Source: Lentilactobacillus senioris DSM 24302 = JCM 17472 (GTDB lineage: Bacteria; Bacillota; Bacilli; Lactobacillales; Lactobacillaceae). Taken from it: a DNA stretch of 64,000 bases. The stretch's first letter is position 1. Every line of letters starts with the position of its first letter. The stretch is taken from contig NZ_AYZR01000004.1 in assembly GCF_001436555.1 (NCBI RefSeq), forward strand, positions 186,001 through 250,000, read 5' to 3'. Below the pieces are notes generated by a model, which was not told where the DNA came from, did not search any database, and saw only the letters and a list, made by a program, of their open reading frames with translations. Both the position numbers and the translations under genes were made by a program. Below are positions 1 to 64,000 of the stretch, piece after piece.

Positions 1-1873
1 CGGTTCCCAAGAGAGTTGTAAAGAAGAGGTCTTTATCAACATCACTACTACGATCAGCAACGTTGATCACAGCTTGAATTTTTTCACCCGAATCAATATT
101 AAGCAAGTTAATAATCGGAATTCCCTTAGCGGCACGACCGTATTCAGGAATTTCGTACCCTTTCATCCGGTAAACTTTTCCGGCATCGGTAAAGAAGAGC
201 AAAATATCGTGGGTAGAGGTTGAAACCAAGTGTTCAATGAAATCGTCGTCATGAACACCCATACCTTGGACCCCACGACCACCACGATTTTGCGCCTTGA
301 ACTCGGTAGTTGGAAGTCGTTTGATGTAGCCGTTATGAGTCAAACTAACGATTACGTCTTCTTCTTCGATCAAGTCTTCGTCTTCTAGACTAAGAACTTC
401 TCCAACTAGTAATTCAGTTCGCCGATCATCGCCAAACTTATCTTGAATTTCCAAGAGTTCTTGGTAAATGATTTCGTTAACGCGCTCGCGACTAGCCAAA
501 ATTTCTTTGTAGTTTTCAATGGCCTTCATCAAGTCATTGTATTCTTTTTCAACTTTTTCACGTTCCAAACCAGTCAAACGAACTAACCGCATATCTAAGA
601 TCGCTTGAGATTGCTTATCACTTAACCCAAATTGACTCATCAATTCGTTTTTAGCAATTTCACCAGTTTGAGATCCCCGAATAATCGCAATGATGGCATC
701 AATATGGTCTAACGCAATCCGTAAACCTTCTAAGATGTGGGCTCTAGCTTGCGCTTTCTTCAATTCGTAAGCTGTCCGGCGTTTGATAACTTCCACTTGG
801 TGTTCCAAGTAGTAGGTCAAGATTTCTTTTAAGCTAAGCACTTGTGGCGTGCCTTTAACAATTGCCAACATGTTGAAGCTAAATGAAGTCTGCATCAAGG
901 TTAGCTTGTAAAGGTTATTTAAGATTACTTCGGCACTAGCATCCCGGCGTACATCAATTACGATTCGCATTCCTTCTCGGTCAGACTCATCGTTAACATC
1001 AGTGATGCCTTCGATCCGTTTTTCCCGAGCTAGTTCAGCAATTCGTTCAATCAATTTAGCCTTGTTAACCATGTAAGGAATTTCGGTGGCCACGATTCTT
1101 TGCTTACCGTTAGCATCACCTTCAATTTCTACCCGCGCTCTTAAAGTAATTGAACCCTTTCCAGTTTCGTAGGCTTTTCTGATTCCAGATTTGCCCATTA
1201 CAACTCCTCCCGTTGGGAAGTCAGGTCCCGGAAGAACTTCCATTAGGTCAGCAGTGGTAGCGTCTGGATTATTCATCAAGACGTGAATAGCACTAATAAC
1301 TTCAGAAAGGTTGTGCGGTGGAATGTTAGTAGCCATCCCAACGGCAATCCCAGATGCCCCGTTGACTAACAGGTTAGGAAAACGCGCTGGTAAAACGGAT
1401 GGTTCCCGTTCAGTGCCATCATAGTTATCTTGAAAATCAATTGTATCTTTATTGATATCTCGAATCATTTCCATGGCGATTTTGCTCAACCGAGCTTCGG
1501 TATACCGCATAGCAGCAGCCCCATCACCATCGACAGACCCAAAGTTACCATGTCCATCAACTAACATATAGCGGTAACTAAATTCTTGAGCCATTCGTAC
1601 CATTGATTCGTAAACGGCAGTATCCCCATGGGGGTGATACTTACCCAAAACGTCCCCAACAATTCTGGCAGACTTTTTGTATGGTTTATCAGGGGTAACC
1701 CCTAATTCGTGCATATCATATAAAATTCGCCGGTGAACCGGTTTTAATCCATCTCGAACGTCTGGTAACGCCCGAGCAACAATAACACTCATTGCGTAGT
1801 CAAGAAATGACGTCCGCATTTTTTTAGATAAGTCAATTTCAGTAACATGACTTTCAAAATTTTCTTCGGCCAA
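1..1873 (-). CDS. gyrA: DNA gyrase subunit A, 3' part missing
   Basis: Type II topoisomerase A subunit, which breaks and rejoins DNA and works with GyrB to introduce negative supercoils. About 624 N-terminal residues are present; the window edge removes the rest of the C-terminal beta-propeller. The start is TTG at 1873 (M-A-E-E-N-F-E-S-H), preceded by GGAGG at 1883-1887. The breakage-reunion core is clear: [20 protein letters not shown], the quinolone-determining stretch [15 protein letters not shown], and [20 protein letters not shown] with its catalytic tyrosine region. The residue matching E. coli Ser83 is Thr (GDTAVYE). It lies directly downstream of gyrB on the same strand, the usual arrangement. 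Identification is certain. ParC is ruled out by the gyrB neighbourhood and origin location. Confidence 0.97.
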
Positions 1874-1904
1874 GCTGTCTAACCTCCATTCTTGGTCAGG
1901 TGAT

Positions 1905-1920
1905 TGTTTCACGTGAAACT
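1905..1920. promoter_or_regulatory. parS: parS centromere-like site
   Basis: The 16-mer TGTTTCACGTGAAACT lies between gyrB and gyrA. It matches the bacterial ParB-binding consensus TGTTNCACGTGAAACA at all positions except the last base. Such sites cluster around oriC in Firmicutes. Binding by ParB is inferred; parB itself is not in the window. Confidence 0.85.
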
Positions 1921-1968
1921 ACATTGGTACACTAGGATTTTTCCTAATCCTAACAGTGTTTCACAACA

Positions 1969-5025
<3,057 letters not shown>

Positions 5026-5026
<1 letters not shown>

Positions 5027-5253
5027 TAATCCGCCTGTTTAGTCCGAATAAAAAACATGCCTTCCCCAGGTACATCAACATTATCACCATCATATAATTT
5101 CCGGCCCCGGCGATCATCGGGTTCATCGTTGACACTGACGGCATTTTCCTTCAAATACCACTTAGCCTGACCGCCACTACTAATAATGGATTCTTCTTTT
5201 AGTAGTTGGCCTAAAGTGATGTATTCACCGCTAACAAAAACTTCTTTTTTCAC
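5026..5253 (-). CDS. yaaA: S4-domain RNA-binding protein YaaA/RlbA
   Basis: Small S4-domain protein encoded beside recF in most Firmicutes; family members bind RNA and have been linked to ribosome biogenesis. The chosen start is GTG at 5253, giving 75 residues ([19 protein letters not shown]), because AAAGGTGG lies just 5' of it. An upstream in-frame GTG at 5265 would sit on top of that ribosome-binding site. The S4 core is visible: [34 protein letters not shown]. Its stop codon overlaps the recF start by one base. Confidence 0.93.
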
Positions 5254-5466
5254 AGTTTCACCCACCTTTGTCTGATACTAATTATACACTTTTAAACCTA
5301 AAATGTACATCGAATTCGGCTATATAAGCCCTCTGAGCGTTTTTAGTTTCATTTGATATTTTTTTCCACCAAAGGACAAAATGGCTAAAAACTAAATTAT
5401 GCGAATTTTAGTCGTTTTTACGCCTTTTTTTTAAAACTGACCAACCAAATTATCATTTTCCACCAA

Positions 5467-5501
5467 AAAAGCTCAGCACCTGATTTAGGTACTGAGCTTT
5501 T
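5467..5501 (-). terminator. dnaN terminator
   Basis: Hairpin with arms AAAAGCTCAG / CTGAGCTTTT and inner ACCT / AGGT pairs. It lies 20 bases past the dnaN stop, and a run of T follows on the minus strand. It separates the dnaA-dnaN unit from yaaA-recF-gyrB. Confidence 0.88.
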
Positions 5502-5520
5502 CACAAACTTAACAAGCCTT

Positions 5521-6660
5521 TTAGAACGTTCTAATTGGGGTAATCAATTGAATAAAGCTTTCGCCATCCTCACTAGGCATCAGCGTAAATGGCCGAAGTG
5601 GTGAAGTAAAATCAATGTTGACGTTAGTTTGGCCAAAAGAACGCAAGGCATCCTTCATGTAATCAGGGTTAAAGGAAATTTCAAGTTGGTTTCCTTCAAC
5701 TGAGCGAGGTTCCATTGCTTCTTCAACGTTTCCGACATCTGGTGAATTACCGTAGATGGTAACAATTTGTTGATCAGGATCGATAGTTAACTTAACCACG
5801 TTATTTCGTGATTCATGAGAAAGTAAGGAAGCCCGTTCAACTGAAGCCAATAATTCGTGGGCATCAAATTGAATTCTGGTATCGAATTCGGTTGGGATTA
5901 ACCGAGTAGTATCTGGGTAGTTACCTTCTAATAATCTGGAATAAAACATAGTGTCACCCAACATGAACAACACTTGGTTTTCAGTTACTAACAACGTAAC
6001 GTTAGTTTGATCATCAGCAATCATTTTAGTCAGTTCAGTAAGGCTGTGACCCGGTATTACAAAATCGTAATGGCCGTTAACAGGTTGATCTAGCACTACT
6101 TTGCGTTGACTTAACCGGTGACTATCAGTAGCAACTGCCATTAAGGAATTATCATCGATGGTGAAGTGAACCCCGGTTAAAATTGGTCGACTTTCTTGGT
6201 TAGAAACCGCCATAACGGTTTGACTAACTACTTCTTTGAAGATATCTGCAGATAATGTAATTGAATCATTGGTATCAATTTCTGGTAAATGAGGGTAATT
6301 TCCTGCATCTAACCCATTGATTTCAAAAGAAGATTGACCAGATGTAATTTTAGTTTGGAAATTATCGCTAACTTCTAAAGTCAAAGTTTCCATTGGTAAC
6401 TTCTTAACGATTTCAGTAAAAAATCTGGCGGGTAACACAATGTTACCTGCTTCTGAAATTACTAATTGGTTGTCTGGATCTTCGATTTGCACTGTTGTTT
6501 CAATCGAAATATCCGCATTACTACCAGTTAACACTAGTCCCGTTACGTCAGCTGATAATTTTAAGCCAGTTAAAATAGGAATCGTGGTTTTTGATGAAAT
6601 TGCTCTAGAAACGGTGTTTAAAGCCTTAATGAATGCGGCTCTGTTGATTGAAAGTTTCAT
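5521..6660 (-). CDS. dnaN: DNA polymerase III sliding clamp (beta subunit)
   Basis: Processivity clamp that encircles DNA and tethers PolC/DnaE; it acts as a dimer of three-domain protomers. It has 379 residues, the standard length, starting MKLSINRAAFIKALNTV. Domain landmarks include TIPILTGLKL, VVSQTVMAVSNQESRPILTG in the middle domain and the C-terminal hydrophobic-pocket residues near LMPSEDGESFIQLITPIRTF (family ending -TPxR). It follows dnaA in the same direction across the 330-bp origin spacer and ends at a strong hairpin terminator. The ribosome-binding site GGGAGG lies about 11 bases 5' of the ATG. Confidence 0.98.
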   Translation of the reverse strand: MKLSINRAAFIKALNTVSRAISSKTTIPILTGLKLSADVTGLVLTGSNADISIETTVQIEDPDNQLVISEAGNIVLPARFFTEIVKKLPMETLTLEVSDNFQTKITSGQSSFEINGLDAGNYPHLPEIDTNDSITLSADIFKEVVSQTVMAVSNQESRPILTGVHFTIDDNSLMAVATDSHRLSQRKVVLDQPVNGHYDFVIPGHSLTELTKMIADDQTNVTLLVTENQVLFMLGDTMFYSRLLEGNYPDTTRLIPTEFDTRIQFDAHELLASVERASLLSHESRNNVVKLTIDPDQQIVTIYGNSPDVGNVEEAMEPRSVEGNQLEISFNPDYMKDALRSFGQTNVNIDFTSPLRPFTLMPSEDGESFIQLITPIRTF

Positions 6661-6715
6661 AAAATGAAGATACCTCCCGGAAAGTGGTGTGTTATTTACT
6701 TAAGTAATAAAAAGA

Positions 6716-6752
6716 TAGAAGCAGTAGTAGGGGTTGTGGATGCTGTGGAAAA
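6716..6752 (+). other. DnaA-trio element with two abutting DnaA boxes
   Basis: Read 3' to 5' on the plus strand, five successive triplets GAT, GAT, GAC, GAA, GAT occupy 6730 down to 6716. They are followed 3' by GGG and then two DnaA-box-like 9-mers in direct contact (6735-6743 and 6744-6752). This is the order described for the Bacillus subtilis basal unwinding system: boxes, GC-rich cluster, trios, AT-rich duplex. AT-rich DNA lies beyond it toward dnaN. The sequence match is direct; the melting function is inferred. Confidence 0.75.
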
Positions 6753-6921
6753 CTCTGGAAAGTGTTTATTTATCAAGTTATCCCCATGTGGATAAGTGTG
6801 TGCACAACTCTTGCTTTTATCCTCTGTTTATCAACAGTATTATACCATTGAGTTTTACAAAATACGGCTTAGATAAAAAATCGGCTGAAATTATTTTAAT
6901 AATTAAGTTAACTTAGCAAAC

Positions 6922-6969
6922 AAAAATCTGGATTAACCCATATTAACGACGGGTTAACCCAGATTTTTT
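6922..6969 (-). terminator. dnaA terminator
   Basis: Long hairpin with arms AAAATCTGGATTAACCC and GGGTTAACCCAGATTTT around a loop of about 11 bases, 21 bases past the dnaA stop. T/A runs on both sides make it potentially bidirectional. Confidence 0.87.
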
Positions 6970-6989
6970 ATTAGAATGGCAGTGTTACG

Positions 6990-8342
6990 TTAGTTATTTA
7001 GTGCATTTTTTAAATCTTTAACAGCTTTTTGAACGTCAGCGTCCACTTTGATGACTTCACCAATTTTTTCGCAAGCGTGAATAACGGTGGTATGATCTTT
7101 GCCGCCAAATTCCTTACCAATCTTAGGTAGGGAGTTGGAGGTCAATTCACGAGAAAGATACATAGCGATCTGGCGAGGCATTACGATTGATTTAAGGCGC
7201 TTTTTGCCTTTTAAGTCACTAAGAGAAACGTGGAAATAATCGGCAACCTTATTTTGAATGTCAGCAATTGACAATTCATGATGTTCGTTGGCTAAGTTCA
7301 TTCCCCGTAAAGCTTCGTAAACTAACGCTGTAGTAATTGGTTCTTTTCGAAGCTTGGCGTAGGCTTGAACTCTAGAAAGGGCTCCTTCAAGTTCTCGGAC
7401 GTTAGAATCAATTTGGCCCGCGATATAACTAAGAGTTTCATTAGGAATATCCAACTGATCCGCTTCAGCTTTGGCCCGCAAAATAGCAATTCGGGTTTCT
7501 AAGTCTGGTGGAGTGATGTCAACAGGTAGGCCCCAGGCAAAACGAGAAACTAACCGTTCTTGTAACTTGGGGATTTCTTGTGGCATCCGATCTGAAGTTA
7601 AGACAATTTGTTTGCCATTATTATAGAGATCGTTGAAGGTATGGAAGAATTCTTCTTGGGTCCCTTCTTTTTCTGCAAAAAATTGAATATCATCGACCAT
7701 TAAAATATCAACGTTACGGTATTCTTTGCGAAAAGCTTCCGTTTGGTTGGTTTGAATGGCATTAATGAAATCATTGGTGAAGGCTTCACTAGTTACGTAC
7801 TTAACGTTAACGTTGGGATCGTCTTCTAACATCCGATTACCAATCGCTTGCATCAAGTGGGTTTTTCCTAGACCAACTCCCCCGTAGAAAAACAAGGGAT
7901 TGTACAGTTTTCCGGGCTCTTCTGAGACTACTAACGCAGCGGCGTGGGCCATTTGGTTTCCCTTACCGATAACGAAATTTTCAAAAGTATAGGCCGGATT
8001 AATATGATTTTCCTTACTAAAGGAGAAGTCGGTTTGTTCGACTTTTTGGGCCGGTGCAGTTTCAGCTTTTTTCGGCTCTTCGTATTTCTTGAGATCGTCT
8101 TCTAAAATAAATTTGGGTTCGATATTGCCCTTTGTAGTGATGTAGGCATATTCGATCAAATTTTGGACGAGCTGGGATTGCCAATAATCACGGTGCAATT
8201 CAGAAGGTAAGGCTAGCGTTAACGTTTGACCATCGAAAGCGACCGGAATAACCGGTTTAATCCAGGTGTCGTACGTAAGTGGAGCCATGCTTTGCTGAAA
8301 TTTTTTGGCGAGTTCATCCCATAATGTGTCTTTATCAAGCAC
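6990..8342 (-). CDS. dnaA: Chromosomal replication initiator DnaA
   Basis: AAA+ initiator that binds DnaA boxes and melts oriC. I chose GTG at 8342 ([17 protein letters not shown], 450 residues): AAGGGGGA lies 7 bases upstream, while the in-frame ATG at 8363 would put that ribosome-binding site inside the gene and add seven atypical residues. Domain I is residues 1-80, with a short linker about 85-120. AAA+ domain III follows ([16 protein letters not shown], Walker [14 protein letters not shown], Walker [11 protein letters not shown], sensor TSDRMP). The C-terminal DNA-binding domain IV carries the signature [19 protein letters not shown]. DnaA boxes and probable promoter elements lie directly upstream, which suggests autoregulation. 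Confidence 0.98.
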
Positions 8343-8387
8343 GAGTGGGTCCCCCTTAGTCATTCGTTACAAAATTCATGCAAATTT

Positions 8388-8720
8388 ATTTTAGCACTGA
8401 TTATAAAAGTTTTCCACAGGTAAAAATAGGTTGTGGAAAATTGTTTCACAGCTAGGAATAGGGTTTTCCACAGGGGTGTTTATAAACATCGTTTTTGAGT
8501 ATTTGGTTTCAGTTGTTACCAAGTATCTGTGGATAAGTTGGTCTAGTATTATCAATGGATTTGCGGGATTTTTTAATAGTTATCCACAAGTTGTGCACAG
8601 CTGTTTTACCCGCCTGTTTACTTGTGGAAAAACCGTTAATAAACCTGTTAGTTGTTCCGCTACCAAAATTGAGTTATCCACAGCAATTGTTCATGAAACA
8701 ATTTATTTTGTTCAAAAAAT
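8388..8720. other. oriC: oriC, upstream of dnaA (DnaA-box cluster and dnaA promoter region)
   Basis: Box matches lie at 8410-8418 and 8464-8472 (TTTTCCACA), 8432-8440 and 8624-8632 (TGTGGAAAA), 8528-8536 (TGTGGATAA, perfect), and 8580-8588 and 8674-8682 (TTATCCACA, perfect). An extended -10 for dnaA (TGCTAAAAT on the minus strand, 8388-8396) and a TATAAT at 8400-8405 sit beside the first box. The spacer 8343-8844 holds no gene; the open frames across it are by-products of the repeated boxes. Confidence 0.9.
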
Positions 8721-8745
8721 TACCGGTATTTTTGAAATTGACGGT

Positions 8746-8773
8746 TTGCGCTAACTTCTATTTATGGTATTAT
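8746..8773 (+). promoter_or_regulatory. rpmH promoter
   Basis: TTGCGC at 8746-8751 and TATTAT at 8768-8773 are separated by 16 bases. The gene begins 71 bases further on, leaving a short 5' leader with AAAGGAGG. The -35 is weak against consensus, so the exact boxes are tentative. Confidence 0.55.
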
Positions 8774-8844
8774 GTTTAAGAAATGCATTTGAACATAAAA
8801 TTAATGCTTAAACGCGACACTAACAAAAGGAGGATTCTTTAGTT

Positions 8845-8979
8845 ATGAAGAGAACTTATCAACCAAAGAAGCGTCATCGCGCTCGCGTTCATGGTTTCCG
8901 TAAGCGAATGAGTACCAGCAATGGTCGTAAAGTGTTAGCACGCCGACGTCAAAAAGGTAGAAAAGTATTGTCTGCATAG
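8845..8979 (+). CDS. rpmH: 50S ribosomal protein L34
   Basis: Very basic 44-residue ribosomal protein of the large subunit. The sequence begins [20 protein letters not shown], continues [15 protein letters not shown] and ends QKGRKVLSA, the canonical L34 pattern. AAAGGAGG is 10 bases upstream of the ATG. It starts the rightward rpmH-rnpA-yidC unit next to oriC and is followed at once by a hairpin that may partly separate its strong transcription from rnpA. Confidence 0.98.
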
Positions 8980-9006
8980 ACCACTGACCATTCAGTGGTC
9001 TTTTTC
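8978..9006 (+). terminator. rpmH terminator/attenuating hairpin
   Basis: Arms AGACCACTGA / TTCAGTGGTCT followed by TTTTTC, overlapping the rpmH stop codon. Since rnpA begins 30 bases later with no clear new promoter, read-through at reduced level is likely. Confidence 0.85.
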
Positions 9007-9034
9007 ATTTTTTAGACAGTTTTGGAGATGGATC

Positions 9035-9415
9035 ATGCGAAAATCATACCGGGTTAAAAAAGAAGCAGACTTTCAGACTGTTTTTGAAACCCATAATTCA
9101 ATCGCTAATCGACAATTTGTTATCTATTCTCTGGATAAACCGGGTCAACCTCATTTTCGGGTTGGTATTTCGGTAGGAAAGAAAATTGGTAACGCAGTGC
9201 ACCGGAATTGGGTCAAACGCCGAATTAGACAATCATTGTTAGAGTTAAAGCCCCAATTACGGCAAGACGTTGATTTTATTGTTATTGCGCGCCCATCAAC
9301 CGATGGCATGTCAATGGCTGAAATCAAACGTGGCTTAATTCACGCCTTAAAATTAGCAAAGTTGCTAGACTTTGCAGATGATGATGAGGAATCAACAATT
9401 GAAGAAAAGAATTAA
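9035..9415 (+). CDS. rnpA: Ribonuclease P protein component
   Basis: Protein cofactor that binds the RNase P RNA and pre-tRNA leader for 5' tRNA maturation. It has 126 residues; the family is usually 110-125. It begins [17 protein letters not shown]. The diagnostic RNR-type motif is [17 protein letters not shown] near residues 52-70, preceded by [14 protein letters not shown]. The C-terminus is acidic ([12 protein letters not shown]) and reads into the start of yidC. It sits in the conserved rpmH-rnpA-yidC-jag neighbourhood. Confidence 0.97.
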
Positions 9416-10235
9416 AAAAATCAGTGCTTTACTGGCCATGCTCAGTTTGACTGTCTTTTTAACGGCCTGTAGCAACGCACCGATCACTGAACATAGTACC
9501 GGTTTGTGGGATGGCTTAATCGTTTTAAACTTCTCACGAGCTATTATCTGGCTTTCTAAATTCTTCAACGATAATTATGGGATCGGGATTATCATCTTTA
9601 CCATTATTATCCGGATTATCATTTTACCGTTGATGATTTTCCAAACGCGCAGTATGCGGAAAACACAAGAAATTCAACCGCAATTAAAGGCATTGCAACA
9701 AAAGTATTCTTCTAAAGATACTGAAACAATGCAAAAATTGCAGGAAGAACAACGGAAGTTATACGCCGAAGCTGGTGTTAACCCAATTGCCGGTTGTTTG
9801 CCATTGGTAATCCAATTACCAATCATCTTCGCTTTGTATCAAGCTATCTGGCGAACTAGCGTTTTGCGGACGGGTCACTTCTTGTGGTTACAATTAGGGG
9901 CCAAAGATCCTTACTACATTTTGCCAATCTTGGCAGCGGTATTTACCTTCTTATCTTCATGGTTAAACATGAAGGGCCAACCAGAATCTAACTCGATGAC
10001 GACGATGATGACGGTCGGAATGCCATTAATTATCTTCTTCACGGCGTTAAATGTTCCATCTGCCTTGTCACTTTACTGGGTAGTTACTAACGCTTTCCAA
10101 GTGGGTCAAACCTTGATTATTCAAAATCCTTGGAAGATCCAACGTGAACGAGAAGAAAAAATTAAAGCTGAACGAGATCGTGAACGGGCTAAGCAAAAAG
10201 CAATTAAAAAAGCTAAAAAGAGCAAACGTAAATAA
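9399..10235 (+). CDS. yidC: Membrane protein insertase YidC (SpoIIIJ type)
   Basis: Oxa1/YidC-family insertase for membrane proteins, working alone or with SecYEG. I chose TTG at 9399, with GAGGA 8 bases upstream, giving 278 residues that begin [15 protein letters not shown] and end the signal at the lipobox LTAC; upstream ATGs at 9378-9384 lack a ribosome-binding site. It overlaps rnpA by 17 nt. About five membrane segments are visible, including [17 protein letters not shown] and [20 protein letters not shown]. The conserved membrane arginine is likely in [11 protein letters not shown]. The C-terminal tail is very basic ([15 protein letters not shown]), as is usual for ribosome contact. Confidence 0.96.
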
Positions 10236-10238
10236 TTA

Positions 10239-10273
10239 AAAACCACTCAGCATATTGCTGAGTGGTTTTTTTG
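10239..10273 (+). terminator. yidC terminator
   Basis: Arms AACCACTCAGCA / TGCTGAGTGGTT with loop TAT and a following T run. It lies between the convergent yidC and the leftward reductase, so it may serve both. Confidence 0.9.
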
Positions 10274-10276
10274 TCG

Positions 10277-11608
10277 TTAAACCTTACGCATGTAAGAATG
10301 GGCAATGCTAGGGAAAATATAAAGTAACCGTTCTACGTCCTCGTGTGAGGTCTTATTTTCAATAATATCAGTTAACCCATTAATGGTTTCTACAGCATCA
10401 TTGCCATAACTAACTGCTCCGACAACGATATTATCTGCGTCATAAACGATGGTAATTCCACCATTAGTTTCGTTTCCTACCTGGCGGAACCAGTCAGTCG
10501 CATAATCAAATTCGACTATATGATACTTTTCAGGATGGGCTTTGGCTTCAGCCACTTCTACTCCGACTGCGGCGATTCTAGGGGAAGTAAAAACAGTATG
10601 TGGAATGGCCGGATAATTAATGGCCGCCGTAGTTTCCTGCTTGAATAAATGAGAGAGATAAAGGGACTCGAAAATGGCGGTGGGGGTGATTTTAGGGACC
10701 GTTTTTTGAATTACATCCCCAGTAGCGTAGATACCTGGTACGTTGGTTTGGAGGTGATCATCAACTTCAATTCCGGTTGCCTCATCAAATTTGAGTCCAA
10801 TTCGATCAAGATCCATATTTTGAACGTTAGGCCGGCGACCACTAGCATCTAACACGTAATCGGCGGTTAACTGGTAGCCATCTGTACCATTCAGTTGGAT
10901 GCCAGCTGTGGTTTGCCTAGCTTGTTCTATGGATTCACTGAAGTTGAACTTAACTCCACGAGATTGCAAGTCAGAAATGATTTTTTGAACGTAAGGTTGA
11001 TAAAAGCCCCGTAAAACTTTAGTTCCCCGCAAGATGACGGTAACGTCACAACCGAATGCGTTCGCGATAGTGGCGGATTCCATTGCTACGTATCCACCAC
11101 CGATAATTGCCATTTTGGCTGGTAAGTGCTCAGTTACTAAGAAATCGGTACTATCATGAAAAAGTTCACTTCCTGGAATTTCCATTTGATGGGGATGTTG
11201 TCCCGAAACAATTACGATTTTGGTGCTGGAATAATGGTGACCGTCAATGGAAACCGTATGGTCATCTACAAACTTAGCGTGGCCGGTTAAAATGGTTACT
11301 CCTGCGTTAACTAATTTCATCCGGTTACTTTCCGATAAGCCATCGATTACTTCATGTTTGTGAGCCATCAGGTCCTCCCAGTTGAGGATAGGGGCGCCGT
11401 TAAAGCCTTTTTCCTGTAATTGTTCTACTTGGCGTAGAATTTCTACCGGGCGATCCAGGGTGATCTTAGCATTACAGCCGCGATTGGTACAAACACCGCC
11501 AAAACGGCCTTCTTCTGCAACGGCCACCTTTAATCCTGCCTGACTCATTGGAATCGCGCCATTATAGGCTCCTTGTCCGCTACCAATAAATAAAACGTCA
11601 AAATCCAT
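10277..11608 (-). CDS. Glutathione-reductase-like FAD/NAD(P) disulfide oxidoreductase
   Basis: Class I pyridine-nucleotide disulfide oxidoreductase, 443 residues. The FAD motif is at the N-terminus (FIGSGQGAYNGA) and the redox cysteine pair lies in GGVCTNRGCNAK (residues about 40-45). The NAD(P) Rossmann motif is IIGGGYVAMESA (about 170), and the second FAD motif is GIYATGDV (about 294). The C-terminal interface normally has an HPT..E motif carrying the catalytic His-Glu; here the aligned segment reads IFPSIAHSY, so His is replaced by Phe. The substrate is therefore unknown; glutathione or another low-molecular thiol is possible. It is a leftward single gene inside the otherwise conserved yidC-jag interval. 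Confidence 0.85.
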   Translation of the reverse strand: MDFDVLFIGSGQGAYNGAIPMSQAGLKVAVAEEGRFGGVCTNRGCNAKITLDRPVEILRQVEQLQEKGFNGAPILNWEDLMAHKHEVIDGLSESNRMKLVNAGVTILTGHAKFVDDHTVSIDGHHYSSTKIVIVSGQHPHQMEIPGSELFHDSTDFLVTEHLPAKMAIIGGGYVAMESATIANAFGCDVTVILRGTKVLRGFYQPYVQKIISDLQSRGVKFNFSESIEQARQTTAGIQLNGTDGYQLTADYVLDASGRRPNVQNMDLDRIGLKFDEATGIEVDDHLQTNVPGIYATGDVIQKTVPKITPTAIFESLYLSHLFKQETTAAINYPAIPHTVFTSPRIAAVGVEVAEAKAHPEKYHIVEFDYATDWFRQVGNETNGGITIVYDADNIVVGAVSYGNDAVETINGLTDIIENKTSHEDVERLLYIFPSIAHSYMRKV

Positions 11609-11689
11609 TTTGCATACCTCCCTCTTAAATTAATTTGTATTTTAACAAAAAATAGTTGGCAGAGCAGCAAAACGATTCGGCTAACCATT

Positions 11690-11719
11690 TTGGGGTTACT
11701 TCTTTATTTATGGTATTAT
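11690..11719 (+). promoter_or_regulatory. khpB promoter (tentative)
   Basis: TTGGGG at 11690-11695 and TATTAT at 11714-11719 are separated by 18 bases. The block TTTATGGTATTAT here is the same as that at the rpmH promoter, which supports a shared promoter style. The gene starts 34 bases later. Confidence 0.45.
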
Positions 11720-11752
11720 TATCATGTTAACTTTATGGTAGGAGGGTTGTTT

Positions 11753-12499
11753 GTGACTGAATTTACCGGAAAAAACATCGAAGAAGCAATTGATAAAGGG
11801 TTGATGGCAATGGAGATTCCCCGTGAAAAGGCGTTGATTACGGTAAAACGGTCTGCTAGTAACGGTTTTTTAGGCATCGGACGCCAAATGGCGTTAGTTG
11901 ATATTACCCTCGTGGAGGATAAGAAAAAAACCGAAACCGTTGTTCATTCTTACCGACCACCAATGCGTAAAAATAAAGTTCGAGCGGTAGAACCTGAATC
12001 TGAAGTTAAAAAGTATCCAGTTAAACCTAAAACTCAGCGTTTAATTGCTGATCAAGTGGTTGATAGTCTAACAAATTATTTAACCGATGTAATTAAAGCA
12101 ATGGGCTTTGAATTAAAAATTACCGCTGACGTTAAAAATCGACATTTGATCAATTATGATTTGAAAACTGATAATGAAAACCGCTTAATTGGCCGCCATG
12201 GCCGAACGTTAAATGCTTTGCAACAACTAGGCCAGATTTATATTAACCGTGAAGGGGCTAATGATGTTACGGTTATGTTGGACGTAGCTGATTATCGAAA
12301 GCGTCGACAGGTTATATTAACCAAGGTGGCACACAAATCCGCTATGGAAGTAATTGCAAATGGTCGACCAGTGCACTTAAATCCAATGCCACCATTTGAG
12401 CGTAAGATTATCCATAAGGCATTAGCCACTAACGAACACGTAGATACTTATTCGTCAGGTAAGGGAAATCACCGTTCTGTCGTGATTATTCCCCGCTAA
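11753..12499 (+). CDS. khpB: RNA-binding protein KhpB (Jag/EloR)
   Basis: Jag-N, KH and R3H domain protein that partners KhpA and affects cell elongation and division in Gram-positives. The start is GTG at 11753 (MTEFTGKNIEEAIDKGL) with GGAGG 8 bases upstream, giving 248 residues. The longer frame to 11690 overlaps the promoter and is rejected. Jag-N is residues 1-50 (ASNGFLGIGRQMA), with a charged linker at 55-95. The KH domain follows at about 95-170 (LIGRHGRTLNALQQL). R3H is C-terminal (FERKIIHKAL, GKGNHRSVVIIPR). A terminator follows before mnmE. Confidence 0.95.
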   Translation: MTEFTGKNIEEAIDKGLMAMEIPREKALITVKRSASNGFLGIGRQMALVDITLVEDKKKTETVVHSYRPPMRKNKVRAVEPESEVKKYPVKPKTQRLIADQVVDSLTNYLTDVIKAMGFELKITADVKNRHLINYDLKTDNENRLIGRHGRTLNALQQLGQIYINREGANDVTVMLDVADYRKRRQVILTKVAHKSAMEVIANGRPVHLNPMPPFERKIIHKALATNEHVDTYSSGKGNHRSVVIIPR

Positions 12500-12572
12500 A
12501 TTTTGTTTGACAAACCAAATGAATTTGAATATTATATAGGTAATCATTCTTATCTTAACTAGGTAAAGTAGT

Positions 12573-12622
12573 GAAAGTGCTTTATCCACGTCTTTTTGGC
12601 GTGGTGTGGGCACTTTTTTTGT
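12573..12622 (+). terminator. khpB terminator
   Basis: Outer arms AAAGTGC / GCACTTT and inner CCACG / CGTGG, followed by a run of seven T. It lies between khpB and mnmE. Confidence 0.85.
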
Positions 12623-12658
12623 ATTCTAAATTCAATTATTGATGAAAGGAGCACAATT

Positions 12659-14053
12659 ATGGTTTTAACCACAACTGATTTTGACACGATTGCTGCTATC
12701 TCCACTCCAGCAGGTGAAGGTGGAATTTCCATCATCCGAATTAGTGGGGATGACGCGGTAGACGTGGCTGCTCGGATTTATCGGGGCAAGAATTTGGCTA
12801 AAGTGGGCACCAACACGATTAATTACGGGCACATTGTCGATCATGACACGGGAGACGATGTGGACGAAGTAATGGTGTCAGTGATGCGGGCACCCAAGAC
12901 GTATACTAAAGAAAACATCGTAGAAATTAACTGTCACGGTGGGATTGTGGCTACTAATAAAATTTTACAGATGGTATTAAGTAACGGCGCCAGAATGGCC
13001 GAACCAGGTGAATTTACCAAACGGGCCTTTTTAAATGGCCGGATTGATTTATCCCAATCTGAAGCCGTAATGGATTTGATCGAAGCGAAAACTGATCGAT
13101 CTATGAAGGTAGCCATTAACCAATTAGATGGTAACTTATCCCATCTAATTCGGAATTTGCGGCAGGATATTTTGGACGTATTGGCCCAGGTAGAGGTTAA
13201 TATCGACTATCCAGAATATGATGATGTGGAAACCATGACCAGTCGTTTACTTCGGCAAAAGGCTGAACAGGTTCACGCTCAAATTGATCAGTTATTAGTC
13301 ACAGCCAAGCAAGGTAAAATTTTGCGAGATGGGTTAGCAACTTCTATTATTGGTCGGCCTAACGTTGGTAAATCTAGTTTGTTGAATCATTTAATTCACG
13401 AAGACAAGGCGATTGTAACCGACGTTCCTGGGACTACCCGGGATGTGTTGGAAGAATACGTTAACGTTCGTGGAGTACCGTTGAAATTAATTGATACCGC
13501 TGGAATTCACGATACAGAAGACAAGGTTGAAAAAATTGGGGTTGATCGTTCCCGTAAGGCAATCGACAGTTCTGATTTGGTTATGCTGGTCCTAAATGCC
13601 AGTGAGCCATTGACTGCAGAAGATCGCGAATTAATTGATGCCACTGCTGGTAAGCAACGAATCGTGGTATTAAACAAAACGGATTTGCCCCAACAAATTG
13701 AGTTAGAAGAAGTTAAGCACCTAGTAGGAGGCAAAAATATTATCTCCACTTCGGCAATTAAAGCCAGTGGCCTCCAAGAACTAGAAGAACTTATCGCTCA
13801 TTTATTCTTCAACGAAGGAATCGAAAATAGTCAAAACGATGTCGTCGTAACTAACGCCCGCCATATTGGACTATTAAACCGGGCGAACGCTTCCTTAAAG
13901 GCGGTCGTAGATGGTTTAGATAGTGGCCTGCCAGTTGATCTAGTTCAAATTGATATGACCAATTGCTGGGATCTATTAGGCGAAATTACTGGCGACAGTT
14001 ATCAAGATGAATTATTGGATCAGTTATTTAGCCAATTCTGTTTGGGTAAGTAA
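12659..14053 (+). CDS. mnmE: tRNA-modification GTPase MnmE (TrmE)
   Basis: GTPase that, with MnmG, installs the 5-carboxymethylaminomethyl group on U34 of certain tRNAs. It has 464 residues from ATG 12659 (AAAGGAG upstream). The tetrahydrofolate-binding N-domain begins [20 protein letters not shown]. Helical and G domains follow: G1 [13 protein letters not shown]2/G3 DVPGTTRD and DTAGI, G4 NKTD, G5 STSA. The C-terminal catalytic FCLGK ending is intact. mnmG follows 35 bases later in the same direction. A frame extending to 12596 crosses the terminator and is not used. Confidence 0.97.
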
Positions 14054-14069
14054 CGTTTCATGTGAAACA
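14054..14069. promoter_or_regulatory. Degenerate parS-like site
   Basis: CGTTTCATGTGAAACA lies between mnmE and mnmG. It differs from the parS consensus at the first base and at one central position (CG to TG). The 14-base core GTTTCATGTGAAAC recurs exactly at 28982-28995. Confidence 0.55.
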
Positions 14070-14088
14070 TTTATGGAGGAATCAACTC

Positions 14089-16017
14089 GTGAAAAGTTTA
14101 CAAGTCAGCGACGTTAAGCAGACTTACGCTGGTGATGATTATGATGTAATCGTTGTCGGTGCTGGCCACGCTGGAAGTGAAGCGGCTTTAGCTGCTGCCA
14201 GAATGGGAAATAAAACCCTCTTAATTACTATTAATTTAGACATGGTAGCTTTTATGCCATGTAACCCTTCAATTGGGGGCCCTGCCAAAGGGATCGTTGT
14301 TCGAGAAATCGACGCTCTCGGTGGTGAAATGGGGAAAAATATTGATAAAACTTATGTGCAAATGCGGATGTTAAACACTGGAAAAGGTCCAGCTGTTCAA
14401 GCATTACGGGCGCAAGCAGATAAGCATGCTTACCACTCTGAAATGAAGGCAACTATTGAAAACGAACCTAACTTGACCTTACGTCAGGGAACGGTAGATG
14501 ACCTGATCATTGAAGACGGTGAATGCCGTGGGGTTGTCACTAATACTGGTGCTAAATACCGGGCTAAAGCGGTAGTAGTGTGTGCCGGAACTGCAGCTCG
14601 CGGTAAGATTATTATCGGAGAATTGATGTACGCTTCTGGTCCTAACAATTCTCAACCCGCTGAAAAGCTAACCGCTAACCTAGAAAAATTGGGTTTTGAT
14701 TTGGAACGGTTTAAGACGGGAACCCCGCCACGAGTAGACGGAAAAACAATCGACTATTCTAAGACGGAACAGCAACCCGGTGATGAAACTCCTAACTTCT
14801 TTAGCTACGAATCTAAAGATGAAGATTATCTAGCAGTTAAAAATCAACTTTCTTGTTGGTTAACTTACACCAATGAAAAGACGCACGAAATTATCCGGGA
14901 AAACTTTGATCGAGCTCCTATGTTTACCGGAGTGATCGAAGGGGTGGGCCCCCGTTATTGCCCATCTATCGAAGATAAAATTGTCCGTTTTGCTGATAAG
15001 AAGCGGCATCAGTTATTCTTAGAGCCGGAAGGTCGTCATACTCAAGAATGGTATGTCCAAGGGCTTTCTACCTCCATGCCAGAAGAAGTACAACAAGAAT
15101 TTATCCATACGATCGCGGGCTTGGAACACGCTGAAATGATGCGGCCCGGTTACGCTATCGAATATGACGTGGTTGCACCATATCAGCTAAAACCAACCTT
15201 GGAAACTAAGGTTGTTAAAAACCTCTTTACCGCCGGTCAAACTAACGGAACATCTGGTTACGAAGAAGCTGCAGGCCAAGGCTTGATTGCCGGAATTAAC
15301 GCTGGTTTACGGGCTCAAGGTAAGCCAGGCTTTACTTTGAAGCGGGATGAAGCCTACATCGGGGTAATGATCGATGATTTGGTAACCAAGGGAACTAAGG
15401 AACCTTACCGGTTATTAACTAGTCGGGCCGAATACCGGTTATTGCTTAGAAATGATAATGCCGATATGCGGTTAACCGAAAAGGGTCATGAGTTAGGTTT
15501 GATTGCTGACGATCGTTACGAAGCCTTTTTAGCTAAGAAAGCCGTTGTAGAAGCCGAATTAGAACGGTTAGCTAAGATTCGAATTAAGCCTAGTGAAGCA
15601 GTCAACGAGTTTATCACCTCCCATGGCGACAAACCATTACAAGACGGTGTGATAGCTGCTATTTTCTTACGGCGGCCATACGTGGATTATAAAACCCTCT
15701 TACAGTTCATTGCTGCACCGGATGAAGCATTAGGTCGCAGAGAAGTTGAGCAAGTTGAAATTAGAACCAAGTACGCTGGCTATATTGCTAAGGCCGAAGA
15801 AAACGTTGAGAAGATGAAGAAGATGGAAGCTAAGAAGATTCCGGATAATATCGACTACGACGCCATCGACGGAATTGCAACTGAAGCCCACCAAAAATTA
15901 AAGCAAATTCAACCCGAAACACTAGCCCAAGCAGGCCGCATTAGTGGGGTCAACCCAGCTGATATTGCCATTTTGAGTGTGTATATCCAACAGGGAAAAA
16001 TTGCAAAAGTCCAATAA
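14089..16017 (+). CDS. mnmG: tRNA uridine-5-carboxymethylaminomethyl modification enzyme MnmG (GidA)
   Basis: FAD-dependent partner of MnmE. The start is GTG at 14089 ([15 protein letters not shown]) with GGAGGA 8 bases upstream, giving 642 residues. The FAD motif is [21 protein letters not shown]. Family blocks [21 protein letters not shown], the cysteine-bearing [14 protein letters not shown] and the C-terminal helical tail ([18 protein letters not shown]-like) are all present. rsmG and parAB, which follow mnmG in many Firmicutes, are absent here; a strong terminator and a leftward gene follow instead. Confidence 0.97.
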
Positions 16018-16048
16018 AAAAACATCGCCGTGACGGCGATGTTTTTTT
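16018..16048 (+). terminator. mnmG terminator
   Basis: Arms CATCGCCG / CGGCGATG with loop TGA, A run 5' and T run 3'. It is shared by the convergent genes mnmG and the membrane protein. Confidence 0.92.
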
Positions 16049-16050
16049 AT

Positions 16051-16833
16051 TTATTGATCTTCACCTACATCTAGTGCTTGATGGTGCAGATTTTTGAAGA
16101 CGTGAGTATCAGCCCAGCCGGTAATTCCACCTTGAGCTAGGAAGGCAAAAACCGTTCCTAAGCCGAAGTTGGTAAAGCGATGGGTAATTAAAAGGGCAAT
16201 GATAGCAAGGATGGTAGGGGGAATATAAGAAGCCCACATAGCTGGTGCTGCTTGCCCCTTGAAAAATTTAAACCGTAAGATTTGCATTAAGTCATCAGCG
16301 GGATGCAAAACTAGGTTAACCCGTTGATAAATCGAAATGGCAATCGCAATGAGAGCCACTCCAGCAAAATTAATTAAGACGTAGAGGCCGATCATAAGGG
16401 GCGTCTTAGCTTCTGGAAACCCGCTAAACAAATTAGGATACTTGCCCATGAAGAAGTCCTCAAAGAGTTGAATTAGGGCTGAGAAGGGAACCATGAAGGC
16501 AAGATTACCTAAAATACGTTTCCATTCAAATTTTCGAATTAACGCTGCGTTTAATAACGAAGTTAAAATTCCGATAATTAGAAAAGTCCAAAATAAATTC
16601 CAGTGAACGGCGGTTCCAAAATTGGCTTCCGCTGCTGTCCAGTAGGCAGATCCTAGAAAAGACGGCATGATTTTGGCACTAGTAACTAGGGTTAAGACGT
16701 TACCGGCGGAGTTAATTACCAGTGAAAGAGCAAAGAATCCTAACGAGGCAGCCATGGAAAGACTCCGAGTTTTGGGTTTAATTTCAGTTTGCGGTTCAGT
16801 AGCTAAGACTTTATGATTCAGCAAAATTTCCAC
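16051..16833 (-). CDS. Multi-pass membrane protein, possibly YczE/YyaS-like
   Basis: 260 residues with five to six membrane segments, for example ASLGFFALSLVINSAGNVL, NLFWTFLIIGILTSLL, PLMIGLYVLINFAGVALIAIA and a last pair near residues 205-245. The segment LHPADDLMQILRFKFFKG and the layout resemble the YczE/YyaS membrane family, but I am not certain. The start is ambiguous: GTG 16833 is 1-2 bases from AGGA, while an in-frame TTG at 16824 has better spacing. It lies 18 bases downstream of a fructokinase on the same strand, so it is probably cotranscribed and could take part in sugar handling or export. Confidence 0.6.
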   Translation of the reverse strand: MEILLNHKVLATEPQTEIKPKTRSLSMAASLGFFALSLVINSAGNVLTLVTSAKIMPSFLGSAYWTAAEANFGTAVHWNLFWTFLIIGILTSLLNAALIRKFEWKRILGNLAFMVPFSALIQLFEDFFMGKYPNLFSGFPEAKTPLMIGLYVLINFAGVALIAIAISIYQRVNLVLHPADDLMQILRFKFFKGQAAPAMWASYIPPTILAIIALLITHRFTNFGLGTVFAFLAQGGITGWADTHVFKNLHHQALDVGEDQ

Positions 16834-16851
16834 ATCCTTTTCAATTAATTC

Positions 16852-17727
16852 TTAACGGTTATATTCCTTTAACGCCATTGCGAAATCACCAAGGGTAGCG
16901 GAACCATTTTCTTTAACGTTAGGCATGGTGATGTATTGCTCAAGTGGTGGAACTGCGACGTAATCGTTGAGTAATTCGGCAAATTGAGTGCGAACTTTAT
17001 CAAGGAACCATTCACTAACAACTCCACCACCAAAGACGATCTTGTCTGGTCGAATAGTGAGTGTGGTTTGAATGGCGGCTTGGGCAACGTAGTAAGCCAT
17101 AATGTCCCAAACTTTGTGGTCGTGAGGAACGTCTTGACCGGAAATACCGAGGCGTGCTTCAAAAGTCGGGCCGGCTACCAAGCCTTCCAAACAATCATTG
17201 TGATAAGGACAGATACCAGCAAAATCAAGATCTTCTGGATGGCGTTTTAGGTAAACATGGCCCATTTCTGGATGTCCTAAACTTCCCATAAATTCACCGT
17301 TATTAACGATGCCGGCGCCAACGCCAGTCCCAATAGTGTAGTAAACTAGTGAATCAACTTTTTCATTGAACAAAGTTGAAACCACGTATTCGCCATAAGC
17401 AGATCCGTTCACGTCGGTAGTCCAAGCGATCGGAATATCAAAGGCTTGTTTGATGGTGCCGTAAAAATCGGTATTTTGCCAACCTGGTTTCGGGGTATTG
17501 GTGATATAACCGAAGTTATCAGCGTTGTGTCGTAATTCTAACGGTCCAAAAGAAGAAATGCCGATGGCTTTTAAATCTGGATACTGCTTAAAATAATCAA
17601 TTACCCGCTGTAAAGTTTCTTCAGGGGTAGTGGTGGGAATGCGCACCTTATCTAAGGTTCTGTAATCTTCATTGCCGATAGCGCAGACAAATTTTGTCCC
17701 GCCGGCTTCAATACTTCCTAGTTGCAT
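16852..17727 (-). CDS. ROK-family fructokinase
   Basis: Sugar kinase that phosphorylates a hexose, most likely fructose, at the expense of ATP. It has 291 residues. The N-terminal phosphate motif is GSIEAGGTKFVCAIG and the catalytic-base motif is DVNGSAYGE. The ROK signature is followed by zinc ligands (GHPEMGHVYLKRHPED, GICPYHNDCLEGLVAGP: His and three Cys), as in ScrK/GmuE fructokinases. ATG 17727 has AGGAG upstream. The upstream spacer holds LacI/CcpA-type palindromes, so catabolite or repressor control is likely. Mannokinase activity is possible. Confidence 0.88.
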   Translation of the reverse strand: MQLGSIEAGGTKFVCAIGNEDYRTLDKVRIPTTTPEETLQRVIDYFKQYPDLKAIGISSFGPLELRHNADNFGYITNTPKPGWQNTDFYGTIKQAFDIPIAWTTDVNGSAYGEYVVSTLFNEKVDSLVYYTIGTGVGAGIVNNGEFMGSLGHPEMGHVYLKRHPEDLDFAGICPYHNDCLEGLVAGPTFEARLGISGQDVPHDHKVWDIMAYYVAQAAIQTTLTIRPDKIVFGGGVVSEWFLDKVRTQFAELLNDYVAVPPLEQYITMPNVKENGSATLGDFAMALKEYNR

Positions 17728-18151
17728 AATTGGTACTCCTGTTAATTTATTTTTAGTGAAATAATTCTTTTTAATTGATTGATATTATCATTGTAACTTA
17801 AAGAAAGCGGTTTATTTTGCTTGTTGGAACCGTTTTCTTAATCGGTATAACCGTCATAATAGCGATACAAACGTTTACATTTTTTCTTTAAAAAGATTTA
17901 ATGGCGTAAGGAAGATAGTTAATCAATTTAGTGGTAGAAATAAAAAATTGGTGCAAACGTGTAAACGTTTGTATTTCAATCAATGATTGTGAATTTTAAA
18001 TCTATTTGCTGTTATGACAGTAATTATCGATTTAAATTTGTGAAATGGTTGAATAATCTTATAGTTATTTTGGGACAATGATCTAAATAAAAGCGCTTTA
18101 AAATATGCTAAGCTTTTATTGTAATTAATTTCACAATGAAGAGGTAATCAC
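17728..18151. promoter_or_regulatory. Divergent control region with LacI/CcpA-type operators
   Basis: A 424-bp AT-rich spacer between the leftward fructokinase and the rightward dehydrogenase. It contains TACAAACGTTTACA at 17866-17879 and its exact reverse complement TGTAAACGTTTGTA at 17960-17973, whose centres lie 94 bp apart. AAAGCGCTTT, a perfect 10-bp palindrome, is at 18090-18099. A pair of inverted segments, AAAGAAAGCGGTT and AACCGTTTTCTTA, lies nearest the kinase. All are the CG-centred type bound by LacI/GalR proteins or CcpA. A LacI-type gene lies at 19.6-20.6 kb. Confidence 0.7.
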
Positions 18152-19159
18152 ATGAAAGCATTAGTATTGGAAAACATTTCAGATATGCAGATCAAAGACT
18201 TGCCAGAACCTACTGTTAGTGGAGATGAAGTGAAGATTAAAGTTAAATACTCTGGGATTTGCGGGACAGATAAACATCTTTACTTAGGCTTACCCGGTTC
18301 AGCAGATGCTGAAATGCCAGTTGTTTTGGGACACGAAAATTCTGGTGAAGTAGTAGCAGTTGGCCCAGACGTTGTTGACATTAAAGTGGGTGATCGAGTA
18401 GCAATTGACCCTAATATTTACTGTGGCTATTGTAAATATTGTCGCCAAGGACGGCCCCAATTGTGTGAACACCTAAGTGCGGTGGGAGTAACCCGCAATG
18501 GTGGCCTAGAAGAATATACCACCGCTCCGCAACGAGTAGTTTATCGGCTACCAGATTCAGTTTCTTATTTATCGGGTGCAATGGTTGAACCAATCAGTTG
18601 TGTCATGCATGGCATTAAACGTTTGAACTTAGAACCAGCTCAAAAGGCTTTGGTGATTGGGGATGGCTTTATTGCCCAGTTGTTCACCCAAATTTTGGCT
18701 GCTAGCGGCCTGAGTCAAATTGATGTTTCCGGTCATTCTGATCATAAACGAGAATTATTAGGTCGTTGTGGGGCTACGCATTTCTACAATAATGCAACTG
18801 AAGAGGTTCCAACTGGTTACGACGTAGTTATCGAATGTGTGGGACTACCAGCAACCCAGACTGCAGCAGTAGAGCAAGCAGGTAAAGGTGGCCAGGTCCT
18901 AATGTTTGGTGTAGCTAATCCTACCGATACCTTCGCACTTAATTCTTACGAAGTTTTCCAAAAGGAATTAGACATTAAGGGTTCCTTCATTAACCCATAC
19001 GTTTTTGAAGATTCTATCGCCTTATTGGCTAGTGGTAAGGTAAACGTAGAGATGTTGATTTCTGATGAAATTACTTTGGACCAAGTGGCTGACGACTTAG
19101 CCGGTAAATTTGATCATCCAATCAATAAGGCCGTCGTTAATATTGAAAAGAGTCTATAA
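18152..19159 (+). CDS. Zinc-dependent medium-chain alcohol/polyol dehydrogenase
   Basis: 335-residue NAD(P)-dependent dehydrogenase of the sorbitol/threonine/butanediol dehydrogenase group. Catalytic-zinc ligands are in GICGTDKH (Cys), GHENSG (His-Glu) and the MVEPISCVMHG Glu. Structural-zinc cysteines are in CGYCKYCRQGRPQLC. The Rossmann motif is unusual (VIGDGFIAQLF instead of GAGPIG). The substrate is not decided by sequence; a sugar alcohol or diol is most plausible because of the fructokinase neighbour and LacI control. The glyoxalase-fold gene follows 12 bases later. Confidence 0.85.
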   Translation: MKALVLENISDMQIKDLPEPTVSGDEVKIKVKYSGICGTDKHLYLGLPGSADAEMPVVLGHENSGEVVAVGPDVVDIKVGDRVAIDPNIYCGYCKYCRQGRPQLCEHLSAVGVTRNGGLEEYTTAPQRVVYRLPDSVSYLSGAMVEPISCVMHGIKRLNLEPAQKALVIGDGFIAQLFTQILAASGLSQIDVSGHSDHKRELLGRCGATHFYNNATEEVPTGYDVVIECVGLPATQTAAVEQAGKGGQVLMFGVANPTDTFALNSYEVFQKELDIKGSFINPYVFEDSIALLASGKVNVEMLISDEITLDQVADDLAGKFDHPINKAVVNIEKSL

Positions 19160-19171
19160 GGGGGACTAATC

Positions 19172-19561
19172 ATGTCAATTACCGATCAAGTGACCGATTT
19201 GCAACACGTAGGGATTCCCACAGCCGATTTGGCTGCTACGATTAAATTTTACGAGGGATTAAGATTTCAATTGGTTGGCCAGTTCAAAAATGGAGCGGGA
19301 GAAGTGGCATTTTTACGGTTTAACCATTTAACAATTGAAACGTGGACTGGAGATCCAGTAGTTCACCAAGCGGGAGCAATTAATCATATTTCGTTAGATA
19401 CTCGTGATGCTCAAGCAACCTTCGATGCAGCTCAAGAAGCTGGCTATAAGATTGTTGAGGAGCAGGTTCAAGAGCTACCATTTTGGGAACACGGAATTAA
19501 ATACTTTAACATTTTGGGTCCCAATGATGAAACCATTGAATTCTGTGAAATTATAAAATAA
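19172..19561 (+). CDS. VOC/glyoxalase-fold protein
   Basis: 129-residue vicinal-oxygen-chelate protein with two beta-alpha-beta-beta-beta units. Unit one starts LQHVGIPTADLAATIKFYE, and metal-ligand-like residues occur at the first His, in FNHLTIETW, in INHISLDTRD and in the last strand DETIEFCEI. It is 12 bases behind the zinc dehydrogenase with its own GGGGG ribosome-binding site, so they form a two-gene operon. It may isomerise or detoxify a dicarbonyl product of the dehydrogenase; the exact reaction is unknown. Confidence 0.82.
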   Translation: MSITDQVTDLQHVGIPTADLAATIKFYEGLRFQLVGQFKNGAGEVAFLRFNHLTIETWTGDPVVHQAGAINHISLDTRDAQATFDAAQEAGYKIVEEQVQELPFWEHGIKYFNILGPNDETIEFCEIIK

Positions 19562-19562
19562 G

Positions 19563-19595
19563 AAAAAGCGCTAACCATATCGGTTAGCGCTTTTT
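19563..19595. terminator. Bidirectional terminator
   Basis: Perfect 14-bp arms AAAAAGCGCTAACC / GGTTAGCGCTTTTT between the convergent glyoxalase-fold gene and the lacI-type gene. It overlaps the stop codon of the latter by two bases. Confidence 0.92.
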
Positions 19596-20568
19596 AATAT
19601 CTTACTAGGGTAGTTTTGACCCGCTTAATATTAGTGGCTCGATTGGGATCTTGAATTCGTTTCATTAGTAGATCAAAGGCAACTTTGGCGATTTGGGCTG
19701 TTGGTTGCTTAGCAATGACCATTGGATAACGCATAACTTGTAGCCAGGGAGAATCATCAAAACTCCCTAAGGTGATCTGTGGAAAGTCACGATCAGTTAA
19801 ACGCTGTAGGATTCGGAGTAAAATCTGGTTATCTGCGGCGATAATGCCATCACAACGGAGATTATAAACTAATTTGCCAGTTAAATCCGCTACATTAGCG
19901 TAATCAACGGTGCTAGTTAAGATCAGACGGTCATCCAACGGAAACTGAGCCTGTGAGATTGCCTGACGGTAACCTTGAAGCCGTTCGGTGCTAGTGGTAC
20001 TGACCGGACTATTAATAAAGCCAATTCGTTTGGCCCCCTGGTGAATCATAGTAGTAACGATCTCTGCAGCTCCCCGAGCATTTTCAGTTATGACTACATC
20101 AAAATTACCTTGGGTTTCTTGGGGTTGCCGATCAATAAAAACGGCAGGAACAGTGGGATCTAGATTAGTTAAAATATGACTAACATCAGCAGTGGCAATA
20201 ATTAGTCCGTCTACCATCCGTTGCTGCAGGGTTGAGATTGCCTGTTGTTCACTAGTTGTATCTTCGTTGGTTCTGGCAATGATAATTTGGTAGTGATTTT
20301 TGAGGGCGTGCTCTTCTAGTTGATCAATGATTTCGGTGAAAAAAGATGTCAGAATGTTAGAAATGACCACGCCGATGGTGAAAGTTTTTTTAACTCGAAT
20401 GCTGCGGGCTAAATCGTTCACCCGGTAGCCCAGTTGGTTCGCGATTTGCTGAATGCGTTCTTTAGTGGCTGGCATTACTCGGGGGCTATCGTTTAAAGCT
20501 CTAGAAACTGTTGCAACCGACACACCGGCTTCTTTGGCAATTTCTTTGATTGTAATTTGAGAGTGCAT
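19594..20568 (-). CDS. LacI/GalR-family transcriptional regulator
   Basis: 324 residues. The N-terminal helix-turn-helix and hinge read ITIKEIAKEAGVSVATVSRA, then LNDSPRVMPATKERI and GYRVNDLARSIR. It is followed by a periplasmic-binding-protein-like sensor domain (TFTIGVVISNILTSFF, DGLIIATADV, VPAVFIDRQP, GAKRIGFINSP). It is convergent with the dehydrogenase/glyoxalase operon, whose promoter region contains LacI-type palindromes, so it is the likely repressor of that operon and perhaps of the fructokinase. The inducer is unknown. ATG 20568 is preceded by AAAGGA. Confidence 0.92.
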   Translation of the reverse strand: MHSQITIKEIAKEAGVSVATVSRALNDSPRVMPATKERIQQIANQLGYRVNDLARSIRVKKTFTIGVVISNILTSFFTEIIDQLEEHALKNHYQIIIARTNEDTTSEQQAISTLQQRMVDGLIIATADVSHILTNLDPTVPAVFIDRQPQETQGNFDVVITENARGAAEIVTTMIHQGAKRIGFINSPVSTTSTERLQGYRQAISQAQFPLDDRLILTSTVDYANVADLTGKLVYNLRCDGIIAADNQILLRILQRLTDRDFPQITLGSFDDSPWLQVMRYPMVIAKQPTAQIAKVAFDLLMKRIQDPNRATNIKRVKTTLVRY

Positions 20569-20662
20569 GGAATCACCATCCTTTGGGAAAGCTAACCTTA
20601 TTTTAGCCGTTAGTTAAAATTACGTACAGGAAATAATTGTAATTGTGATTTTTAAATCATAA

Positions 20663-20699
20663 TAAAAAACACTTTCGAAGAAATTCGAAAGTGTTTTTG
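20663..20699 (-). terminator. Terminator of the surface-protein gene
   Basis: Perfect arms AAACACTTTCGAA / TTCGAAAGTGTTT with loop GAAA and flanking A/T runs, just past the stop of the leftward gene. Confidence 0.9.
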
Positions 20700-20712
20700 A
20701 GGTTAGAAGTTA

Positions 20713-22170
20713 TTAAGATAAACCACCAGTAATAATATCAATGATAGATGATAGATCAGAGCCGCTACCACCAAGGTTTAAGCCGTTTAGTAAGTCTAAG
20801 ATGTCTGAAAGACCACCTAGACCACTAACGTCGATGCCAAGGCTTCCTAAAATATCACTTAAAGTAGAGTCGCCTAAAATGTTATCTAAAGAACTACCTT
20901 TAGTTACAGTATAGTAAGCAGTTGCCTCAGCTTGAGTAGCATCCTTAGCTACCTTAACTGGATCAGCACTGGTGAAACTAACGGTATAGGTTTGTTCTTT
21001 ACCATTACTATCTGCTTTTTTGACCTTGAAAGTACCTAAGTTAGCTTTAGTTAAAACGGTTTGAATTTGGTCACTGGTCCAGGTAGTACCAGTAACGACT
21101 TGATTACTTTCTGCAGTTAGTTGTTTCTTCAAAGCATCTTTTTGATCACCTGTAAGGATATCTTTACTCCAAAGATCAGCTCCTTTACCAAAGACGTAGT
21201 CACCATTAGAATTTGCCGATTCTTTCAGATGAATTGCTAAGCTAGTAGTTTTCTTGTTTTGGGCAACTACTACTGTGATGGTATCGCCCTTCTTAGCAGT
21301 AGCTGAAGAAGTATTAGTTACTGAGTAACCTTCAGGTAAGTTAGCATTTACAGCATCGCTTACGTTCATTAATTCATTGTTAGAAGTGGAAGGAACGAAG
21401 GAAACAGTTTTGCTTGCTACATCACTTCCAGCACTGGTAACGTATTTGATAGTAACGCCATCAGTGACTTCTGTGGTATCACTACCACCCTTGGTAGTAC
21501 TTAAACCGCTTCGTAAAATCCAACCACTGTAGTTAGGATTAGTAGCATCATTTACATAAACCCAAGTATCGCCTTCACGAGTACGAGTACCTGATTTGGT
21601 AATAGTCAATTCATCGTTAGCAATTGCAGAACCATCTACAACAGTCCGACCTTTACCCATTTGGGTCCAAGCTGGGGCTTTATACGTTGTTGATTTGTTG
21701 TCGTTAGAAGTTCCGGGGTTAGCAATATAGAACTTCTTGTCGGTATCAGTTGAAGCTACACTGCCATTTTCAAAAGTAGTGTATGAGGTTAATCCACCAC
21801 CGAAGCTACTAGTTGACTTACCACCATAGATCCAACCACGGTAAGCTTTATCAAAAGTAACAACCTTGTAGTAAACAGAACCCCGGTTAGTAACAGCGAC
21901 ACGGTATGCTAATACGTTATCTTGGCCACTATCAGAGTTTTTGATTCTTTTAGTGGTATTAACAGAAGCGAGAACTTTAGCTCCCTTTAGGGTTCCAGCC
22001 TTAGTGTAGATAGCATTTTTACCCGTTGTGTTAACGGTAACGTTAGTAGATAGATGTCTGTTGGAAAGTACCTTAACTGAAGAAGCTTGAGTATTAATTG
22101 ATCCAGCAGTAACCATAAAACCAAGAGCAGCAGTACCTAGTAATAATGATTTTTTAAGATTTACGTTCAT
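20713..22170 (-). CDS. Secreted surface protein with two GW-like modules (S-layer-like)
   Basis: 485 residues with a Sec signal peptide (MNVNLKKSLLLGTAALGFMV, cleavage near INTQAS). Two related modules follow: about residues 33-118, ending KAYRGWIYGGK, and about 135-225, ending PNYSGWILRSGL. These resemble N-terminal wall-binding regions of lactobacillus S-layer and surface proteins. Next is a MucBP-like unit (VTIKYVTSAGSDVASKTVSF), then a mixed region, and a Gly/Ser/Leu-rich C-terminal tail (GLGGLSDILDLLNGLNLGG...) that looks assembly-prone. No LPXTG motif or membrane anchor is present. A strong promoter and long AT-rich leader suggest high expression. S-layer identity is an inference. Confidence 0.7.
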   Translation of the reverse strand: MNVNLKKSLLLGTAALGFMVTAGSINTQASSVKVLSNRHLSTNVTVNTTGKNAIYTKAGTLKGAKVLASVNTTKRIKNSDSGQDNVLAYRVAVTNRGSVYYKVVTFDKAYRGWIYGGKSTSSFGGGLTSYTTFENGSVASTDTDKKFYIANPGTSNDNKSTTYKAPAWTQMGKGRTVVDGSAIANDELTITKSGTRTREGDTWVYVNDATNPNYSGWILRSGLSTTKGGSDTTEVTDGVTIKYVTSAGSDVASKTVSFVPSTSNNELMNVSDAVNANLPEGYSVTNTSSATAKKGDTITVVVAQNKKTTSLAIHLKESANSNGDYVFGKGADLWSKDILTGDQKDALKKQLTAESNQVVTGTTWTSDQIQTVLTKANLGTFKVKKADSNGKEQTYTVSFTSADPVKVAKDATQAEATAYYTVTKGSSLDNILGDSTLSDILGSLGIDVSGLGGLSDILDLLNGLNLGGSGSDLSSIIDIITGGLS

Positions 22171-22371
22171 TATTTTAATCCCCTTATTGGTTATGTATTT
22201 TCAACGTTGTTAATTATTTAACGCCATTGATTATTTTAATTTTAAACTTTTTGATAAGAATTAACAAGAACAAAAAAGTTACAAATTAATTATTTTTTTA
22301 CATTTCTTTCAATAATAAGGCATAAATACCAATTAATATTCATGATTAGTTTTACTGAATTAACTATTACT
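22171..22371. promoter_or_regulatory. Surface-protein promoter and AT-rich leader
   Basis: On the minus strand TTGTTA (22262-22267) and TAAAAT (22239-22244) are spaced by 17 bases. They lie about 70 bases ahead of the surface-protein ATG, which has AAGGGG as ribosome-binding site. The rest is very AT-rich with no gene. Confidence 0.6.
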
Positions 22372-22530
22372 TTATTTGTAATTGAACCAACTTAACATTT
22401 CAGTCTTTTTGAGCTTTAGCTTGTCATCTCCTCGCACATCATGAGTGATCTGACCATCTTGAACCATAATTAGCCGGTTACCATAATGCAAGGCGTCCTC
22501 CATTGATACATTAAGGGTAGCCTTGTGAAG
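22372..22530 (-). pseudogene. C-terminal remnant of an ABC transporter ATPase
   Basis: About 50 codons end at a TAA at 22372-22374. They read V-S-M-E-D-A-L-H-Y-G-N-R-L-I-M-V-Q-D-G-Q, then ITHDVRGDDKLKLKKTEML and SWFNYK. This matches the tail after the H-loop of ATPases of the tryptophan/BMP-type importers (THNMEDAL.YGNRLIM..G.I). The H-loop histidine region is already altered (NVSMEDA), and no Walker A, signature or Walker B lies upstream within the spacer. It is therefore a decayed fragment. Recognised by reading, not by search. Confidence 0.72.
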
Positions 22531-22571
22531 GGGAGGGTGTCAATGGGAAATGAGGAATCAATTGGAAAGTA

Positions 22572-22770
22572 GTTTCCAGAATTAATCCTCAATGATTAAA
22601 CGGTTCTGTCATCACTCTATTAAAAACGGCTTCGACCAACTTATTTCCTCCACCTAAATAAATAACAGTCAATAGCGACTTTTTAGGCCGAACTATTAAC
22701 TGCTATTTTCTTAGTGCTCGGAAATAAACCTCATTGGTCTTAGCACTCTATTAAAACGGCTTTTAACTTC
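22572..22770. repeat. Imperfect direct repeat and stem-loop in a decayed spacer
   Basis: The spacer 22531-22780 holds no credible gene. Two related segments of about 45 bp share CACTCTATTAAAA(A)CGGCTT (around 22614-22632 and 22743-22761), and a third partial copy of the end (TTAGCACTCTA) is at 22774-22784. Between them AATAACAGTCAATAG (22661-22675) can pair with CTATTAACTGCTATT (22693-22707), 13 of 15 positions. A smaller hairpin TGGAAA / TTTCCA is near 22562-22577. Confidence 0.5.
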
Positions 22771-22780
22771 AATTAGCACT

Positions 22781-23620
22781 CTAGTATTCTTGCACCACAT
22801 AGAATCGTTTACCACCTACGTAGTAGTTCGCCCAAGTTAATGAAATCACTTCTTCGCCGGTTTCAAATTTTTGCGTTCTATTTTGTCCAATCATGTGATT
22901 AATTTTTAGCCGGTAAAGACCGCTTTTAATCTTGTATTCTTTCAATCCGTTGATTGGCTTAGCGTAGTACAAATAAGTGACGTTTTTAGCTCGCCTAACC
23001 TTGATAATTTTGCGGGTGTTAGTGGGCTTGACGTTAGCAATGGCAAAGTTCCAGCCACCATCTAACTGTTTGGCGTGTTTGATTTTAGCACTGGAATAGT
23101 ACTGTAAGTAGCCATTGTCCGTAACGGTAAACATTGGGGTAGCCGTTTTACTGGTTAAATTTTTAACGCCAGTGCCGGCTTCAAACGTTAAACCGCCCAG
23201 TTTATTTTGGGTGTTTGCCAATTTAAACGTATCTTTTTTTAAGGCCATTGAATCAGTCTTGAGCCAGTAACCGTGATGAGCGTTAAAATCACTAAAAGTT
23301 TTTTTGAAAGTATAGCTAGTATTACTTAAATTCAAACTGATATTAGTTTTTATTTGTCCGTGATTTTCAGTGTAACCAACGGTGGCAACGCTCAAAGTGC
23401 TTCCCTTAGGGATCGTATAACGGACTTTTTTGCCGTTAAGATTTCGATACAGATTAGTTTTAATGGTTTTTTTAGTAGTGACGTAGCCGTGGTTAAACAC
23501 GGTTGTTTCATTTAAATACCCATTAGCCAATTTTACGCTGGCATGGGTGGTAGTAGCCGCAGTATGGATGCCAATGGATAATCCAGCTACTACGAGGGCG
23601 ATGGTTGTCGTTTTTTTCAT
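22781..23620 (-). CDS. Secreted protein of unknown function
   Basis: 279 residues with a clear signal peptide (MKKTTTIALVVAGLSIGIHT, cleavage near TTHA-SVKL). The mature protein is basic and rich in Lys, Thr, Asn and Tyr. It shows short repeated SH3b-like phrases (NLYRNLNGKKVRYTIPKGST, VATVGYTENHGQ, GYWLKTDSMALKK), as in many lactobacillus wall-associated proteins. No catalytic motif, LPXTG or C-terminal membrane anchor is visible. I do not recognise the family. It has a good ribosome-binding site (AAAGGA) and appears to be monocistronic. Confidence 0.75.
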   Translation of the reverse strand: MKKTTTIALVVAGLSIGIHTAATTTHASVKLANGYLNETTVFNHGYVTTKKTIKTNLYRNLNGKKVRYTIPKGSTLSVATVGYTENHGQIKTNISLNLSNTSYTFKKTFSDFNAHHGYWLKTDSMALKKDTFKLANTQNKLGGLTFEAGTGVKNLTSKTATPMFTVTDNGYLQYYSSAKIKHAKQLDGGWNFAIANVKPTNTRKIIKVRRAKNVTYLYYAKPINGLKEYKIKSGLYRLKINHMIGQNRTQKFETGEEVISLTWANYYVGGKRFYVVQEY

Positions 23621-23739
23621 GATAGTATCCTTTCACAGCCGATTGCTGGTCACTAGTGTAACATGAATGGGGAGTTTGGTGATATTTTCTTGCATTTAAT
23701 TGATGATCCTTTAAAATTTAAGTAAGAAAGGGTGAGCTT

Positions 23740-24684
23740 ATGAAAAATATTATTACTTCTATGAAGTTAACTGCTGAACAAAAGCAACAATTAGAACAAC
23801 TGGCACCTGATTACCAAATTATTTCTGATGGCATTCAGGCTAGCAGTGAACAACTAGCCAATGCCGAAGTTTTATTGGGCTGGAATCCAGCATTTGCGAC
23901 CCTCTTAGACCATGATAACCAACTAAAATGGGTACAAACATTTTCAGCTGGAGTGGATAGCCTGCCGCTAGAACAATTGGCTCAAGCCAACGTAACGTTG
24001 ACCAACGCCCGAGGAACGAACGCTGAAAATATTGCTCAACAAACCTTAGGCTACATGTTGGTATACGAACGTAAACTCTATTCAATTTTATTAGAGCAAC
24101 AAAAACATCGTTGGAATCGTGACCACCACTTTAGTGAATTAACCGGTAAAACGGCTGTCTTGTTTGGCACTGGTCAAATCGGCAGTCACATTGCGCGGCT
24201 AGCAAAAGCATTCGGGATGCACGTAGTCGGAATTAACCGGCACGGTGAAGCCTTAGAAAATTTTGATGAGGTCACTACTTTTGAGGCGGGAATTTCATTA
24301 CTTAAAGATGCGGACTATGTGATCACTAGTTTGCCGTTAACCCCAGCCACCAAAGACTATTTCAATGCGGATTTGTTTGCCAAAATGGGTCCTCAAACCT
24401 TCTTTATCAATGTTGGTCGCGGAGCTTCGGTAGTGACTGTTGACCTCGATTCAGCATTGAGAAATGGACAATTAGCGGGAGCTGCAGTAGACGTTACCAA
24501 TCCAGAACCACTACCAGCAGATAACCCATTGTGGGATGCTCCTAATATCATTATTACCCCGCATGATGCGGGCTTTTCAGATCAAATTAACCAACGAGTA
24601 TGGCAATTAATTATTAAAAACGTTAAAGCCTATGTCCAAGGTGAAACCTTAAATAATTTAGTGGATTATCAACAAGGATATTAA
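23740..24684 (+). CDS. D-2-hydroxyacid dehydrogenase (NAD-dependent)
   Basis: 314-residue member of the D-isomer-specific 2-hydroxyacid dehydrogenase family, which interconverts 2-oxo acids and D-2-hydroxy acids. The NAD motif is VLFGTGQIGSHIARLAKAFG (residues about 140-158). Catalytic residues are recognisable: Arg in INVGRGASVV, Glu in VTNPEPLP and His in ITPHDAG. The N-terminal substrate lobe includes VQTFSAGVDSLP. It resembles YPR118-type phosphoglycerate-dehydrogenase-like enzymes more than D-lactate dehydrogenase. The physiological substrate is not known. A bidirectional terminator follows. Confidence 0.9.
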   Translation: MKNIITSMKLTAEQKQQLEQLAPDYQIISDGIQASSEQLANAEVLLGWNPAFATLLDHDNQLKWVQTFSAGVDSLPLEQLAQANVTLTNARGTNAENIAQQTLGYMLVYERKLYSILLEQQKHRWNRDHHFSELTGKTAVLFGTGQIGSHIARLAKAFGMHVVGINRHGEALENFDEVTTFEAGISLLKDADYVITSLPLTPATKDYFNADLFAKMGPQTFFINVGRGASVVTVDLDSALRNGQLAGAAVDVTNPEPLPADNPLWDAPNIIITPHDAGFSDQINQRVWQLIIKNVKAYVQGETLNNLVDYQQGY

Positions 24685-24687
24685 CCT

Positions 24688-24721
24688 AAAAAAGACCGCC
24701 TATGAATGGCGGTCTTTTTTA
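24688..24721. terminator. Bidirectional terminator
   Basis: Hairpin AAAGACCGCC / GGCGGTCTTT with A and T runs, between convergent genes. Nearly the same hairpin occurs at 29005-29037. Confidence 0.92.
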
Positions 24722-24723
24722 AT

Positions 24724-25449
24724 TTACAATAATGGTAAAATTACTTGCATCCAAAACCACGAAATTGGCATGACAATCACCATCATCGGAATCATATCAG
24801 CCGTTGGAAACATTTTAATTTGGACCATTCTAAACCCAGACGCTAACATCAGGGCGCCGCCGGCGGCCTTGAAATCTAAAATCATATCCGGAGTAGTGAG
24901 GGGATAGATAAAGTGAGCGCCGAGGAATAATAAAAGAAGAAAAATAAATTGCGGAACTGCGACCAAGGAAACCACGTAACCTAAATTAGCAGCGAAGATA
25001 ACAGCGGTGAAGAAATCCAAAATGGATTTGGCAATTAAAATTGTAGCATCACCGTTCATCCCTTCAGTTAAAGAACCGTAAATTCCAGTTCCACTGACAC
25101 AAAATAATACGATCACCGTTACTAATGTAGCGTCAAAAGTCGCTTGATCCATAGTCATGGGAGAGTTAACGAAGCGAGAGATGAAATGTTGCATTTGGGC
25201 GGCGCCTTTATTAATCCAGTCGCCTAAATGAATTGCTAAACCAATACCAGTGCCGATAATAATAGCAAAAACTACGGCAGCCATGTTTTTCATGGGGGCA
25301 ATTGCATAAATGCCCATCATCATCGAACAGATTCCAAAAGTTAAGTTGAGGCCGTTTTTAAATTCGGCACTCATTAAATTCCCGCCCAGTGCTCCCAAAA
25401 TTCCACCTAGTAAAACTGCTAAGGCGTTAATAATAATTCCAATTGGCAT
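24724..25449 (-). CDS. DUF554 membrane protein (YdfK-like), copy 1
   Basis: Integral membrane protein of the DUF554 family. I chose ATG 25449 (MPIGIIINALAVLLGGILG, 241 residues), which matches the usual family N-terminus; an extension to 25593 would run over the operator and the divergent LysR gene. About six to seven hydrophobic segments are seen, with family phrases GIGLAIHLGDWINKG, SGTGIYGSLTEGMNGD and FKAAGGALMLASGFRMV. The function is unknown. It is divergent from a LysR regulator. A paralogue lies at 32.2-32.9 kb on the other strand. Confidence 0.85.
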   Translation of the reverse strand: MPIGIIINALAVLLGGILGALGGNLMSAEFKNGLNLTFGICSMMMGIYAIAPMKNMAAVVFAIIIGTGIGLAIHLGDWINKGAAQMQHFISRFVNSPMTMDQATFDATLVTVIVLFCVSGTGIYGSLTEGMNGDATILIAKSILDFFTAVIFAANLGYVVSLVAVPQFIFLLLLFLGAHFIYPLTTPDMILDFKAAGGALMLASGFRMVQIKMFPTADMIPMMVIVMPISWFWMQVILPLL

Positions 25450-25534
25450 TGTTTTAGTCACCATCCTATTTAAATTCACTTCTCCTACTTTACGGATTTC
25501 AAAAGAGGAAAACAATTCAACATTTGTGCTAAGA

Positions 25535-25551
25535 TATTCCAAATAGGAATA
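25535..25551. promoter_or_regulatory. Palindrome between DUF554 and lysR genes
   Basis: TATTCC and GGAATA are separated by AAATA, a 6-bp-arm inverted repeat of the T-N11-A kind that LysR proteins bind. It lies 18 bases ahead of the lysR start in the divergent control region. Confidence 0.6.
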
Positions 25552-25568
25552 ATTAAGGAAGGCCGACT

Positions 25569-26435
25569 TTGGATACGAAAAAAATTGCCGCATTTATTAA
25601 TTTGGCACGAACTAAAAACTACACTAAAACAGCAGAACAAACTTTTACAACGCAAGCCACCGTTTCTAAACAGATTATGGCGTTAGAAAAAGAGTGGGGG
25701 GTTAAGTTATTCTCGCGAGATCATCGAAAAGTGGAATTAACAGAAACTGGGAAGGCTATTTTACCGTTGGCTCAAGAAATGTTGCACCAAGAACAAAAAA
25801 TTATCACGGAATTACACAACCAATTAGCTCAGCGCCAAAATACATTGGTGATTCAGGCCATCCCTACGGTAGCTCAGTACCGGGCGTTTGTCATTGTGGC
25901 TGAATTTATGCAACTCCATCCAGAAATTAATTTAAAATTCAACGAAGTGGACGCCCCGACTAAACAACCGGCGGATATCTTTTTTACCAGAATTTTAGAA
26001 CCAGCGGAAACTGAATACGACGTTATAGTTGAGGATCAAGATTTTTGGGTGGCGTTGGTGCCCCAAAATAATCCGTTAGCTCAGTTGAAGCAGTTAAAGC
26101 TAAGCCAACTAAATCAGGAAAAATTTTTATTATTAGATCCATTTACCCGCTTTTATGAACCAGTAGTCAAAGAGCTTCAGGCGGCTGGAATCAAGCCGGA
26201 TACTGTTTATGAAGGGCGCCGAATTGATTTGATTTTAAAGATGATTAACCAGGGAATGGGGATTTCTATTTTGATGAATAATTCCTTTGACTTAACTAAT
26301 TATCCGAATGTCAAAATTCTGCCAATTGAACCTAAAAAGTATAGTTGGGTGGCCTTCTTGAAATTACGGTCGAACCATTCGTTAGCGGCAGAAAAATTTT
26401 GGCAGTTTGCTAAGCAAAAATACAGTGAGTTTTAA
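25569..26435 (+). CDS. LysR-family transcriptional regulator
   Basis: 288 residues from a TTG start at 25569 with AAGGAAGG upstream. The N-terminal winged helix-turn-helix reads KIAAFINLARTKNYTKTAEQ, then FTTQATVSKQIMALEKEWGVK and LFSRDHRKVELTETGK. A linker helix and type 2 periplasmic-binding effector domain follow (LVIQAIPTVAQYRAF ... RIDLILKMINQGMGISIL). It is divergent from DUF554 copy 1 with a palindrome between, so regulation of that gene and of itself is likely. The inducer is unknown. Confidence 0.92.
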   Translation: MDTKKIAAFINLARTKNYTKTAEQTFTTQATVSKQIMALEKEWGVKLFSRDHRKVELTETGKAILPLAQEMLHQEQKIITELHNQLAQRQNTLVIQAIPTVAQYRAFVIVAEFMQLHPEINLKFNEVDAPTKQPADIFFTRILEPAETEYDVIVEDQDFWVALVPQNNPLAQLKQLKLSQLNQEKFLLLDPFTRFYEPVVKELQAAGIKPDTVYEGRRIDLILKMINQGMGISILMNNSFDLTNYPNVKILPIEPKKYSWVAFLKLRSNHSLAAEKFWQFAKQKYSEF

Positions 26436-26488
26436 AAGAAGAAACCAGTGTGATTCGTATTATATAATTGACTAAAGGAGGGATTAAC

Positions 26489-27193
26489 ATGGCAGACGAA
26501 AATCATAATGAACTTCAGCCGCAACCCCACCGAATCGTAGACGACTTACCTAGTGAATTATCCACGGGAGCAGCAGTTAAAGAAGTATTAAATTTAACCC
26601 AAAAATTCGATGGTGAATTTAAAATCCGGTACCAAACAGCGTTGGATTTAATTGTGGCTAAGTTAAATTTTATTGATCGCAGTTATCAATTGGAACATGA
26701 CGCTACGCTAATTGATAGCATTCAGTCGCGCATTAAAAGTCCGGATAGTATTGTCGAAAAAATGGAACGCAAGCAGTTGAATTTTACTACGGATCGAATT
26801 GCGGATTACATTCGAGATATTGCTGGCGTGCGGGTGATTACTAGATTTATTTCAGATATTGAGACCATGCAGCGGTTAATTAAAGAGCAGCCGGATATTC
26901 AGGTGGTGACCGAAAAAGATTACGTTGCGAATCCTAAGGCCAATGGTTACCGGAGTTTACATTTGATCGTGGAAGTACCCGTGTATTTAAGTACCGGTGA
27001 GGAACGGATTCCGGTCGAAATTCAAATTCGGACAATTGGAATGAACTTTTGGGCTTCGTTAGAACACGAATTAAACTATAAAAAAGACATTCCCAATAAA
27101 GAACAACTGCGAACAGATTTAACCCGTAAAGCTCATGATATTACTCAACTAGATGAGGAAATGGATGATTTGCGGGCCAAAATTAGAAAATAA
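26489..27193 (+). CDS. relP: Small alarmone synthetase RelP (GTP pyrophosphokinase)
   Basis: Single-domain (p)ppGpp synthetase, 234 residues from ATG 26489 (AAAGGAGG upstream). Synthetase motifs: SRIKSPDSIVEKMERK, IRDIAGVRVITRFISDI, DYVANPKANGYRSLHLIVE, VEIQIRTIGMNFWASLEHEL. The phrases KPNGYRSLHLI-type and FWASLEH match RelP/YwaC rather than RelQ/YjbM. There is no hydrolase, TGS or ACT domain. Such enzymes act in cell-envelope stress. It has its own TATA-rich promoter region and terminator and is monocistronic. Confidence 0.92.
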   Translation: MADENHNELQPQPHRIVDDLPSELSTGAAVKEVLNLTQKFDGEFKIRYQTALDLIVAKLNFIDRSYQLEHDATLIDSIQSRIKSPDSIVEKMERKQLNFTTDRIADYIRDIAGVRVITRFISDIETMQRLIKEQPDIQVVTEKDYVANPKANGYRSLHLIVEVPVYLSTGEERIPVEIQIRTIGMNFWASLEHELNYKKDIPNKEQLRTDLTRKAHDITQLDEEMDDLRAKIRK

Positions 27194-27218
27194 AAAAGCT
27201 GACTTAGTCAGCTTTTTT
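27192..27218 (+). terminator. relP terminator
   Basis: Arms AAAAAAGCTGAC / GTCAGCTTTTTT with loop TTA, directly after the stop codon. Confidence 0.92.
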
Positions 27219-27270
27219 GGTATTAAAATTGAGTCCGCAAAGGTGAAATCACCACTCAAAGTTAATGAAT

Positions 27271-28470
27271 TTATTTATTTTGGGCTGCCATTTTTAGTAA
27301 CCAAATGTTGAGAAGCACCGTAATCACCGCCATCCCAATACTAAAGTACGGAGTAGCGCTTAACCCGACGTGGGCAACTACTTGGCCGCCAATCATAGAA
27401 CCTAATGTAATTCCAAGATTAAAGGCAGAAATATTTAAAGCTGAAGCCATAGTTACATCGTTAGGCGTGTTTTTTTCAGCCAATTGGACAATGTATAACT
27501 GAAGTCCTGGAACATTCATGAAGGCTAACATCCCCATGATCAAGACGGCAATTAAGCCCAACCAATGAGAGTTGAAGAAAATGATAACTAGTAAGTAGGC
27601 TGCAATCAAAATAGCAAACATCCCTAGTAAAGCTTTAACTGGGTTCTTATTAGCTAACCGACCACCAATGGTGTTGCCGATGGCTACCATCACTCCGTAT
27701 AGCAAGAGTAGCCAAACAATCATGTTGGAGCTATAACCTAAATGAGCCAAAATGGGAGATAGGTAAGTGTAAATTACGTAAGGACTGCCGTAACCGACTA
27801 CCGTTAGTGCTAAAACTAGCAATAATTGAGGATTAGTCAAAATCCGGCCAATTCCTTTAATTGTTGATTTTTCAGGTAAAGGTAGGTTACTGGGAACCAG
27901 GAGTAGATTAGCGATTAAACTAATTACCCCAACGATAGTGATGAATAAAAATGAAAAATGCCAACTAAACGTGTTACCAATGTAGGTTCCTAAAGGTACT
28001 CCGGTTAAAGTAGCCACGGTAAGACCGGTAAACATAATCGCAATTGCACTAGCCCGTTTATCTGGTGCCACCACATTAGATGCAATTACTGATGAGATGG
28101 TCATAAAAATACCATGGGCCAGGGCTGCAATGACACGCCCGATTAATAGAATGGTAAACGAGGGAGCAATGGCATCGATTAAGTTGCCAATAATAAATAG
28201 CAACATAGTATAAATTAATAATCGTTTGCGCGGAATTCTTCCGGTCAAGAGAGTCATCAACGGTGCTCCGACTGTGATTCCTAAAGCATATACGGAAACC
28301 GTTAGTCCGGCATTACTAATAGATACGCCGAAACTGTGAGAGATGAGCGGCAGTAACCCAACACTAATAAACTCGGTGCTACCAATAGCGAAGGCGCTGA
28401 TGGCCAAAGCCATTAAAGTGAGAGTAGGTGAAACGGTTGGCTTACTGTTGGTGGTTACAGATATTTTCAT
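27271..28470 (-). CDS. MFS exporter, AraJ/YdhP-type (DHA1)
   Basis: 399-residue, 12-segment major facilitator of the drug:H+ antiporter-1 group. Landmarks: SAFAIGSTEFISVGLLPLIS in helix 1, the loop 2-3 motif LTGRIPRKRLLIYTM, GRVIAALAHGIFMTISSVIA in helix 4, and motif C-like GLTVATLTGVPLGTYIG in helix 5. Substrate unknown; sugars, purines and drugs are all transported by relatives. It is divergent from an HxlR regulator with a paired palindrome between them, so inducible efflux is likely. AAGGAG lies upstream of the ATG. Confidence 0.88.
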   Translation of the reverse strand: MKISVTTNSKPTVSPTLTLMALAISAFAIGSTEFISVGLLPLISHSFGVSISNAGLTVSVYALGITVGAPLMTLLTGRIPRKRLLIYTMLLFIIGNLIDAIAPSFTILLIGRVIAALAHGIFMTISSVIASNVVAPDKRASAIAIMFTGLTVATLTGVPLGTYIGNTFSWHFSFLFITIVGVISLIANLLLVPSNLPLPEKSTIKGIGRILTNPQLLLVLALTVVGYGSPYVIYTYLSPILAHLGYSSNMIVWLLLLYGVMVAIGNTIGGRLANKNPVKALLGMFAILIAAYLLVIIFFNSHWLGLIAVLIMGMLAFMNVPGLQLYIVQLAEKNTPNDVTMASALNISAFNLGITLGSMIGGQVVAHVGLSATPYFSIGMAVITVLLNIWLLKMAAQNK

Positions 28471-28552
28471 AGAGATTCTCCTTAAAGTTCTTTACTTACA
28501 AATGATAAGCGAATAAAATCATTATACGAGACAGGATAATCAAAACAAGTAC

Positions 28553-28585
28553 GTACTTTTTAGTACGGTAGGCACCAAAAAGTAC
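28553..28585. promoter_or_regulatory. Operator between MFS and hxlR genes
   Basis: GTACTTTTT (28553-28561) and its reverse complement AAAAAGTAC (28577-28585), 15 bases apart, with a further GTAC at each inner edge. This GTAC-based dyad fits HxlR/YodB-type operators. Confidence 0.65.
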
Positions 28586-28601
28586 CTAAGGAGATATTCG
28601 A

Positions 28602-28982
28602 ATGAAAAAAACTTATAATATTGGCGTTGAAGCCACGTTAGACGTAATCGGCGGCAAGTGGAAACCCATTATTTTGTGCCATTTGGGTAACGGGCCGATG
28701 CGTACGGGGGAACTCAAACGAGCTATTCCCGAAATTACGCAAAAAATGTTGACCCAGCAACTAAGAGAATTAGAAACTGATGAAATTATTGACCGGATTG
28801 TTTATGAACAAGTACCACCAAAGGTAATTTATCAATTAACGGATTACGGTAAAACCTTGAATCGTATTTTAGTGGACATGGCAATTTGGGGAGAACACCA
28901 AGTAGAACGGCTCAATGAAAACGGAGCTAAAGTGACCTTGCTGTCGAATCACCAAGGATACGTTAATGGAATTAATAGTTAG
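28602..28982 (+). CDS. HxlR-family transcriptional regulator
   Basis: 126-residue winged-helix protein of the HxlR/MarR-like family: CHLGNGPMRTGELKRAIPEI, TQKMLTQQLRELETDEII, RIVYEQVPPKVIYQLTDYG. Several family members sense reactive electrophiles through a cysteine near the N-terminus; here a single Cys occurs in KPIILCHLG. It is divergent from the MFS exporter, which it probably represses through the GTAC dyad. Confidence 0.93.
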   Translation: MKKTYNIGVEATLDVIGGKWKPIILCHLGNGPMRTGELKRAIPEITQKMLTQQLRELETDEIIDRIVYEQVPPKVIYQLTDYGKTLNRILVDMAIWGEHQVERLNENGAKVTLLSNHQGYVNGINS

Positions 28983-28996
28983 TTTCATGTGAAACA
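28981..28996. promoter_or_regulatory. Degenerate parS-like site
   Basis: AGTTTCATGTGAAACA overlaps the hxlR stop codon by two bases. It shares the 14-base core GTTTCATGTGAAAC with the site at 14054-14069 and deviates from parS at the first base and one central base. Confidence 0.5.
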
Positions 28997-29004
28997 ATGA
29001 ATTC

Positions 29005-29037
29005 TAAAAAAAGACCGCCTAATTTGGCGGTCTTTTT
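29005..29037. terminator. Bidirectional terminator
   Basis: Arms AAAAGACCGCC / GGCGGTCTTTT with flanking A/T runs between the convergent hxlR and NADH peroxidase genes. Confidence 0.92.
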
Positions 29038-29056
29038 ATGGATTAAATTATTTTAA

Positions 29057-30430
29057 TTAAAACCGTTCCCAGCCCAGTGCATTTTGCGCGGCAAGGTTAA
29101 GTAAACTCCATTGACGATCAAAGCCTGGTTGGAAGAAGAAGTCGGCACTGGCTAAATCTTCTAAAGTTAGTTTCTTGCTGGTAGCTAAGGCTAAAACGTT
29201 ACCTTGAGCTGTTACGTCGTATGGTGACATCACTGAACCCCCTAGGATTTGGTGGTTCAATGGATTATAGGTAATGGTTACGTAAACTGGTAAATTACCG
29301 TTTTTAACTGGCACATAAGCTGGCCGTAGATAGTCTTGATAAAAATCGGTTTGTGCGCTCACGTTGGCTCGCTTAGCAGTCATAGAATTTAGCCCGGTAG
29401 CTGCAAATTTAAGATCAAAAACGCTTAAAGCCGAAGAACCTACTACCCCAGCAAATGGAACAGAAGCTTGATTTTCAAAGAGGTGATCAACTACGTATTG
29501 AGCTTCTCGACGAGCTGTAGTGGCCAAGGCAATTGGCATTTGTTGGTTAGCAGGGATGTTGTAAGGTTTGATAGCATCGCCAATTGCATAAACGTCTGGT
29601 AGGTTAGTTCGCAAGTAAGGATCGGTTTCGATAAAACCACGTTGGTCCAGGTTAACGGTACCTTTGAGCCAATCGGTGTTAGGAATTACCCCGGTTGCAC
29701 AAATTACCAAATCAGCAGGGAATTGGGTACCATCAGCTTCTACGGCGGTCACTTTACCATTTTCGCCTAAGTAGCTGGTGATATTAACTCCCATCCCTAA
29801 TTTTACTTGATGAGATTCTAATTCTTTTTCGATATACTTGGTCATTTCGGGATCTAAGTAAGTAGCTAAAGGACGATCCATACTATCTAACAAAGTAACT
29901 TGTTTACCAGCTTTGGTGAATGCTTCGGTAGCTTCGATTCCAATATAGCCAGAACCAATTACGACTACGTTTTGGATGGCATCGTTATTCATGGCTGCTT
30001 TGAGTTTTGTAGCCCAATCGTAGCCACGCATTTCATAAATGTTCTCGAGGTCATTTCCAGGTAGGTTTAGAGATCTGGGAGTTACTCCGGAACTTAAAAT
30101 TAGTTTGTCGTAGTCCACGGCTTCTGAGGTGCCGTTAATGGTGTTTTTAACGGTAACTTGTTTTTTATCGGCATCAATTGCGGTGACTTCATGGTTATTG
30201 TAGACATTGCCACCCATCTTAATGATATCTTCTGGCTTAAAATTGCGAACATCATCTTGAGTAGTCACTTGGTCTTCTAAGAAAAGTTCCATTCCACAAG
30301 ACATAAAGGAAACAAAATCTCCTGCTTCGTAAATGGTAACATCGACGTTGGAATATTTTTGTAATAGTTCAATGGCCGATTCGTGGCCACCATGTGATGC
30401 TCCCACAATAACAATTTTGGTATTTTCCAT
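29057..30430 (-). CDS. NADH peroxidase / NADH oxidase family flavoprotein
   Basis: 457-residue FAD enzyme of the NADH peroxidase-NADH oxidase-CoA disulfide reductase group. It contains VIVGASHGGHESA (FAD motif with the active-site His), the single redox cysteine in SFMSCGMEL (the cysteine-sulfenic acid site, residue about 45), the NAD motif VVIGSGYIGIEATEA and the second FAD motif VYAIGDAI. The C-terminal interface domain is full length. It uses NADH to reduce H2O2 or O2 to water, so it is an oxygen-tolerance enzyme. Peroxidase versus oxidase cannot be settled by reading. Confidence 0.9.
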   Translation of the reverse strand: MENTKIVIVGASHGGHESAIELLQKYSNVDVTIYEAGDFVSFMSCGMELFLEDQVTTQDDVRNFKPEDIIKMGGNVYNNHEVTAIDADKKQVTVKNTINGTSEAVDYDKLILSSGVTPRSLNLPGNDLENIYEMRGYDWATKLKAAMNNDAIQNVVVIGSGYIGIEATEAFTKAGKQVTLLDSMDRPLATYLDPEMTKYIEKELESHQVKLGMGVNITSYLGENGKVTAVEADGTQFPADLVICATGVIPNTDWLKGTVNLDQRGFIETDPYLRTNLPDVYAIGDAIKPYNIPANQQMPIALATTARREAQYVVDHLFENQASVPFAGVVGSSALSVFDLKFAATGLNSMTAKRANVSAQTDFYQDYLRPAYVPVKNGNLPVYVTITYNPLNHQILGGSVMSPYDVTAQGNVLALATSKKLTLEDLASADFFFQPGFDRQWSLLNLAAQNALGWERF

Positions 30431-30655
30431 AATGAAATCCTCCCTGCCATTTATAATGATTCTAAATTAACGCCTCTAGTGTAACAATCTAAAAATAAAA
30501 TGTAAACGGTTTTGAGTTATAAATTTAGAAAGCAAATTTCTTTGCAGAATGGTAAAAAGGATTAAGATATTCTCAAAGTGATTAATAACAACTTGGCAGT
30601 GAATGAAAAACTGAGTAAACTACAGGTTTACCGATTAGAATGGGAGGGGTCAGCA

Positions 30656-31327
30656 GTGAAACTCAGATATTTAGTCTGGCCAATAATTCTCCTGACAGTA
30701 ATTGTGCTAGCGACTAAACAAAATGTTCAAACCGCAGTGATTAATACGGTTAAGGATTTACAAAATCAAATTGTTCAGGTAATTCCGCAGCCCAAAGCCA
30801 ACTATCCAGTGAGTTCTAAAAAGAATGACACGGAGTTACAAACAATCACTAGTGATGACTTAAGTCGGGTTTATTACTATCATTTTGCTAAACAAACACC
30901 GACTGAAGTAAAAAAATTATTTTTACAGGCGATAGCAGAATATAATCAGACCGGCTTGGTAAAATTAGTACCAGGAATCGCCAATAAGCATCGCAACGGA
31001 ATTACGTTGGGAACATATAACAAAGCTGGGCGAAGCTCCACGAACCAACCACAGACCAGCATGATTGAATTAGGAATTGGTGGGCCTACTATGATTCAGT
31101 ATAGAGGACGAGAAAATTACACCATCAATCATGCCAGTGCCAAATTAAATAGTCACTATGCGGATGCTTACAAACTTTCGGTAGCAGTCCATGAGTTGGG
31201 GCACGCACTGGGGTTAAATCATAGTTCAAGTAAGCGGTCAGTTATGTATCCAATTGATCAAGGAATTACTCAATTAAGTCGGATGGATTTAAGAAATTTA
31301 GCCAAAATTTATCTACGAACCAAATAA
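30656..31327 (+). CDS. Matrixin-type zinc metalloprotease, membrane anchored
   Basis: 223 residues from GTG 30656, with GGGAGGGG six bases upstream. An N-terminal signal-anchor (LRYLVWPIILLTVIVLA) is followed by a linker of about 100 residues. The metzincin zinc motif is VAVHELGHALGLNHSS and the Met-turn is KRSVMYPI, 12 residues later; both define peptidase family M10A. There is no propeptide cysteine switch and no C-terminal repeats. The active site would face outside the cell. A small membrane-protein gene follows 15 bases later, so the two are probably cotranscribed. The substrate is unknown. Confidence 0.88.
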   Translation: MKLRYLVWPIILLTVIVLATKQNVQTAVINTVKDLQNQIVQVIPQPKANYPVSSKKNDTELQTITSDDLSRVYYYHFAKQTPTEVKKLFLQAIAEYNQTGLVKLVPGIANKHRNGITLGTYNKAGRSSTNQPQTSMIELGIGGPTMIQYRGRENYTINHASAKLNSHYADAYKLSVAVHELGHALGLNHSSSKRSVMYPIDQGITQLSRMDLRNLAKIYLRTK

Positions 31328-31342
31328 AAGGAGGTATTTTGA

Positions 31343-31603
31343 ATGCTCAGTTTGCCAGTTGTATTAGCTATGAGTAACGCCGCTAAGGTGGGAATTTTAG
31401 TTGGCGTTTTAATCTTTATTGTTTTATTCTTCAAGTTAATTGGAGGTTTATTTCGTTTCTTCCTCAGACATCCAATTTGGTTCATCATTTTGTTAGCCGT
31501 AGGTGGGATTGGCCTGTTCTTTAGCGTGGCAGTTGGTGGAATTGTAATTGCTGCGGTGGTGGGTGGAGGTCTGATTTTCACAATAATGGGCGGTGGAGAT
31601 TAG
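31343..31603 (+). CDS. Small membrane protein downstream of the matrixin
   Basis: 86 residues with two to three hydrophobic helices (AAKVGILVGVLIFIVLFFKL, HPIWFIILLAVGGIGLFF, a Gly-rich last helix GGIVIAAVVGGGLIFTIMGG). AAAGGAGG lies 8 bases upstream of the ATG. It has no recognised family. Its position suggests a role with, or an anchor for, the secreted protease. Confidence 0.75.
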   Translation: MLSLPVVLAMSNAAKVGILVGVLIFIVLFFKLIGGLFRFFLRHPIWFIILLAVGGIGLFFSVAVGGIVIAAVVGGGLIFTIMGGGD

Positions 31604-31696
31604 CTAATTATAGAATAAGTTCTTTTGAACCCCTGTTTCACTATTTATAATTAGGTTATAATAGATGCGATATAAATTTAGAAGAGGGGTTTAGTT

Positions 31697-32068
31697 ATGA
31701 AAATTACCGCCACCATTTTGATTTTGTTGGTAGCCATTGAGGCCATTTTATTCATGGTTTTAGAAATCTGGGGGAGTACAGAAATGCTGCAAAGATCATT
31801 TGGAATGAGCGCAGAATTTCTAAACCAATCTGAGGCTAGGTTGGCACTAGCTAATCAAGGAATTTATAATGGATTTATCGGCGGTGGTTTACTATTTGCC
31901 CGCTTTGATTTTCCGGTTGATGCTCAAGCAATTGGTAGCCTATTGTTTACTAGCTTCGTAGTATTAGCGGGAGTTTTCGGGATGGCAACGATCAGAAGAA
32001 AAAGTATCTTTTGGATTCAAGCTTTTCCCGCCATTTTAGCAGTGCTCGCAATCTTGTTTAACGTTTAA
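31697..32068 (+). CDS. DUF1304 membrane protein
   Basis: 123 residues and four membrane helices. It carries the family phrases EAILFMVLEIWG near the N-terminus and LANQGIYNGFIGGGLLFA in the middle (NQGxYNG is diagnostic). Function unknown. A TATAAT at 31657-31662 and GAGGGG give it an independent promoter and ribosome-binding site. A terminator follows. Confidence 0.87.
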   Translation: MKITATILILLVAIEAILFMVLEIWGSTEMLQRSFGMSAEFLNQSEARLALANQGIYNGFIGGGLLFARFDFPVDAQAIGSLLFTSFVVLAGVFGMATIRRKSIFWIQAFPAILAVLAILFNV

Positions 32069-32083
32069 CATTAAAATAATTTA

Positions 32084-32121
32084 GGAATTCGATGTCTAGC
32101 TGATATCGAATTCCTTTTTTT
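32084..32121 (+). terminator. DUF1304 terminator
   Basis: Perfect arms GGAATTCGAT / ATCGAATTCC with an 11-base loop and a seven-T run. Confidence 0.93.
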
Positions 32122-32176
32122 GTGGTGCTTTTTTCGTGCTATATTAGAATATGTGATTAAAAAAGGAGGGGTTAAT

Positions 32177-32917
32177 TTGCCCGTAGGACCATTTGTAGAT
32201 TGTGCATTAACTTTATTGGGGGCAATTGTAGGAACCCTATTGCGAGTATCGGTACCTCGCAATATTAAAGAACAGATGCCGTTGATTTTAGGCTTAATTT
32301 CAATGTCGTTAGGGATTGTGATGATTCTAAAAATCAAGCAGACGCCTATTGTGGTTTTAGCAACTGTATTAGGGAGTGCAATCGGTATTGGGATGCACTT
32401 AGAAGACTATATCAAGTCAGGACTGTTTAAGTTACTCAGGGGTCGCCGTGACGAGCATAATTTTTCAACAGAGGCGATTGATAAACAACAAGAACAAATT
32501 AAAAATAACGATCGGCTAGAACAGTTAATCGCATTGTTAGTTTTGTTTAGCGTTAGCGGGATGGGAATCTTTGGAGCATTAAACGAAGGAATCACCCATA
32601 ATTCTGACATGCTGGTTAGTAAAGGAATGTTAGACTTTGTTAGCGCGTTGATTTTTGCTACTTTGTTAGGGATGTTAGTGGCGATTGCAGTAATTCCGCA
32701 AGCTATCGTTTTGTTTGGCCTCTTTTATTCCGCAGCGTTAATTATGCCGTTGATGACCGCTAACATGATTGGTAATTTATCAGCTGCTGGTGGAATTTTA
32801 ATGTTGGCCACTGGTTTACGGTTAAGCAATATTAAAACCTTTCCGATTGCGGATATGGTGCCCATTTTGATTATTGTGATGCCATTAACATGGTTATTAT
32901 TACCGGTGTTTGGCTAA
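32177..32917 (+). CDS. DUF554 membrane protein, copy 2
   Basis: 246 residues from TTG 32177 (AAAGGAGGGG upstream). It carries the same family signature as the gene at 24.7-25.4 kb: DCALTLLGAIVGTLLR, GSAIGIGMHLEDYIKSG, SGMGIFGALNEGITHNSD, LSAAGGILMLATGLRLSNIK. It has a longer, charged cytoplasmic insert (KLLRGRRDEHNFSTEAIDKQ) that copy 1 lacks. Function unknown. The two copies are divergent enough to be old paralogues. Confidence 0.87.
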   Translation: MPVGPFVDCALTLLGAIVGTLLRVSVPRNIKEQMPLILGLISMSLGIVMILKIKQTPIVVLATVLGSAIGIGMHLEDYIKSGLFKLLRGRRDEHNFSTEAIDKQQEQIKNNDRLEQLIALLVLFSVSGMGIFGALNEGITHNSDMLVSKGMLDFVSALIFATLLGMLVAIAVIPQAIVLFGLFYSAALIMPLMTANMIGNLSAAGGILMLATGLRLSNIKTFPIADMVPILIIVMPLTWLLLPVFG

Positions 32918-32929
32918 GTATAGATTAAT

Positions 32930-32969
32930 AAAAGAAGCCTAAAGCATATTATGCTTTAGGCTTCTTTTA
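32930..32969. terminator. Bidirectional terminator between DUF554 copy 2 and oppF
   Basis: Perfect arms AAAAGAAGCCTAAAGCATA / TATGCTTTAGGCTTCTTTT overlapping the oppF stop codon. Confidence 0.94.
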
Positions 32970-33914
32970 TTTTAGTTGCTCTAATGATCGCTTACGGTAC
33001 ATTTCTAATTCTGCTTTGGTTGCTCGTACATAGTGATCAGGCAAGACCTCTAATAATTTACGAGGTTGACCATCATCTTCTGCTTGTGCGTCATACGTAA
33101 CTTCAGTTCTAGCTTTTTCTAGCCGAGGATCGGGAATGGGAACTGCTGAAAGTAGACTGCGAGTATAATCATGAAGGGGATTTCTATAGATTTCATCAGC
33201 AGAAGCAATTTCTAACATTTTGCCGTAGTGCATTACCCCGATTCGGTCCGAAATGTATTTTACCATTGAGAGGTCGTGGGCAATAAAGAGGTAGGTTAAT
33301 CCCTGGTTTTCTTGAAGTTCTTTTAGCAGGTTAACTACTTGAGCCTGAATCGAGACGTCCAGCGCCGAAATAGGTTCGTCACAAATAATAAAATCTGGAT
33401 GAACTGCTAACGCCCTGGCAATCCCAATTCTTTGGCGCTGACCCCCTGAAAATTCATGGGGATAACGGCTAGCATGATCTTTATTTAGTCCCACGGTTTC
33501 TAATAAATCAGCCACTTGCTTAGTGCGCTCTTCCTTACTGTTGGCTAAGTGGTTGATATCAATTCCTTCGGCAACAATATCTTGCACTTTCATCCGGGGA
33601 TTTAAGGATGCATATGGATCTTGGAAAATCATTTGCATTTGCCGGCGAAAATGTTGCTGTTGTTTTTTGTCAGTTAGGGAATTGATGTTTTCACCGTTAA
33701 AGATAATTTCACCACTAGTGGGTTTATAAAGCTGTAAGATTGCTCGGCCAGTAGTAGTTTTGCCAGATCCGGATTCACCAACTAAACCAAACGTTTCTCC
33801 CCGATAAATATCGAAAGTAACGTCGTTAACGGCTTTGACTTCATCGGATTTGCCTACGTTAAAAAACTGATTGAGATGTTTGACTTCTAAAATTTTATCT
33901 TGTTCATTGACCAA
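32967..33914 (-). CDS. oppF: Oligopeptide ABC transporter ATPase OppF
   Basis: 315 residues. The ABC ATPase has Walker A GLVGESGSGKTTTGR, Q-loop FQDPYASLNPR, signature FSGGQRQRIGIARAL, Walker B FIICDEPISALDVS and H-loop FIAHDLS. The C-terminal oligopeptide extension (RNPLHDYTRSLLSAVPIPDP) is typical of the Opp/Dpp group. It starts at TTG 33914, with AGGAGG at the end of oppD. It is the last gene of the leftward oppABCDF operon and powers peptide import together with OppD. Confidence 0.95.
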   Translation of the reverse strand: MVNEQDKILEVKHLNQFFNVGKSDEVKAVNDVTFDIYRGETFGLVGESGSGKTTTGRAILQLYKPTSGEIIFNGENINSLTDKKQQQHFRRQMQMIFQDPYASLNPRMKVQDIVAEGIDINHLANSKEERTKQVADLLETVGLNKDHASRYPHEFSGGQRQRIGIARALAVHPDFIICDEPISALDVSIQAQVVNLLKELQENQGLTYLFIAHDLSMVKYISDRIGVMHYGKMLEIASADEIYRNPLHDYTRSLLSAVPIPDPRLEKARTEVTYDAQAEDDGQPRKLLEVLPDHYVRATKAELEMYRKRSLEQLK

Positions 33915-33919
33915 TATTC

Positions 33920-35011
33920 CTACACCTCCTCTTCACTACGATGTTGAGTTCGTTCTTGAGCTAATATCTGTTGTCGCTCGAATTCATATTGGTGTTGGCG
34001 TTTGCTAATGGCTGCTGGTGGCACCACTTTCGGCGCTCTAGGATCTAGTAACCAAGTGGCAGCATAGTGGGTATTAGAAACTTCGAAAAAGGGTGGTTGT
34101 TTTTTTAGATCAATTGCTAAGGCATATTTATTTCGGGGAGCAAAAGCATCACCAACTGGTGGGGTCAACAGATCAGGCGGGGTGCCGGGAATAGATGGCA
34201 AATATTTAGCATTGGTGTCTAGGGTGGGCATAGACTCTAACAATCCCCAAGTATAGGGATGTTGCGGGTTATAAAAAATTTCTTCCGCAGTGCCGTATTC
34301 AACAATCTTGCCAGCATACATCACTGCCACTCTGTCAGCCATTCCAGCTACCACGCCTAGGTCATGGGTGATGAAAATAATGGAGGTATTGATTCTTTCC
34401 TGAAGTTTTTTCATCAAGTTAAGGATTTGGGCTTGAATGGTAACGTCTAAAGCGGTGGTCGGTTCATCGGCAATTAAAATATCGGGGTGATTAATCAAAG
34501 CGATGGCAATCACAATTCGTTGCCGCATCCCCCCTGAAAATTGGTGGGGATAGTCGTTAATCCGTTCTTCGGCATTGGTAATCCCAACTGCTTCCATCAT
34601 CTTAAGGGCTTCTTCTCTAGCCTTAGCTGGTTTAGTACCTTTGTGAGCGATTAATGGTTCGGCAATTTGTTTGCCAATTTTCATAGTAGGGTCCAAGGAA
34701 GTCATTGGATCTTGAAAAATTTCAGCGATATCTACACTACGGAGTTGTTCCATTTGCCGGTTGGAAAGTTTTAATAAATCCTGGTTTTTATACTCAATAG
34801 TGCCATTAGCAACCACGGCATTGTTGGCTAGAAGCCCCATGATGGCCCTGGTGGTTACTGATTTGCCTGAACCTGATTCACCCACGATGGCCAAAGTCTC
34901 TCCTCTGTGAAGATCAAAACTAACGTCGCGAATAGCTTTAACAGTGCCAGCATAGGTTTTAAAATTAATTTCTAGATTACGAACTTCTAAAATATTATTT
35001 GAATTTTCCAT
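33920..35011 (-). CDS. oppD: Oligopeptide ABC transporter ATPase OppD
   Basis: 363 residues. Walker A is VGESGSGKSVTTRAIMGLL, Q-loop FQDPMTSLDPTMKIG, signature FSGGMRQRIVIAIAL, Walker B ILIADEPTTALDVT, H-loop FITHDLGVVA. The C-terminal Opp extension NPQHPYTWGLLESMPTLD is present, but the four iron-sulfur cysteines found in some OppD proteins are absent. The C-terminus is long and charged (QHQYEFERQQILAQERTQ). It is 11 bases behind oppC and 5 bases ahead of oppF. Confidence 0.95.
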   Translation of the reverse strand: MENSNNILEVRNLEINFKTYAGTVKAIRDVSFDLHRGETLAIVGESGSGKSVTTRAIMGLLANNAVVANGTIEYKNQDLLKLSNRQMEQLRSVDIAEIFQDPMTSLDPTMKIGKQIAEPLIAHKGTKPAKAREEALKMMEAVGITNAEERINDYPHQFSGGMRQRIVIAIALINHPDILIADEPTTALDVTIQAQILNLMKKLQERINTSIIFITHDLGVVAGMADRVAVMYAGKIVEYGTAEEIFYNPQHPYTWGLLESMPTLDTNAKYLPSIPGTPPDLLTPPVGDAFAPRNKYALAIDLKKQPPFFEVSNTHYAATWLLDPRAPKVVPPAAISKRQHQYEFERQQILAQERTQHRSEEEV

Positions 35012-35022
35012 ACTATCACCTG

Positions 35023-36048
35023 CTATTTAGATTTTGGATCAAAGGCATCGCGGAGGCCATCTCCAAATAAATTGAAACAAATCATTAATATGGAGAGGAC
35101 AATCGCTGGAAACCACATTTGATAAGACAGAAATTGGAAATTCTTTTGTCCGTCGTTTAGTAAAGTACCTAAGGAAGCTTGCGGTGCAGAAATCCCAATC
35201 CCAATGTACGATAGAAGCGCTTCGAAGAAGATGGCACTAGGGATGGTAAACATGGTATTGATAATTACCACGCTAGATAAGTTGGGTAGGAGATGCTTAG
35301 TGGCAATTTTGACGGGATTTTCCCCTAGGGACCTAGCCGCCAGGATAAACTCCTGGTTTTTTAGCTGCATGGTTTCTGCCCGAACTAGCCGCGCCATGCT
35401 AGTCCAACTGGTGATGGCAATTGCCAAAATAATGGAAACCATCCCTGGCTTGAGCACTAAGATCAGCAAAATGATAACTACTAAGTTGGGAATCGACATA
35501 ATGATTTCGATAATTCGTTGCATAAAATTATCTATTCGACCGCCCTTCCACCCGGAGATAATTCCGTACGCAATTCCAATTGTCAGGTCAAAGAAGGTAG
35601 CGACTAGGGCGATAGTTAGAGAAATTCTAGTTCCGTAAAGCACCCGAGAAAATAGATCCCGACCGAAGGAATCTGTTCCCATTAAATAAAAGGTTCCCGG
35701 CTTCATTCCGGCTTGTTGATAGGCATCGACCCTGGTGCCACCCTGCATGATAGTTCCGTTTAGTCCCGGAATTGGGACCCCTGGAATTTTGGCAGGTAAA
35801 TTAGTAGCCGCCGGGTTTTGGGTGTTGGGATTATGGGTTTCAAAGAAACTAGAGCCGAAGGCCAAAATGAAGAAGAGAATTAAAATCACCATTGAGACCA
35901 TTGCACTTTTGTTTTTCTTTAATCTGCGCCAGGCATCCTGGGTGAAAGTTAGTGACGGTGCTGAAATTTTTTCATCATCTAGGTTGGCTTTTACGGATTC
36001 CGGGATAAGTTGAAAGTCTGCATCACTAGGTTGAGATTGATTAATCAT
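35023..36048 (-). CDS. oppC: Oligopeptide ABC transporter permease OppC
   Basis: 341 residues. A cytoplasmic N-tail of about 50 residues is followed by TM1 (MVSMVILILFFILAFGSSFF), an external segment, and the five-helix permease core. The EAA loop contacting the ATPases reads AARSLGENPVKIATKHLLPN, the family hallmark. The N-terminal phrase QDAWRRLKKNKSAM is typical of OppC/DppC. It is 17 bases downstream of oppB. Confidence 0.95.
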   Translation of the reverse strand: MINQSQPSDADFQLIPESVKANLDDEKISAPSLTFTQDAWRRLKKNKSAMVSMVILILFFILAFGSSFFETHNPNTQNPAATNLPAKIPGVPIPGLNGTIMQGGTRVDAYQQAGMKPGTFYLMGTDSFGRDLFSRVLYGTRISLTIALVATFFDLTIGIAYGIISGWKGGRIDNFMQRIIEIIMSIPNLVVIILLILVLKPGMVSIILAIAITSWTSMARLVRAETMQLKNQEFILAARSLGENPVKIATKHLLPNLSSVVIINTMFTIPSAIFFEALLSYIGIGISAPQASLGTLLNDGQKNFQFLSYQMWFPAIVLSILMICFNLFGDGLRDAFDPKSK

Positions 36049-36065
36049 GGTTGTCCCTTCTTTCC

Positions 36066-36992
36066 TTAATTTTTATCAGTCAAGCGAATCCGGGGATCGA
36101 CCAGACTGTAGATGATATCGGTAATTAAAAGTACTACCATCAGCATCACACTGTAAACAATCGTTAATCCCATGATAGTAGGATAATCGTTGGTTAACAC
36201 GGATTTAACGAAGAGCTCGCCAATTCCGGGAATTGAAAAAATATTTTCTACGACCATTGACCCGGTCATGATTCCCACGGCCAGTGGCCCCACCACCGTT
36301 AGGAGTGGAATTAAACTATTCCGAAGTGCATGGTGGTAAATGATCCCGACTTTAGTGAGTCCCTTGGCTTTGGCTAACTCGATATAGTCAGAATTCATAA
36401 CGTCGACCATTTCAGTTCGCATGAACCTAGCCGATTCAGCTAATGGTGAGGCAGCTAGTGCCAAGGATGGCAGGACGGTAAAGATAAAGCCGCCCCAGTT
36501 AGCGATTGGGAACATGTGCAGCTTAACTCCGAAGAAATATTGAAAGAGAACCGCCAACACAAAACTGGGGATGGAAATCCCCAGAATGGAAATGATGGTG
36601 GTAGAAGTGTCCACCCAAGTATTTTTCTTAACTGCTCCTAAGGCCCCAATTAAAGTTCCGATGGGTACCCCGACGATGATCGCTTGCAATCCTAATTGAA
36701 GTGATGGCCCGATTCGGCTACTAATTAGGTAGGAAACGGGTTGATCGCTAAATTGAAAGGAAGTACCGAAGTTACCGTGCAATACGTTGCCTAAATAAGA
36801 AACGTATTGTTGCCAAAGGGGTTTGTCGAGCCCGTATTGCTGGTAAATAACGGCAATTTGGGACTTGCTTAATTTGGCTTGATTATTCAGCGGAGTACCG
36901 GGGAGTAACTTCATCAAAAAGAAGGTAATGGTAATAACAATAAAGAGGGTTAATAAAAGGTAAAAGATACGTTTCAATAGATATCTAGCCAT
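36066..36992 (-). CDS. oppB: Oligopeptide ABC transporter permease OppB
   Basis: 308 residues, six membrane helices. It begins MARYLLKRIFYLLLTLFIVI and carries YGLDKPLWQQYVSYLGNVLHG, GNFGTSF and the EAA loop ELAKAKGLTKVGIIYHHALRN. It ends DIIYSLVDPRIRL, the standard OppB/DppB ending. It lies 26 bases behind oppA. Confidence 0.96.
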   Translation of the reverse strand: MARYLLKRIFYLLLTLFIVITITFFLMKLLPGTPLNNQAKLSKSQIAVIYQQYGLDKPLWQQYVSYLGNVLHGNFGTSFQFSDQPVSYLISSRIGPSLQLGLQAIIVGVPIGTLIGALGAVKKNTWVDTSTTIISILGISIPSFVLAVLFQYFFGVKLHMFPIANWGGFIFTVLPSLALAASPLAESARFMRTEMVDVMNSDYIELAKAKGLTKVGIIYHHALRNSLIPLLTVVGPLAVGIMTGSMVVENIFSIPGIGELFVKSVLTNDYPTIMGLTIVYSVMLMVVLLITDIIYSLVDPRIRLTDKN

Positions 36993-37018
36993 TATGTCAC
37001 TTCCTTAATTCCGTGGCT

Positions 37019-38650
37019 TTACTTAGTTAAGTAAGCCTTGCTGTAATCCCAGTTAGAGCCGGTTGGGTAGTAGATAACACCCTTGACGTTGGACTTAACT
37101 AGTTGGGGTTGAGCTTGTTGGTAGAGTGGAATTACCCCGGCTTGGTCGGTGATTAACTTGTTGGCCTTTAGCATAGCATCCCAACGTTGAGCCGGCTTGT
37201 TAGCTAGACTACCGCTGGCAGATTTAACTAACTTATCGTATTCCGCGTTAGACCACTTACCATTGTTGTAGGAACTGTTGGTAGTAAAGAGGTCTAGGAA
37301 GGAACTAGCATCCGGATAATCAGCACTCCAAGCAGAAACGACTAGGTCGAAGTCACCGGCAGAAGAACGGGCCAACCGGGTCTTAAATGGTAGATTTTGG
37401 TTGGTAATCTTAAGTCCGGGGAGCTTTTCAAATTGTGATTGCAGGTATTCGGTAGTGCTCTTTCCTGAGGCGGTATCGTCTGATAAGAGGTTCAGATTAA
37501 TGCTGGACTTGCCACTTTCCTTTAGGGCTTCTTTCCATAACTGCTTAGCCTTGGTTTCGTTGTAGCTGGTCATGGCTTTGTCTTCGGAAACTACGGCAAA
37601 GTCTTTACCATCACGGTATTGCATCTTGGTAGGAACGAAACTGTTAGAAGCTAGGGAACCGTCTTTTAGGATTTTATCGACGAACTGTTCTCTGTTAGCA
37701 ATTAGGGACAGAGCTTGGCGAGCTTTAGTGTTCTTAAAGAGGGGTTGCTTTTTCTCATTCATTTCTAGGTAGAAAGTCGAAGCTGAATTTCTAAGCACAT
37801 AATCCTTATTCTTGGTGAATTGTTGAACCTGACTTCCTGACAAGGTGGTTAAATCAAGCTTGCCGGCTTGGTATTGGGAAAGTGAAGTCTGAGGATCTTT
37901 AACCGTCCAATATTTTACTTGGTTGAGCTTAACGTTTTTAGCTCCCCAGTATGATTTGTTTTTTACCATCGTCCAGGTATCGTTGGTTCCGTTCCAGCCG
38001 GTAAGTTTGAATGGCCCGTTGTAAACCATGGCTTTGCTGGTGGTACCATACGTGCTACCGTATTTTTTCACTACTTTTTCGTTTTGGGGATAAAATTGGG
38101 GGTTAGCCACTAACTGGTTAAAGTAACTCTGAGCGTGGTTTAAATCGACAACTAGCTTATATTTGCCCACTGCCTTGACCCCTAATTGAGAGGGACTTAA
38201 CTTACCAGCGTTAATTTTAGTGGCGTTTTTAACGTTATCAAACAGGTAAGCATATTGGGAAGCGGTTTTAGGATTAACGATTCGTTGCCAAGAGTAAACG
38301 AAATCTTGGGCGGTAACGTCATCACCGTTACTCCACTTGGATGGGCGGAGGTTATACGTATAGCGGGTCCCATTATTGGAAACGGTCCAACTCTTAGCCA
38401 AAGCCTTATGCAAAGAACTATTAGTTCCAAATTTTAGGAGCCCTTCGTTGGTGTTATTTAGGGTTTGGGCCGAAACGATATCGGTACTTTTAGAAACGTC
38501 CATGGTAGTTAGACTAGAACTGGTTTGGACGTTAAGGGTTTTGTTTTTGGCCTTAGTGGTGTCCGTCGCAGAATTAGATCCGCACGCGGCGAGCAAGGTG
38601 GTTCCCACTATTGAAATGACCCCGAAGGTAATGGCTGACTTTGATTTCAT
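37019..38650 (-). CDS. oppA: Oligopeptide-binding lipoprotein OppA
   Basis: 543 residues from ATG 38650. The signal peptide ends in the lipobox LLAACGSN, so the mature protein is lipid-anchored on the outer face. Family-5 extracellular solute-binding landmarks include LAKSWTVSNNGTRYTYNLR, WSNGDDVTAQDFVYSWQRIV and the C-terminal AYLTK. It captures external peptides for OppBCDF. It is the first gene of the operon, behind a good promoter, and the operon is complete and intact. Confidence 0.95.
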   Translation of the reverse strand: MKSKSAITFGVISIVGTTLLAACGSNSATDTTKAKNKTLNVQTSSSLTTMDVSKSTDIVSAQTLNNTNEGLLKFGTNSSLHKALAKSWTVSNNGTRYTYNLRPSKWSNGDDVTAQDFVYSWQRIVNPKTASQYAYLFDNVKNATKINAGKLSPSQLGVKAVGKYKLVVDLNHAQSYFNQLVANPQFYPQNEKVVKKYGSTYGTTSKAMVYNGPFKLTGWNGTNDTWTMVKNKSYWGAKNVKLNQVKYWTVKDPQTSLSQYQAGKLDLTTLSGSQVQQFTKNKDYVLRNSASTFYLEMNEKKQPLFKNTKARQALSLIANREQFVDKILKDGSLASNSFVPTKMQYRDGKDFAVVSEDKAMTSYNETKAKQLWKEALKESGKSSINLNLLSDDTASGKSTTEYLQSQFEKLPGLKITNQNLPFKTRLARSSAGDFDLVVSAWSADYPDASSFLDLFTTNSSYNNGKWSNAEYDKLVKSASGSLANKPAQRWDAMLKANKLITDQAGVIPLYQQAQPQLVKSNVKGVIYYPTGSNWDYSKAYLTK

Positions 38651-38704
38651 ATGTAACACTCACTTTCTATTGACTGATTTAAGTTCTATTTAAGTTTGAC
38701 AGTA

Positions 38705-38733
38705 ATAGTAAATGATAAAAGATGAGTTGTAAA
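38705..38733 (-). promoter_or_regulatory. opp operon promoter
   Basis: On the minus strand TTTACA (38728-38733) and TACTAT (38705-38710) have exactly 17 bases between them, 55 bases ahead of the oppA ATG. Confidence 0.65.
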
Positions 38734-38906
38734 TGAGAAATTTTCTAATCTAAATCATAAGGCGGTTTCAACCACTTGTTCTATAAGGGATAAAGGCGAA
38801 TTAATTTTTTCAAAAAATGAGTATTTTCTCATTTTTGTAAGGGTTTTCTAATATTATAGCTGGAATGAATCTTGCAATAAGGCGTTTAGTTAGTTTATTT
38901 TGGTAA

Positions 38907-39053
38907 AACGATATACAAAAGGGAGGGGCTCAGGCCACTATTGTTTCCTCGCAAGAAAGTAATGTTTACATTGTGGATGTGGCTCCGTTTGAAGGGCAAA
39001 AAGCCATGAATAATCATCGGTGGTTATTGCAATCGGAGTTAAAAGCTAGATAA
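38907..39053 (+). pseudogene. Orphan short open frame without a start codon
   Basis: In the 446-bp spacer between oppA and dus, a plus-strand frame is open from 38907 to TAA 39051-39053. Its last part reads ATIVSSQESNVYIVDVAPFE, GQKAMNNHRW, LLQSELKAR and looks like real coding sequence. A perfect ribosome-binding site GGGAGGGG (38921-38928) precedes it, but the expected ATG before ATIVSS is CAGGCC; losing one T from CATGGCC would explain this. It has its own terminator. It is either a recently broken small gene or a fragment. I do not recognise the protein. A hairpin AAAAATGAG / CTCATTTTT lies at about 38813-38836. Confidence 0.5.
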
Positions 39054-39054
39054 T

Positions 39055-39092
39055 AAAAAACCCGTAATGACCATTAGTCATTGCGGGTTTTT
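39055..39092. terminator. Bidirectional terminator ahead of dus
   Basis: Arms AAAAACCCGTAATGAC / GTCATTGCGGGTTTTT with one G-T pair. It serves the leftward dus gene and the orphan frame. Confidence 0.9.
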
Positions 39093-39096
39093 CTGA

Positions 39097-40092
39097 TTAT
39101 TTTAAAATATCCGAGGCCGCCAACATTTGACGAACTTCATCAGTTGATTTGGTGTCCATCAATTCGGCTCTTAAATCTGCTGAATGAGGAATTGATTTAA
39201 CGTAAATCTTGAAGAATCTCTTCAAGGATGGGAACCGTGGTGAATCATACAACTTAGAAAAATCATCGAAGAGATCTAGTTGTAGCTTGAGTAAGTCGAT
39301 TAGTTCTTTAGGAGTATGCGTGTGTGGATCAGCTTCAAAAGCAAATGGGTTTGCAAAAATCCCACGACCAATCATCACTCCGTCTAAACCAGGATGTTCA
39401 GCGGCCAACTTATTAGCTGCTGTCCGATCAGCGACGTCGCCGTTAACGGCAATCAAAGTATTTGGAGAAATTGCATCTCGCATTTTGATGATGTCGTCAA
39501 TCAATTCATAGTGGGCAGGCACCTTACTCATTTCTTGGCGAGTTCTCATGTGAACGGTTAAGACCTGGACTTCCTGTTCTAATAAGAAAGGAATCCATTC
39601 TTTGAATTCTTCGGGTTTACTAAAACCAAGCCGGGCCTTTACACTAACTGGTAAACCGGCCTCTTTGGTTGCTGCAATGACTTCGGCAGCGGAATCTGGA
39701 TGGCGAATTAAGTCACTCCCACCGTGATTTTTAATAACGGTGGCGTCTGGACAACCGGTGTTGATATCAATGGCTTCAAAGCCCTTTTCCTTAACGGCAA
39801 ACGCCGCTTTACGGAAATCTTCGCCAACATTGCCCCAAAGTTGGACGATGGGTTTGATCGGTTCATTTTCAGAAATATATAAACGGCCCTGCGCCGCAAA
39901 TTTAGCTTTAGGGTGGGTAATGCTTAAGGCATTAACAAATTCAGTATTGATAACGTCTGGAGCCGCTGCAGAATCAACGACCTGACGGAAAACGGCGTTA
40001 GTCACGGCTTCCATGGGAGCCAGACTCAAAAACGGCCGGTGTTCGGCCCGTGTTTTAGCAGCAATTTTTTGCCAATATGGTGAAAGTTCCAC
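39097..40092 (-). CDS. tRNA-dihydrouridine synthase family protein
   Basis: 331-residue FMN enzyme that reduces uridines in tRNA D-loops. TIM-barrel motifs: LSLAPMEAVTNAVFRQV, PIVQLWGNVGEDF, IDINTGCPDATVIKNHGGSD (with the active-site cysteine), VSVKARLGF, VHMRTRQ, VNGDVADR, and GVMIGRGIFANPFAF in the phosphate-binding region. It starts at GTG 40092 with AAAGGAG. It is a second-type Dus rather than the canonical DusB next to lysS; target position unknown. Confidence 0.9.
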   Translation of the reverse strand: MELSPYWQKIAAKTRAEHRPFLSLAPMEAVTNAVFRQVVDSAAAPDVINTEFVNALSITHPKAKFAAQGRLYISENEPIKPIVQLWGNVGEDFRKAAFAVKEKGFEAIDINTGCPDATVIKNHGGSDLIRHPDSAAEVIAATKEAGLPVSVKARLGFSKPEEFKEWIPFLLEQEVQVLTVHMRTRQEMSKVPAHYELIDDIIKMRDAISPNTLIAVNGDVADRTAANKLAAEHPGLDGVMIGRGIFANPFAFEADPHTHTPKELIDLLKLQLDLFDDFSKLYDSPRFPSLKRFFKIYVKSIPHSADLRAELMDTKSTDEVRQMLAASDILK

Positions 40093-40447
40093 GGGAAAGT
40101 CTCCTTTACTTATTAAAAATTATTAACTTGTCCATTTTAGCAGAAAATAAGTCAAAAATGTAATTTTAAATCTAAACCTATGATAATTGTGAATGAGGGA
40201 TTGAATTTTTGATTAGTGGGAATGTTCGATTATTTGGTTGGTAATTTTTTGTGCGAAAGACAAAATGGAAAAAATTTACAGTGCTATAATCACTGGTAAA
40301 TAAGCATTAATAACGCTAACATTTTTTGTGAAAAGATAAACGTCCTTTATTTGTTGAAAATAATTTTCAAAATTTTTGCTTTTTGCTTGAAACAACAAAA
40401 TGAAAAGGTTATCATAAACTATGCGAATTGAGAAAGGATGATTGATT
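40093..40447. promoter_or_regulatory. dus/glcU divergent spacer with glcU promoter
   Basis: A 355-bp AT-rich spacer with no gene. TTGAAA (40387-40392) and TATCAT (40410-40415), spaced by 17 bases, form a good promoter for the sugar-uptake gene. A near-palindrome TTGAAAATAATTTTCAA lies at about 40353-40369 upstream of it. Nothing else was recognised. Confidence 0.6.
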
Positions 40448-41302
40448 ATGGGGTTACTTTGGCTATTTTTACCCGCCCTTGGTTGGGGGTTATTGCCGTT
40501 TTCAATTGCATTAATTGGCGGTAGTACAAAAAACCAAATTTTTGGAACGGCGATGGGAACGTTAGTCGCTAGTCTAGGTGTGATTGCTGTGATAGGGGTA
40601 CATATCTCCGTAAAGGACTTTATCATGGCTGCCCTAGCCGGAGCCTTTTGGATCTGTGGTCAAATCGGCCAATATGTTGCATATCGCAATATTGGGGTTT
40701 CTAAAACCATGCCGGTATCTTCCGGGTTGCAATTGATTGGAACGTCCTTAATTGGGGTTTTGATCTTTGGTGAATGGAGCACGCCGGTTGCCAAAACAAT
40801 GGGCTTTATCGGTATTGGTCTCCTAGTGCTAGGTGTTTTCTTAACTTCTTACACTCAAAAAGGTGATAAGCAGGGTAATAATGTTAAAGCGACTTACACT
40901 GTCTTAGTCTTAACCACAATTGGTTATTTAATTTATAATACAATTCCTAAAGGAATGTCTTCATCTGGCTTAGCGATCTTCTTTCCAGAATCAGTCGGGA
41001 TGGTAATTGCTGTGTTGATCTATTTAACATTCAGCCATGATTTGAAAGCCTTGAAGGAAGCTAAAAGTTGGAAACAAATTATTTCTGGGTTAGTCTTTTC
41101 GTTAGCTGCGATTACTTATATCTTCTCAGTTAAGGAAAATGGCGTGAACACCGCTTTTGTAGTCGGCCAATTATCAATGGTATTGTCGACGTTAGGAAGC
41201 TTAATTTTCTTACATGAACATAAAACTACTCGTGAATTGATCTTTACAATTATTGGTTTGGCCTTAATTGTGATGGGAGCAATTGTCACTACGATAAACT
41301 AA
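40448..41302 (+). CDS. GRP-family sugar uptake protein (GlcU-like)
   Basis: 284 residues, ten membrane helices. It begins MGLLWLFLPALGWGLLPFSI and contains FWICGQIGQYVAYRNIGVSK, VSSGLQLIGTSLIGVLIFGE and LSMVLSTLGSLIFLHEHKT, all typical of the glucose/ribose uptake (GRP) branch of the drug/metabolite superfamily. It imports glucose or ribose by proton symport for non-PTS use, which suits a heterofermenter. AAAGGA lies upstream of ATG 40448. Monocistronic with terminator. Confidence 0.88.
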   Translation: MGLLWLFLPALGWGLLPFSIALIGGSTKNQIFGTAMGTLVASLGVIAVIGVHISVKDFIMAALAGAFWICGQIGQYVAYRNIGVSKTMPVSSGLQLIGTSLIGVLIFGEWSTPVAKTMGFIGIGLLVLGVFLTSYTQKGDKQGNNVKATYTVLVLTTIGYLIYNTIPKGMSSSGLAIFFPESVGMVIAVLIYLTFSHDLKALKEAKSWKQIISGLVFSLAAITYIFSVKENGVNTAFVVGQLSMVLSTLGSLIFLHEHKTTRELIFTIIGLALIVMGAIVTTIN

Positions 41303-41331
41303 AAAAGATGCCTGCGGGCATCTTTTTTAGT
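41303..41331. terminator. Bidirectional terminator
   Basis: Arms AAAAAAGATGCC / GGGCATCTTTTTT with a short loop between convergent genes. Confidence 0.92.
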
Positions 41332-42324
41332 TTATATTGTCAGCACCAATTTACCCGTTGTATGCCCAGTCTTAAGTTGGTCTAACATCGCAGTAATGTT
41401 AGCTGCATTCAGACCAGTATAGGTAGTTATTTGAGGAGCACTAATTGCGTGTTCATCGATTAATGCCGCAATTTGGGTCAATATTTGTCCTTGGCTGGCT
41501 TCGTCTACATGAAAAAGAGATTTAGTAAACATGAATTCCCAATCAAATGAAGCGGCTTTATTTTTGAGTTTTCCAATAGCTATGTCATTAGGAAATTCAA
41601 CAATGGTACCTACGTGACCTAACGGAGCAACTAGTCTGGTTACATCGCTCCAGTAAGTAGTGATGTCGAAAAGACTAACTACATACTCGAAAGAGTTGTC
41701 GGGAAGGTCGCTGATAGTTATCTCAGCATCGGCATGGTAGTCAATGGGCTGAGCAACCCCTAATTGTCGGAGATAATCAAATTTTTTAGGGCTTGAGGTG
41801 GCGGTGACCGTTAGTCCAGCCCATTTGGCTAGTGGAATTAAAACGGAAGCCACGCCACCAGCACCATTGATTACTAATAAATTACCAGAGTTAGCGTTGG
41901 CTTCAGCGATTACGTGCATCTTTTCAAATAACAGTTCGGCAGCAGTTAGGCTAACTAATGGCATTGCGGCAGCTTGTTCAACGGTTATTTCAACCGGCTT
42001 TAGAGCAACTAGATCTTCATTGACCACTTGGTATTCTTGAAAACTACCGTTGCGATTAACTGCCCCGGCGTAAAAGACTTGATCGCCAATTTGAAATTTA
42101 GTGGCACTAGACCCCAGAGCGACTACTTGTCCGACGGCGTCATATCCTAGAATTTTAGGAGCGCTTTGGCCATCCCTAGATTCTAGCTGTTTGACGTCTA
42201 CTGGATTAGCAGCTACAGCTTGAATTTTTACTAAAACGTCTTTAGCGTCAGGAGTGGGAACTTCAATATTAGCATCCGTTAATTCATGGTTAGCGTTCAT
42301 TAATACGGCTTTTTGTTGAGTCAT
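41332..42324 (-). CDS. Zinc-free medium-chain reductase (quinone oxidoreductase-like)
   Basis: 330-residue NAD(P)H-dependent MDR of the zinc-binding-alcohol-dehydrogenase-like/quinone oxidoreductase group. The N-terminal GroES fold has VAANPVDVKQLESRDG and LGYDAVGQVVALGSSA. The Rossmann motif is NGAGGVASVLIPLAKWAG. No zinc-ligand cysteines are present, so it is a reductase of enones or quinones rather than an alcohol dehydrogenase. AAGGAGGG upstream. Monocistronic. Confidence 0.87.
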   Translation of the reverse strand: MTQQKAVLMNANHELTDANIEVPTPDAKDVLVKIQAVAANPVDVKQLESRDGQSAPKILGYDAVGQVVALGSSATKFQIGDQVFYAGAVNRNGSFQEYQVVNEDLVALKPVEITVEQAAAMPLVSLTAAELLFEKMHVIAEANANSGNLLVINGAGGVASVLIPLAKWAGLTVTATSSPKKFDYLRQLGVAQPIDYHADAEITISDLPDNSFEYVVSLFDITTYWSDVTRLVAPLGHVGTIVEFPNDIAIGKLKNKAASFDWEFMFTKSLFHVDEASQGQILTQIAALIDEHAISAPQITTYTGLNAANITAMLDQLKTGHTTGKLVLTI

Positions 42325-42495
42325 TTAATCCCTCCTTAGGTAATTAAAATACTAATTTTTTCTTAATGGCCCCATTGTAACAACAAATCCGGACTCCACC
42401 AAAAAATAATTATTTCAGAGCTCTCTTTTGCCTAACTGAAACTTCATTAGTATGCTTAAGCTAGAATTATAGAACTGTAGTTAGGAGGAGCGCTC

Positions 42496-42840
42496 ATGTT
42501 ATTTTCAGAAGTCTTTGCCCAACAACGTCAGGCTAAGTCCTGGACGGTTCAAAACGTAGCACAGAAGTTAAAAGTTAGCAGTGACACAGTGGTGAATTGG
42601 GAGGCAGAAAAGCACCTACCTAACATTTACCAACTTATTCAAATTAGTGATTTATTTCAGATTAGCTTAGATGAATTAATTAAAGACGACTCTACGTTGC
42701 AACGTAGTTTGGGAGAAGCTAAAAGTTGGAACACTAACTATAAGGAAAACTATAAGGAAAACTTATTTGCCAGATATTGGTGGCTGATTTTCCCAATTTT
42801 ATGGTGGATTTCTTGGATGGTATTAGAACTAAATCGCTAA
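42496..42840 (+). CDS. HTH-XRE protein with C-terminal membrane helix
   Basis: 114 residues. The N-terminal XRE helix-turn-helix (WTVQNVAQKLKVSSDTVVNW, then EAEKHLPNIYQLIQISDLF) is linked to one C-terminal membrane segment (YWWLIFPILWWISWMVLEL). A tandem YKENYKEN lies in the linker. The design matches small membrane-tethered DNA-binding proteins of Gram-positives; target unknown. AGGAGGAG upstream of the ATG; terminator immediately after. Confidence 0.85.
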   Translation: MLFSEVFAQQRQAKSWTVQNVAQKLKVSSDTVVNWEAEKHLPNIYQLIQISDLFQISLDELIKDDSTLQRSLGEAKSWNTNYKENYKENLFARYWWLIFPILWWISWMVLELNR

Positions 42841-42843
42841 ATA

Positions 42844-42870
42844 AAAAAACTCCCATCACTGGGAGTTTTT
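42844..42870 (+). terminator. HTH-protein terminator
   Basis: Arms AAAAACTCCCA / TGGGAGTTTTT with loop TCAC. Confidence 0.92.
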
Positions 42871-43336
42871 ACAGTTAGAAGATTAAAATTAAGATTAAGC
42901 CGATCGATGGTACGAATTATCAACTTACCGTTTGGTGGACAGTTAGTTGCTTCACACTAGCCTAAATAGCTAAGTATCGATCTGTCTATAATATATTGCG
43001 GGCAGCAAGTAAAGTCAAGGAAACGACTTAAAGTAGATTGATTCACAAAGCTACCTACCTCGTAATTATTATCTAATAATTGGCTAAATGCACAACGTAG
43101 TCGCTATAAATTAACTTATAGCTTAAGCGTGATTAGCCAAAATAATTATAAAAGGCGTAATTTGGTTTAGTAATTCACGTTAAAGCCGATATACATTTGT
43201 GAATTTTACGATTAAAGCCGACTAAAACGCCTATTTAATCACGTTTCACTTGTTACAAAAGTTTGCTAATCAATGATCGAATGCATAAAAATGCAAAATT
43301 AAATTATAAGTTCAATAATTTGCAAACGGCTTCTAA
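42871..43336. other. Non-coding spacer with a chain of stem-loops
   Basis: No gene was found in this 466-bp spacer. Successive dyads occur: AATTATTA / TAATAATT (43064-43081); TTGGCTAA (43080-43087) with TTAGCCAA (43133-43140), enclosing GCTATAA / TTATAGC (43103-43122); AGGCGT and TTTAGT (43153-43171) with ACTAAA and ACGCCT (43221-43232), enclosing AATTCAC / GTGAATT (43172-43205); and AAATTAT / ATAATTT (43301-43321). TTAAAGCCGA occurs twice (43180-43189, 43212-43221). A TATAAT at about 42988 and a GATCGA-based distant dyad (about 42902-42982) lie further left. Structured RNA or decayed mobile element; undecided. Confidence 0.5.
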
Positions 43337-43960
43337 TTAAAAGAGGTTTTCAACTTTAGTTTCACCAGAGTGCATGGTAATCACTTTTCGATAAGTAGCA
43401 GGTTGGGTAAGCATTGCTGCTAAAACGGCCGCTACATCTGGGATTGGATTATCACCACCATCTGTGACGTCAAGTGTCACACTGCCAGTTCCTTCCACAT
43501 CTTGAAGGGTACCGGGTTGTAAAATAGTGTAATTGCCGGTGAAATTATCAATAACCCATTTATCTGCAAAATATTTCGCAATGTTGTAATCGGTTAGACT
43601 AGCCAAACCGGGAATTCCAGCCCAACGAGCGGGTTCGGTAGCGAAAAGAGAACTTAATAAAATAAAGCGGTCGATATGGTTATCCATAGCAGCTTGGGCG
43701 ACTTTAACAGCTCCAAAAGCATCTGTTTGCAATAAATCTGCGCCACGGGAGCCAGCTACGAAGTAAACTGCGTCCATGCCTGCCAATTTGGGGCTTAAGC
43801 TAGCTAAATCATCGTGCATATCAAATTTAACTGGGTGAACATTGCTATCCGTACTTTCGGGATGGCGGGCTCCAGCATAAACTTCATGGCCACCTGCAAC
43901 GAGAAGATCGGTCAATTGCTTTCCGACGCGACCACTAGCTCCGACAACAAAAATTTTCAT
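43337..43960 (-). CDS. NAD(P)-binding NmrA/SDR-like protein
   Basis: 207-residue atypical short-chain dehydrogenase-fold protein. The glycine-rich motif VVGASGRVGKQLTDLL is at the N-terminus, followed by GARHPES (a typical Arg for NADP) and VYFVAGSRG. A YNIAKYFADKWV segment takes the place of YxxxK, and ILQPGTLQD is the usual SDR proline-glycine stretch. Related proteins are NAD(P)H-binding sugar-nucleotide epimerase-like or NmrA-like redox sensors. Function unknown. AGGAGG upstream. Confidence 0.85.
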   Translation of the reverse strand: MKIFVVGASGRVGKQLTDLLVAGGHEVYAGARHPESTDSNVHPVKFDMHDDLASLSPKLAGMDAVYFVAGSRGADLLQTDAFGAVKVAQAAMDNHIDRFILLSSLFATEPARWAGIPGLASLTDYNIAKYFADKWVIDNFTGNYTILQPGTLQDVEGTGSVTLDVTDGGDNPIPDVAAVLAAMLTQPATYRKVITMHSGETKVENLF

Positions 43961-44035
43961 GATAAGTCCTCCTAAAATTTTAATGGTGCCTTATTTATAG
44001 GTGTTTCACTATTAAAAGTCAAGTAACAACGGTAG

Positions 44036-44140
44036 TTGACAGGCTAATATTAGTTTGAGATGATACCTAAAAAGCACCACCGGGTGTGAGCACTTATAAA
44101 ACTCATTAGGTCTTAGTTGAGTTTTGTAGGTGCTTTTTGT
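44036..44140 (+). promoter_or_regulatory. sugE promoter and attenuator-type leader (candidate guanidine riboswitch)
   Basis: TTGACA at 44036-44041 with a -10 around 44059-44066 gives a leader of about 90 nt. AAAAAGCACC (44069-44078) can pair with GGTGCTTTTT (44129-44138), enclosing AAAACTCA / TGAGTTTT (44098-44125). This makes an intrinsic terminator just before the sugE ribosome-binding site. The 5' CACC (44075-44078) can instead pair with GGTG (44083-44086), which would break the terminator. SugE/Gdx genes are commonly under guanidine riboswitches; membership of a known class is not shown here. Confidence 0.6.
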
Positions 44141-44161
44141 CTTTCATAGGGAGGGAATTAA

Positions 44162-44476
44162 ATGACTTGGTTTTATTTAGTAATCGCTGGAATTTTTGAA
44201 GTGGTGTGGGCTACGACTATGAAGCTCAGCCATGGATTTAGTCAGTTGGGCTATAGTTTGGCGACGTTAATCGGCATGAGCTTGAGTTTTGGTTTTTTGG
44301 CGTTAGCCACTAAACACTTGCCGTTAAGCATTGCTTACCCGGTCTGGACGGGAATTGGGGCAGTGAGCTCCATTATTATAGGAGTAACTTTGTTTCACGA
44401 CCAACTTTCACCAGCTACCTGGATATTTGTGGGATTATTAGTGATTAGTATTTTAGGAATTAAATTAACTAGTTGA
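44162..44476 (+). CDS. sugE: SMR transporter SugE/Gdx (guanidinium exporter family)
   Basis: 104 residues, four helices. The essential membrane Glu lies in AGIFEVVWATTMKLSHGF, with the WATTMK pattern typical of SugE/Gdx rather than EmrE-like multidrug SMRs. LPLSIAYPVWTGIGAVSSII and LFHDQLS are further family phrases. It forms a dual-topology homodimer and probably exports guanidinium by proton antiport. A structured leader precedes it. AGGGAGGG upstream of the ATG. Monocistronic. Confidence 0.9.
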   Translation: MTWFYLVIAGIFEVVWATTMKLSHGFSQLGYSLATLIGMSLSFGFLALATKHLPLSIAYPVWTGIGAVSSIIIGVTLFHDQLSPATWIFVGLLVISILGIKLTS

Positions 44477-44480
44477 AAGC

Positions 44481-44648
44481 ACAAAAAAACCGCCATTGAA
44501 ATGGCGGTTAGCAATTACCTAAAATTCGTTAGGAAAATTGCCGCGATTCGTCAACCAACCTATAGTAGTCGGAGGTGGTTGAACGCGCAGCTACGCGCGG
44601 CGTGCAATGCACGCGACGACATCTTTGTCGCCTAGATTTGGCACCTAT
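44481..44648 (-). ncRNA. Candidate structured small RNA
   Basis: Non-coding minus-strand unit with an extended -10 (TGCTATAAT, 44655-44663) and an intrinsic terminator at its other end (AACCGCCAT / ATGGCGGTT, 44488-44509, then seven U). In between lie five further hairpins: CGACA / TGTCG (44617-44630), GCGTG / CACGC (44600-44614), CGCGC / GCGCG (44584-44599), CAACCAACCT / AGGTGGTTG (44552-44581, one bulge) and GCAATT+CCTAA / TTAGG+AATTGC (44511-44541). The predicted RNA is about 165 nt. It does not look like tmRNA, 6S, RNase P or SRP RNA. No open frame with a start and ribosome-binding site was seen on this strand. Confidence 0.62.
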
Positions 44649-44729
44649 TAGTTTATTATAGCATGATATTTCAAAAATTGGTAGCCAGGGGCAATTATCA
44701 GTCAAATTGCTTTAGAACTAAAACTAAAT

Positions 44730-44765
44730 AAAAAGCCCAATTCTGAAACTAAGTATTGGGCTTTT
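44730..44765 (-). terminator. degV terminator
   Basis: Arms AAAAGCCCAAT / ATTGGGCTTTT with a 13-base loop, immediately past the degV stop. Confidence 0.88.
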
Positions 44766-44768
44766 AGA

Positions 44769-45641
44769 TTATTCAGTAAAGTATTCCTTGATCCAGGATA
44801 AAACAAACGAATTACTACCAATATGGGTACCAACTACCGGGCCAATTTGACCCACTTCAGTAGTGGTATCGGGGTAGCGACTGCTGAAATCAACCTGCCA
44901 ATCTTCAATAGCTTTTAAGTTATTAGTTCCTGAAAGCATAACGTGTAATGGATAATCAGTATCTTGATAAACTTCAGCAAAGCGATCCTCAATGTTTTGG
45001 AGGGCTTTTTTCATGGTTCGAATTTTGCCGATTGGAACAATCTGGTGTGTATCCTCAGTTAAATTCAAAATCGGTTTGATTTTGAGCAATCCACCCGCAA
45101 AAGCGGCAGAATTGCTTAGCCGGCCACCAGTGACCAAGTTTTTGAGATCATCAACTACGAAGAATACCCCAATGGAGGCGCGTAGTTCGTCTAACTTATC
45201 CAGGATGGTTTTTAAATCAGTACCTTCATTGGCTAGCTGAGACGCCACTCGCACTAAGTAGGCCATTGGTTCAATGGTGATATGCGAATCGTAAATCACA
45301 ATCTGGGCTTTGGAATAATTTTGGGTAAACATCTTTAGGTTGTTAATAAAACCAGTAATTCCAGAGGTTAAGTGAATACTAATAATTTGGTCGTACCCTT
45401 GATCAGCGATCTTATCATAAAGTGACAACATATCTTGCGGAGTAGGCGGAGCAGTTGTGGGCAATTTGTCCAAGGTGGGGAGAGTAGTATAGAACTCATC
45501 GTTATCCATGCTAACCCCTTCGATATAAACATGTCCTTTCATAGTGAATGAAATCGGTGCTACGAAAACATTGTGCATCGCTGCCACTTCATCAGAAGTG
45601 AGATAAGCAGTACTATCAGTCACGATTGCAATTTTACTCAT
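44769..45641 (-). CDS. DegV-family fatty-acid-binding protein
   Basis: 290 residues. DegV/FakB-type proteins bind a fatty acid and present it to the kinase FakA for phosphorylation. Landmarks: AIVTDSTAYLTSDEV, PTTAPPTPQDMLSLY, ISIHLTSGITGFINNL (SGT-like loop), VIYDSHIT, LVTGGRLSN and a final GPVVGTHIGSNSFVLSW with the family histidine-glycine motif. FakA is not in the window. Monocistronic. Confidence 0.92.
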   Translation of the reverse strand: MSKIAIVTDSTAYLTSDEVAAMHNVFVAPISFTMKGHVYIEGVSMDNDEFYTTLPTLDKLPTTAPPTPQDMLSLYDKIADQGYDQIISIHLTSGITGFINNLKMFTQNYSKAQIVIYDSHITIEPMAYLVRVASQLANEGTDLKTILDKLDELRASIGVFFVVDDLKNLVTGGRLSNSAAFAGGLLKIKPILNLTEDTHQIVPIGKIRTMKKALQNIEDRFAEVYQDTDYPLHVMLSGTNNLKAIEDWQVDFSSRYPDTTTEVGQIGPVVGTHIGSNSFVLSWIKEYFTE

Positions 45642-45713
45642 TTGATTAACCTCGAATCTACAGTAATAACTACCAATTTAGGGAAAAAATAGTTATCAGT
45701 CAAGTTAAGGGCG

Positions 45714-47564
45714 TTAATTAGTTTTGCTATTTGACTTTAATTGATGATCAACAAAGGTTTTGGCATCAATTTGGTTGACCTGATTATCGGTGACGGAGCG
45801 GACCTTAAAGGACACTTTGTCGCCTTCTTGAATAAATTGGTCGATGGCTTGGAAATCTTTGTCGTCAGTGGCTAGTGAGTACACCACATCGCTATTTTTA
45901 AGCATAAATAACAATTGCTTATCATCCTTTAAGAATCGGTACACCGTTCCAGAAACGGCTTTTTCGGTAGCCACATCATTAGTTTCGGCCGTCTTGTTTC
46001 CTAGTCGGGCGTTATAAAGAGCTAAAGTACTCTTAGCATCATCACCGACTGCATAGGTGCCACTCTGGTTATTACCGTCTGCTAATAGGTAAACATACTT
46101 CATGAAGGAGTTGTTGTCCCGATCCAACATGGATACTACCCAGGTTGGTTGACCACCTACGCGGTACAGCAATGGCAGGGTTCCCTTGTAGTTTTGGGGA
46201 TTAATATCTTGTTGGGCGTAGGAAATGGCTCGTTCGGGAGTCATAACATTGCCGTGTTCTCGATAGTAATGGAGGGTGTTAGTTCGAGCGTCCACAAAGG
46301 AGTAACCAAGAATTGAGCTTTGATGGGTATTGATACTAGTCATTCCGGTGAAGTAGTAAATGCGACCTTTGTAGGCGTAAGGGGTTAAAGTATCTCCTCC
46401 TTCTGTCCCGGCATTGGTAGGTTGCATAACGTCGCTGTGGCCTCCGATTTGGGTGGCGTTCCAAAAACCATGGCGGTATTTACCAAACATGGAAACTTCT
46501 TTGCTGACCCAGTCTGGACTGACTGCAATATCTACAAATTTAGGAACGTTGTTAGGGCTATAAACATTAACTTTACCAGTAACCGTGTTTAAAACGGCAA
46601 CTTTGTAGTGAGTATAGTCGTAATTACGGTTGAAGTACGAAATTGGTTTGGCTAAGGTTCGAACGTAGTAGGGGGTGCCTTGGTTATCGACTTCTAATTG
46701 AGCAGTTTTACCAACCATAGTGTATCCCAATGAATGAGCACTAATTCGGCGATCAGCGTCACTATTGAAGTAAGCACTAGGGGTGTAACGCATGGGTTTG
46801 CTGATGAACTTAGGGTCAGCATTTTTATCGGTAGCGTTGGTCATAAAGTAACCCGGAACTTTTTGATAGTGAATGTAACGCCAGAAGCCGCCAGAAAATT
46901 CAACTGGTGCGACGTAAACCATGTGGTTGCGATACATTTGAACTCGCATGGCGTTTAAGTCGTAAACGTTGGAATTTTTAAAGCTATTTAGGGAGTTATT
47001 CATGTCCGTGGAAATGGTTTGCGGGGCATTTACTACCGGGGTTTCATCGGAATTTTTGATGACGGGCATCGGAGCTCCTTTGGTGCTGTTCACCACTTCG
47101 GTTTTAATGGATTTAACTGAAGGGGTGGGGTTCATATAGGTGATTAATCTAGCCACACTGTTAAGGGCTACTAATACTACGATGGAAAGGGCCCCCACAA
47201 TGGCTAATCGACTGAACCAGCCAAAGGTTTCGCCTAATTGAGAAACGATGCGACTAACTAAAGGAGATTTGGATTCCTTAGCAGCATCGACTACTTGGTC
47301 GCCACGGCCCTTGGTAAACCAACGGTAAACGGCTACGGCAATCATCCCCACCACAAAACCGGTTAAGAAACTATCGATTAAAGACGGATAGGCTAGGTCT
47401 GGTAGCGCAAAATACGTGTTGACATAGGTGATGATAAACAAAAGTACAAAGCCGATGAGACCCCACCGGCGAACTGATTTGGTCCCAATGATCAATAACC
47501 AAATTAACGGGATGATTAATCCGGATAATTTGACTAAGGCAATGAGGGCAAAATAACTAAGCAT
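45714..47564 (-). CDS. Large membrane-anchored protein of unknown function
   Basis: 616 residues from ATG 47564, with GGAGGA seven bases upstream; a frame to 47600 has no such site. Four membrane helices lie in the first 140 residues (LSGLIIPLIWLLII, GLIGFVLLFIITYVNTYFAL, FLTGFVVGMIAVAVYRWF, LAIVGALSIVVLVALNSVA). About 475 residues follow, probably outside the cell. They are rich in Tyr/Asn, with phrases like YHYREHGNVMTPERAISYAQ and KVPGYFMTNATDKNADPKFI. The outer part looks like a beta-rich, PepSY-like sensing or binding domain, but I do not recognise a family. Monocistronic. Confidence 0.7.
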   Translation of the reverse strand: MLSYFALIALVKLSGLIIPLIWLLIIGTKSVRRWGLIGFVLLFIITYVNTYFALPDLAYPSLIDSFLTGFVVGMIAVAVYRWFTKGRGDQVVDAAKESKSPLVSRIVSQLGETFGWFSRLAIVGALSIVVLVALNSVARLITYMNPTPSVKSIKTEVVNSTKGAPMPVIKNSDETPVVNAPQTISTDMNNSLNSFKNSNVYDLNAMRVQMYRNHMVYVAPVEFSGGFWRYIHYQKVPGYFMTNATDKNADPKFISKPMRYTPSAYFNSDADRRISAHSLGYTMVGKTAQLEVDNQGTPYYVRTLAKPISYFNRNYDYTHYKVAVLNTVTGKVNVYSPNNVPKFVDIAVSPDWVSKEVSMFGKYRHGFWNATQIGGHSDVMQPTNAGTEGGDTLTPYAYKGRIYYFTGMTSINTHQSSILGYSFVDARTNTLHYYREHGNVMTPERAISYAQQDINPQNYKGTLPLLYRVGGQPTWVVSMLDRDNNSFMKYVYLLADGNNQSGTYAVGDDAKSTLALYNARLGNKTAETNDVATEKAVSGTVYRFLKDDKQLLFMLKNSDVVYSLATDDKDFQAIDQFIQEGDKVSFKVRSVTDNQVNQIDAKTFVDHQLKSNSKTN

Positions 47565-47745
47565 GTATGTATCCTCCAATTTTCCTCTAACTGTGCTCAT
47601 TATACTATGGAGATTAGATTGGCTGTCAAACTTCTCAAATTAATGGTTTTCGAACCGCAAGCATAAGATTTTTCAATAGTCTTTTCCTATGGTTTGATTA
47701 GTTATATTATATAAGCTAACAACTAAATAATAAGAGGAGTTTATT

Positions 47746-49269
47746 TTGTCAAAACGAAGCATCATTATAGTTACATTTGCGCTACTGTTATCCAACGCCA
47801 TGAACGGATTGGACAGCACCATCATCAATACGGCCTTGCCAGCAATCATTAGTGATTTGCATGGGCTGCAGTTGATGGGGTGGATTGTAGCGGTTTTTTT
47901 GTTGGGGACGGCAGTAACTACGCCGTTATGGAGTAAGTTAGGTGAACATATTGGTAATAAAGCAGCTTTTCAAATTGCTACCCTGTTGTTTGTAATTGGG
48001 TCGTTTTTGGAAGGGATGTCACCTAACATTATCTTCTTGATTGTTGCACGGACCATCATGGGAATGGGGTCCGGCGGGATGACTTCGATTCCTTACATTA
48101 TTTACGCCAAGTTGTTTTCTGATCCTAGAAAACGAATGAAAGTATTAGGGTTTGCGACCGCTAGTTACAGTGCTACTAGTATTATTGGCCCGCTGGCTGG
48201 TGGCTGGATTGTTGATACTTGGAGTTGGCATTGGGTTTTTTATCTAAATGTGCCTATCGGACTATTAGCAATCTTGATCGTTCAGATCTTCTTTAAGAGT
48301 TCTCAAGTACCCGATCACTCCCAACCAGTGGATTATTTAGGAGCTACCTTAATGACTATTGGCTTGGTTACCTTATTGACCGGGGTTGAAGAAATTGGTA
48401 TTTTAACCACTTCAGTAGTCTTACTGTTGATTGGGGTAGGGATTGCTTTTATTATTGCTATGTTTGTGGTGGAACAACGAGTGGCGGACCCGATTATTCC
48501 AAGTCGGTTGTTTAAGAACAAAGCGTTAGTAATTGACTTTGTGATTTTTATGTTAGTTTGGGGCGCGTTTATCGGCTTTAATATCTACATTCCAATGTGG
48601 GCCCAAGGGTTATTAGGCACCACGGCTATTATTGGTGGGGCCACCCAAATTCCCGGTTCCTTTACCAATTTCGGGGGTTCTGAATCGGTTCCAAGTATGC
48701 GCCGACAGTTAAATCCAAACCAAGTAATTGGTGTCGGCATCGTGATGATTGCGATCGCGTTTGCGATTTTAGCTCTCGTAGGAGTCAAATCCCCTTATTG
48801 GGTATTATTGATCGCCGGAATGTTTGAAGGCTTTGGCAATGGGGTTTGCTTTAACGAACTACAAGTTAAAGTTCAACAGGACGCTGATGAAGAAGATGTT
48901 CCAGTGGCTACTTCGTTTAGTTTTTTGATTCGGATGTTAAGCCAAATGTTTATGGCCTCAATTTACGGGGTAATTTTAAACCATGCGCTCTTTACCGGAA
49001 TTAAGCAGGTTCATGGGCAAGTAACCATAAAAATGATGAACAAACTCAGTGATGCTAGCGCGGTAGGACAACTACCTAAAGTTTTATTGCCCACTATGCG
49101 GCGAATTTTACATAGTGGAATTCACGAAATTATGGTGGTATCCCTAGTGATTTTGATTGTTACTGAAGGCATTAATTATTATGAACAACAGCGTCAGACT
49201 AGCTTAACAACTAAGCCAGTCAACTTATTATCTAAGCTGACTGCTCACCGTAACCGGGTGGCGCATTAA
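47746..49269 (+). CDS. MFS multidrug exporter (DHA2, EmrB/QacA type)
   Basis: 507 residues, about 14 helices. It begins with helix 1 (NAMNGLDSTIINTALPAI, motif D1 with the DSTIVN-like acidic residue) and contains LWSKLGEHIGNKAAFQ (motif A), ARTIMGMGSGGMTSIPYIIY (motif B) and IIGPLAGGWIVDTWSWHWVFY (motif C, GPxxGG). TTG start 47746 with GAGGAG. Proton-driven export of lipophilic cations or drugs is the family role. Substrate unknown. Terminator after. Confidence 0.9.
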   Translation: MSKRSIIIVTFALLLSNAMNGLDSTIINTALPAIISDLHGLQLMGWIVAVFLLGTAVTTPLWSKLGEHIGNKAAFQIATLLFVIGSFLEGMSPNIIFLIVARTIMGMGSGGMTSIPYIIYAKLFSDPRKRMKVLGFATASYSATSIIGPLAGGWIVDTWSWHWVFYLNVPIGLLAILIVQIFFKSSQVPDHSQPVDYLGATLMTIGLVTLLTGVEEIGILTTSVVLLLIGVGIAFIIAMFVVEQRVADPIIPSRLFKNKALVIDFVIFMLVWGAFIGFNIYIPMWAQGLLGTTAIIGGATQIPGSFTNFGGSESVPSMRRQLNPNQVIGVGIVMIAIAFAILALVGVKSPYWVLLIAGMFEGFGNGVCFNELQVKVQQDADEEDVPVATSFSFLIRMLSQMFMASIYGVILNHALFTGIKQVHGQVTIKMMNKLSDASAVGQLPKVLLPTMRRILHSGIHEIMVVSLVILIVTEGINYYEQQRQTSLTTKPVNLLSKLTAHRNRVAH

Positions 49270-49305
49270 TAAAAGAACCTGAGACATATGTCTCAGGTTC
49301 TTTTA
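49270..49305. terminator. Bidirectional terminator
   Basis: Perfect arms AAAAGAACCTGAGACATA / TATGTCTCAGGTTCTTTT between the convergent MFS gene and the 59-residue gene. Confidence 0.94.
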
Positions 49306-49306
49306 T

Positions 49307-49486
49307 TTACCATTTTCCTGGATTCCATAGTCGACCGTCTAGTTCACCTTGAATCTGGGCAGAGCGGCTGGCTTGTTCCTTAATAACGGTTTGCAGAGCA
49401 GTTAAAAAAGCTCGGTCTTCGTAAGCCGGTTGCTTCTTTTTTAACTCTTCAACTTGCTGTAACAGCCAATCGGTATTTTCAGCCAT
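49307..49486 (-). CDS. 59-residue protein translationally coupled to an NAD(P)H oxidoreductase
   Basis: Short gene reading MAENTDWLLQQVEELKKKQP, AYEDRAFLTALQTVIKEQ, ASRSAQIQGELDGRLWNPGKW. It is amphipathic and helical, with charged coiled-coil-like character, and ends in an aromatic tail. Its ATG overlaps the stop of the oxidoreductase by one base (TAATG), with GAGGAGGA just upstream. The coupling, codon use and following terminator mark it as a genuine gene. Function unknown, possibly a partner of the oxidoreductase. Confidence 0.85.
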   Translation of the reverse strand: MAENTDWLLQQVEELKKKQPAYEDRAFLTALQTVIKEQASRSAQIQGELDGRLWNPGKW

Positions 49487-50178
49487 TAGTCCTCCTCTCC
49501 TTCCTTAAGTAAATTCAAAGCATCTCGAAGCTGTTCGAGATCGGCTTGATTTTGTGCGAAAGTATCGGCGATTAATTGGCCAGTAAATTGATCAGCCGCT
49601 GGCAATTTAGCGATGAATTTCGGCAACTGGTTCGCGAACCAGGTTTCTCGATTAGCTAAAGAATCGGGGGCTGGTTGGGTTAAGTAACGCTGATAGTCAA
49701 TTAATAACTGCATTTGCTCCGCTTCTTGTTGGTAGCTAAATTGAGCAATTGGCATAGCCGGTAGAATCTTCATTTGGGCTAAATGGCCGACCGCCCGTAA
49801 CGATGCCAGCATTTCATCGATGGTGATGTTTTCAGTACCACCATGACGAAAGTCTTTGAGTGGTCTGCCAGTAGTTACCACGATGCCCAGTTCCTTGTTG
49901 GCTAACGGGAAGCGTCCATCACCATAAATGAAGTTTCTGGTTAAAACGGTATCTTCCCAGTCCTTTAGGCTAGCGGGCGCAGCGTACCAGTAAAGGGGAA
50001 ACTGAAAAATGATCCGGTCCGCAGTTCTCAGTAGTTGTTGTTCTGCTTCGACATTTAGTTGGGCAATGGCATCTAAATGATGCCACTCCACGTTCATGGC
50101 TTGCGCCCCCTGATACAAAAATTCCTGAGTTTGTGAGTTTTCGATTTCTGGGTGGGCAACAATAATTAAAGTTTTCAT
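49486..50178 (-). CDS. Flavodoxin-fold NAD(P)H oxidoreductase
   Basis: 230 residues. It is related to NQO1/KefF/MdaB quinone reductases, which use FMN or FAD for two-electron reduction of quinones or nitro compounds. LIIVAHPEIENSQTQEFL is the flavin-phosphate loop (SxTxxF-like). IIFQFPLYWYAAPASLKDWE, TRNFIYG and GIVVTTGRPLKDFRHGG follow. The last 70 residues are a less conserved helical extension. ATG 50178 has GGGAGG. It is the first gene of a two-gene unit with the 59-residue protein. Confidence 0.87.
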   Translation of the reverse strand: MKTLIIVAHPEIENSQTQEFLYQGAQAMNVEWHHLDAIAQLNVEAEQQLLRTADRIIFQFPLYWYAAPASLKDWEDTVLTRNFIYGDGRFPLANKELGIVVTTGRPLKDFRHGGTENITIDEMLASLRAVGHLAQMKILPAMPIAQFSYQQEAEQMQLLIDYQRYLTQPAPDSLANRETWFANQLPKFIAKLPAADQFTGQLIADTFAQNQADLEQLRDALNLLKEGEED

Positions 50179-50241
50179 CAATAACCTCCCAATGCTAGCT
50201 AATAGGATAACACATGCCGGTTGTAAAAGTTAACCGCAAAC

Positions 50242-50268
50242 AAAAAGGACACCCCGCAAGTGTCCTTT
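50242..50268 (-). terminator. Terminator of the MarR-MFS unit
   Basis: Arms AAAGGACAC / GTGTCCTTT with a T run on the minus strand. Between it and the MFS stop lies a short tandem repeat of TTAGTTAATTAT. Confidence 0.88.
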
Positions 50269-50286
50269 AGTTAATTATTTAGTTAA

Positions 50287-51666
50287 TTATTTAGTTGGTT
50301 TGAAAGTGTAGTGATAACTAATGAAGTTAATCAAGATCAAAACGCCCATAAAGATGAAAACGTGTTGAGTTCCTGATTGCATCACGGCTGCGGCGCCGTG
50401 GCCACTACCAGAAGCTAAGAAGCTAGATGCAATTGCAGTTCCGATGGAGCCACCAAATTGTTGAAGGGTATTAAACCAAGCGTTGGCGTCGGCTTCGGAT
50501 TCACGGCCCACAGCAGTTAATGCATAGGTCATAGTATTAGCAAATGACATAGTCATCCCGATAGCAAATAGGAGGTAAGCTCCGAGAATCATCATTGGAC
50601 TCATGTTCATGCTAATAGCAGCAAATAAGACAATGGCTACGAAGAAAACCGTATTTCCGGTAACAATTGGCTTTTTGGCCCCTAAACTATCGTACATCCG
50701 GCCCCAAACGGGGTTTAATAGTCCAGAAATTAAACTCCCAGGAAGTAGGATTAAACCGGCAGTCAATGAGGTATCGTGATCCGCAATTTGGGCGTAGTTA
50801 GGTAATACGAAGTTAATTCCGATATTTGCTACTTGAATGAAGATGTAAGCTAATAGGGCAAAGTCAAAGACCCGATTCTTAAAGATCTTAATATCAATTA
50901 AGACACGACTAGAATGATTAGAAATGACAACGAAGATCCAAAGAGCAATTACTGTAATTACTAAACCTAAGGCTAGTTGCCAATTGAGCCAACCTAAAGC
51001 ACTAACTGAGTTGAAGGCTAATGTAAGACTGACAAAGACGATGGCTAAGAAGATTAAGCGTAACCAGTCGAATTTTTCTTTGCGAAGGGGGGTCTTTTGA
51101 TCGATTGAAAAACTAAGTAATAAACCTAAGATCATTAGTGGTAATGTGATCCAGAAAATATCTCGCCAGCTTAAGAAGAAGACAACGATTCCCCCAAAGG
51201 TAGGTCCTAATGCAGGAGCTAGGGAAACAACTAAGCCCCCGATCCCCATGAAGATACCTCGTTTGGCCATAGGGGCACGTTCTAAGATGATGTTAAACAG
51301 TAATGGTAAAACGATCCCGGTCCCGACTGCTTGGATTAACCGACCTAAAAGTAGGATGGTGAATTGAGGGGCTAAGGCACAGATTAAATCACCGACAATG
51401 GAAAAAATGACTCCGGTAATAAAAATATTACGTTCTTTAAATCTACCTTTAATGTAAGCTGAACAAACAATGATAATGGAAACCATCAAGAGATAACCAG
51501 TGGTTACCCATTGAACCGTTGCTAGCGGTACGTTGAATTGTTTGGTTAAAGTTGGAAAAGTGACGTTCATTGCGGTTTCAATGAGGACACCTAAGAAAGC
51601 CATTAAGGCTGCGGCAACAATGGCAATGACGTCTTTAGTAGCCATTTTGTCTGAACTATTTTGCAT
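50287..51666 (-). CDS. MFS multidrug exporter (DHA2, EmrB-like)
   Basis: 459 residues from ATG 51666 (GGGAGA upstream); an extension to 51753 lies inside the marR gene. It has about 13-14 helices with motifs VLIETAMNVTFPTLTKQF (helix 1), GRLIQAVGTGIVLPLLFNII (motif B) and APALGPTFGGIVVFFLSWRD (motif C). It resembles the LmrB/EmrB group. The start overlaps the 3' end of marR by 11 nt, so the two are coupled and the exporter is under MarR autorepression. Confidence 0.9.
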   Translation of the reverse strand: MQNSSDKMATKDVIAIVAAALMAFLGVLIETAMNVTFPTLTKQFNVPLATVQWVTTGYLLMVSIIIVCSAYIKGRFKERNIFITGVIFSIVGDLICALAPQFTILLLGRLIQAVGTGIVLPLLFNIILERAPMAKRGIFMGIGGLVVSLAPALGPTFGGIVVFFLSWRDIFWITLPLMILGLLLSFSIDQKTPLRKEKFDWLRLIFLAIVFVSLTLAFNSVSALGWLNWQLALGLVITVIALWIFVVISNHSSRVLIDIKIFKNRVFDFALLAYIFIQVANIGINFVLPNYAQIADHDTSLTAGLILLPGSLISGLLNPVWGRMYDSLGAKKPIVTGNTVFFVAIVLFAAISMNMSPMMILGAYLLFAIGMTMSFANTMTYALTAVGRESEADANAWFNTLQQFGGSIGTAIASSFLASGSGHGAAAVMQSGTQHVFIFMGVLILINFISYHYTFKPTK

Positions 51667-52105
51667 TTTGAATTCTCCCTTTTTCATTGAGTTTGGCGGC
51701 TTTATATAGTAACGGCAAAACGGTTTGTTGTTCTGCTTCTGATAAAACGCCAAAAGCTTGTTCTTCGGCTTCTACCGTTAGTTTATGAAGGAGAGGCTGT
51801 AGTTTTTCTCCCTGAGGGGTTAAAAACAGACGACTGGTACGTTTGTCACCAGCGTCTACCCGCTTTTCTAACAACCCTAAGCTAACTAGCTTGGCCACGG
51901 AACGAGCAATTGTGCTGTGGTCTAGAAACATACTCTTGGTCAAATCATCTTGGGATGCGCCAGGATGATCAGCAATGAAGAAAATAAAGAAGTAATTACT
52001 GTTATTGAGCCCCAGCGGTTTGAGCTGCTTATTGAGGTAATTACTGATAATGCGACTTAAAATACCAATTCCTAACACCTGATCACCCTTGCTATTTGAA
52101 CCCAT
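51656..52105 (-). CDS. MarR-family transcriptional regulator
   Basis: 149 residues. Winged-helix core: SQDDLTKSMFLDHSTIARSV, AKLVSLGLLEKRVD, AGDKRTSRLFLTPQG (the DxRxxR wing). It is the first gene of the marR-MFS operon. An 18-bp palindrome lies just upstream of the start, so autoregulation is probable. No cysteine is present, so it is not an OhrR-type thiol sensor. Confidence 0.94.
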   Translation of the reverse strand: MGSNSKGDQVLGIGILSRIISNYLNKQLKPLGLNNSNYFFIFFIADHPGASQDDLTKSMFLDHSTIARSVAKLVSLGLLEKRVDAGDKRTSRLFLTPQGEKLQPLLHKLTVEAEEQAFGVLSEAEQQTVLPLLYKAAKLNEKGRIQNAK

Positions 52106-52126
52106 GAGTAGCCTCCTTTAAAAAAA

Positions 52127-52144
52127 TATGTGCATTTGCACATA
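52127..52144. promoter_or_regulatory. MarR operator palindrome
   Basis: TATGTGCA-TT-TGCACATA: perfect 8-bp arms, 22 bases 5' of the marR start codon. Confidence 0.8.
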
Positions 52145-52194
52145 AAATAACGACAAGTGCTATCATAATGGTTTTGAAAATAATTGTCAAATAA

Positions 52195-52235
52195 AAAAGG
52201 ATTTAATCACGAAAAACGTGACGAAATCCTTTTAG
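52195..52235 (-). terminator. DUF1836 gene terminator
   Basis: Arms AAAAGGATTT / AAATCCTTTT plus inner TCACG / CGTGA around AAAAA, with T run on the minus strand. Confidence 0.87.
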
Positions 52236-52254
52236 ATGCTTGGTTAACTGCTAA

Positions 52255-52764
52255 TTATTGGGCTTTGGCAATAATTGGATCAGCAGCTGCGTTTCCGTTA
52301 ACCAAGTGTTTAACGATTGTTTGGTATAACACGGCTCTGATTGCCATAATCTGATAATCATCAACCGGCTGTGATGGAATAGCCTCTAACTGAGCAATTT
52401 CTGCGTTATATAACACGGTAAACTTAGAATAGTTATCTGGAACTTTTACTCCGTCCCTAGATATTTGAATCCCCCGATTAATAGTGTCTAAAGAAAAAGT
52501 GGACTTCATTAGACTAACGACAATGATTTGGGCAATGTTAAGACGCCCGTAACGTTTTTTGATAGGCTTGTTGACTAGTCCCTTCTTCACGTAACTGTTA
52601 ATCATGGTCTTAGTAATCGATGTATCAGTTAGGGGAACTATGTATTGGTTGACCTCGTCAATAACTTGATCCATATATAAATCTAACGGGGAAAGTTCTT
52701 CCCAGCTAGGTAAGCGCAAACGCCGATATTCTGCTAACCAATTCTCGAATGATTTTGAATCCAC
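52255..52764 (-). CDS. DUF1836 protein (BS_YkrK-like helix-turn-helix)
   Basis: 169 residues. Family phrases: LPSWEELSPLDLYMDQVIDE and ITKTMINSYVKKGLVNKPIK, then KRYGRLNIAQIIVVSLMKSTF. This is a MerR-like helix-turn-helix found in Firmicutes whose role is not established. GTG 52764 with AAAGGAGG. Divergent from the hemolysin III gene across 150 bp. Confidence 0.9.
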   Translation of the reverse strand: MDSKSFENWLAEYRRLRLPSWEELSPLDLYMDQVIDEVNQYIVPLTDTSITKTMINSYVKKGLVNKPIKKRYGRLNIAQIIVVSLMKSTFSLDTINRGIQISRDGVKVPDNYSKFTVLYNAEIAQLEAIPSQPVDDYQIMAIRAVLYQTIVKHLVNGNAAADPIIAKAQ

Positions 52765-52914
52765 GATATGCCTCCTTTGGTACTAGTTGATAGCTCTTAT
52801 TATACCCATAAAGTGAATAAAAATTAATCATTTTTTAATGTGGAATTAAAATCTACTTAATCTTGACTATTGAAACTATTTTATGTATTCTAAAACTAGA
52901 TAAGGAGGGGTACT

Positions 52915-53559
52915 ATGCAAGTAACATTTAATAAGTCAACTCAGATTGTGTATGAAGTTTTAGACGCTATTACCCATGGAATTGGCTTAATCGCCAGTGC
53001 TATTTTAGGTGGTTTTTTAATTAGTAAGGGAGTTTCCACTCACTTAACCGGAATACAAATTGCTAGTTTAGTGGTCTATGTGGTCAGCTTACTAGGGCTG
53101 TATTTAGCATCGACTTTATTTCACTGCTTTGTGTTTACTAAGGCTAGCCGCGTTTTTCAGATTTTAGATCATAGTAATATTTTCTTGTTAATCGCGGGGA
53201 CCTATACACCATACTGCCTTATTTTTATTAATAGTCCAGCAGGTAATTGGTTGTTACTGACGGTTTGGGTATTGGCCCTTTCCGGAATTGCCCTTCACAT
53301 TTTGTCGCATGGTAAACACCAAAAAATAGAAACCAGCATTTATGTTATTATGGGTTGGTTATGTATGTTCTTAGCTAAAAATTTATATGTCAGTCTCGAT
53401 CCAACGGGATTTTGGTTATTGGTATCAGGGGGAATCGTATTTACAGTTGGCGCTGTAATTTACAGCTTTCCGAAGTTTCCAGGGTTACATTTGATTTGGC
53501 ACTTCTTTGTAATGGCTGGCACATTGTTGATGTTTTTGTCTATTTATTTAAATATTTAG
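52915..53559 (+). CDS. Hemolysin III family (PAQR-like) membrane protein
   Basis: 214 residues, seven helices. Signature residues: EVLDAITHGIGLIAS, LASTLFHCFV, ILDHSNIFLLIAGTYTPYCL and the C-terminal LHLIWHFFVMAGTL. The conserved Asp and His residues form a zinc site in the PAQR/YqfA superfamily. Despite the name a haemolytic function is not established; ceramidase-like hydrolase activity is suspected for the superfamily. AAGGAGGGG upstream. Confidence 0.92.
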   Translation: MQVTFNKSTQIVYEVLDAITHGIGLIASAILGGFLISKGVSTHLTGIQIASLVVYVVSLLGLYLASTLFHCFVFTKASRVFQILDHSNIFLLIAGTYTPYCLIFINSPAGNWLLLTVWVLALSGIALHILSHGKHQKIETSIYVIMGWLCMFLAKNLYVSLDPTGFWLLVSGGIVFTVGAVIYSFPKFPGLHLIWHFFVMAGTLLMFLSIYLNI

Positions 53560-53641
53560 TAATAGTTGTTTTTTACCTAAATGTTATTATAATTAATAGC
53601 GAATGATTAATTGTAATTTTAATGAAGGTAGACGATTTATA

Positions 53642-53908
53642 GTGAATTTCAAGGGTTATGACTTACGGATCGTTGCGATGGTGGCTATATTTGCTAATGT
53701 AATTTTTTCGTTGCTGCTAATATATGCTAGCGATATGGAAATATCTGGAAAGTTAGTCGGTGTGGTTTTAGGGATGTGGTACTTAGGGATGTTGGTCTAT
53801 TACTTGTATCAGCGGTGCGTAATTTGTGCTGTAATTATTGGTCTATCAGCTGCATTAATTCCTGTAACTATGATAGTTAGTGACTTCATATTGACTTCGT
53901 GGTTTTAA
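53642..53908 (+). CDS. Small three-helix membrane protein
   Basis: 88 residues from GTG 53642, with AAGGTAG about 11 bases upstream; an ATG at 53603 has no ribosome-binding site. Hydrophobic stretches: VAMVAIFANVIFSLLLIYA, LVGVVLGMWYLGMLVYYLY, VICAVIIGLSAALIPVTMIV. No family recognised. It follows hemolysin III at 82 bp and precedes a terminator, so cotranscription is likely. Confidence 0.62.
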   Translation: MNFKGYDLRIVAMVAIFANVIFSLLLIYASDMEISGKLVGVVLGMWYLGMLVYYLYQRCVICAVIIGLSAALIPVTMIVSDFILTSWF

Positions 53909-53918
53909 TATGAAAAAT

Positions 53919-53963
53919 AAAAACCAAGATAATACCTGATAGTTGGTAGTATCTTGGTTTTTA
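53919..53963. terminator. Bidirectional terminator
   Basis: Arms AAAACCAAGAT / ATCTTGGTTTT with an additional TACC / GGTA step, between convergent genes. Confidence 0.9.
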
Positions 53964-53964
53964 T

Positions 53965-55767
53965 TTATAGTTTTTTACGAATTCCACGGGCACGAAGAGC
54001 GTATAAAATAGTGACGGTATCTACTACTTCTTGAAATAGGGCCCCAATAATAGTGGGAATAATTCCGGTAGCTGCGATTAACATTAAGATGGTACAAATT
54101 GCAATTCCGATTAATACCGCTTCCTTGGCAATAAGCATCGTATCCTTAGCGATTTTAATCGCTGCTGGCACTAATCCGAGGTTATCCTTCATAATTACCA
54201 CGTCAGCCGATTCACTGGCTGCAGTGGCTCCGTAAGCCCCCATAGCGAAGCCAACATCGGCAGTGGCTAGGGAAGGAGCATCATTAACTCCGTCACCAAC
54301 CATTCCGACTGGTCGTAGGTCTTTAGGAGTTGTTTTTAACACAGTAATCTTTTCAGCGGGAAGCTTGGGAGCGAAGACTTGATCAATCCCCACTTCTGCG
54401 GCAATTTGCTCAGCAATAGCTCGGCGATCTCCTGAGATCATCATTAGGTTATGAATTCCTAAGTCATGAAGTTCACTCATTACCGCTGGTCCCTCTGGTC
54501 GAAGTTCATCGGTAAGGGTGATGTAACCGGCATAATCACCATCGACTGATACAAAAACACTAGTGGCGTCGACTTGCGGAGCATCATCTGCAACAAAACT
54601 AGCTTTACCTACTTTAACTAATTGGCCGTTAATTGTAGCTGAGACTCCTTGAGCGGTAACTTCTTGAACGTTAGTAGCCGGAGGAATGTTTTCACCGGCA
54701 GCACTGACTAGCGAACGGGCAAGGATATGTCCAGAATGTTGTTCTACTCCAGCGGCCAGAGAAAGTAATTCTGTTGGTGACCAGCCAGTTTCTGAATTGA
54801 TTTGATCAATAGTAAGATGGCCTTTAGTGATGGTACCGGTTTTATCAAATCCCAGTGATTTTAACGCGGCGGTTTTTTCAATTATTGAACCATTTTTGAT
54901 CACGATACCGTTACGACTAGCGCGGCTCATACCAGATACAAAAGCAATTGGGGCTGCTAAAATCAAAGGACAAGGCGAAGCTACCACGAGTACTTGCGCA
55001 AAACGTACTGGATCACCAGACAACCACCAGGCAACCCCGGCAATTACGTAAGCAGTGAGGGTAAACGGAACGGCGTAACGATCGGCCATGCGGACAAAGT
55101 GAGCCGGCTGACTATTAGCCTCTTGAACTAACTTAACGATACTTTGATATTGACTGTCAGCAGCTGTTTTAGTCGCTAACAAGGTGATGGCATTGTCACC
55201 ATTAACTGCTCCAGACATTACTAAATCACCAGCAAGTTTATCCACTGGCCGAGACTCACCGGTCAACGAAGACTCATCAACCGTAGTTTCTCCGGCAAGC
55301 AACTGACCGTCTACCGGTACGACTTCACCGGGCCTCACCGTTAAGCGATTACCCACTTTAACTGCATCAACATCAATATCAATGACTTGTTCATTAGTTT
55401 CTAATCGGTGGGCTACTCGCGGTGAATTAGCAACTAGCTCATGTAATTCTGCGTTAGCTTTATTAGCAGCGTAATCTTCCAAAGCGTCACCACCGGTTAA
55501 CATTAGCAATACAATCAAAGCTGCCCAAAATTCACCAACGGCTAGCGTGGCTACGATCGCTGTGATCGCCAATAAGTCCACACCAAAATTTCCCTTTCTC
55601 AGAGTTTGAACCATATCAATGAACATCAAAAGAGCTAGAATAGAACCTAAGACGGTAACTAGGATTTGAGCTGCTTTTACTTGGTTAAACCCAAAAGTTA
55701 ATATTAACGCGGCAATTCCGATTCCTAGGACCCACCAAAGACGCTTGTAATCACTGAATTTTTGCAT
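53965..55767 (-). CDS. P1B-type metal-transporting ATPase
   Basis: 600 residues from ATG 55767, with GGAGG 9 bases upstream; ATG 55776 overlaps that site. It has no N-terminal HMA metal-binding domain. Membrane motif ASPCPLILAAPIAF (SPC instead of CPC) is in helix 6. Actuator TGES (SSLTGESRP), phosphorylation site DKTGTITKG, nucleotide-site HP-like region EQHSGHILARS, and hinge VGDGVNDAP are all present. The SPC motif points to the P1B-4 or related group (Co, Fe, Zn or Cd) rather than copper. Monocistronic; no metal regulator is adjacent. Confidence 0.9.
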   Translation of the reverse strand: MQKFSDYKRLWWVLGIGIAALILTFGFNQVKAAQILVTVLGSILALLMFIDMVQTLRKGNFGVDLLAITAIVATLAVGEFWAALIVLLMLTGGDALEDYAANKANAELHELVANSPRVAHRLETNEQVIDIDVDAVKVGNRLTVRPGEVVPVDGQLLAGETTVDESSLTGESRPVDKLAGDLVMSGAVNGDNAITLLATKTAADSQYQSIVKLVQEANSQPAHFVRMADRYAVPFTLTAYVIAGVAWWLSGDPVRFAQVLVVASPCPLILAAPIAFVSGMSRASRNGIVIKNGSIIEKTAALKSLGFDKTGTITKGHLTIDQINSETGWSPTELLSLAAGVEQHSGHILARSLVSAAGENIPPATNVQEVTAQGVSATINGQLVKVGKASFVADDAPQVDATSVFVSVDGDYAGYITLTDELRPEGPAVMSELHDLGIHNLMMISGDRRAIAEQIAAEVGIDQVFAPKLPAEKITVLKTTPKDLRPVGMVGDGVNDAPSLATADVGFAMGAYGATAASESADVVIMKDNLGLVPAAIKIAKDTMLIAKEAVLIGIAICTILMLIAATGIIPTIIGALFQEVVDTVTILYALRARGIRKKL

Positions 55768-55817
55768 AGTGGCCATCCTCCGTAGTTTATAATCGTTATT
55801 ATCTAACCAGAGTATAA

Positions 55818-55860
55818 CAAAGGCGCAACTCACTGTCTAATTTGAGCGTTGCGCCTTTTT
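55818..55860 (-). terminator. Terminator of the ABC-TetR operon
   Basis: Arms AAAGGCGCAAC / GTTGCGCCTTT with a loop of about 18 bases, just past the tetR stop. The T run on the minus strand is short. Confidence 0.75.
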
Positions 55861-55862
55861 AG

Positions 55863-56513
55863 CTATTTATTGGGTGCTAATCCTCGTTCGAAAAATTCTG
55901 CTGTTTCAGTCAGAGTTTGCTCTAATTCAATGGGTGAAGAGAAGATAACAATTCGGGCTCCATATCCCAATAAAACGGAAATGATATATTGAAAAATGCG
56001 TTCATTATCCCAGTTGATTAACTTGTTCCGTTCCTTGAGTTGGTCAAATTGATGATATACTGCTGGCACAATTGTAGTAGTTATTAACTGGGTAAATTCT
56101 TTAACTGGTTGGGTTTGTTTTAAGATTTCTCCCAGTAGAATTCTGAGTTCCTTTTGGTTATCCCAAACGAATTGAAGGCGATCTTTGCCAATTGTAATGA
56201 TTAAATCCGAGATACTTTCAAATGGGTGGTTAGTGATCACCCGTTTAAATTCGGATGCCATCTGAGGAGTGACATCAGTAATGATTGGTTTTAATACGGC
56301 GGTGAGGAGTTGTTCCTTAGTTTTGAACCGTTTGTAAACTGTTCCTTCACTGACGTTTGCCAAGGTAGCAATTTGTTTAGTAGTGGTGTTATCAAACCCT
56401 TGAACGGCAAAAAGATCGAGGGCAGCTTGTAGTACCTGCTTTTGCTTGGCGGGTAGTTCTTGGTCATCTTGCAGATTGTTTTGGAATAAATCCCTGAGTG
56501 GGGTAGGGGGCAT
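55863..56513 (-). CDS. TetR-family transcriptional regulator
   Basis: 216 residues. TetR DNA-binding domain: KQKQVLQAALDLFAVQGFDN, TTTKQIATLANVSEGTVYKR, FKTKEQLLTAV. Ligand domain typical of exporter repressors. It is the third gene of the ATPase-permease-tetR operon, 21 bases after the permease, and probably represses the operon through the two GTGAGT dyads upstream of the ATPase gene. AAAGGACTG precedes the ATG. Confidence 0.92.
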   Translation of the reverse strand: MPPTPLRDLFQNNLQDDQELPAKQKQVLQAALDLFAVQGFDNTTTKQIATLANVSEGTVYKRFKTKEQLLTAVLKPIITDVTPQMASEFKRVITNHPFESISDLIITIGKDRLQFVWDNQKELRILLGEILKQTQPVKEFTQLITTTIVPAVYHQFDQLKERNKLINWDNERIFQYIISVLLGYGARIVIFSSPIELEQTLTETAEFFERGLAPNK

Positions 56514-56534
56514 AAAGTCAGTCCTTTCATTAAA

Positions 56535-57716
56535 TTAAACTTTTCGGTATTTACGCATACTGAAAATATTGACAATTACAAAGAAAATTAAAATGCCAAT
56601 TAGTACCGTAACTGGTTCCCAAATATCTATCAGGGTAGCTTGACGTTGAATTACATCAGTTAAAGCACTGGCGCCGTAATATAAAGGCATGAAGTGGGCG
56701 ATAACTTGCAACCAATTATCCATGCTAGACACAGGAACGATCCCTGAGAAAAAGACTTGTGGAATGACGAGAAGCGGGATGAATTGCATCATTTGAAATT
56801 CTGAGGCGGCAAACGAAGAAATGAAAAGCCCCATCGCTAATGCAACGAGAGCAATTAAAATACAAAGGGCCATTACCAACCACAGACTACCTAAGATCTG
56901 GACTTGTAACGCCCAGACACAGAATAAAACGACGATGATGGTTTGCAAAATCGCAAACAAACCGTAACCACCTAAATAACCGTAAATGATGTCGCTGCGT
57001 TTGATGGGAGTAGCCAGTAACCGGGAAAGCGTTCCGGAGTTTCGTTCGCCTAATAATGAGATGCCGGAAATCATGAAAACAAAGAAAAAGACTATGAAAC
57101 CAACAAAAATTGGTAGCATGGTAACGAAGAATGAAGCATTGCCGTTCGCGTACAGATAGTGAGATTTGGTGGTGTAATTAGTAGGGGCCTTTAGGTTAGA
57201 GGTACTCCTTTGGGTTTGCGAACTATTCGCGCTTTGGTTTGCGCTAGTTTGCGGTAATCGCGCACTTAAGGTTTGCAGTTGCTTTTGAGCTTGTTTTAAG
57301 GCGGAAGCTTGCTGTTTAGTCACGCTAGCTAATTGCTGAATTTTTAGTTTAGCTGCCCCACCCTGAATACTCTGTTTTAAAATGCCTGCTTGGGTTTGAT
57401 CTGCATTTTCGTAAGTCATTATCAATTGATCGCCCTTGGCGGTGAGGTAACCAGCGTAGTGATTTTGCCGGATTATTTCTTTAGCAGATTGGTCGCTGGT
57501 AACATGGTGGATTTTAACTTGCTTGTTGTCAATGGCTTTGACCACCTCGGTAGGTACGTTGTGCACGGCTAAGTCAGCGGTAGAATCGGAACCAGACTGG
57601 AATAAAAAGTACATCAAACCAAGCATTAATAATGGAGCAATGAACATCATTGCTAGGGTGCGTTTGTCACGAATCATTTCTTTGAAAATTCGTTTGAAGA
57701 CGGCTAAGATACTCAT
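56535..57716 (-). CDS. ABC-2 type exporter permease
   Basis: 393 residues. TM1 (TLAMMFIAPLLMLGLMYFLF), then a large outer domain of about 170 residues with a Gln/Ala-rich coiled-coil stretch (KQQASALKQAQKQLQTLSAR) and a Ser/Asn/Gln linker. A five-helix ABC2 core follows (FIVFFFVFMISGISLLGERN, TLSRLLATPIKRSDIIYGY, FFSGIVPVSSM). It resembles the YhfK/LinA-type drug or lipid exporters. The ATG overlaps the ATPase stop by one base (TAATG). Confidence 0.9.
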   Translation of the reverse strand: MSILAVFKRIFKEMIRDKRTLAMMFIAPLLMLGLMYFLFQSGSDSTADLAVHNVPTEVVKAIDNKQVKIHHVTSDQSAKEIIRQNHYAGYLTAKGDQLIMTYENADQTQAGILKQSIQGGAAKLKIQQLASVTKQQASALKQAQKQLQTLSARLPQTSANQSANSSQTQRSTSNLKAPTNYTTKSHYLYANGNASFFVTMLPIFVGFIVFFFVFMISGISLLGERNSGTLSRLLATPIKRSDIIYGYLGGYGLFAILQTIIVVLFCVWALQVQILGSLWLVMALCILIALVALAMGLFISSFAASEFQMMQFIPLLVIPQVFFSGIVPVSSMDNWLQVIAHFMPLYYGASALTDVIQRQATLIDIWEPVTVLIGILIFFVIVNIFSMRKYRKV

Positions 57717-58432
57717 TATTTTTGCCCCGCTTTCACAAAAACCTCTTCCAGACTATCAGTGTGGTACTTGGCCAATAATTCATCCGGAGTACCGGAAGTG
57801 ATGAAGTGACCGTCGCGAATCATCGCCAAGTTATCACATTGAGCGGCATCTTCCATTACGTGGGTGGTAATGATGATGGCCTTGCCGTTATCCCGTAGCC
57901 GGTTTAGTTCTTGCCAGATTTGTTGCCGAAGCTCGGGGTCAATCCCCACCGTAGGCTCGTCTAAAATTAGTAAATCGGGATCTGCTAATAGGGTTAGTGC
58001 AAGCGATAGCCGGCGTTTCATCCCACCAGAGTAGTTGCTGACGCGCCGATCTAAAAATTCCAAGAGATTGACGGTCCCAGCCGCATATTCAATGCGCGCC
58101 GGAATGTCTTTTTTAGCAATATGAAATAATTCGGCAAAGAATGTTAAGTTTTCTCGGCCGGTTAATAGTTCGTACAATGCATCGCTTTGAGCCATAAAAC
58201 CAATTTGGGCTAAGGTTTCTCGATTAGGCATCGGTTTACCTAATACAGTGACTTCTCCGGTATCTGGATCGTCCATTCCCATGATGATTTTTACTAGGGT
58301 GGTTTTTCCAGCTCCGGATGGTCCGATCAACCCCAGCGTTTGGTGACTGGTGACTTGTAAATTAATATTGTCCAAAACTACCTGATTGGCAAAGTGCTTA
58401 CTGACGTTGGTGACGGCAACTGCTAATGACAC
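57716..58432 (-). CDS. ABC exporter ATPase
   Basis: 238 residues. Walker A GLIGPSGAGKTTLVKIIMG, Q-loop IGFMAQSDALYELLTGRENL, signature NYSGGMKRRLSLALTLL, Walker B LLILDEPTVGIDPELRQQIW, H-loop IITTHVMEDA. It starts at GTG 58432 with AGGAGG and is the first gene of the operon. With the ABC-2 permease it forms a drug or lipid efflux pump. Confidence 0.94.
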   Translation of the reverse strand: MSLAVAVTNVSKHFANQVVLDNINLQVTSHQTLGLIGPSGAGKTTLVKIIMGMDDPDTGEVTVLGKPMPNRETLAQIGFMAQSDALYELLTGRENLTFFAELFHIAKKDIPARIEYAAGTVNLLEFLDRRVSNYSGGMKRRLSLALTLLADPDLLILDEPTVGIDPELRQQIWQELNRLRDNGKAIIITTHVMEDAAQCDNLAMIRDGHFITSGTPDELLAKYHTDSLEEVFVKAGQK

Positions 58433-58453
58433 GTAAATCGCCTCCTAAAATTT

Positions 58454-58519
58454 GTGAGTGGTGACTCACTTTAAATTTTAATTTCAGTATAAAGGTTTCG
58501 AAGTGAGTGTCAACTCACT
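58454..58519 (-). promoter_or_regulatory. Promoter with two TetR-type operators
   Basis: On the minus strand TTGACA (58508-58513) and TATACT (58486-58491) are spaced by 16 bases. Two dyads of the form GTGAGT-N4-ACTCAC lie at 58503-58518 (covering the -35) and 58454-58469 (downstream of the start point). Their centres are 49 bp apart. Confidence 0.82.
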
Positions 58520-58529
58520 GAAACTATAA

Positions 58530-58563
58530 ATAAAAATCATTCACCAAAGGTAAATGATTTTTG
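58530..58563 (-). terminator. etfA terminator
   Basis: Arms AAAAATCATT / AATGATTTTT just past the etfA stop. Confidence 0.85.
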
Positions 58564-58568
58564 GATAA

Positions 58569-59534
58569 TTATTTAGTTTTGGCTAATAAAGCAGTTAAAA
58601 ATTCGGTGGCGTCACCAACGTAACCGTAATCAGATTCAGCAAAAATAGGTGCATCAGGATCTGTATTGACAGAAACCACTTGTTTAGCGTTTTTAATTCC
58701 TACTATATACTGAACAGCCCCAGAAATTCCCAAATTAATTAATAGCTTTGGGGCAATAGTGTGACCACTTTGACCGATTTGAAGTTCGTGACCAAATTCT
58801 GGATTATCAGTCATTGGACGAGTCACACCTACCATACCGCCAAGTTGGTCTGCTAGTTGGTGAGCTAATTCGATGGTTTTAGGATTGTTGGCACCGCGAC
58901 CTAAAGCAATAACTATATTCGCATCACTAATATTCGCAGAACTATTGATCATTGGAACGGTTTCTGTAACCGTCATTTGAGTTTCAGGATGGAAAGTAAA
59001 TTCGGCATTAATTATCTCAGGAATTTTAGTAGAATCCAATTGAGCGTTAAAAGTATTGGGCCGAACAGTTGCCATTTGGGGTCGACTATCAGGACAAATA
59101 ATGTCACACATAATGTTGTCACCATAAGTAGGTTTTGCTTGGATTAAAAGATCATCTTCAAAAAACAGATCTAAACAGTCAGCGGTTAATCCAGTTTGAA
59201 GCTTAGCTTGTAATCTTGGAGCTACTGATCTACCAACTACCGTGGCTGGAAATAAAAAACTATTGGGACGTACGTCAGGGGTAATTTGAAAGAGAGCATC
59301 GGCGATTTCAGCGTCTGTGGCGTTAACAAACCGATCATCTTTGATAGTGATAATTTTATCTGGGCCGTATTGGCTAACAGTGGTTTCAGCATCAAAATTA
59401 GTTGCTTCAGGTAAAACTGCCACTACCGATTTTTGGTTAGAGATTGATTTAGCTTTGGTTAATAATTGTAAACTGGTGGGTTCAATTTTACTGCCGTTTA
59501 ATTGAATGTATACCCAAATTTCTTGATTATCCAT
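58569..59534 (-). CDS. etfA: Electron transfer flavoprotein alpha subunit
   Basis: 321 residues. The C-terminal FAD-binding domain is clear: VIALGRGANNPKTIELAHQL, VGVTRPMTDNPEF, IGQSGHTIAPKLLINLGISG, AVQYIVGIKNAKQVVSVNTD. The N-terminal domain pairs with EtfB. It is 12 bases after etfB and last in the acyl-CoA dehydrogenase-etfB-etfA operon. It carries electrons between the dehydrogenase and an unknown partner. Confidence 0.94.
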   Translation of the reverse strand: MDNQEIWVYIQLNGSKIEPTSLQLLTKAKSISNQKSVVAVLPEATNFDAETTVSQYGPDKIITIKDDRFVNATDAEIADALFQITPDVRPNSFLFPATVVGRSVAPRLQAKLQTGLTADCLDLFFEDDLLIQAKPTYGDNIMCDIICPDSRPQMATVRPNTFNAQLDSTKIPEIINAEFTFHPETQMTVTETVPMINSSANISDANIVIALGRGANNPKTIELAHQLADQLGGMVGVTRPMTDNPEFGHELQIGQSGHTIAPKLLINLGISGAVQYIVGIKNAKQVVSVNTDPDAPIFAESDYGYVGDATEFLTALLAKTK

Positions 59535-59546
59535 AATGAATTCCTC

Positions 59547-60323
59547 CTAGTAATCTAAATCCGACAGTAGTTCATTGACTGCCTCTGTTGGATCTTTAGC
59601 AAGCATAGTGGTTTGCTTAGCAGAAACTTCCGGGGCATAAACTTTTGTCACTTTAGTGGGGGATCCGGATTGACCGATTTGGGTTGGATCTAGGCTTAGA
59701 TCTTTTTCAGACCAAATGGTTAATGGCTTAACGAAACTTTGCATAATGTTAACCGGGGTGGCATAACGAGGTTGGTTAATATCTGCCCCCACGGTAACCG
59801 CTGCGGGTAAGCTTACTCGAATCTTTTGAGTGGCGTTGTCTAACTGGCGACTACCAGTAATGATATTGTTTTCTAGTAGTTCTAATTTGTCTGCAAAGGT
59901 TACTTGTGGCAGACTTAATTCTTCAGCCACAATCGGACCTACTTGACCAGTATCTGCATCAATTGATTGGCGTCCGAAGAGGACTAGATCAACGGCTCCA
60001 ATTTTTTGAATTGCTTGGGCTAATGAATAACCAGTGGCCAAAGTATCTGCTCCACCTAAGGCCCGAGAACTTAATAGAACCGCGGAATCTGCGCCCATAG
60101 CAAGGCCTTCACGTAAAGAGCTAGCGTAACTATCGGGACCCATACTAAGTAAAATTACTTCTCCACCAGCTTGTTCCTTTAAACGTAGTGCGGTTTCGAT
60201 AGCGTTTTTGTCGTAAGGATTAATGATGCCATCCACTCCAGAGCGAACTAAATTATTAGTTTTAGGATCTAATTTGACGCTATCGGTGTTAGGAACCTGT
60301 TTAATACAAACGATGATTTTCAT
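59547..60323 (-). CDS. etfB: Electron transfer flavoprotein beta subunit
   Basis: 258 residues. IIVCIKQVPNTDSVKLDPKT, GVDGIINPYDKNAIETALRL, VILLSMGPDSYASSLREGLA, GADSAVLLSSRALGGADTLA and LFGRQSIDADTGQVGPIVAE are all EtfB hallmarks. The INPYD and GRQxIDxDTxQVGP phrases resemble the EtfB of anaerobes, some of which bifurcate electrons; this is suggestive only. It lies 13 bases after the acyl-CoA dehydrogenase gene, with AGGAGGGG. Confidence 0.94.
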   Translation of the reverse strand: MKIIVCIKQVPNTDSVKLDPKTNNLVRSGVDGIINPYDKNAIETALRLKEQAGGEVILLSMGPDSYASSLREGLAMGADSAVLLSSRALGGADTLATGYSLAQAIQKIGAVDLVLFGRQSIDADTGQVGPIVAEELSLPQVTFADKLELLENNIITGSRQLDNATQKIRVSLPAAVTVGADINQPRYATPVNIMQSFVKPLTIWSEKDLSLDPTQIGQSGSPTKVTKVYAPEVSAKQTTMLAKDPTEAVNELLSDLDY

Positions 60324-60336
60324 GTGGCTGCCCCTC

Positions 60337-61458
60337 CTATTTATTAATTTCGGCTTTGGTAATTTCTAAATTCATTTTTTCGATTGAGCCCTCGGCTAGT
60401 TCCATGGCCCGAGCATCCCTAATTAAATGTTCAATTGGGTATTCGCGACTATAGCCGTAACCCCCTAATATCTGTAATACTTCGTCACCGCCCAAAACGG
60501 CAGCGCGACTACCATAGGATTTAGCCATGGCAGCGACTTCATCATATGCTTGTCCGGCTACTTTTTTGCTAGCGCCAGATTGATAAAGGTTACGGGTATT
60601 TTCCCTGGCGATGGCAACGTCAGTGATTTTTTGTTGGGTTACTTGTAATTGGTATAGGGGAGTGGTTAACGCTTTACGTTCCTTAGCATAATCGACCGCA
60701 ATGGTTAGTTCGTGATCTAAAATTCCCGCTAAAACTGCGCCCATTAATACTCGAGCATCCGCGTGAGCATTGTCACCAATTTCAAGCCCTTGACCGACCT
60801 CGCCGAGTAGGTGATAACTAGGGACCACGATGTGATCCATTACAATTTCACCAACTGGGACCCCCCGAAGTCCAATAAAATCTTCGCGCTTACCGAAGCT
60901 AAACCCTGGCATGTCTTTATCGACTACAAATACGGCGAGGCGATCATCTTCGGTCTTGGCTAGAACACAGTACACTTCTGCTAAACCACCGTTGGTGATC
61001 ATAATCTTGTCGCCAGAAATGACCCAGTTATCTCCCTGGCGAATAGCCCGGCTGCTGATTCCGGTAGGATTAGAACCACCAGATGGTTCGGTCTGGGAAA
61101 AAGCAAAAATTCGGTGAGCGGCGGAAGGCAAGTATTTGGCGTTTAATTCTGGTGAACCGTATTTAACAAACTGTTCGATAGTTTTAAAATGACCTTCCAA
61201 AGTAACTGCCATGCTGGCATTACCAGTGGCCATTCGTTCTAAGGCTTCGGCAGCAGCTTCGAAGTTGAAACCAGCGCCGCCATATTCTGCTGGCAGAGTA
61301 GTGGCTAACAAACCATTATCAACAACTTTTTGGAACAAACCGGCAGGGTAATCCTGTTGTTGGTCAATCTGCATATCTAAAGGAGCCAATTCGTTAGCGG
61401 TAAATTCTGTGATCATGTGTTGCAACATTTGGTTAGCAATTACTAGTTGGTTGGTCAT
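60337..61458 (-). CDS. Acyl-CoA dehydrogenase
   Basis: 373 residues, FAD enzyme of the short/medium-chain acyl-CoA dehydrogenase family. Landmarks: LPAEYGGAGFNFEAAAEALE, FAFSQTEPSGGSNPTGISSR (family signature 1), WVISGDKIMITNGGLAEVYC, FIGLRGVPVGEIVMDHIVVP, QILGGYGYSREYPIEHLIRD (signature 2) and AMELAEGSIEKM, which carries the candidate catalytic Glu. It is first in the operon with etfB and etfA. No CoA ligase, thiolase or enoyl-CoA hydratase is nearby, so the substrate is open. Confidence 0.92.
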   Translation of the reverse strand: MTNQLVIANQMLQHMITEFTANELAPLDMQIDQQQDYPAGLFQKVVDNGLLATTLPAEYGGAGFNFEAAAEALERMATGNASMAVTLEGHFKTIEQFVKYGSPELNAKYLPSAAHRIFAFSQTEPSGGSNPTGISSRAIRQGDNWVISGDKIMITNGGLAEVYCVLAKTEDDRLAVFVVDKDMPGFSFGKREDFIGLRGVPVGEIVMDHIVVPSYHLLGEVGQGLEIGDNAHADARVLMGAVLAGILDHELTIAVDYAKERKALTTPLYQLQVTQQKITDVAIARENTRNLYQSGASKKVAGQAYDEVAAMAKSYGSRAAVLGGDEVLQILGGYGYSREYPIEHLIRDARAMELAEGSIEKMNLEITKAEINK

Positions 61459-61505
61459 GATTATCAGTCCTTTGCTTTTTTATTCACAAACTATATTATT
61501 CCATA

Positions 61506-61534
61506 ATTATATATTTTAATATAATAAATATCAA
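61506..61534 (-). promoter_or_regulatory. Promoter of the acyl-CoA dehydrogenase-etfBA operon
   Basis: On the minus strand TTGATA (61529-61534) and TATAAT (61506-61511) have exactly 17 bases between them, about 48 bases before the gene start, with AAAGGACTG as ribosome-binding site. Confidence 0.75.
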
Positions 61535-61595
61535 TAAAAAATCCGAAATTAATTTGGTATAATGGTTTGAGACTAAGATGTGGCGGGAAAATATA

Positions 61596-62456
61596 ATGAA
61601 TATTGATAAATTTATAGCACAAAGAAAAAAATTAGGTTATTCGCAAAGTGAACTGGCTAAGGGAATTTGTACACAAGCAACTATTAGTAAGTTTGAAAAT
61701 AACGGCAAGATGATTTCAACTAAAATTTTAACCCAGTTATGTAATCGGTTAGGCTTGTCCTTAAGCGATTTGTTTCCCAATGCCGAAGTTGATCGGCAGC
61801 GACTATTTGCCAAATTGGAAGAAATTGGGTTTAACTTGGTGACCAGTGAATATCAATTGGTGCTAACGGAATTAGCAACGATTAGTGAGGCTACATTAAC
61901 GGATAACAACCTAAAAATGGAATATTTATTTATCAAGGGTTTTGCATTAGCGCTTAGCAAAACCAATCCGGCTGATGCAATTTTTTGTTTTGACCAAATT
62001 TTGAATGGCTTAGACGAAGCTCACCGAACCATTTATTCTCAGTTAGCTTACGTAGGCTTGGGAATTGCCTATGATCGCCAGGCAGATATTAACAGAGCTA
62101 GATTTTATTTTGAAAAAGTTCCCAATAAGTTACGGCTTACCACGGTTGATGCTAAAGCCAATATTTGGAAAACGATGTGCATGTTATTTTATACCGGCGA
62201 ATTTTACGGCCAACAAGCTGAGGTGGCTACCAGCAATCCATTGTTAGAACAGGTTATTGACCTGGGATCTCAAAATCATGTCACCTATTACGTGGCGCGA
62301 GCTCAATACCAATTAGCTGAAAACTATGTGCACGCTGGTCGGCCCCAAGCGCAATTAGCTGAAATTTTAGCCGATGCTACGGCCTTTGCTAAATTTAACC
62401 GTAACCAAAAATTACTAGATAAAATCACTAGGTTAAAGGAACAATTAAGCTCCTAA
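61596..62456 (+). CDS. Rgg-like transcriptional regulator (HTH-XRE plus TPR-like domain)
   Basis: 286 residues from ATG 61596; an in-frame ATG at 61578 is also possible, and neither has a strong ribosome-binding site. The N-terminal XRE domain reads IAQRKKLGYSQSELAKGI, CTQATISKFENNGKMIST, LCNRLGLSLSDLFPN. The remainder is a helical repeat region (AIFCFDQILNGLDEAHRTIY, LGIAYDRQADINRARFYFEK) as in Rgg/PlcR-type cytoplasmic peptide sensors. It is divergent from the acyl-CoA dehydrogenase operon and may control it. No pheromone-like small gene was found beside it. Confidence 0.8.
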   Translation: MNIDKFIAQRKKLGYSQSELAKGICTQATISKFENNGKMISTKILTQLCNRLGLSLSDLFPNAEVDRQRLFAKLEEIGFNLVTSEYQLVLTELATISEATLTDNNLKMEYLFIKGFALALSKTNPADAIFCFDQILNGLDEAHRTIYSQLAYVGLGIAYDRQADINRARFYFEKVPNKLRLTTVDAKANIWKTMCMLFYTGEFYGQQAEVATSNPLLEQVIDLGSQNHVTYYVARAQYQLAENYVHAGRPQAQLAEILADATAFAKFNRNQKLLDKITRLKEQLSS

Positions 62457-62526
62457 TTTCCACCTGGGGTTTTAGCGCTAGGTATGGTACGATACTTCTC
62501 ACACACTATTTAGAGGAGCAACGAAA

Positions 62527-63054
62527 ATGAAATTTGTAAATGTTGATGAAACGCTGCGAAACTATTGGGTGCGAGTTTATGATGGAGCCTTTCCAGCTGC
62601 AGAGCGCAAACCGTTTACCGAGTTGGTTGATCTAAATCAAGAAGCGGCCGTTCATATGAACATCATTCAAGAGGCAGGAATTAATTTAGGCTTGGCCTTT
62701 TTCTATGAGCTAACGCCAACTTCAATTTATCTAGTTTTTTTGGCAGTGGACCCAGCACAGCGGGGCCAAGGGTGGGGTTCTAAAATCCTAACCGAATTAA
62801 AGCGGCAATATCCAGATGGAATTGTCTTGGAAAGTGAACAGACGAATGCTGGAGCAACCAATGAGGAGCAACGGCAAAAACGGTACCGATTCTATCAGCG
62901 AAATGGTTTTACTGATAGTGGTTATTTGACGGATTTAACCGGGATGACCTTTCACGTGCTGACTACCGGACAGCCAGGATTAGTTGCTGGATATCAAGCA
63001 GCACTCCAAAAATTTGCCCTACCAGCAACGGTTACGGCACCTAAAGATAATTAA
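62527..63054 (+). CDS. GNAT-family N-acetyltransferase
   Basis: 175 residues. Acetyl-CoA motif A: VFLAVDPAQRGQGWGSKILT (Q/RxxGxG/A form). Strand 4-5 and the RYRFYQRNGFTDSGYL motif B are present. AGAGGAG upstream. Substrate unknown. Monocistronic with a compound terminator. Confidence 0.88.
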   Translation: MKFVNVDETLRNYWVRVYDGAFPAAERKPFTELVDLNQEAAVHMNIIQEAGINLGLAFFYELTPTSIYLVFLAVDPAQRGQGWGSKILTELKRQYPDGIVLESEQTNAGATNEEQRQKRYRFYQRNGFTDSGYLTDLTGMTFHVLTTGQPGLVAGYQAALQKFALPATVTAPKDN

Positions 63055-63056
63055 AT

Positions 63057-63117
63057 AAACCGAGGAACCCAACTATACCGGACTTTATTGTCCGTAAATG
63101 GGATCCTCGGTTTTTAT
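63057..63117 (+). terminator. GNAT gene terminator (compound hairpin)
   Basis: Outer arms AAACCGAGGA / TCCTCGGTTT, with an inner hairpin CGGAC / GTCCG (63079-63094), then a T run. Confidence 0.87.
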
Positions 63118-63191
63118 TTTTAAGTCAATTTAAAGTTAAGCGCCTTAATCTAATTCGCGTACTTACAAATCAGTTAAAGGACGTGAAAAGA

Positions 63192-64000
63192 ATGAATTTT
63201 ATTAAACGGGCATGGTTAAACACCTTCGCTAAGTGGGGGCGGACTACCCTGCTCATTTTGGTCACTGCGGCCATATTAATGTTTGTGTTAGCTGGATTAT
63301 TAATCAGCAACGCTGCCAATAAGGCAACAGAACAGGCTAAACAAAATGTGGGCTCTACTCTAACTCTCTCAGCCAATCGGGAAGCCGCTTTTAAAAAAAT
63401 GCAGTCGAGTTCTTCGTCTAGCAGCAATGGTAGGCCAGGCAAAATTAGTATGACACCAGTTAAATTAAGTGATGCTAAAGAAATCGCGAAAAATAGCAAT
63501 ATTTCTAATTATAACGTAATGGTAAATAGTTCTGCCGATGCAAAATCATTTGATACGGTTTCTACTAGCGGTGCTGGTTCTGGAATGATGGGCAAAATGG
63601 GAGGTGGCTCATCAACTGGTGACATTACTATCAATGGGGTCACTGATACCAGCATGGTGGACAGCTTTAAGTCTAAGAGTAGCAAGATTACTTCTGGCCG
63701 GGGCTTAACTGCTGATGATGAGGATACCAATAATACGGTGATTGAAAGTGAACTGGCTGAACAGGATAATCTCAAGGTTGGTGACACAATCACTTTAAAG
63801 AATATTAGCAATAGCAAGAAAACCTACAAACTTAAAATTGTCGGAATTTATAAGGCTTCTGCTAATGCTTCGACTGGGATGATGGGTAACGACCCAGCTA
63901 ATACGATTTATACTTCGTATACCTTGGCTAATACCGTTAAAGGTAGTAAGTACAAGGATACAGCTGACTCAGTAACTTTTAATATTAGTAATCCTACGCA
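63192..64000 (+). CDS. MacB/FtsX-type ABC permease, 3' part missing
   Basis: About 269 N-terminal residues before the window ends, frame open throughout. It begins MNFIKRAWLNTFAKWGRTTL with TM1 (TLLILVTAAILMFVLAGLLI), followed by an extracytoplasmic MacB-core-like domain. That domain has a Ser run (QSSSSSSSNG), GITxGRxLTxDD-like SGRGLTADDED, VIESELAEQDNLKVGDTITL and LKIVGIYKAS. Met/Gly-rich inserts (GSGMMGKMGGGSS, TGMMGNDPA) are notable. The partner ATPase should lie beyond the window. Start ATG 63192 with AAAGGA 10 bases upstream. Confidence 0.88.
   Translation, partial: MNFIKRAWLNTFAKWGRTTLLILVTAAILMFVLAGLLISNAANKATEQAKQNVGSTLTLSANREAAFKKMQSSSSSSSNGRPGKISMTPVKLSDAKEIAKNSNISNYNVMVNSSADAKSFDTVSTSGAGSGMMGKMGGGSSTGDITINGVTDTSMVDSFKSKSSKITSGRGLTADDEDTNNTVIESELAEQDNLKVGDTITLKNISNSKKTYKLKIVGIYKASANASTGMMGNDPANTIYTSYTLANTVKGSKYKDTADSVTFNISNPT

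Follow-up and report, generated by a model that had tools for sequence, protein, structure and literature searches.

A candidate family of structured small RNAs with two conserved loops in Lactobacillaceae

Introduction

The Lactobacillaceae are important in food and in the gut. The closest described counterparts of the RNA reported here are the intergenic trans-encoded sRNAs of Gram-positive bacteria, which it resembles in its promoter element, its intrinsic terminator, its intergenic position, its conserved unpaired loops and its differing neighbors. Unlike those sRNAs, its hairpins abut in a chain that leaves hardly any linker between them, its strongest sequence conservation lies in and around the loops of two hairpins (P1 and P5), and it is known from sequence alone. 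Evidence of the same kind, in the same bacterial order, underlies the Lactobacillales motifs of Weinberg et al. 2010, given in the consulted part of that paper as asd, the L17 downstream element, lactis-plasmid, Lacto-int, Lacto-rpoB and Lacto-usp (PMC2864571). No Rfam family matched the RNA, a comparison that would cover the five of these motifs to which the paper's table gives Rfam numbers; Lacto-int has no number there and lies outside it. The 6S RNA of lactic acid bacteria, described in an excerpt of PMC8414754 as rod-shaped, its internal loop enlarged, is similar in falling within the small-RNA size range, but the RNA here is a string of separate hairpins with no Rfam match.

A literature search at title and abstract level, which is not proof of absence, found no published description of the RNA. 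We class the candidate as a new family within a kind already known, the intergenic trans-encoded sRNA. With it the Lactobacillaceae gain an RNA family supported by covariation, and one that offers handles for functional tests: two loops, nine genomes, and copies that are present or not found within one genus.

Results and Discussion

A predicted transcription unit between degV and a sugE-like gene

The window, meaning the whole stretch of 64,000 nucleotides that was analyzed, carries on its minus strand, in the spacer between degV and a sugE-like gene, an extended -10, seven hairpins and a U-run (Table 1). Coordinates, strand and extended -10 were as the first-pass annotation of this DNA had described them. 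Its six hairpins became seven on folding, six plus the terminator hairpin; the U-run terminator itself stood. The extended -10 lies 8–10 nt upstream of GGTGCC in all nine members of the family (lenient pattern); no -35 box was recognizable, and the promoter scan listed no promoter-like site on the minus strand. Judged by sequence only, the unit resembles a trans-encoded sRNA: it is intergenic, has a promoter element of its own and ends in an intrinsic terminator.

Table 1. Features of the locus, in window coordinates.
Feature	Position	Strand	Basis or remark
degV	45641-44769	-	Pfam DegV
Terminator-like hairpin of degV, AAAAGCCCAATACTTAGTTTCAGAATTGGGCTTTTTATTT, upstream of the RNA promoter	44730-44766	-	By eye; absent from terminator scan list
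Extended -10 TGCTATAAT, no recognizable -35	44663-44655	-	Sequence
Predicted transcript, about 165 nt	44481-44648	-	Start inferred ~7 nt after the -10; end at U-run
P1, UAGGU-GCCAA-AUCUA, conserved loop GCCAA, very 5' end	44633-44647	-	GGTGCCAAA identical in 9/9 members
P2, GGCGACA-AAGA-UGUCGUC	44615-44632	-	Sequence variable, helix conserved (hand alignment)
P3, GCGUGC-AUU-GCACGC	44600-44614	-	Hand alignment
P4, CGCGC-GUAGCU-GCGCG	44584-44599	-	Hand alignment; no counterpart in L. laojiaonis
P5, CAACCACCU-CCGACUACUAU-AGGU(U)GGUUG, conserved loop CCGACUAC	44552-44581	-	CCGACTAC identical in 9/9 members
P6, loop CGNAUUU	44511-44542	-	Comparison; among the nine members only in the four Lentilactobacillus
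Terminator hairpin AACCGCCAUUUCAAUGGCGGUU (44509-44488) plus U-run	44481-44509	-	Terminator scan
sugE-like gene, convergent with the RNA	44162-44476		Pfam Multi_Drug_Res

The GC-rich block noticed earlier in the middle of the unit was borne out, with 67% G+C in 44584-44632 against 31% in the spacer outside the RNA. The statement that there is no open frame does not hold literally. A minus-strand frame of 58 codons with a TTG start (44705-44529) overlaps the RNA, as does a plus-strand frame of 44 codons with an ATG start (44501-44635). The TTG frame begins before the point where the transcript is predicted to start, and in L. kribbianus a single base is inserted between P3 and P4. The predicted unit is without a plausible ORF.

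Nine members in four genera

Nine members were found: four in Lentilactobacillus (the window genome, G000; L. senioris, G014; L. kribbianus, G002; L. laojiaonis, G020), three in Paucilactobacillus, where they occupy three of the seven genomes of the genus (P. hokkaidonensis JCM 18461, G103, and its genus mates G230 and G025), and one apiece in two further genera (genomes G136 and G042). Over the 6 kb compared, contig C2 of G103 is identical to NZ_AP014681.1. Common to all nine are the extended -10, a 5' hairpin with a GCCAA loop and a later hairpin with a CCGACUAC loop.

BLAST with the window RNA matched four of 100 relatives, its own genome included; G000, G014 and G002 were kept and G038, a 24-nt match, was dropped. 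L. laojiaonis gave a weak BLAST match (E 0.016) and has the same layout minus P4, with different neighbors. A core 19-mer with at most two mismatches occurred in 15 of 397 genomes, and its backwards control in 18 (counted from the table of matches); twelve of the 15 were dropped after their sequences were read by eye and showed no P1 module, leaving G000, G014 and G002 again. In three of those dropped (G038, G144 and G391) the matching site is shared and immediately precedes one gene, presumably a GntR-type regulator.

Covariance model R1, built on P5 only, matched 18 of 397 genomes at E ≤ 0.1, from which four at E ≤ 5e-12 were kept and the other 14 dropped after reading. Model R2 (P5 and P6), with at most 150 candidates scored per genome, matched 12 of the 24 genomes of the genus at E ≤ 1; four were kept, each at E 4e-20 or better, and the remaining eight (best E 0.0188; two of the eight read) were dropped. 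Across the family R2 gave 22 of 397 genomes at E ≤ 0.1, where the same four plus G103 were kept and 17 were dropped (12 of the 17 sequences read). G103, with an E-value of 0.067, ranks below 13 of the dropped matches; it was accepted despite this weak score because it also carries the promoter and the P1 module, and because its P5 runs straight into a U-run. Neither R1 nor R2 found a further convincing member among the 24 same-genus genomes, and no copy was detected in 20 of them, two of which are less than 90% complete.

A two-module pattern with a narrow gap matched 17 of 397 genomes, only G020 being genuine; of the rest, ten were one identical 63-nt repeat and six were rejected from their matched letters only. 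This 63-nt stretch is found in ten of the 397 family genomes (L135, L138-L142, L145-L151), four times in G373, and is probably part of a mobile element. With a wider gap the pattern matched three of the seven Paucilactobacillus genomes, adding the two genus mates of G103, and seven of 216 relatives (3/24 in the genus, 4/108 in other genera of the family, 0/84 in other families of the order) and its backwards control none, where by our own arithmetic one or two chance matches are expected in 216 genomes. G136 and G042 were accepted because each has the extended -10, five hairpins and a U-run, with folding z-scores of -6.3 and -6.5.

Viral contigs gave no match in one search and 50 pattern matches in another (best R1 E 0.21), and plasmids and phages gave none. 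Six genome contigs matched, three from Lentilactobacillus being kept and one Priestia and two Bacteroidales contigs dropped. A short unit in G118 (L095, ~1501-1534, minus strand), where a terminator-like hairpin containing CCGACTAC accompanies an extended -10-like box, may be a reduced relative or may be due to chance.

The stems covary and are recovered across genera

In a MAFFT alignment of the four Lentilactobacillus species, 95.3% of the cells of P5 and P6 pair, and 11 of the 22 pairs changed on both sides with pairing retained, against an average of 5.1 in shuffles, 0/500 of which were as high; these are four sequences, two of them near-identical, with the structure read from the same sequences. 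When the partners were slid, the paired fraction fell to 26–48%. P6 contributed nine of 13 pairs changed on both sides, with 92% of cells paired. The first-pass annotation had named stems broken without compensation in relatives as a refutation, and for P5 and P6 in these four species the opposite was found.

By hand alignment of the nine members all 279 of 279 pairs were standard, a biased count in that the alignment was made so that arms would pair. When an arm of one member was set against the opposite arm of another, pairing was 80, 48, 34, 65 and 55% for P1 to P5. P1 had 45/45 standard pairs, with U-A/A-U and G-U/G-C exchanges, and P5 a nine-pair stem in 9/9 members (for the Lentilactobacillus sequences, after leaving out one bulged base). 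P2 of L. kribbianus has a C-G to U-A exchange with pairing retained, and the 3' terminators of L. kribbianus and L. laojiaonis are still a hairpin plus U-run in other letters. MAFFT misaligned P3–P5 when given all nine, and RNAalifold on that alignment recovered only P1–P3 (17 pairs, 10 with two-sided changes).

The cleanest test is R3, a model that drew only on the five members of the other genera and so left out the genus of the window. It matched the window RNA at 44648-44551 with 52 bits (E 1e-9), L. senioris at E 5e-10, L. kribbianus at 1.5e-9 and L. laojiaonis with 23 bits at E 0.0024, the E-values of such models being rough. Besides these four Lentilactobacillus members, the window included, R3 gave no match at E ≤ 1 although 112,000 bases were searched. 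On 68 further loci R3 again found the window, L. senioris and L. kribbianus copies, together with two more matches (E 0.09 and 0.91). The conserved structure is real, as in trans-encoded sRNAs, and the candidate undescribed structured small RNA proposed at first pass is supported by this recovery, by the covariation and by the lack of an Rfam family at gathering score.

Two conserved loops on drifting stems

The reading we prefer, by somewhat more than an even chance, is an independently transcribed trans-acting sRNA that would act through two exposed loops, most likely by base-pairing. The RNA would be transcribed from its own promoter element and ended by the intrinsic terminator, both of which, like the hairpin chain and the two conserved loops, are established by comparison. 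P2–P4, whose letters drift while pairing persists, may for that reason be only a stiff spacer, and function would reside in the loops of P1 (GCCAA within GGUGCCAAAYC) and P5 (CCGACUAC), which would most likely pair with target RNAs as other intergenic Gram-positive sRNAs do.

The place of P5 changes between genera. In the five members outside Lentilactobacillus (G103, G230, G025, G136 and G042) a U-run follows directly 3' of P5, whereas the four Lentilactobacillus members have P5 without a U-run, then P6 and a separate terminator; the hairpin that ends the RNA elsewhere would thus be internal there. Because the loop is the same where P5 is the terminator and where it is internal, it appears to be selected apart from termination, which suggests a role for the CCGACUAC loop other than termination.

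A target test for P1 gave no support: complements of GGUGCCAAA showed no enrichment at start sites (62 of 67 listed sites, RNA genes excluded, in three of the nine genomes). Thirty-one of the 62 sites lay inside sense frames and 30 solely in antisense ones. Three sites, two of them identical in sequence, come closest to a start that has a Shine-Dalgarno-like box; they begin 31–45 nt before it. TTTGGCACC, the P1 complement, was commoner than its reversed control in all nine genomes (22 against 14 in G000, 47 against 10 in G103), in counts that include the RNA gene itself. This excess was not used as evidence because the control is unmatched for codon use and the 62 sites split evenly between sense and antisense. 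Anti-Shine-Dalgarno action of the CCUCC in P5 of the window was rejected, as neither the other genera nor L. laojiaonis conserve CCUCC.

The same result counts toward a protein-binding RNA, and two conserved loops on drifting stems fit a protein site as well as base-pairing; we favor base-pairing at about even odds. In the protein-binding alternative the two invariant loops would be a site or decoy for an RNA-binding protein, with stacked hairpins roughly fixing their distance and no base-pairing involved. The letters of the P1 closing pairs (GGU...A-Y-C) are kept as well as those of the loop, which speaks for it, as does the spacing: linkers in the hand alignment measure 0–2 nt before P2, P3 and P4 (2–5 nt before P5), the GCCAA loop stands 69–79 nt from the CCGACUAC loop in 8/9 members, and the P5 and P6 loops are equally far apart in all four Lentilactobacillus members. 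Against it, L. laojiaonis lacks one spacer hairpin and has a loop distance of 52, so that the ruler is not strict, and there is no candidate protein. We regard this alternative as possible but rather unlikely.

A bolder form, which we think improbable, makes the RNA a molecular ruler or scaffold, a stiff helix stack of drifting sequence presenting the invariant GCCAA and CCGACUAC loops to one protein or ribosomal partner, again with no base-pairing; Lentilactobacillus would have made the terminator hairpin internal and functional and added a third conserved loop, CGNAUUU.

Comparison with known RNA families

That the RNA is a very diverged housekeeping RNA (6S, SRP, RNase P or tmRNA) or belongs to another known sRNA family is very unlikely, although its size of 100–165 nt is similar to some of these. 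The Rfam covariance search proposed at first pass was run on the whole window and gave no family at gathering score. When the window RNA, G042, G103 and G136 were scanned loosely against Rfam, every match stayed far short of gathering, and the family named differed each time. One of these, to the Vibrio sRNA MicX, spans exactly 44481-44648; it scores 17.2 bits at E 0.16, where gathering would need 75, and we take it for chance. ARAGORN found no tmRNA gene in the window, SRP RNA and RNase P RNA had no Rfam model match, and the chain of hairpins differs from the 6S rod with its enlarged internal loop (PMC8414754, in the excerpt cited above). The patchy presence of the RNA, in four of 24 genomes of its own genus, also speaks against a housekeeping role.

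Neighboring genes

In the window the RNA lies between an SMR gene and a DegV gene. L. senioris and L. kribbianus have it between an SMR gene and a gene for a secreted metalloprotease-like protein (Pfam Peptidase_M10; L101:6138-7037, L100:2287-3279), which stands between the RNA and degV and is absent from the window. The L. laojiaonis copy is flanked by a small ORF without a Pfam match and a 369-aa ORF that we take to be of the lactate-oxidase type. In P. hokkaidonensis the neighbors are an ORF presumably encoding an MFS transporter and a protein of the FAD/NAD-binding type, the latter assigned right at the Pfam cut-off. The neighbor in G230 is a GNAT protein; G136 has a choloylglycine hydrolase and an ORF that we assume to be GGDEF-like, and G042 an 86-aa ORF without a Pfam match and one that is presumably SDR-like.

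No neighbor gene is fixed across genera, as for trans-encoded sRNAs, and since the neighboring ORFs differ between genera the RNA is probably trans-acting and cis action unlikely. A cis-acting element, whether the degV 3' UTR or an antisense or convergent element for sugE, could account for the RNA adjoining the sugE-like gene in three species. We find it hardly credible: degV has its own terminator-like hairpin, which makes the RNA a separate unit rather than a degV 3' UTR, another gene intervenes in L. senioris and L. kribbianus, and the neighboring ORFs are different in L. laojiaonis and the three other genera.

In the leader of the sugE-like gene (44036-44140, plus strand) a TTGACA box resembling a promoter is accompanied by two hairpins, GCACC-ACCG-GGUGU and a long one of attenuator-like form (z -4.07); these features are conserved in L. 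senioris and not in L. kribbianus. Genes of the sugE type are often under guanidine riboswitches, according to the portion of PMC9788692 consulted. No guanidine riboswitch family was among the Rfam matches at E ≤ 5, and the leader may be an unrecognized riboswitch.

Folding energy

The window RNA folds at -65.3 against -46.1 for shuffles (z -4.47, or -4.6 in a second computation), and its core folds as drawn with z -3.3. The compact members from other genera also fold as drawn (z -4.6, -6.3 for G136 and -6.5 for G042). The L. laojiaonis and L. kribbianus pieces, cut before their 3' ends, reached only -2.4 and -2.8, that of L. kribbianus taking a different fold in which AGGUG of P1 pairs with CACCU of P5.

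Five of 128 sampled tiles of the window (170 nt, every 1000 bases, both strands) had a lower z than the RNA, so that it does not stand out by folding energy taken by itself. It does stand out by covariation, which together with the cross-genus R3 match leads us to discount almost entirely the idea of fortuitous spacer hairpins without function, which those tiles would favor. The five tiles (z -4.85 to -6.11) lie at 16001-16170 on both strands, 3001-3170 (minus), 39001-39170 (plus) and 63001-63170 (minus).
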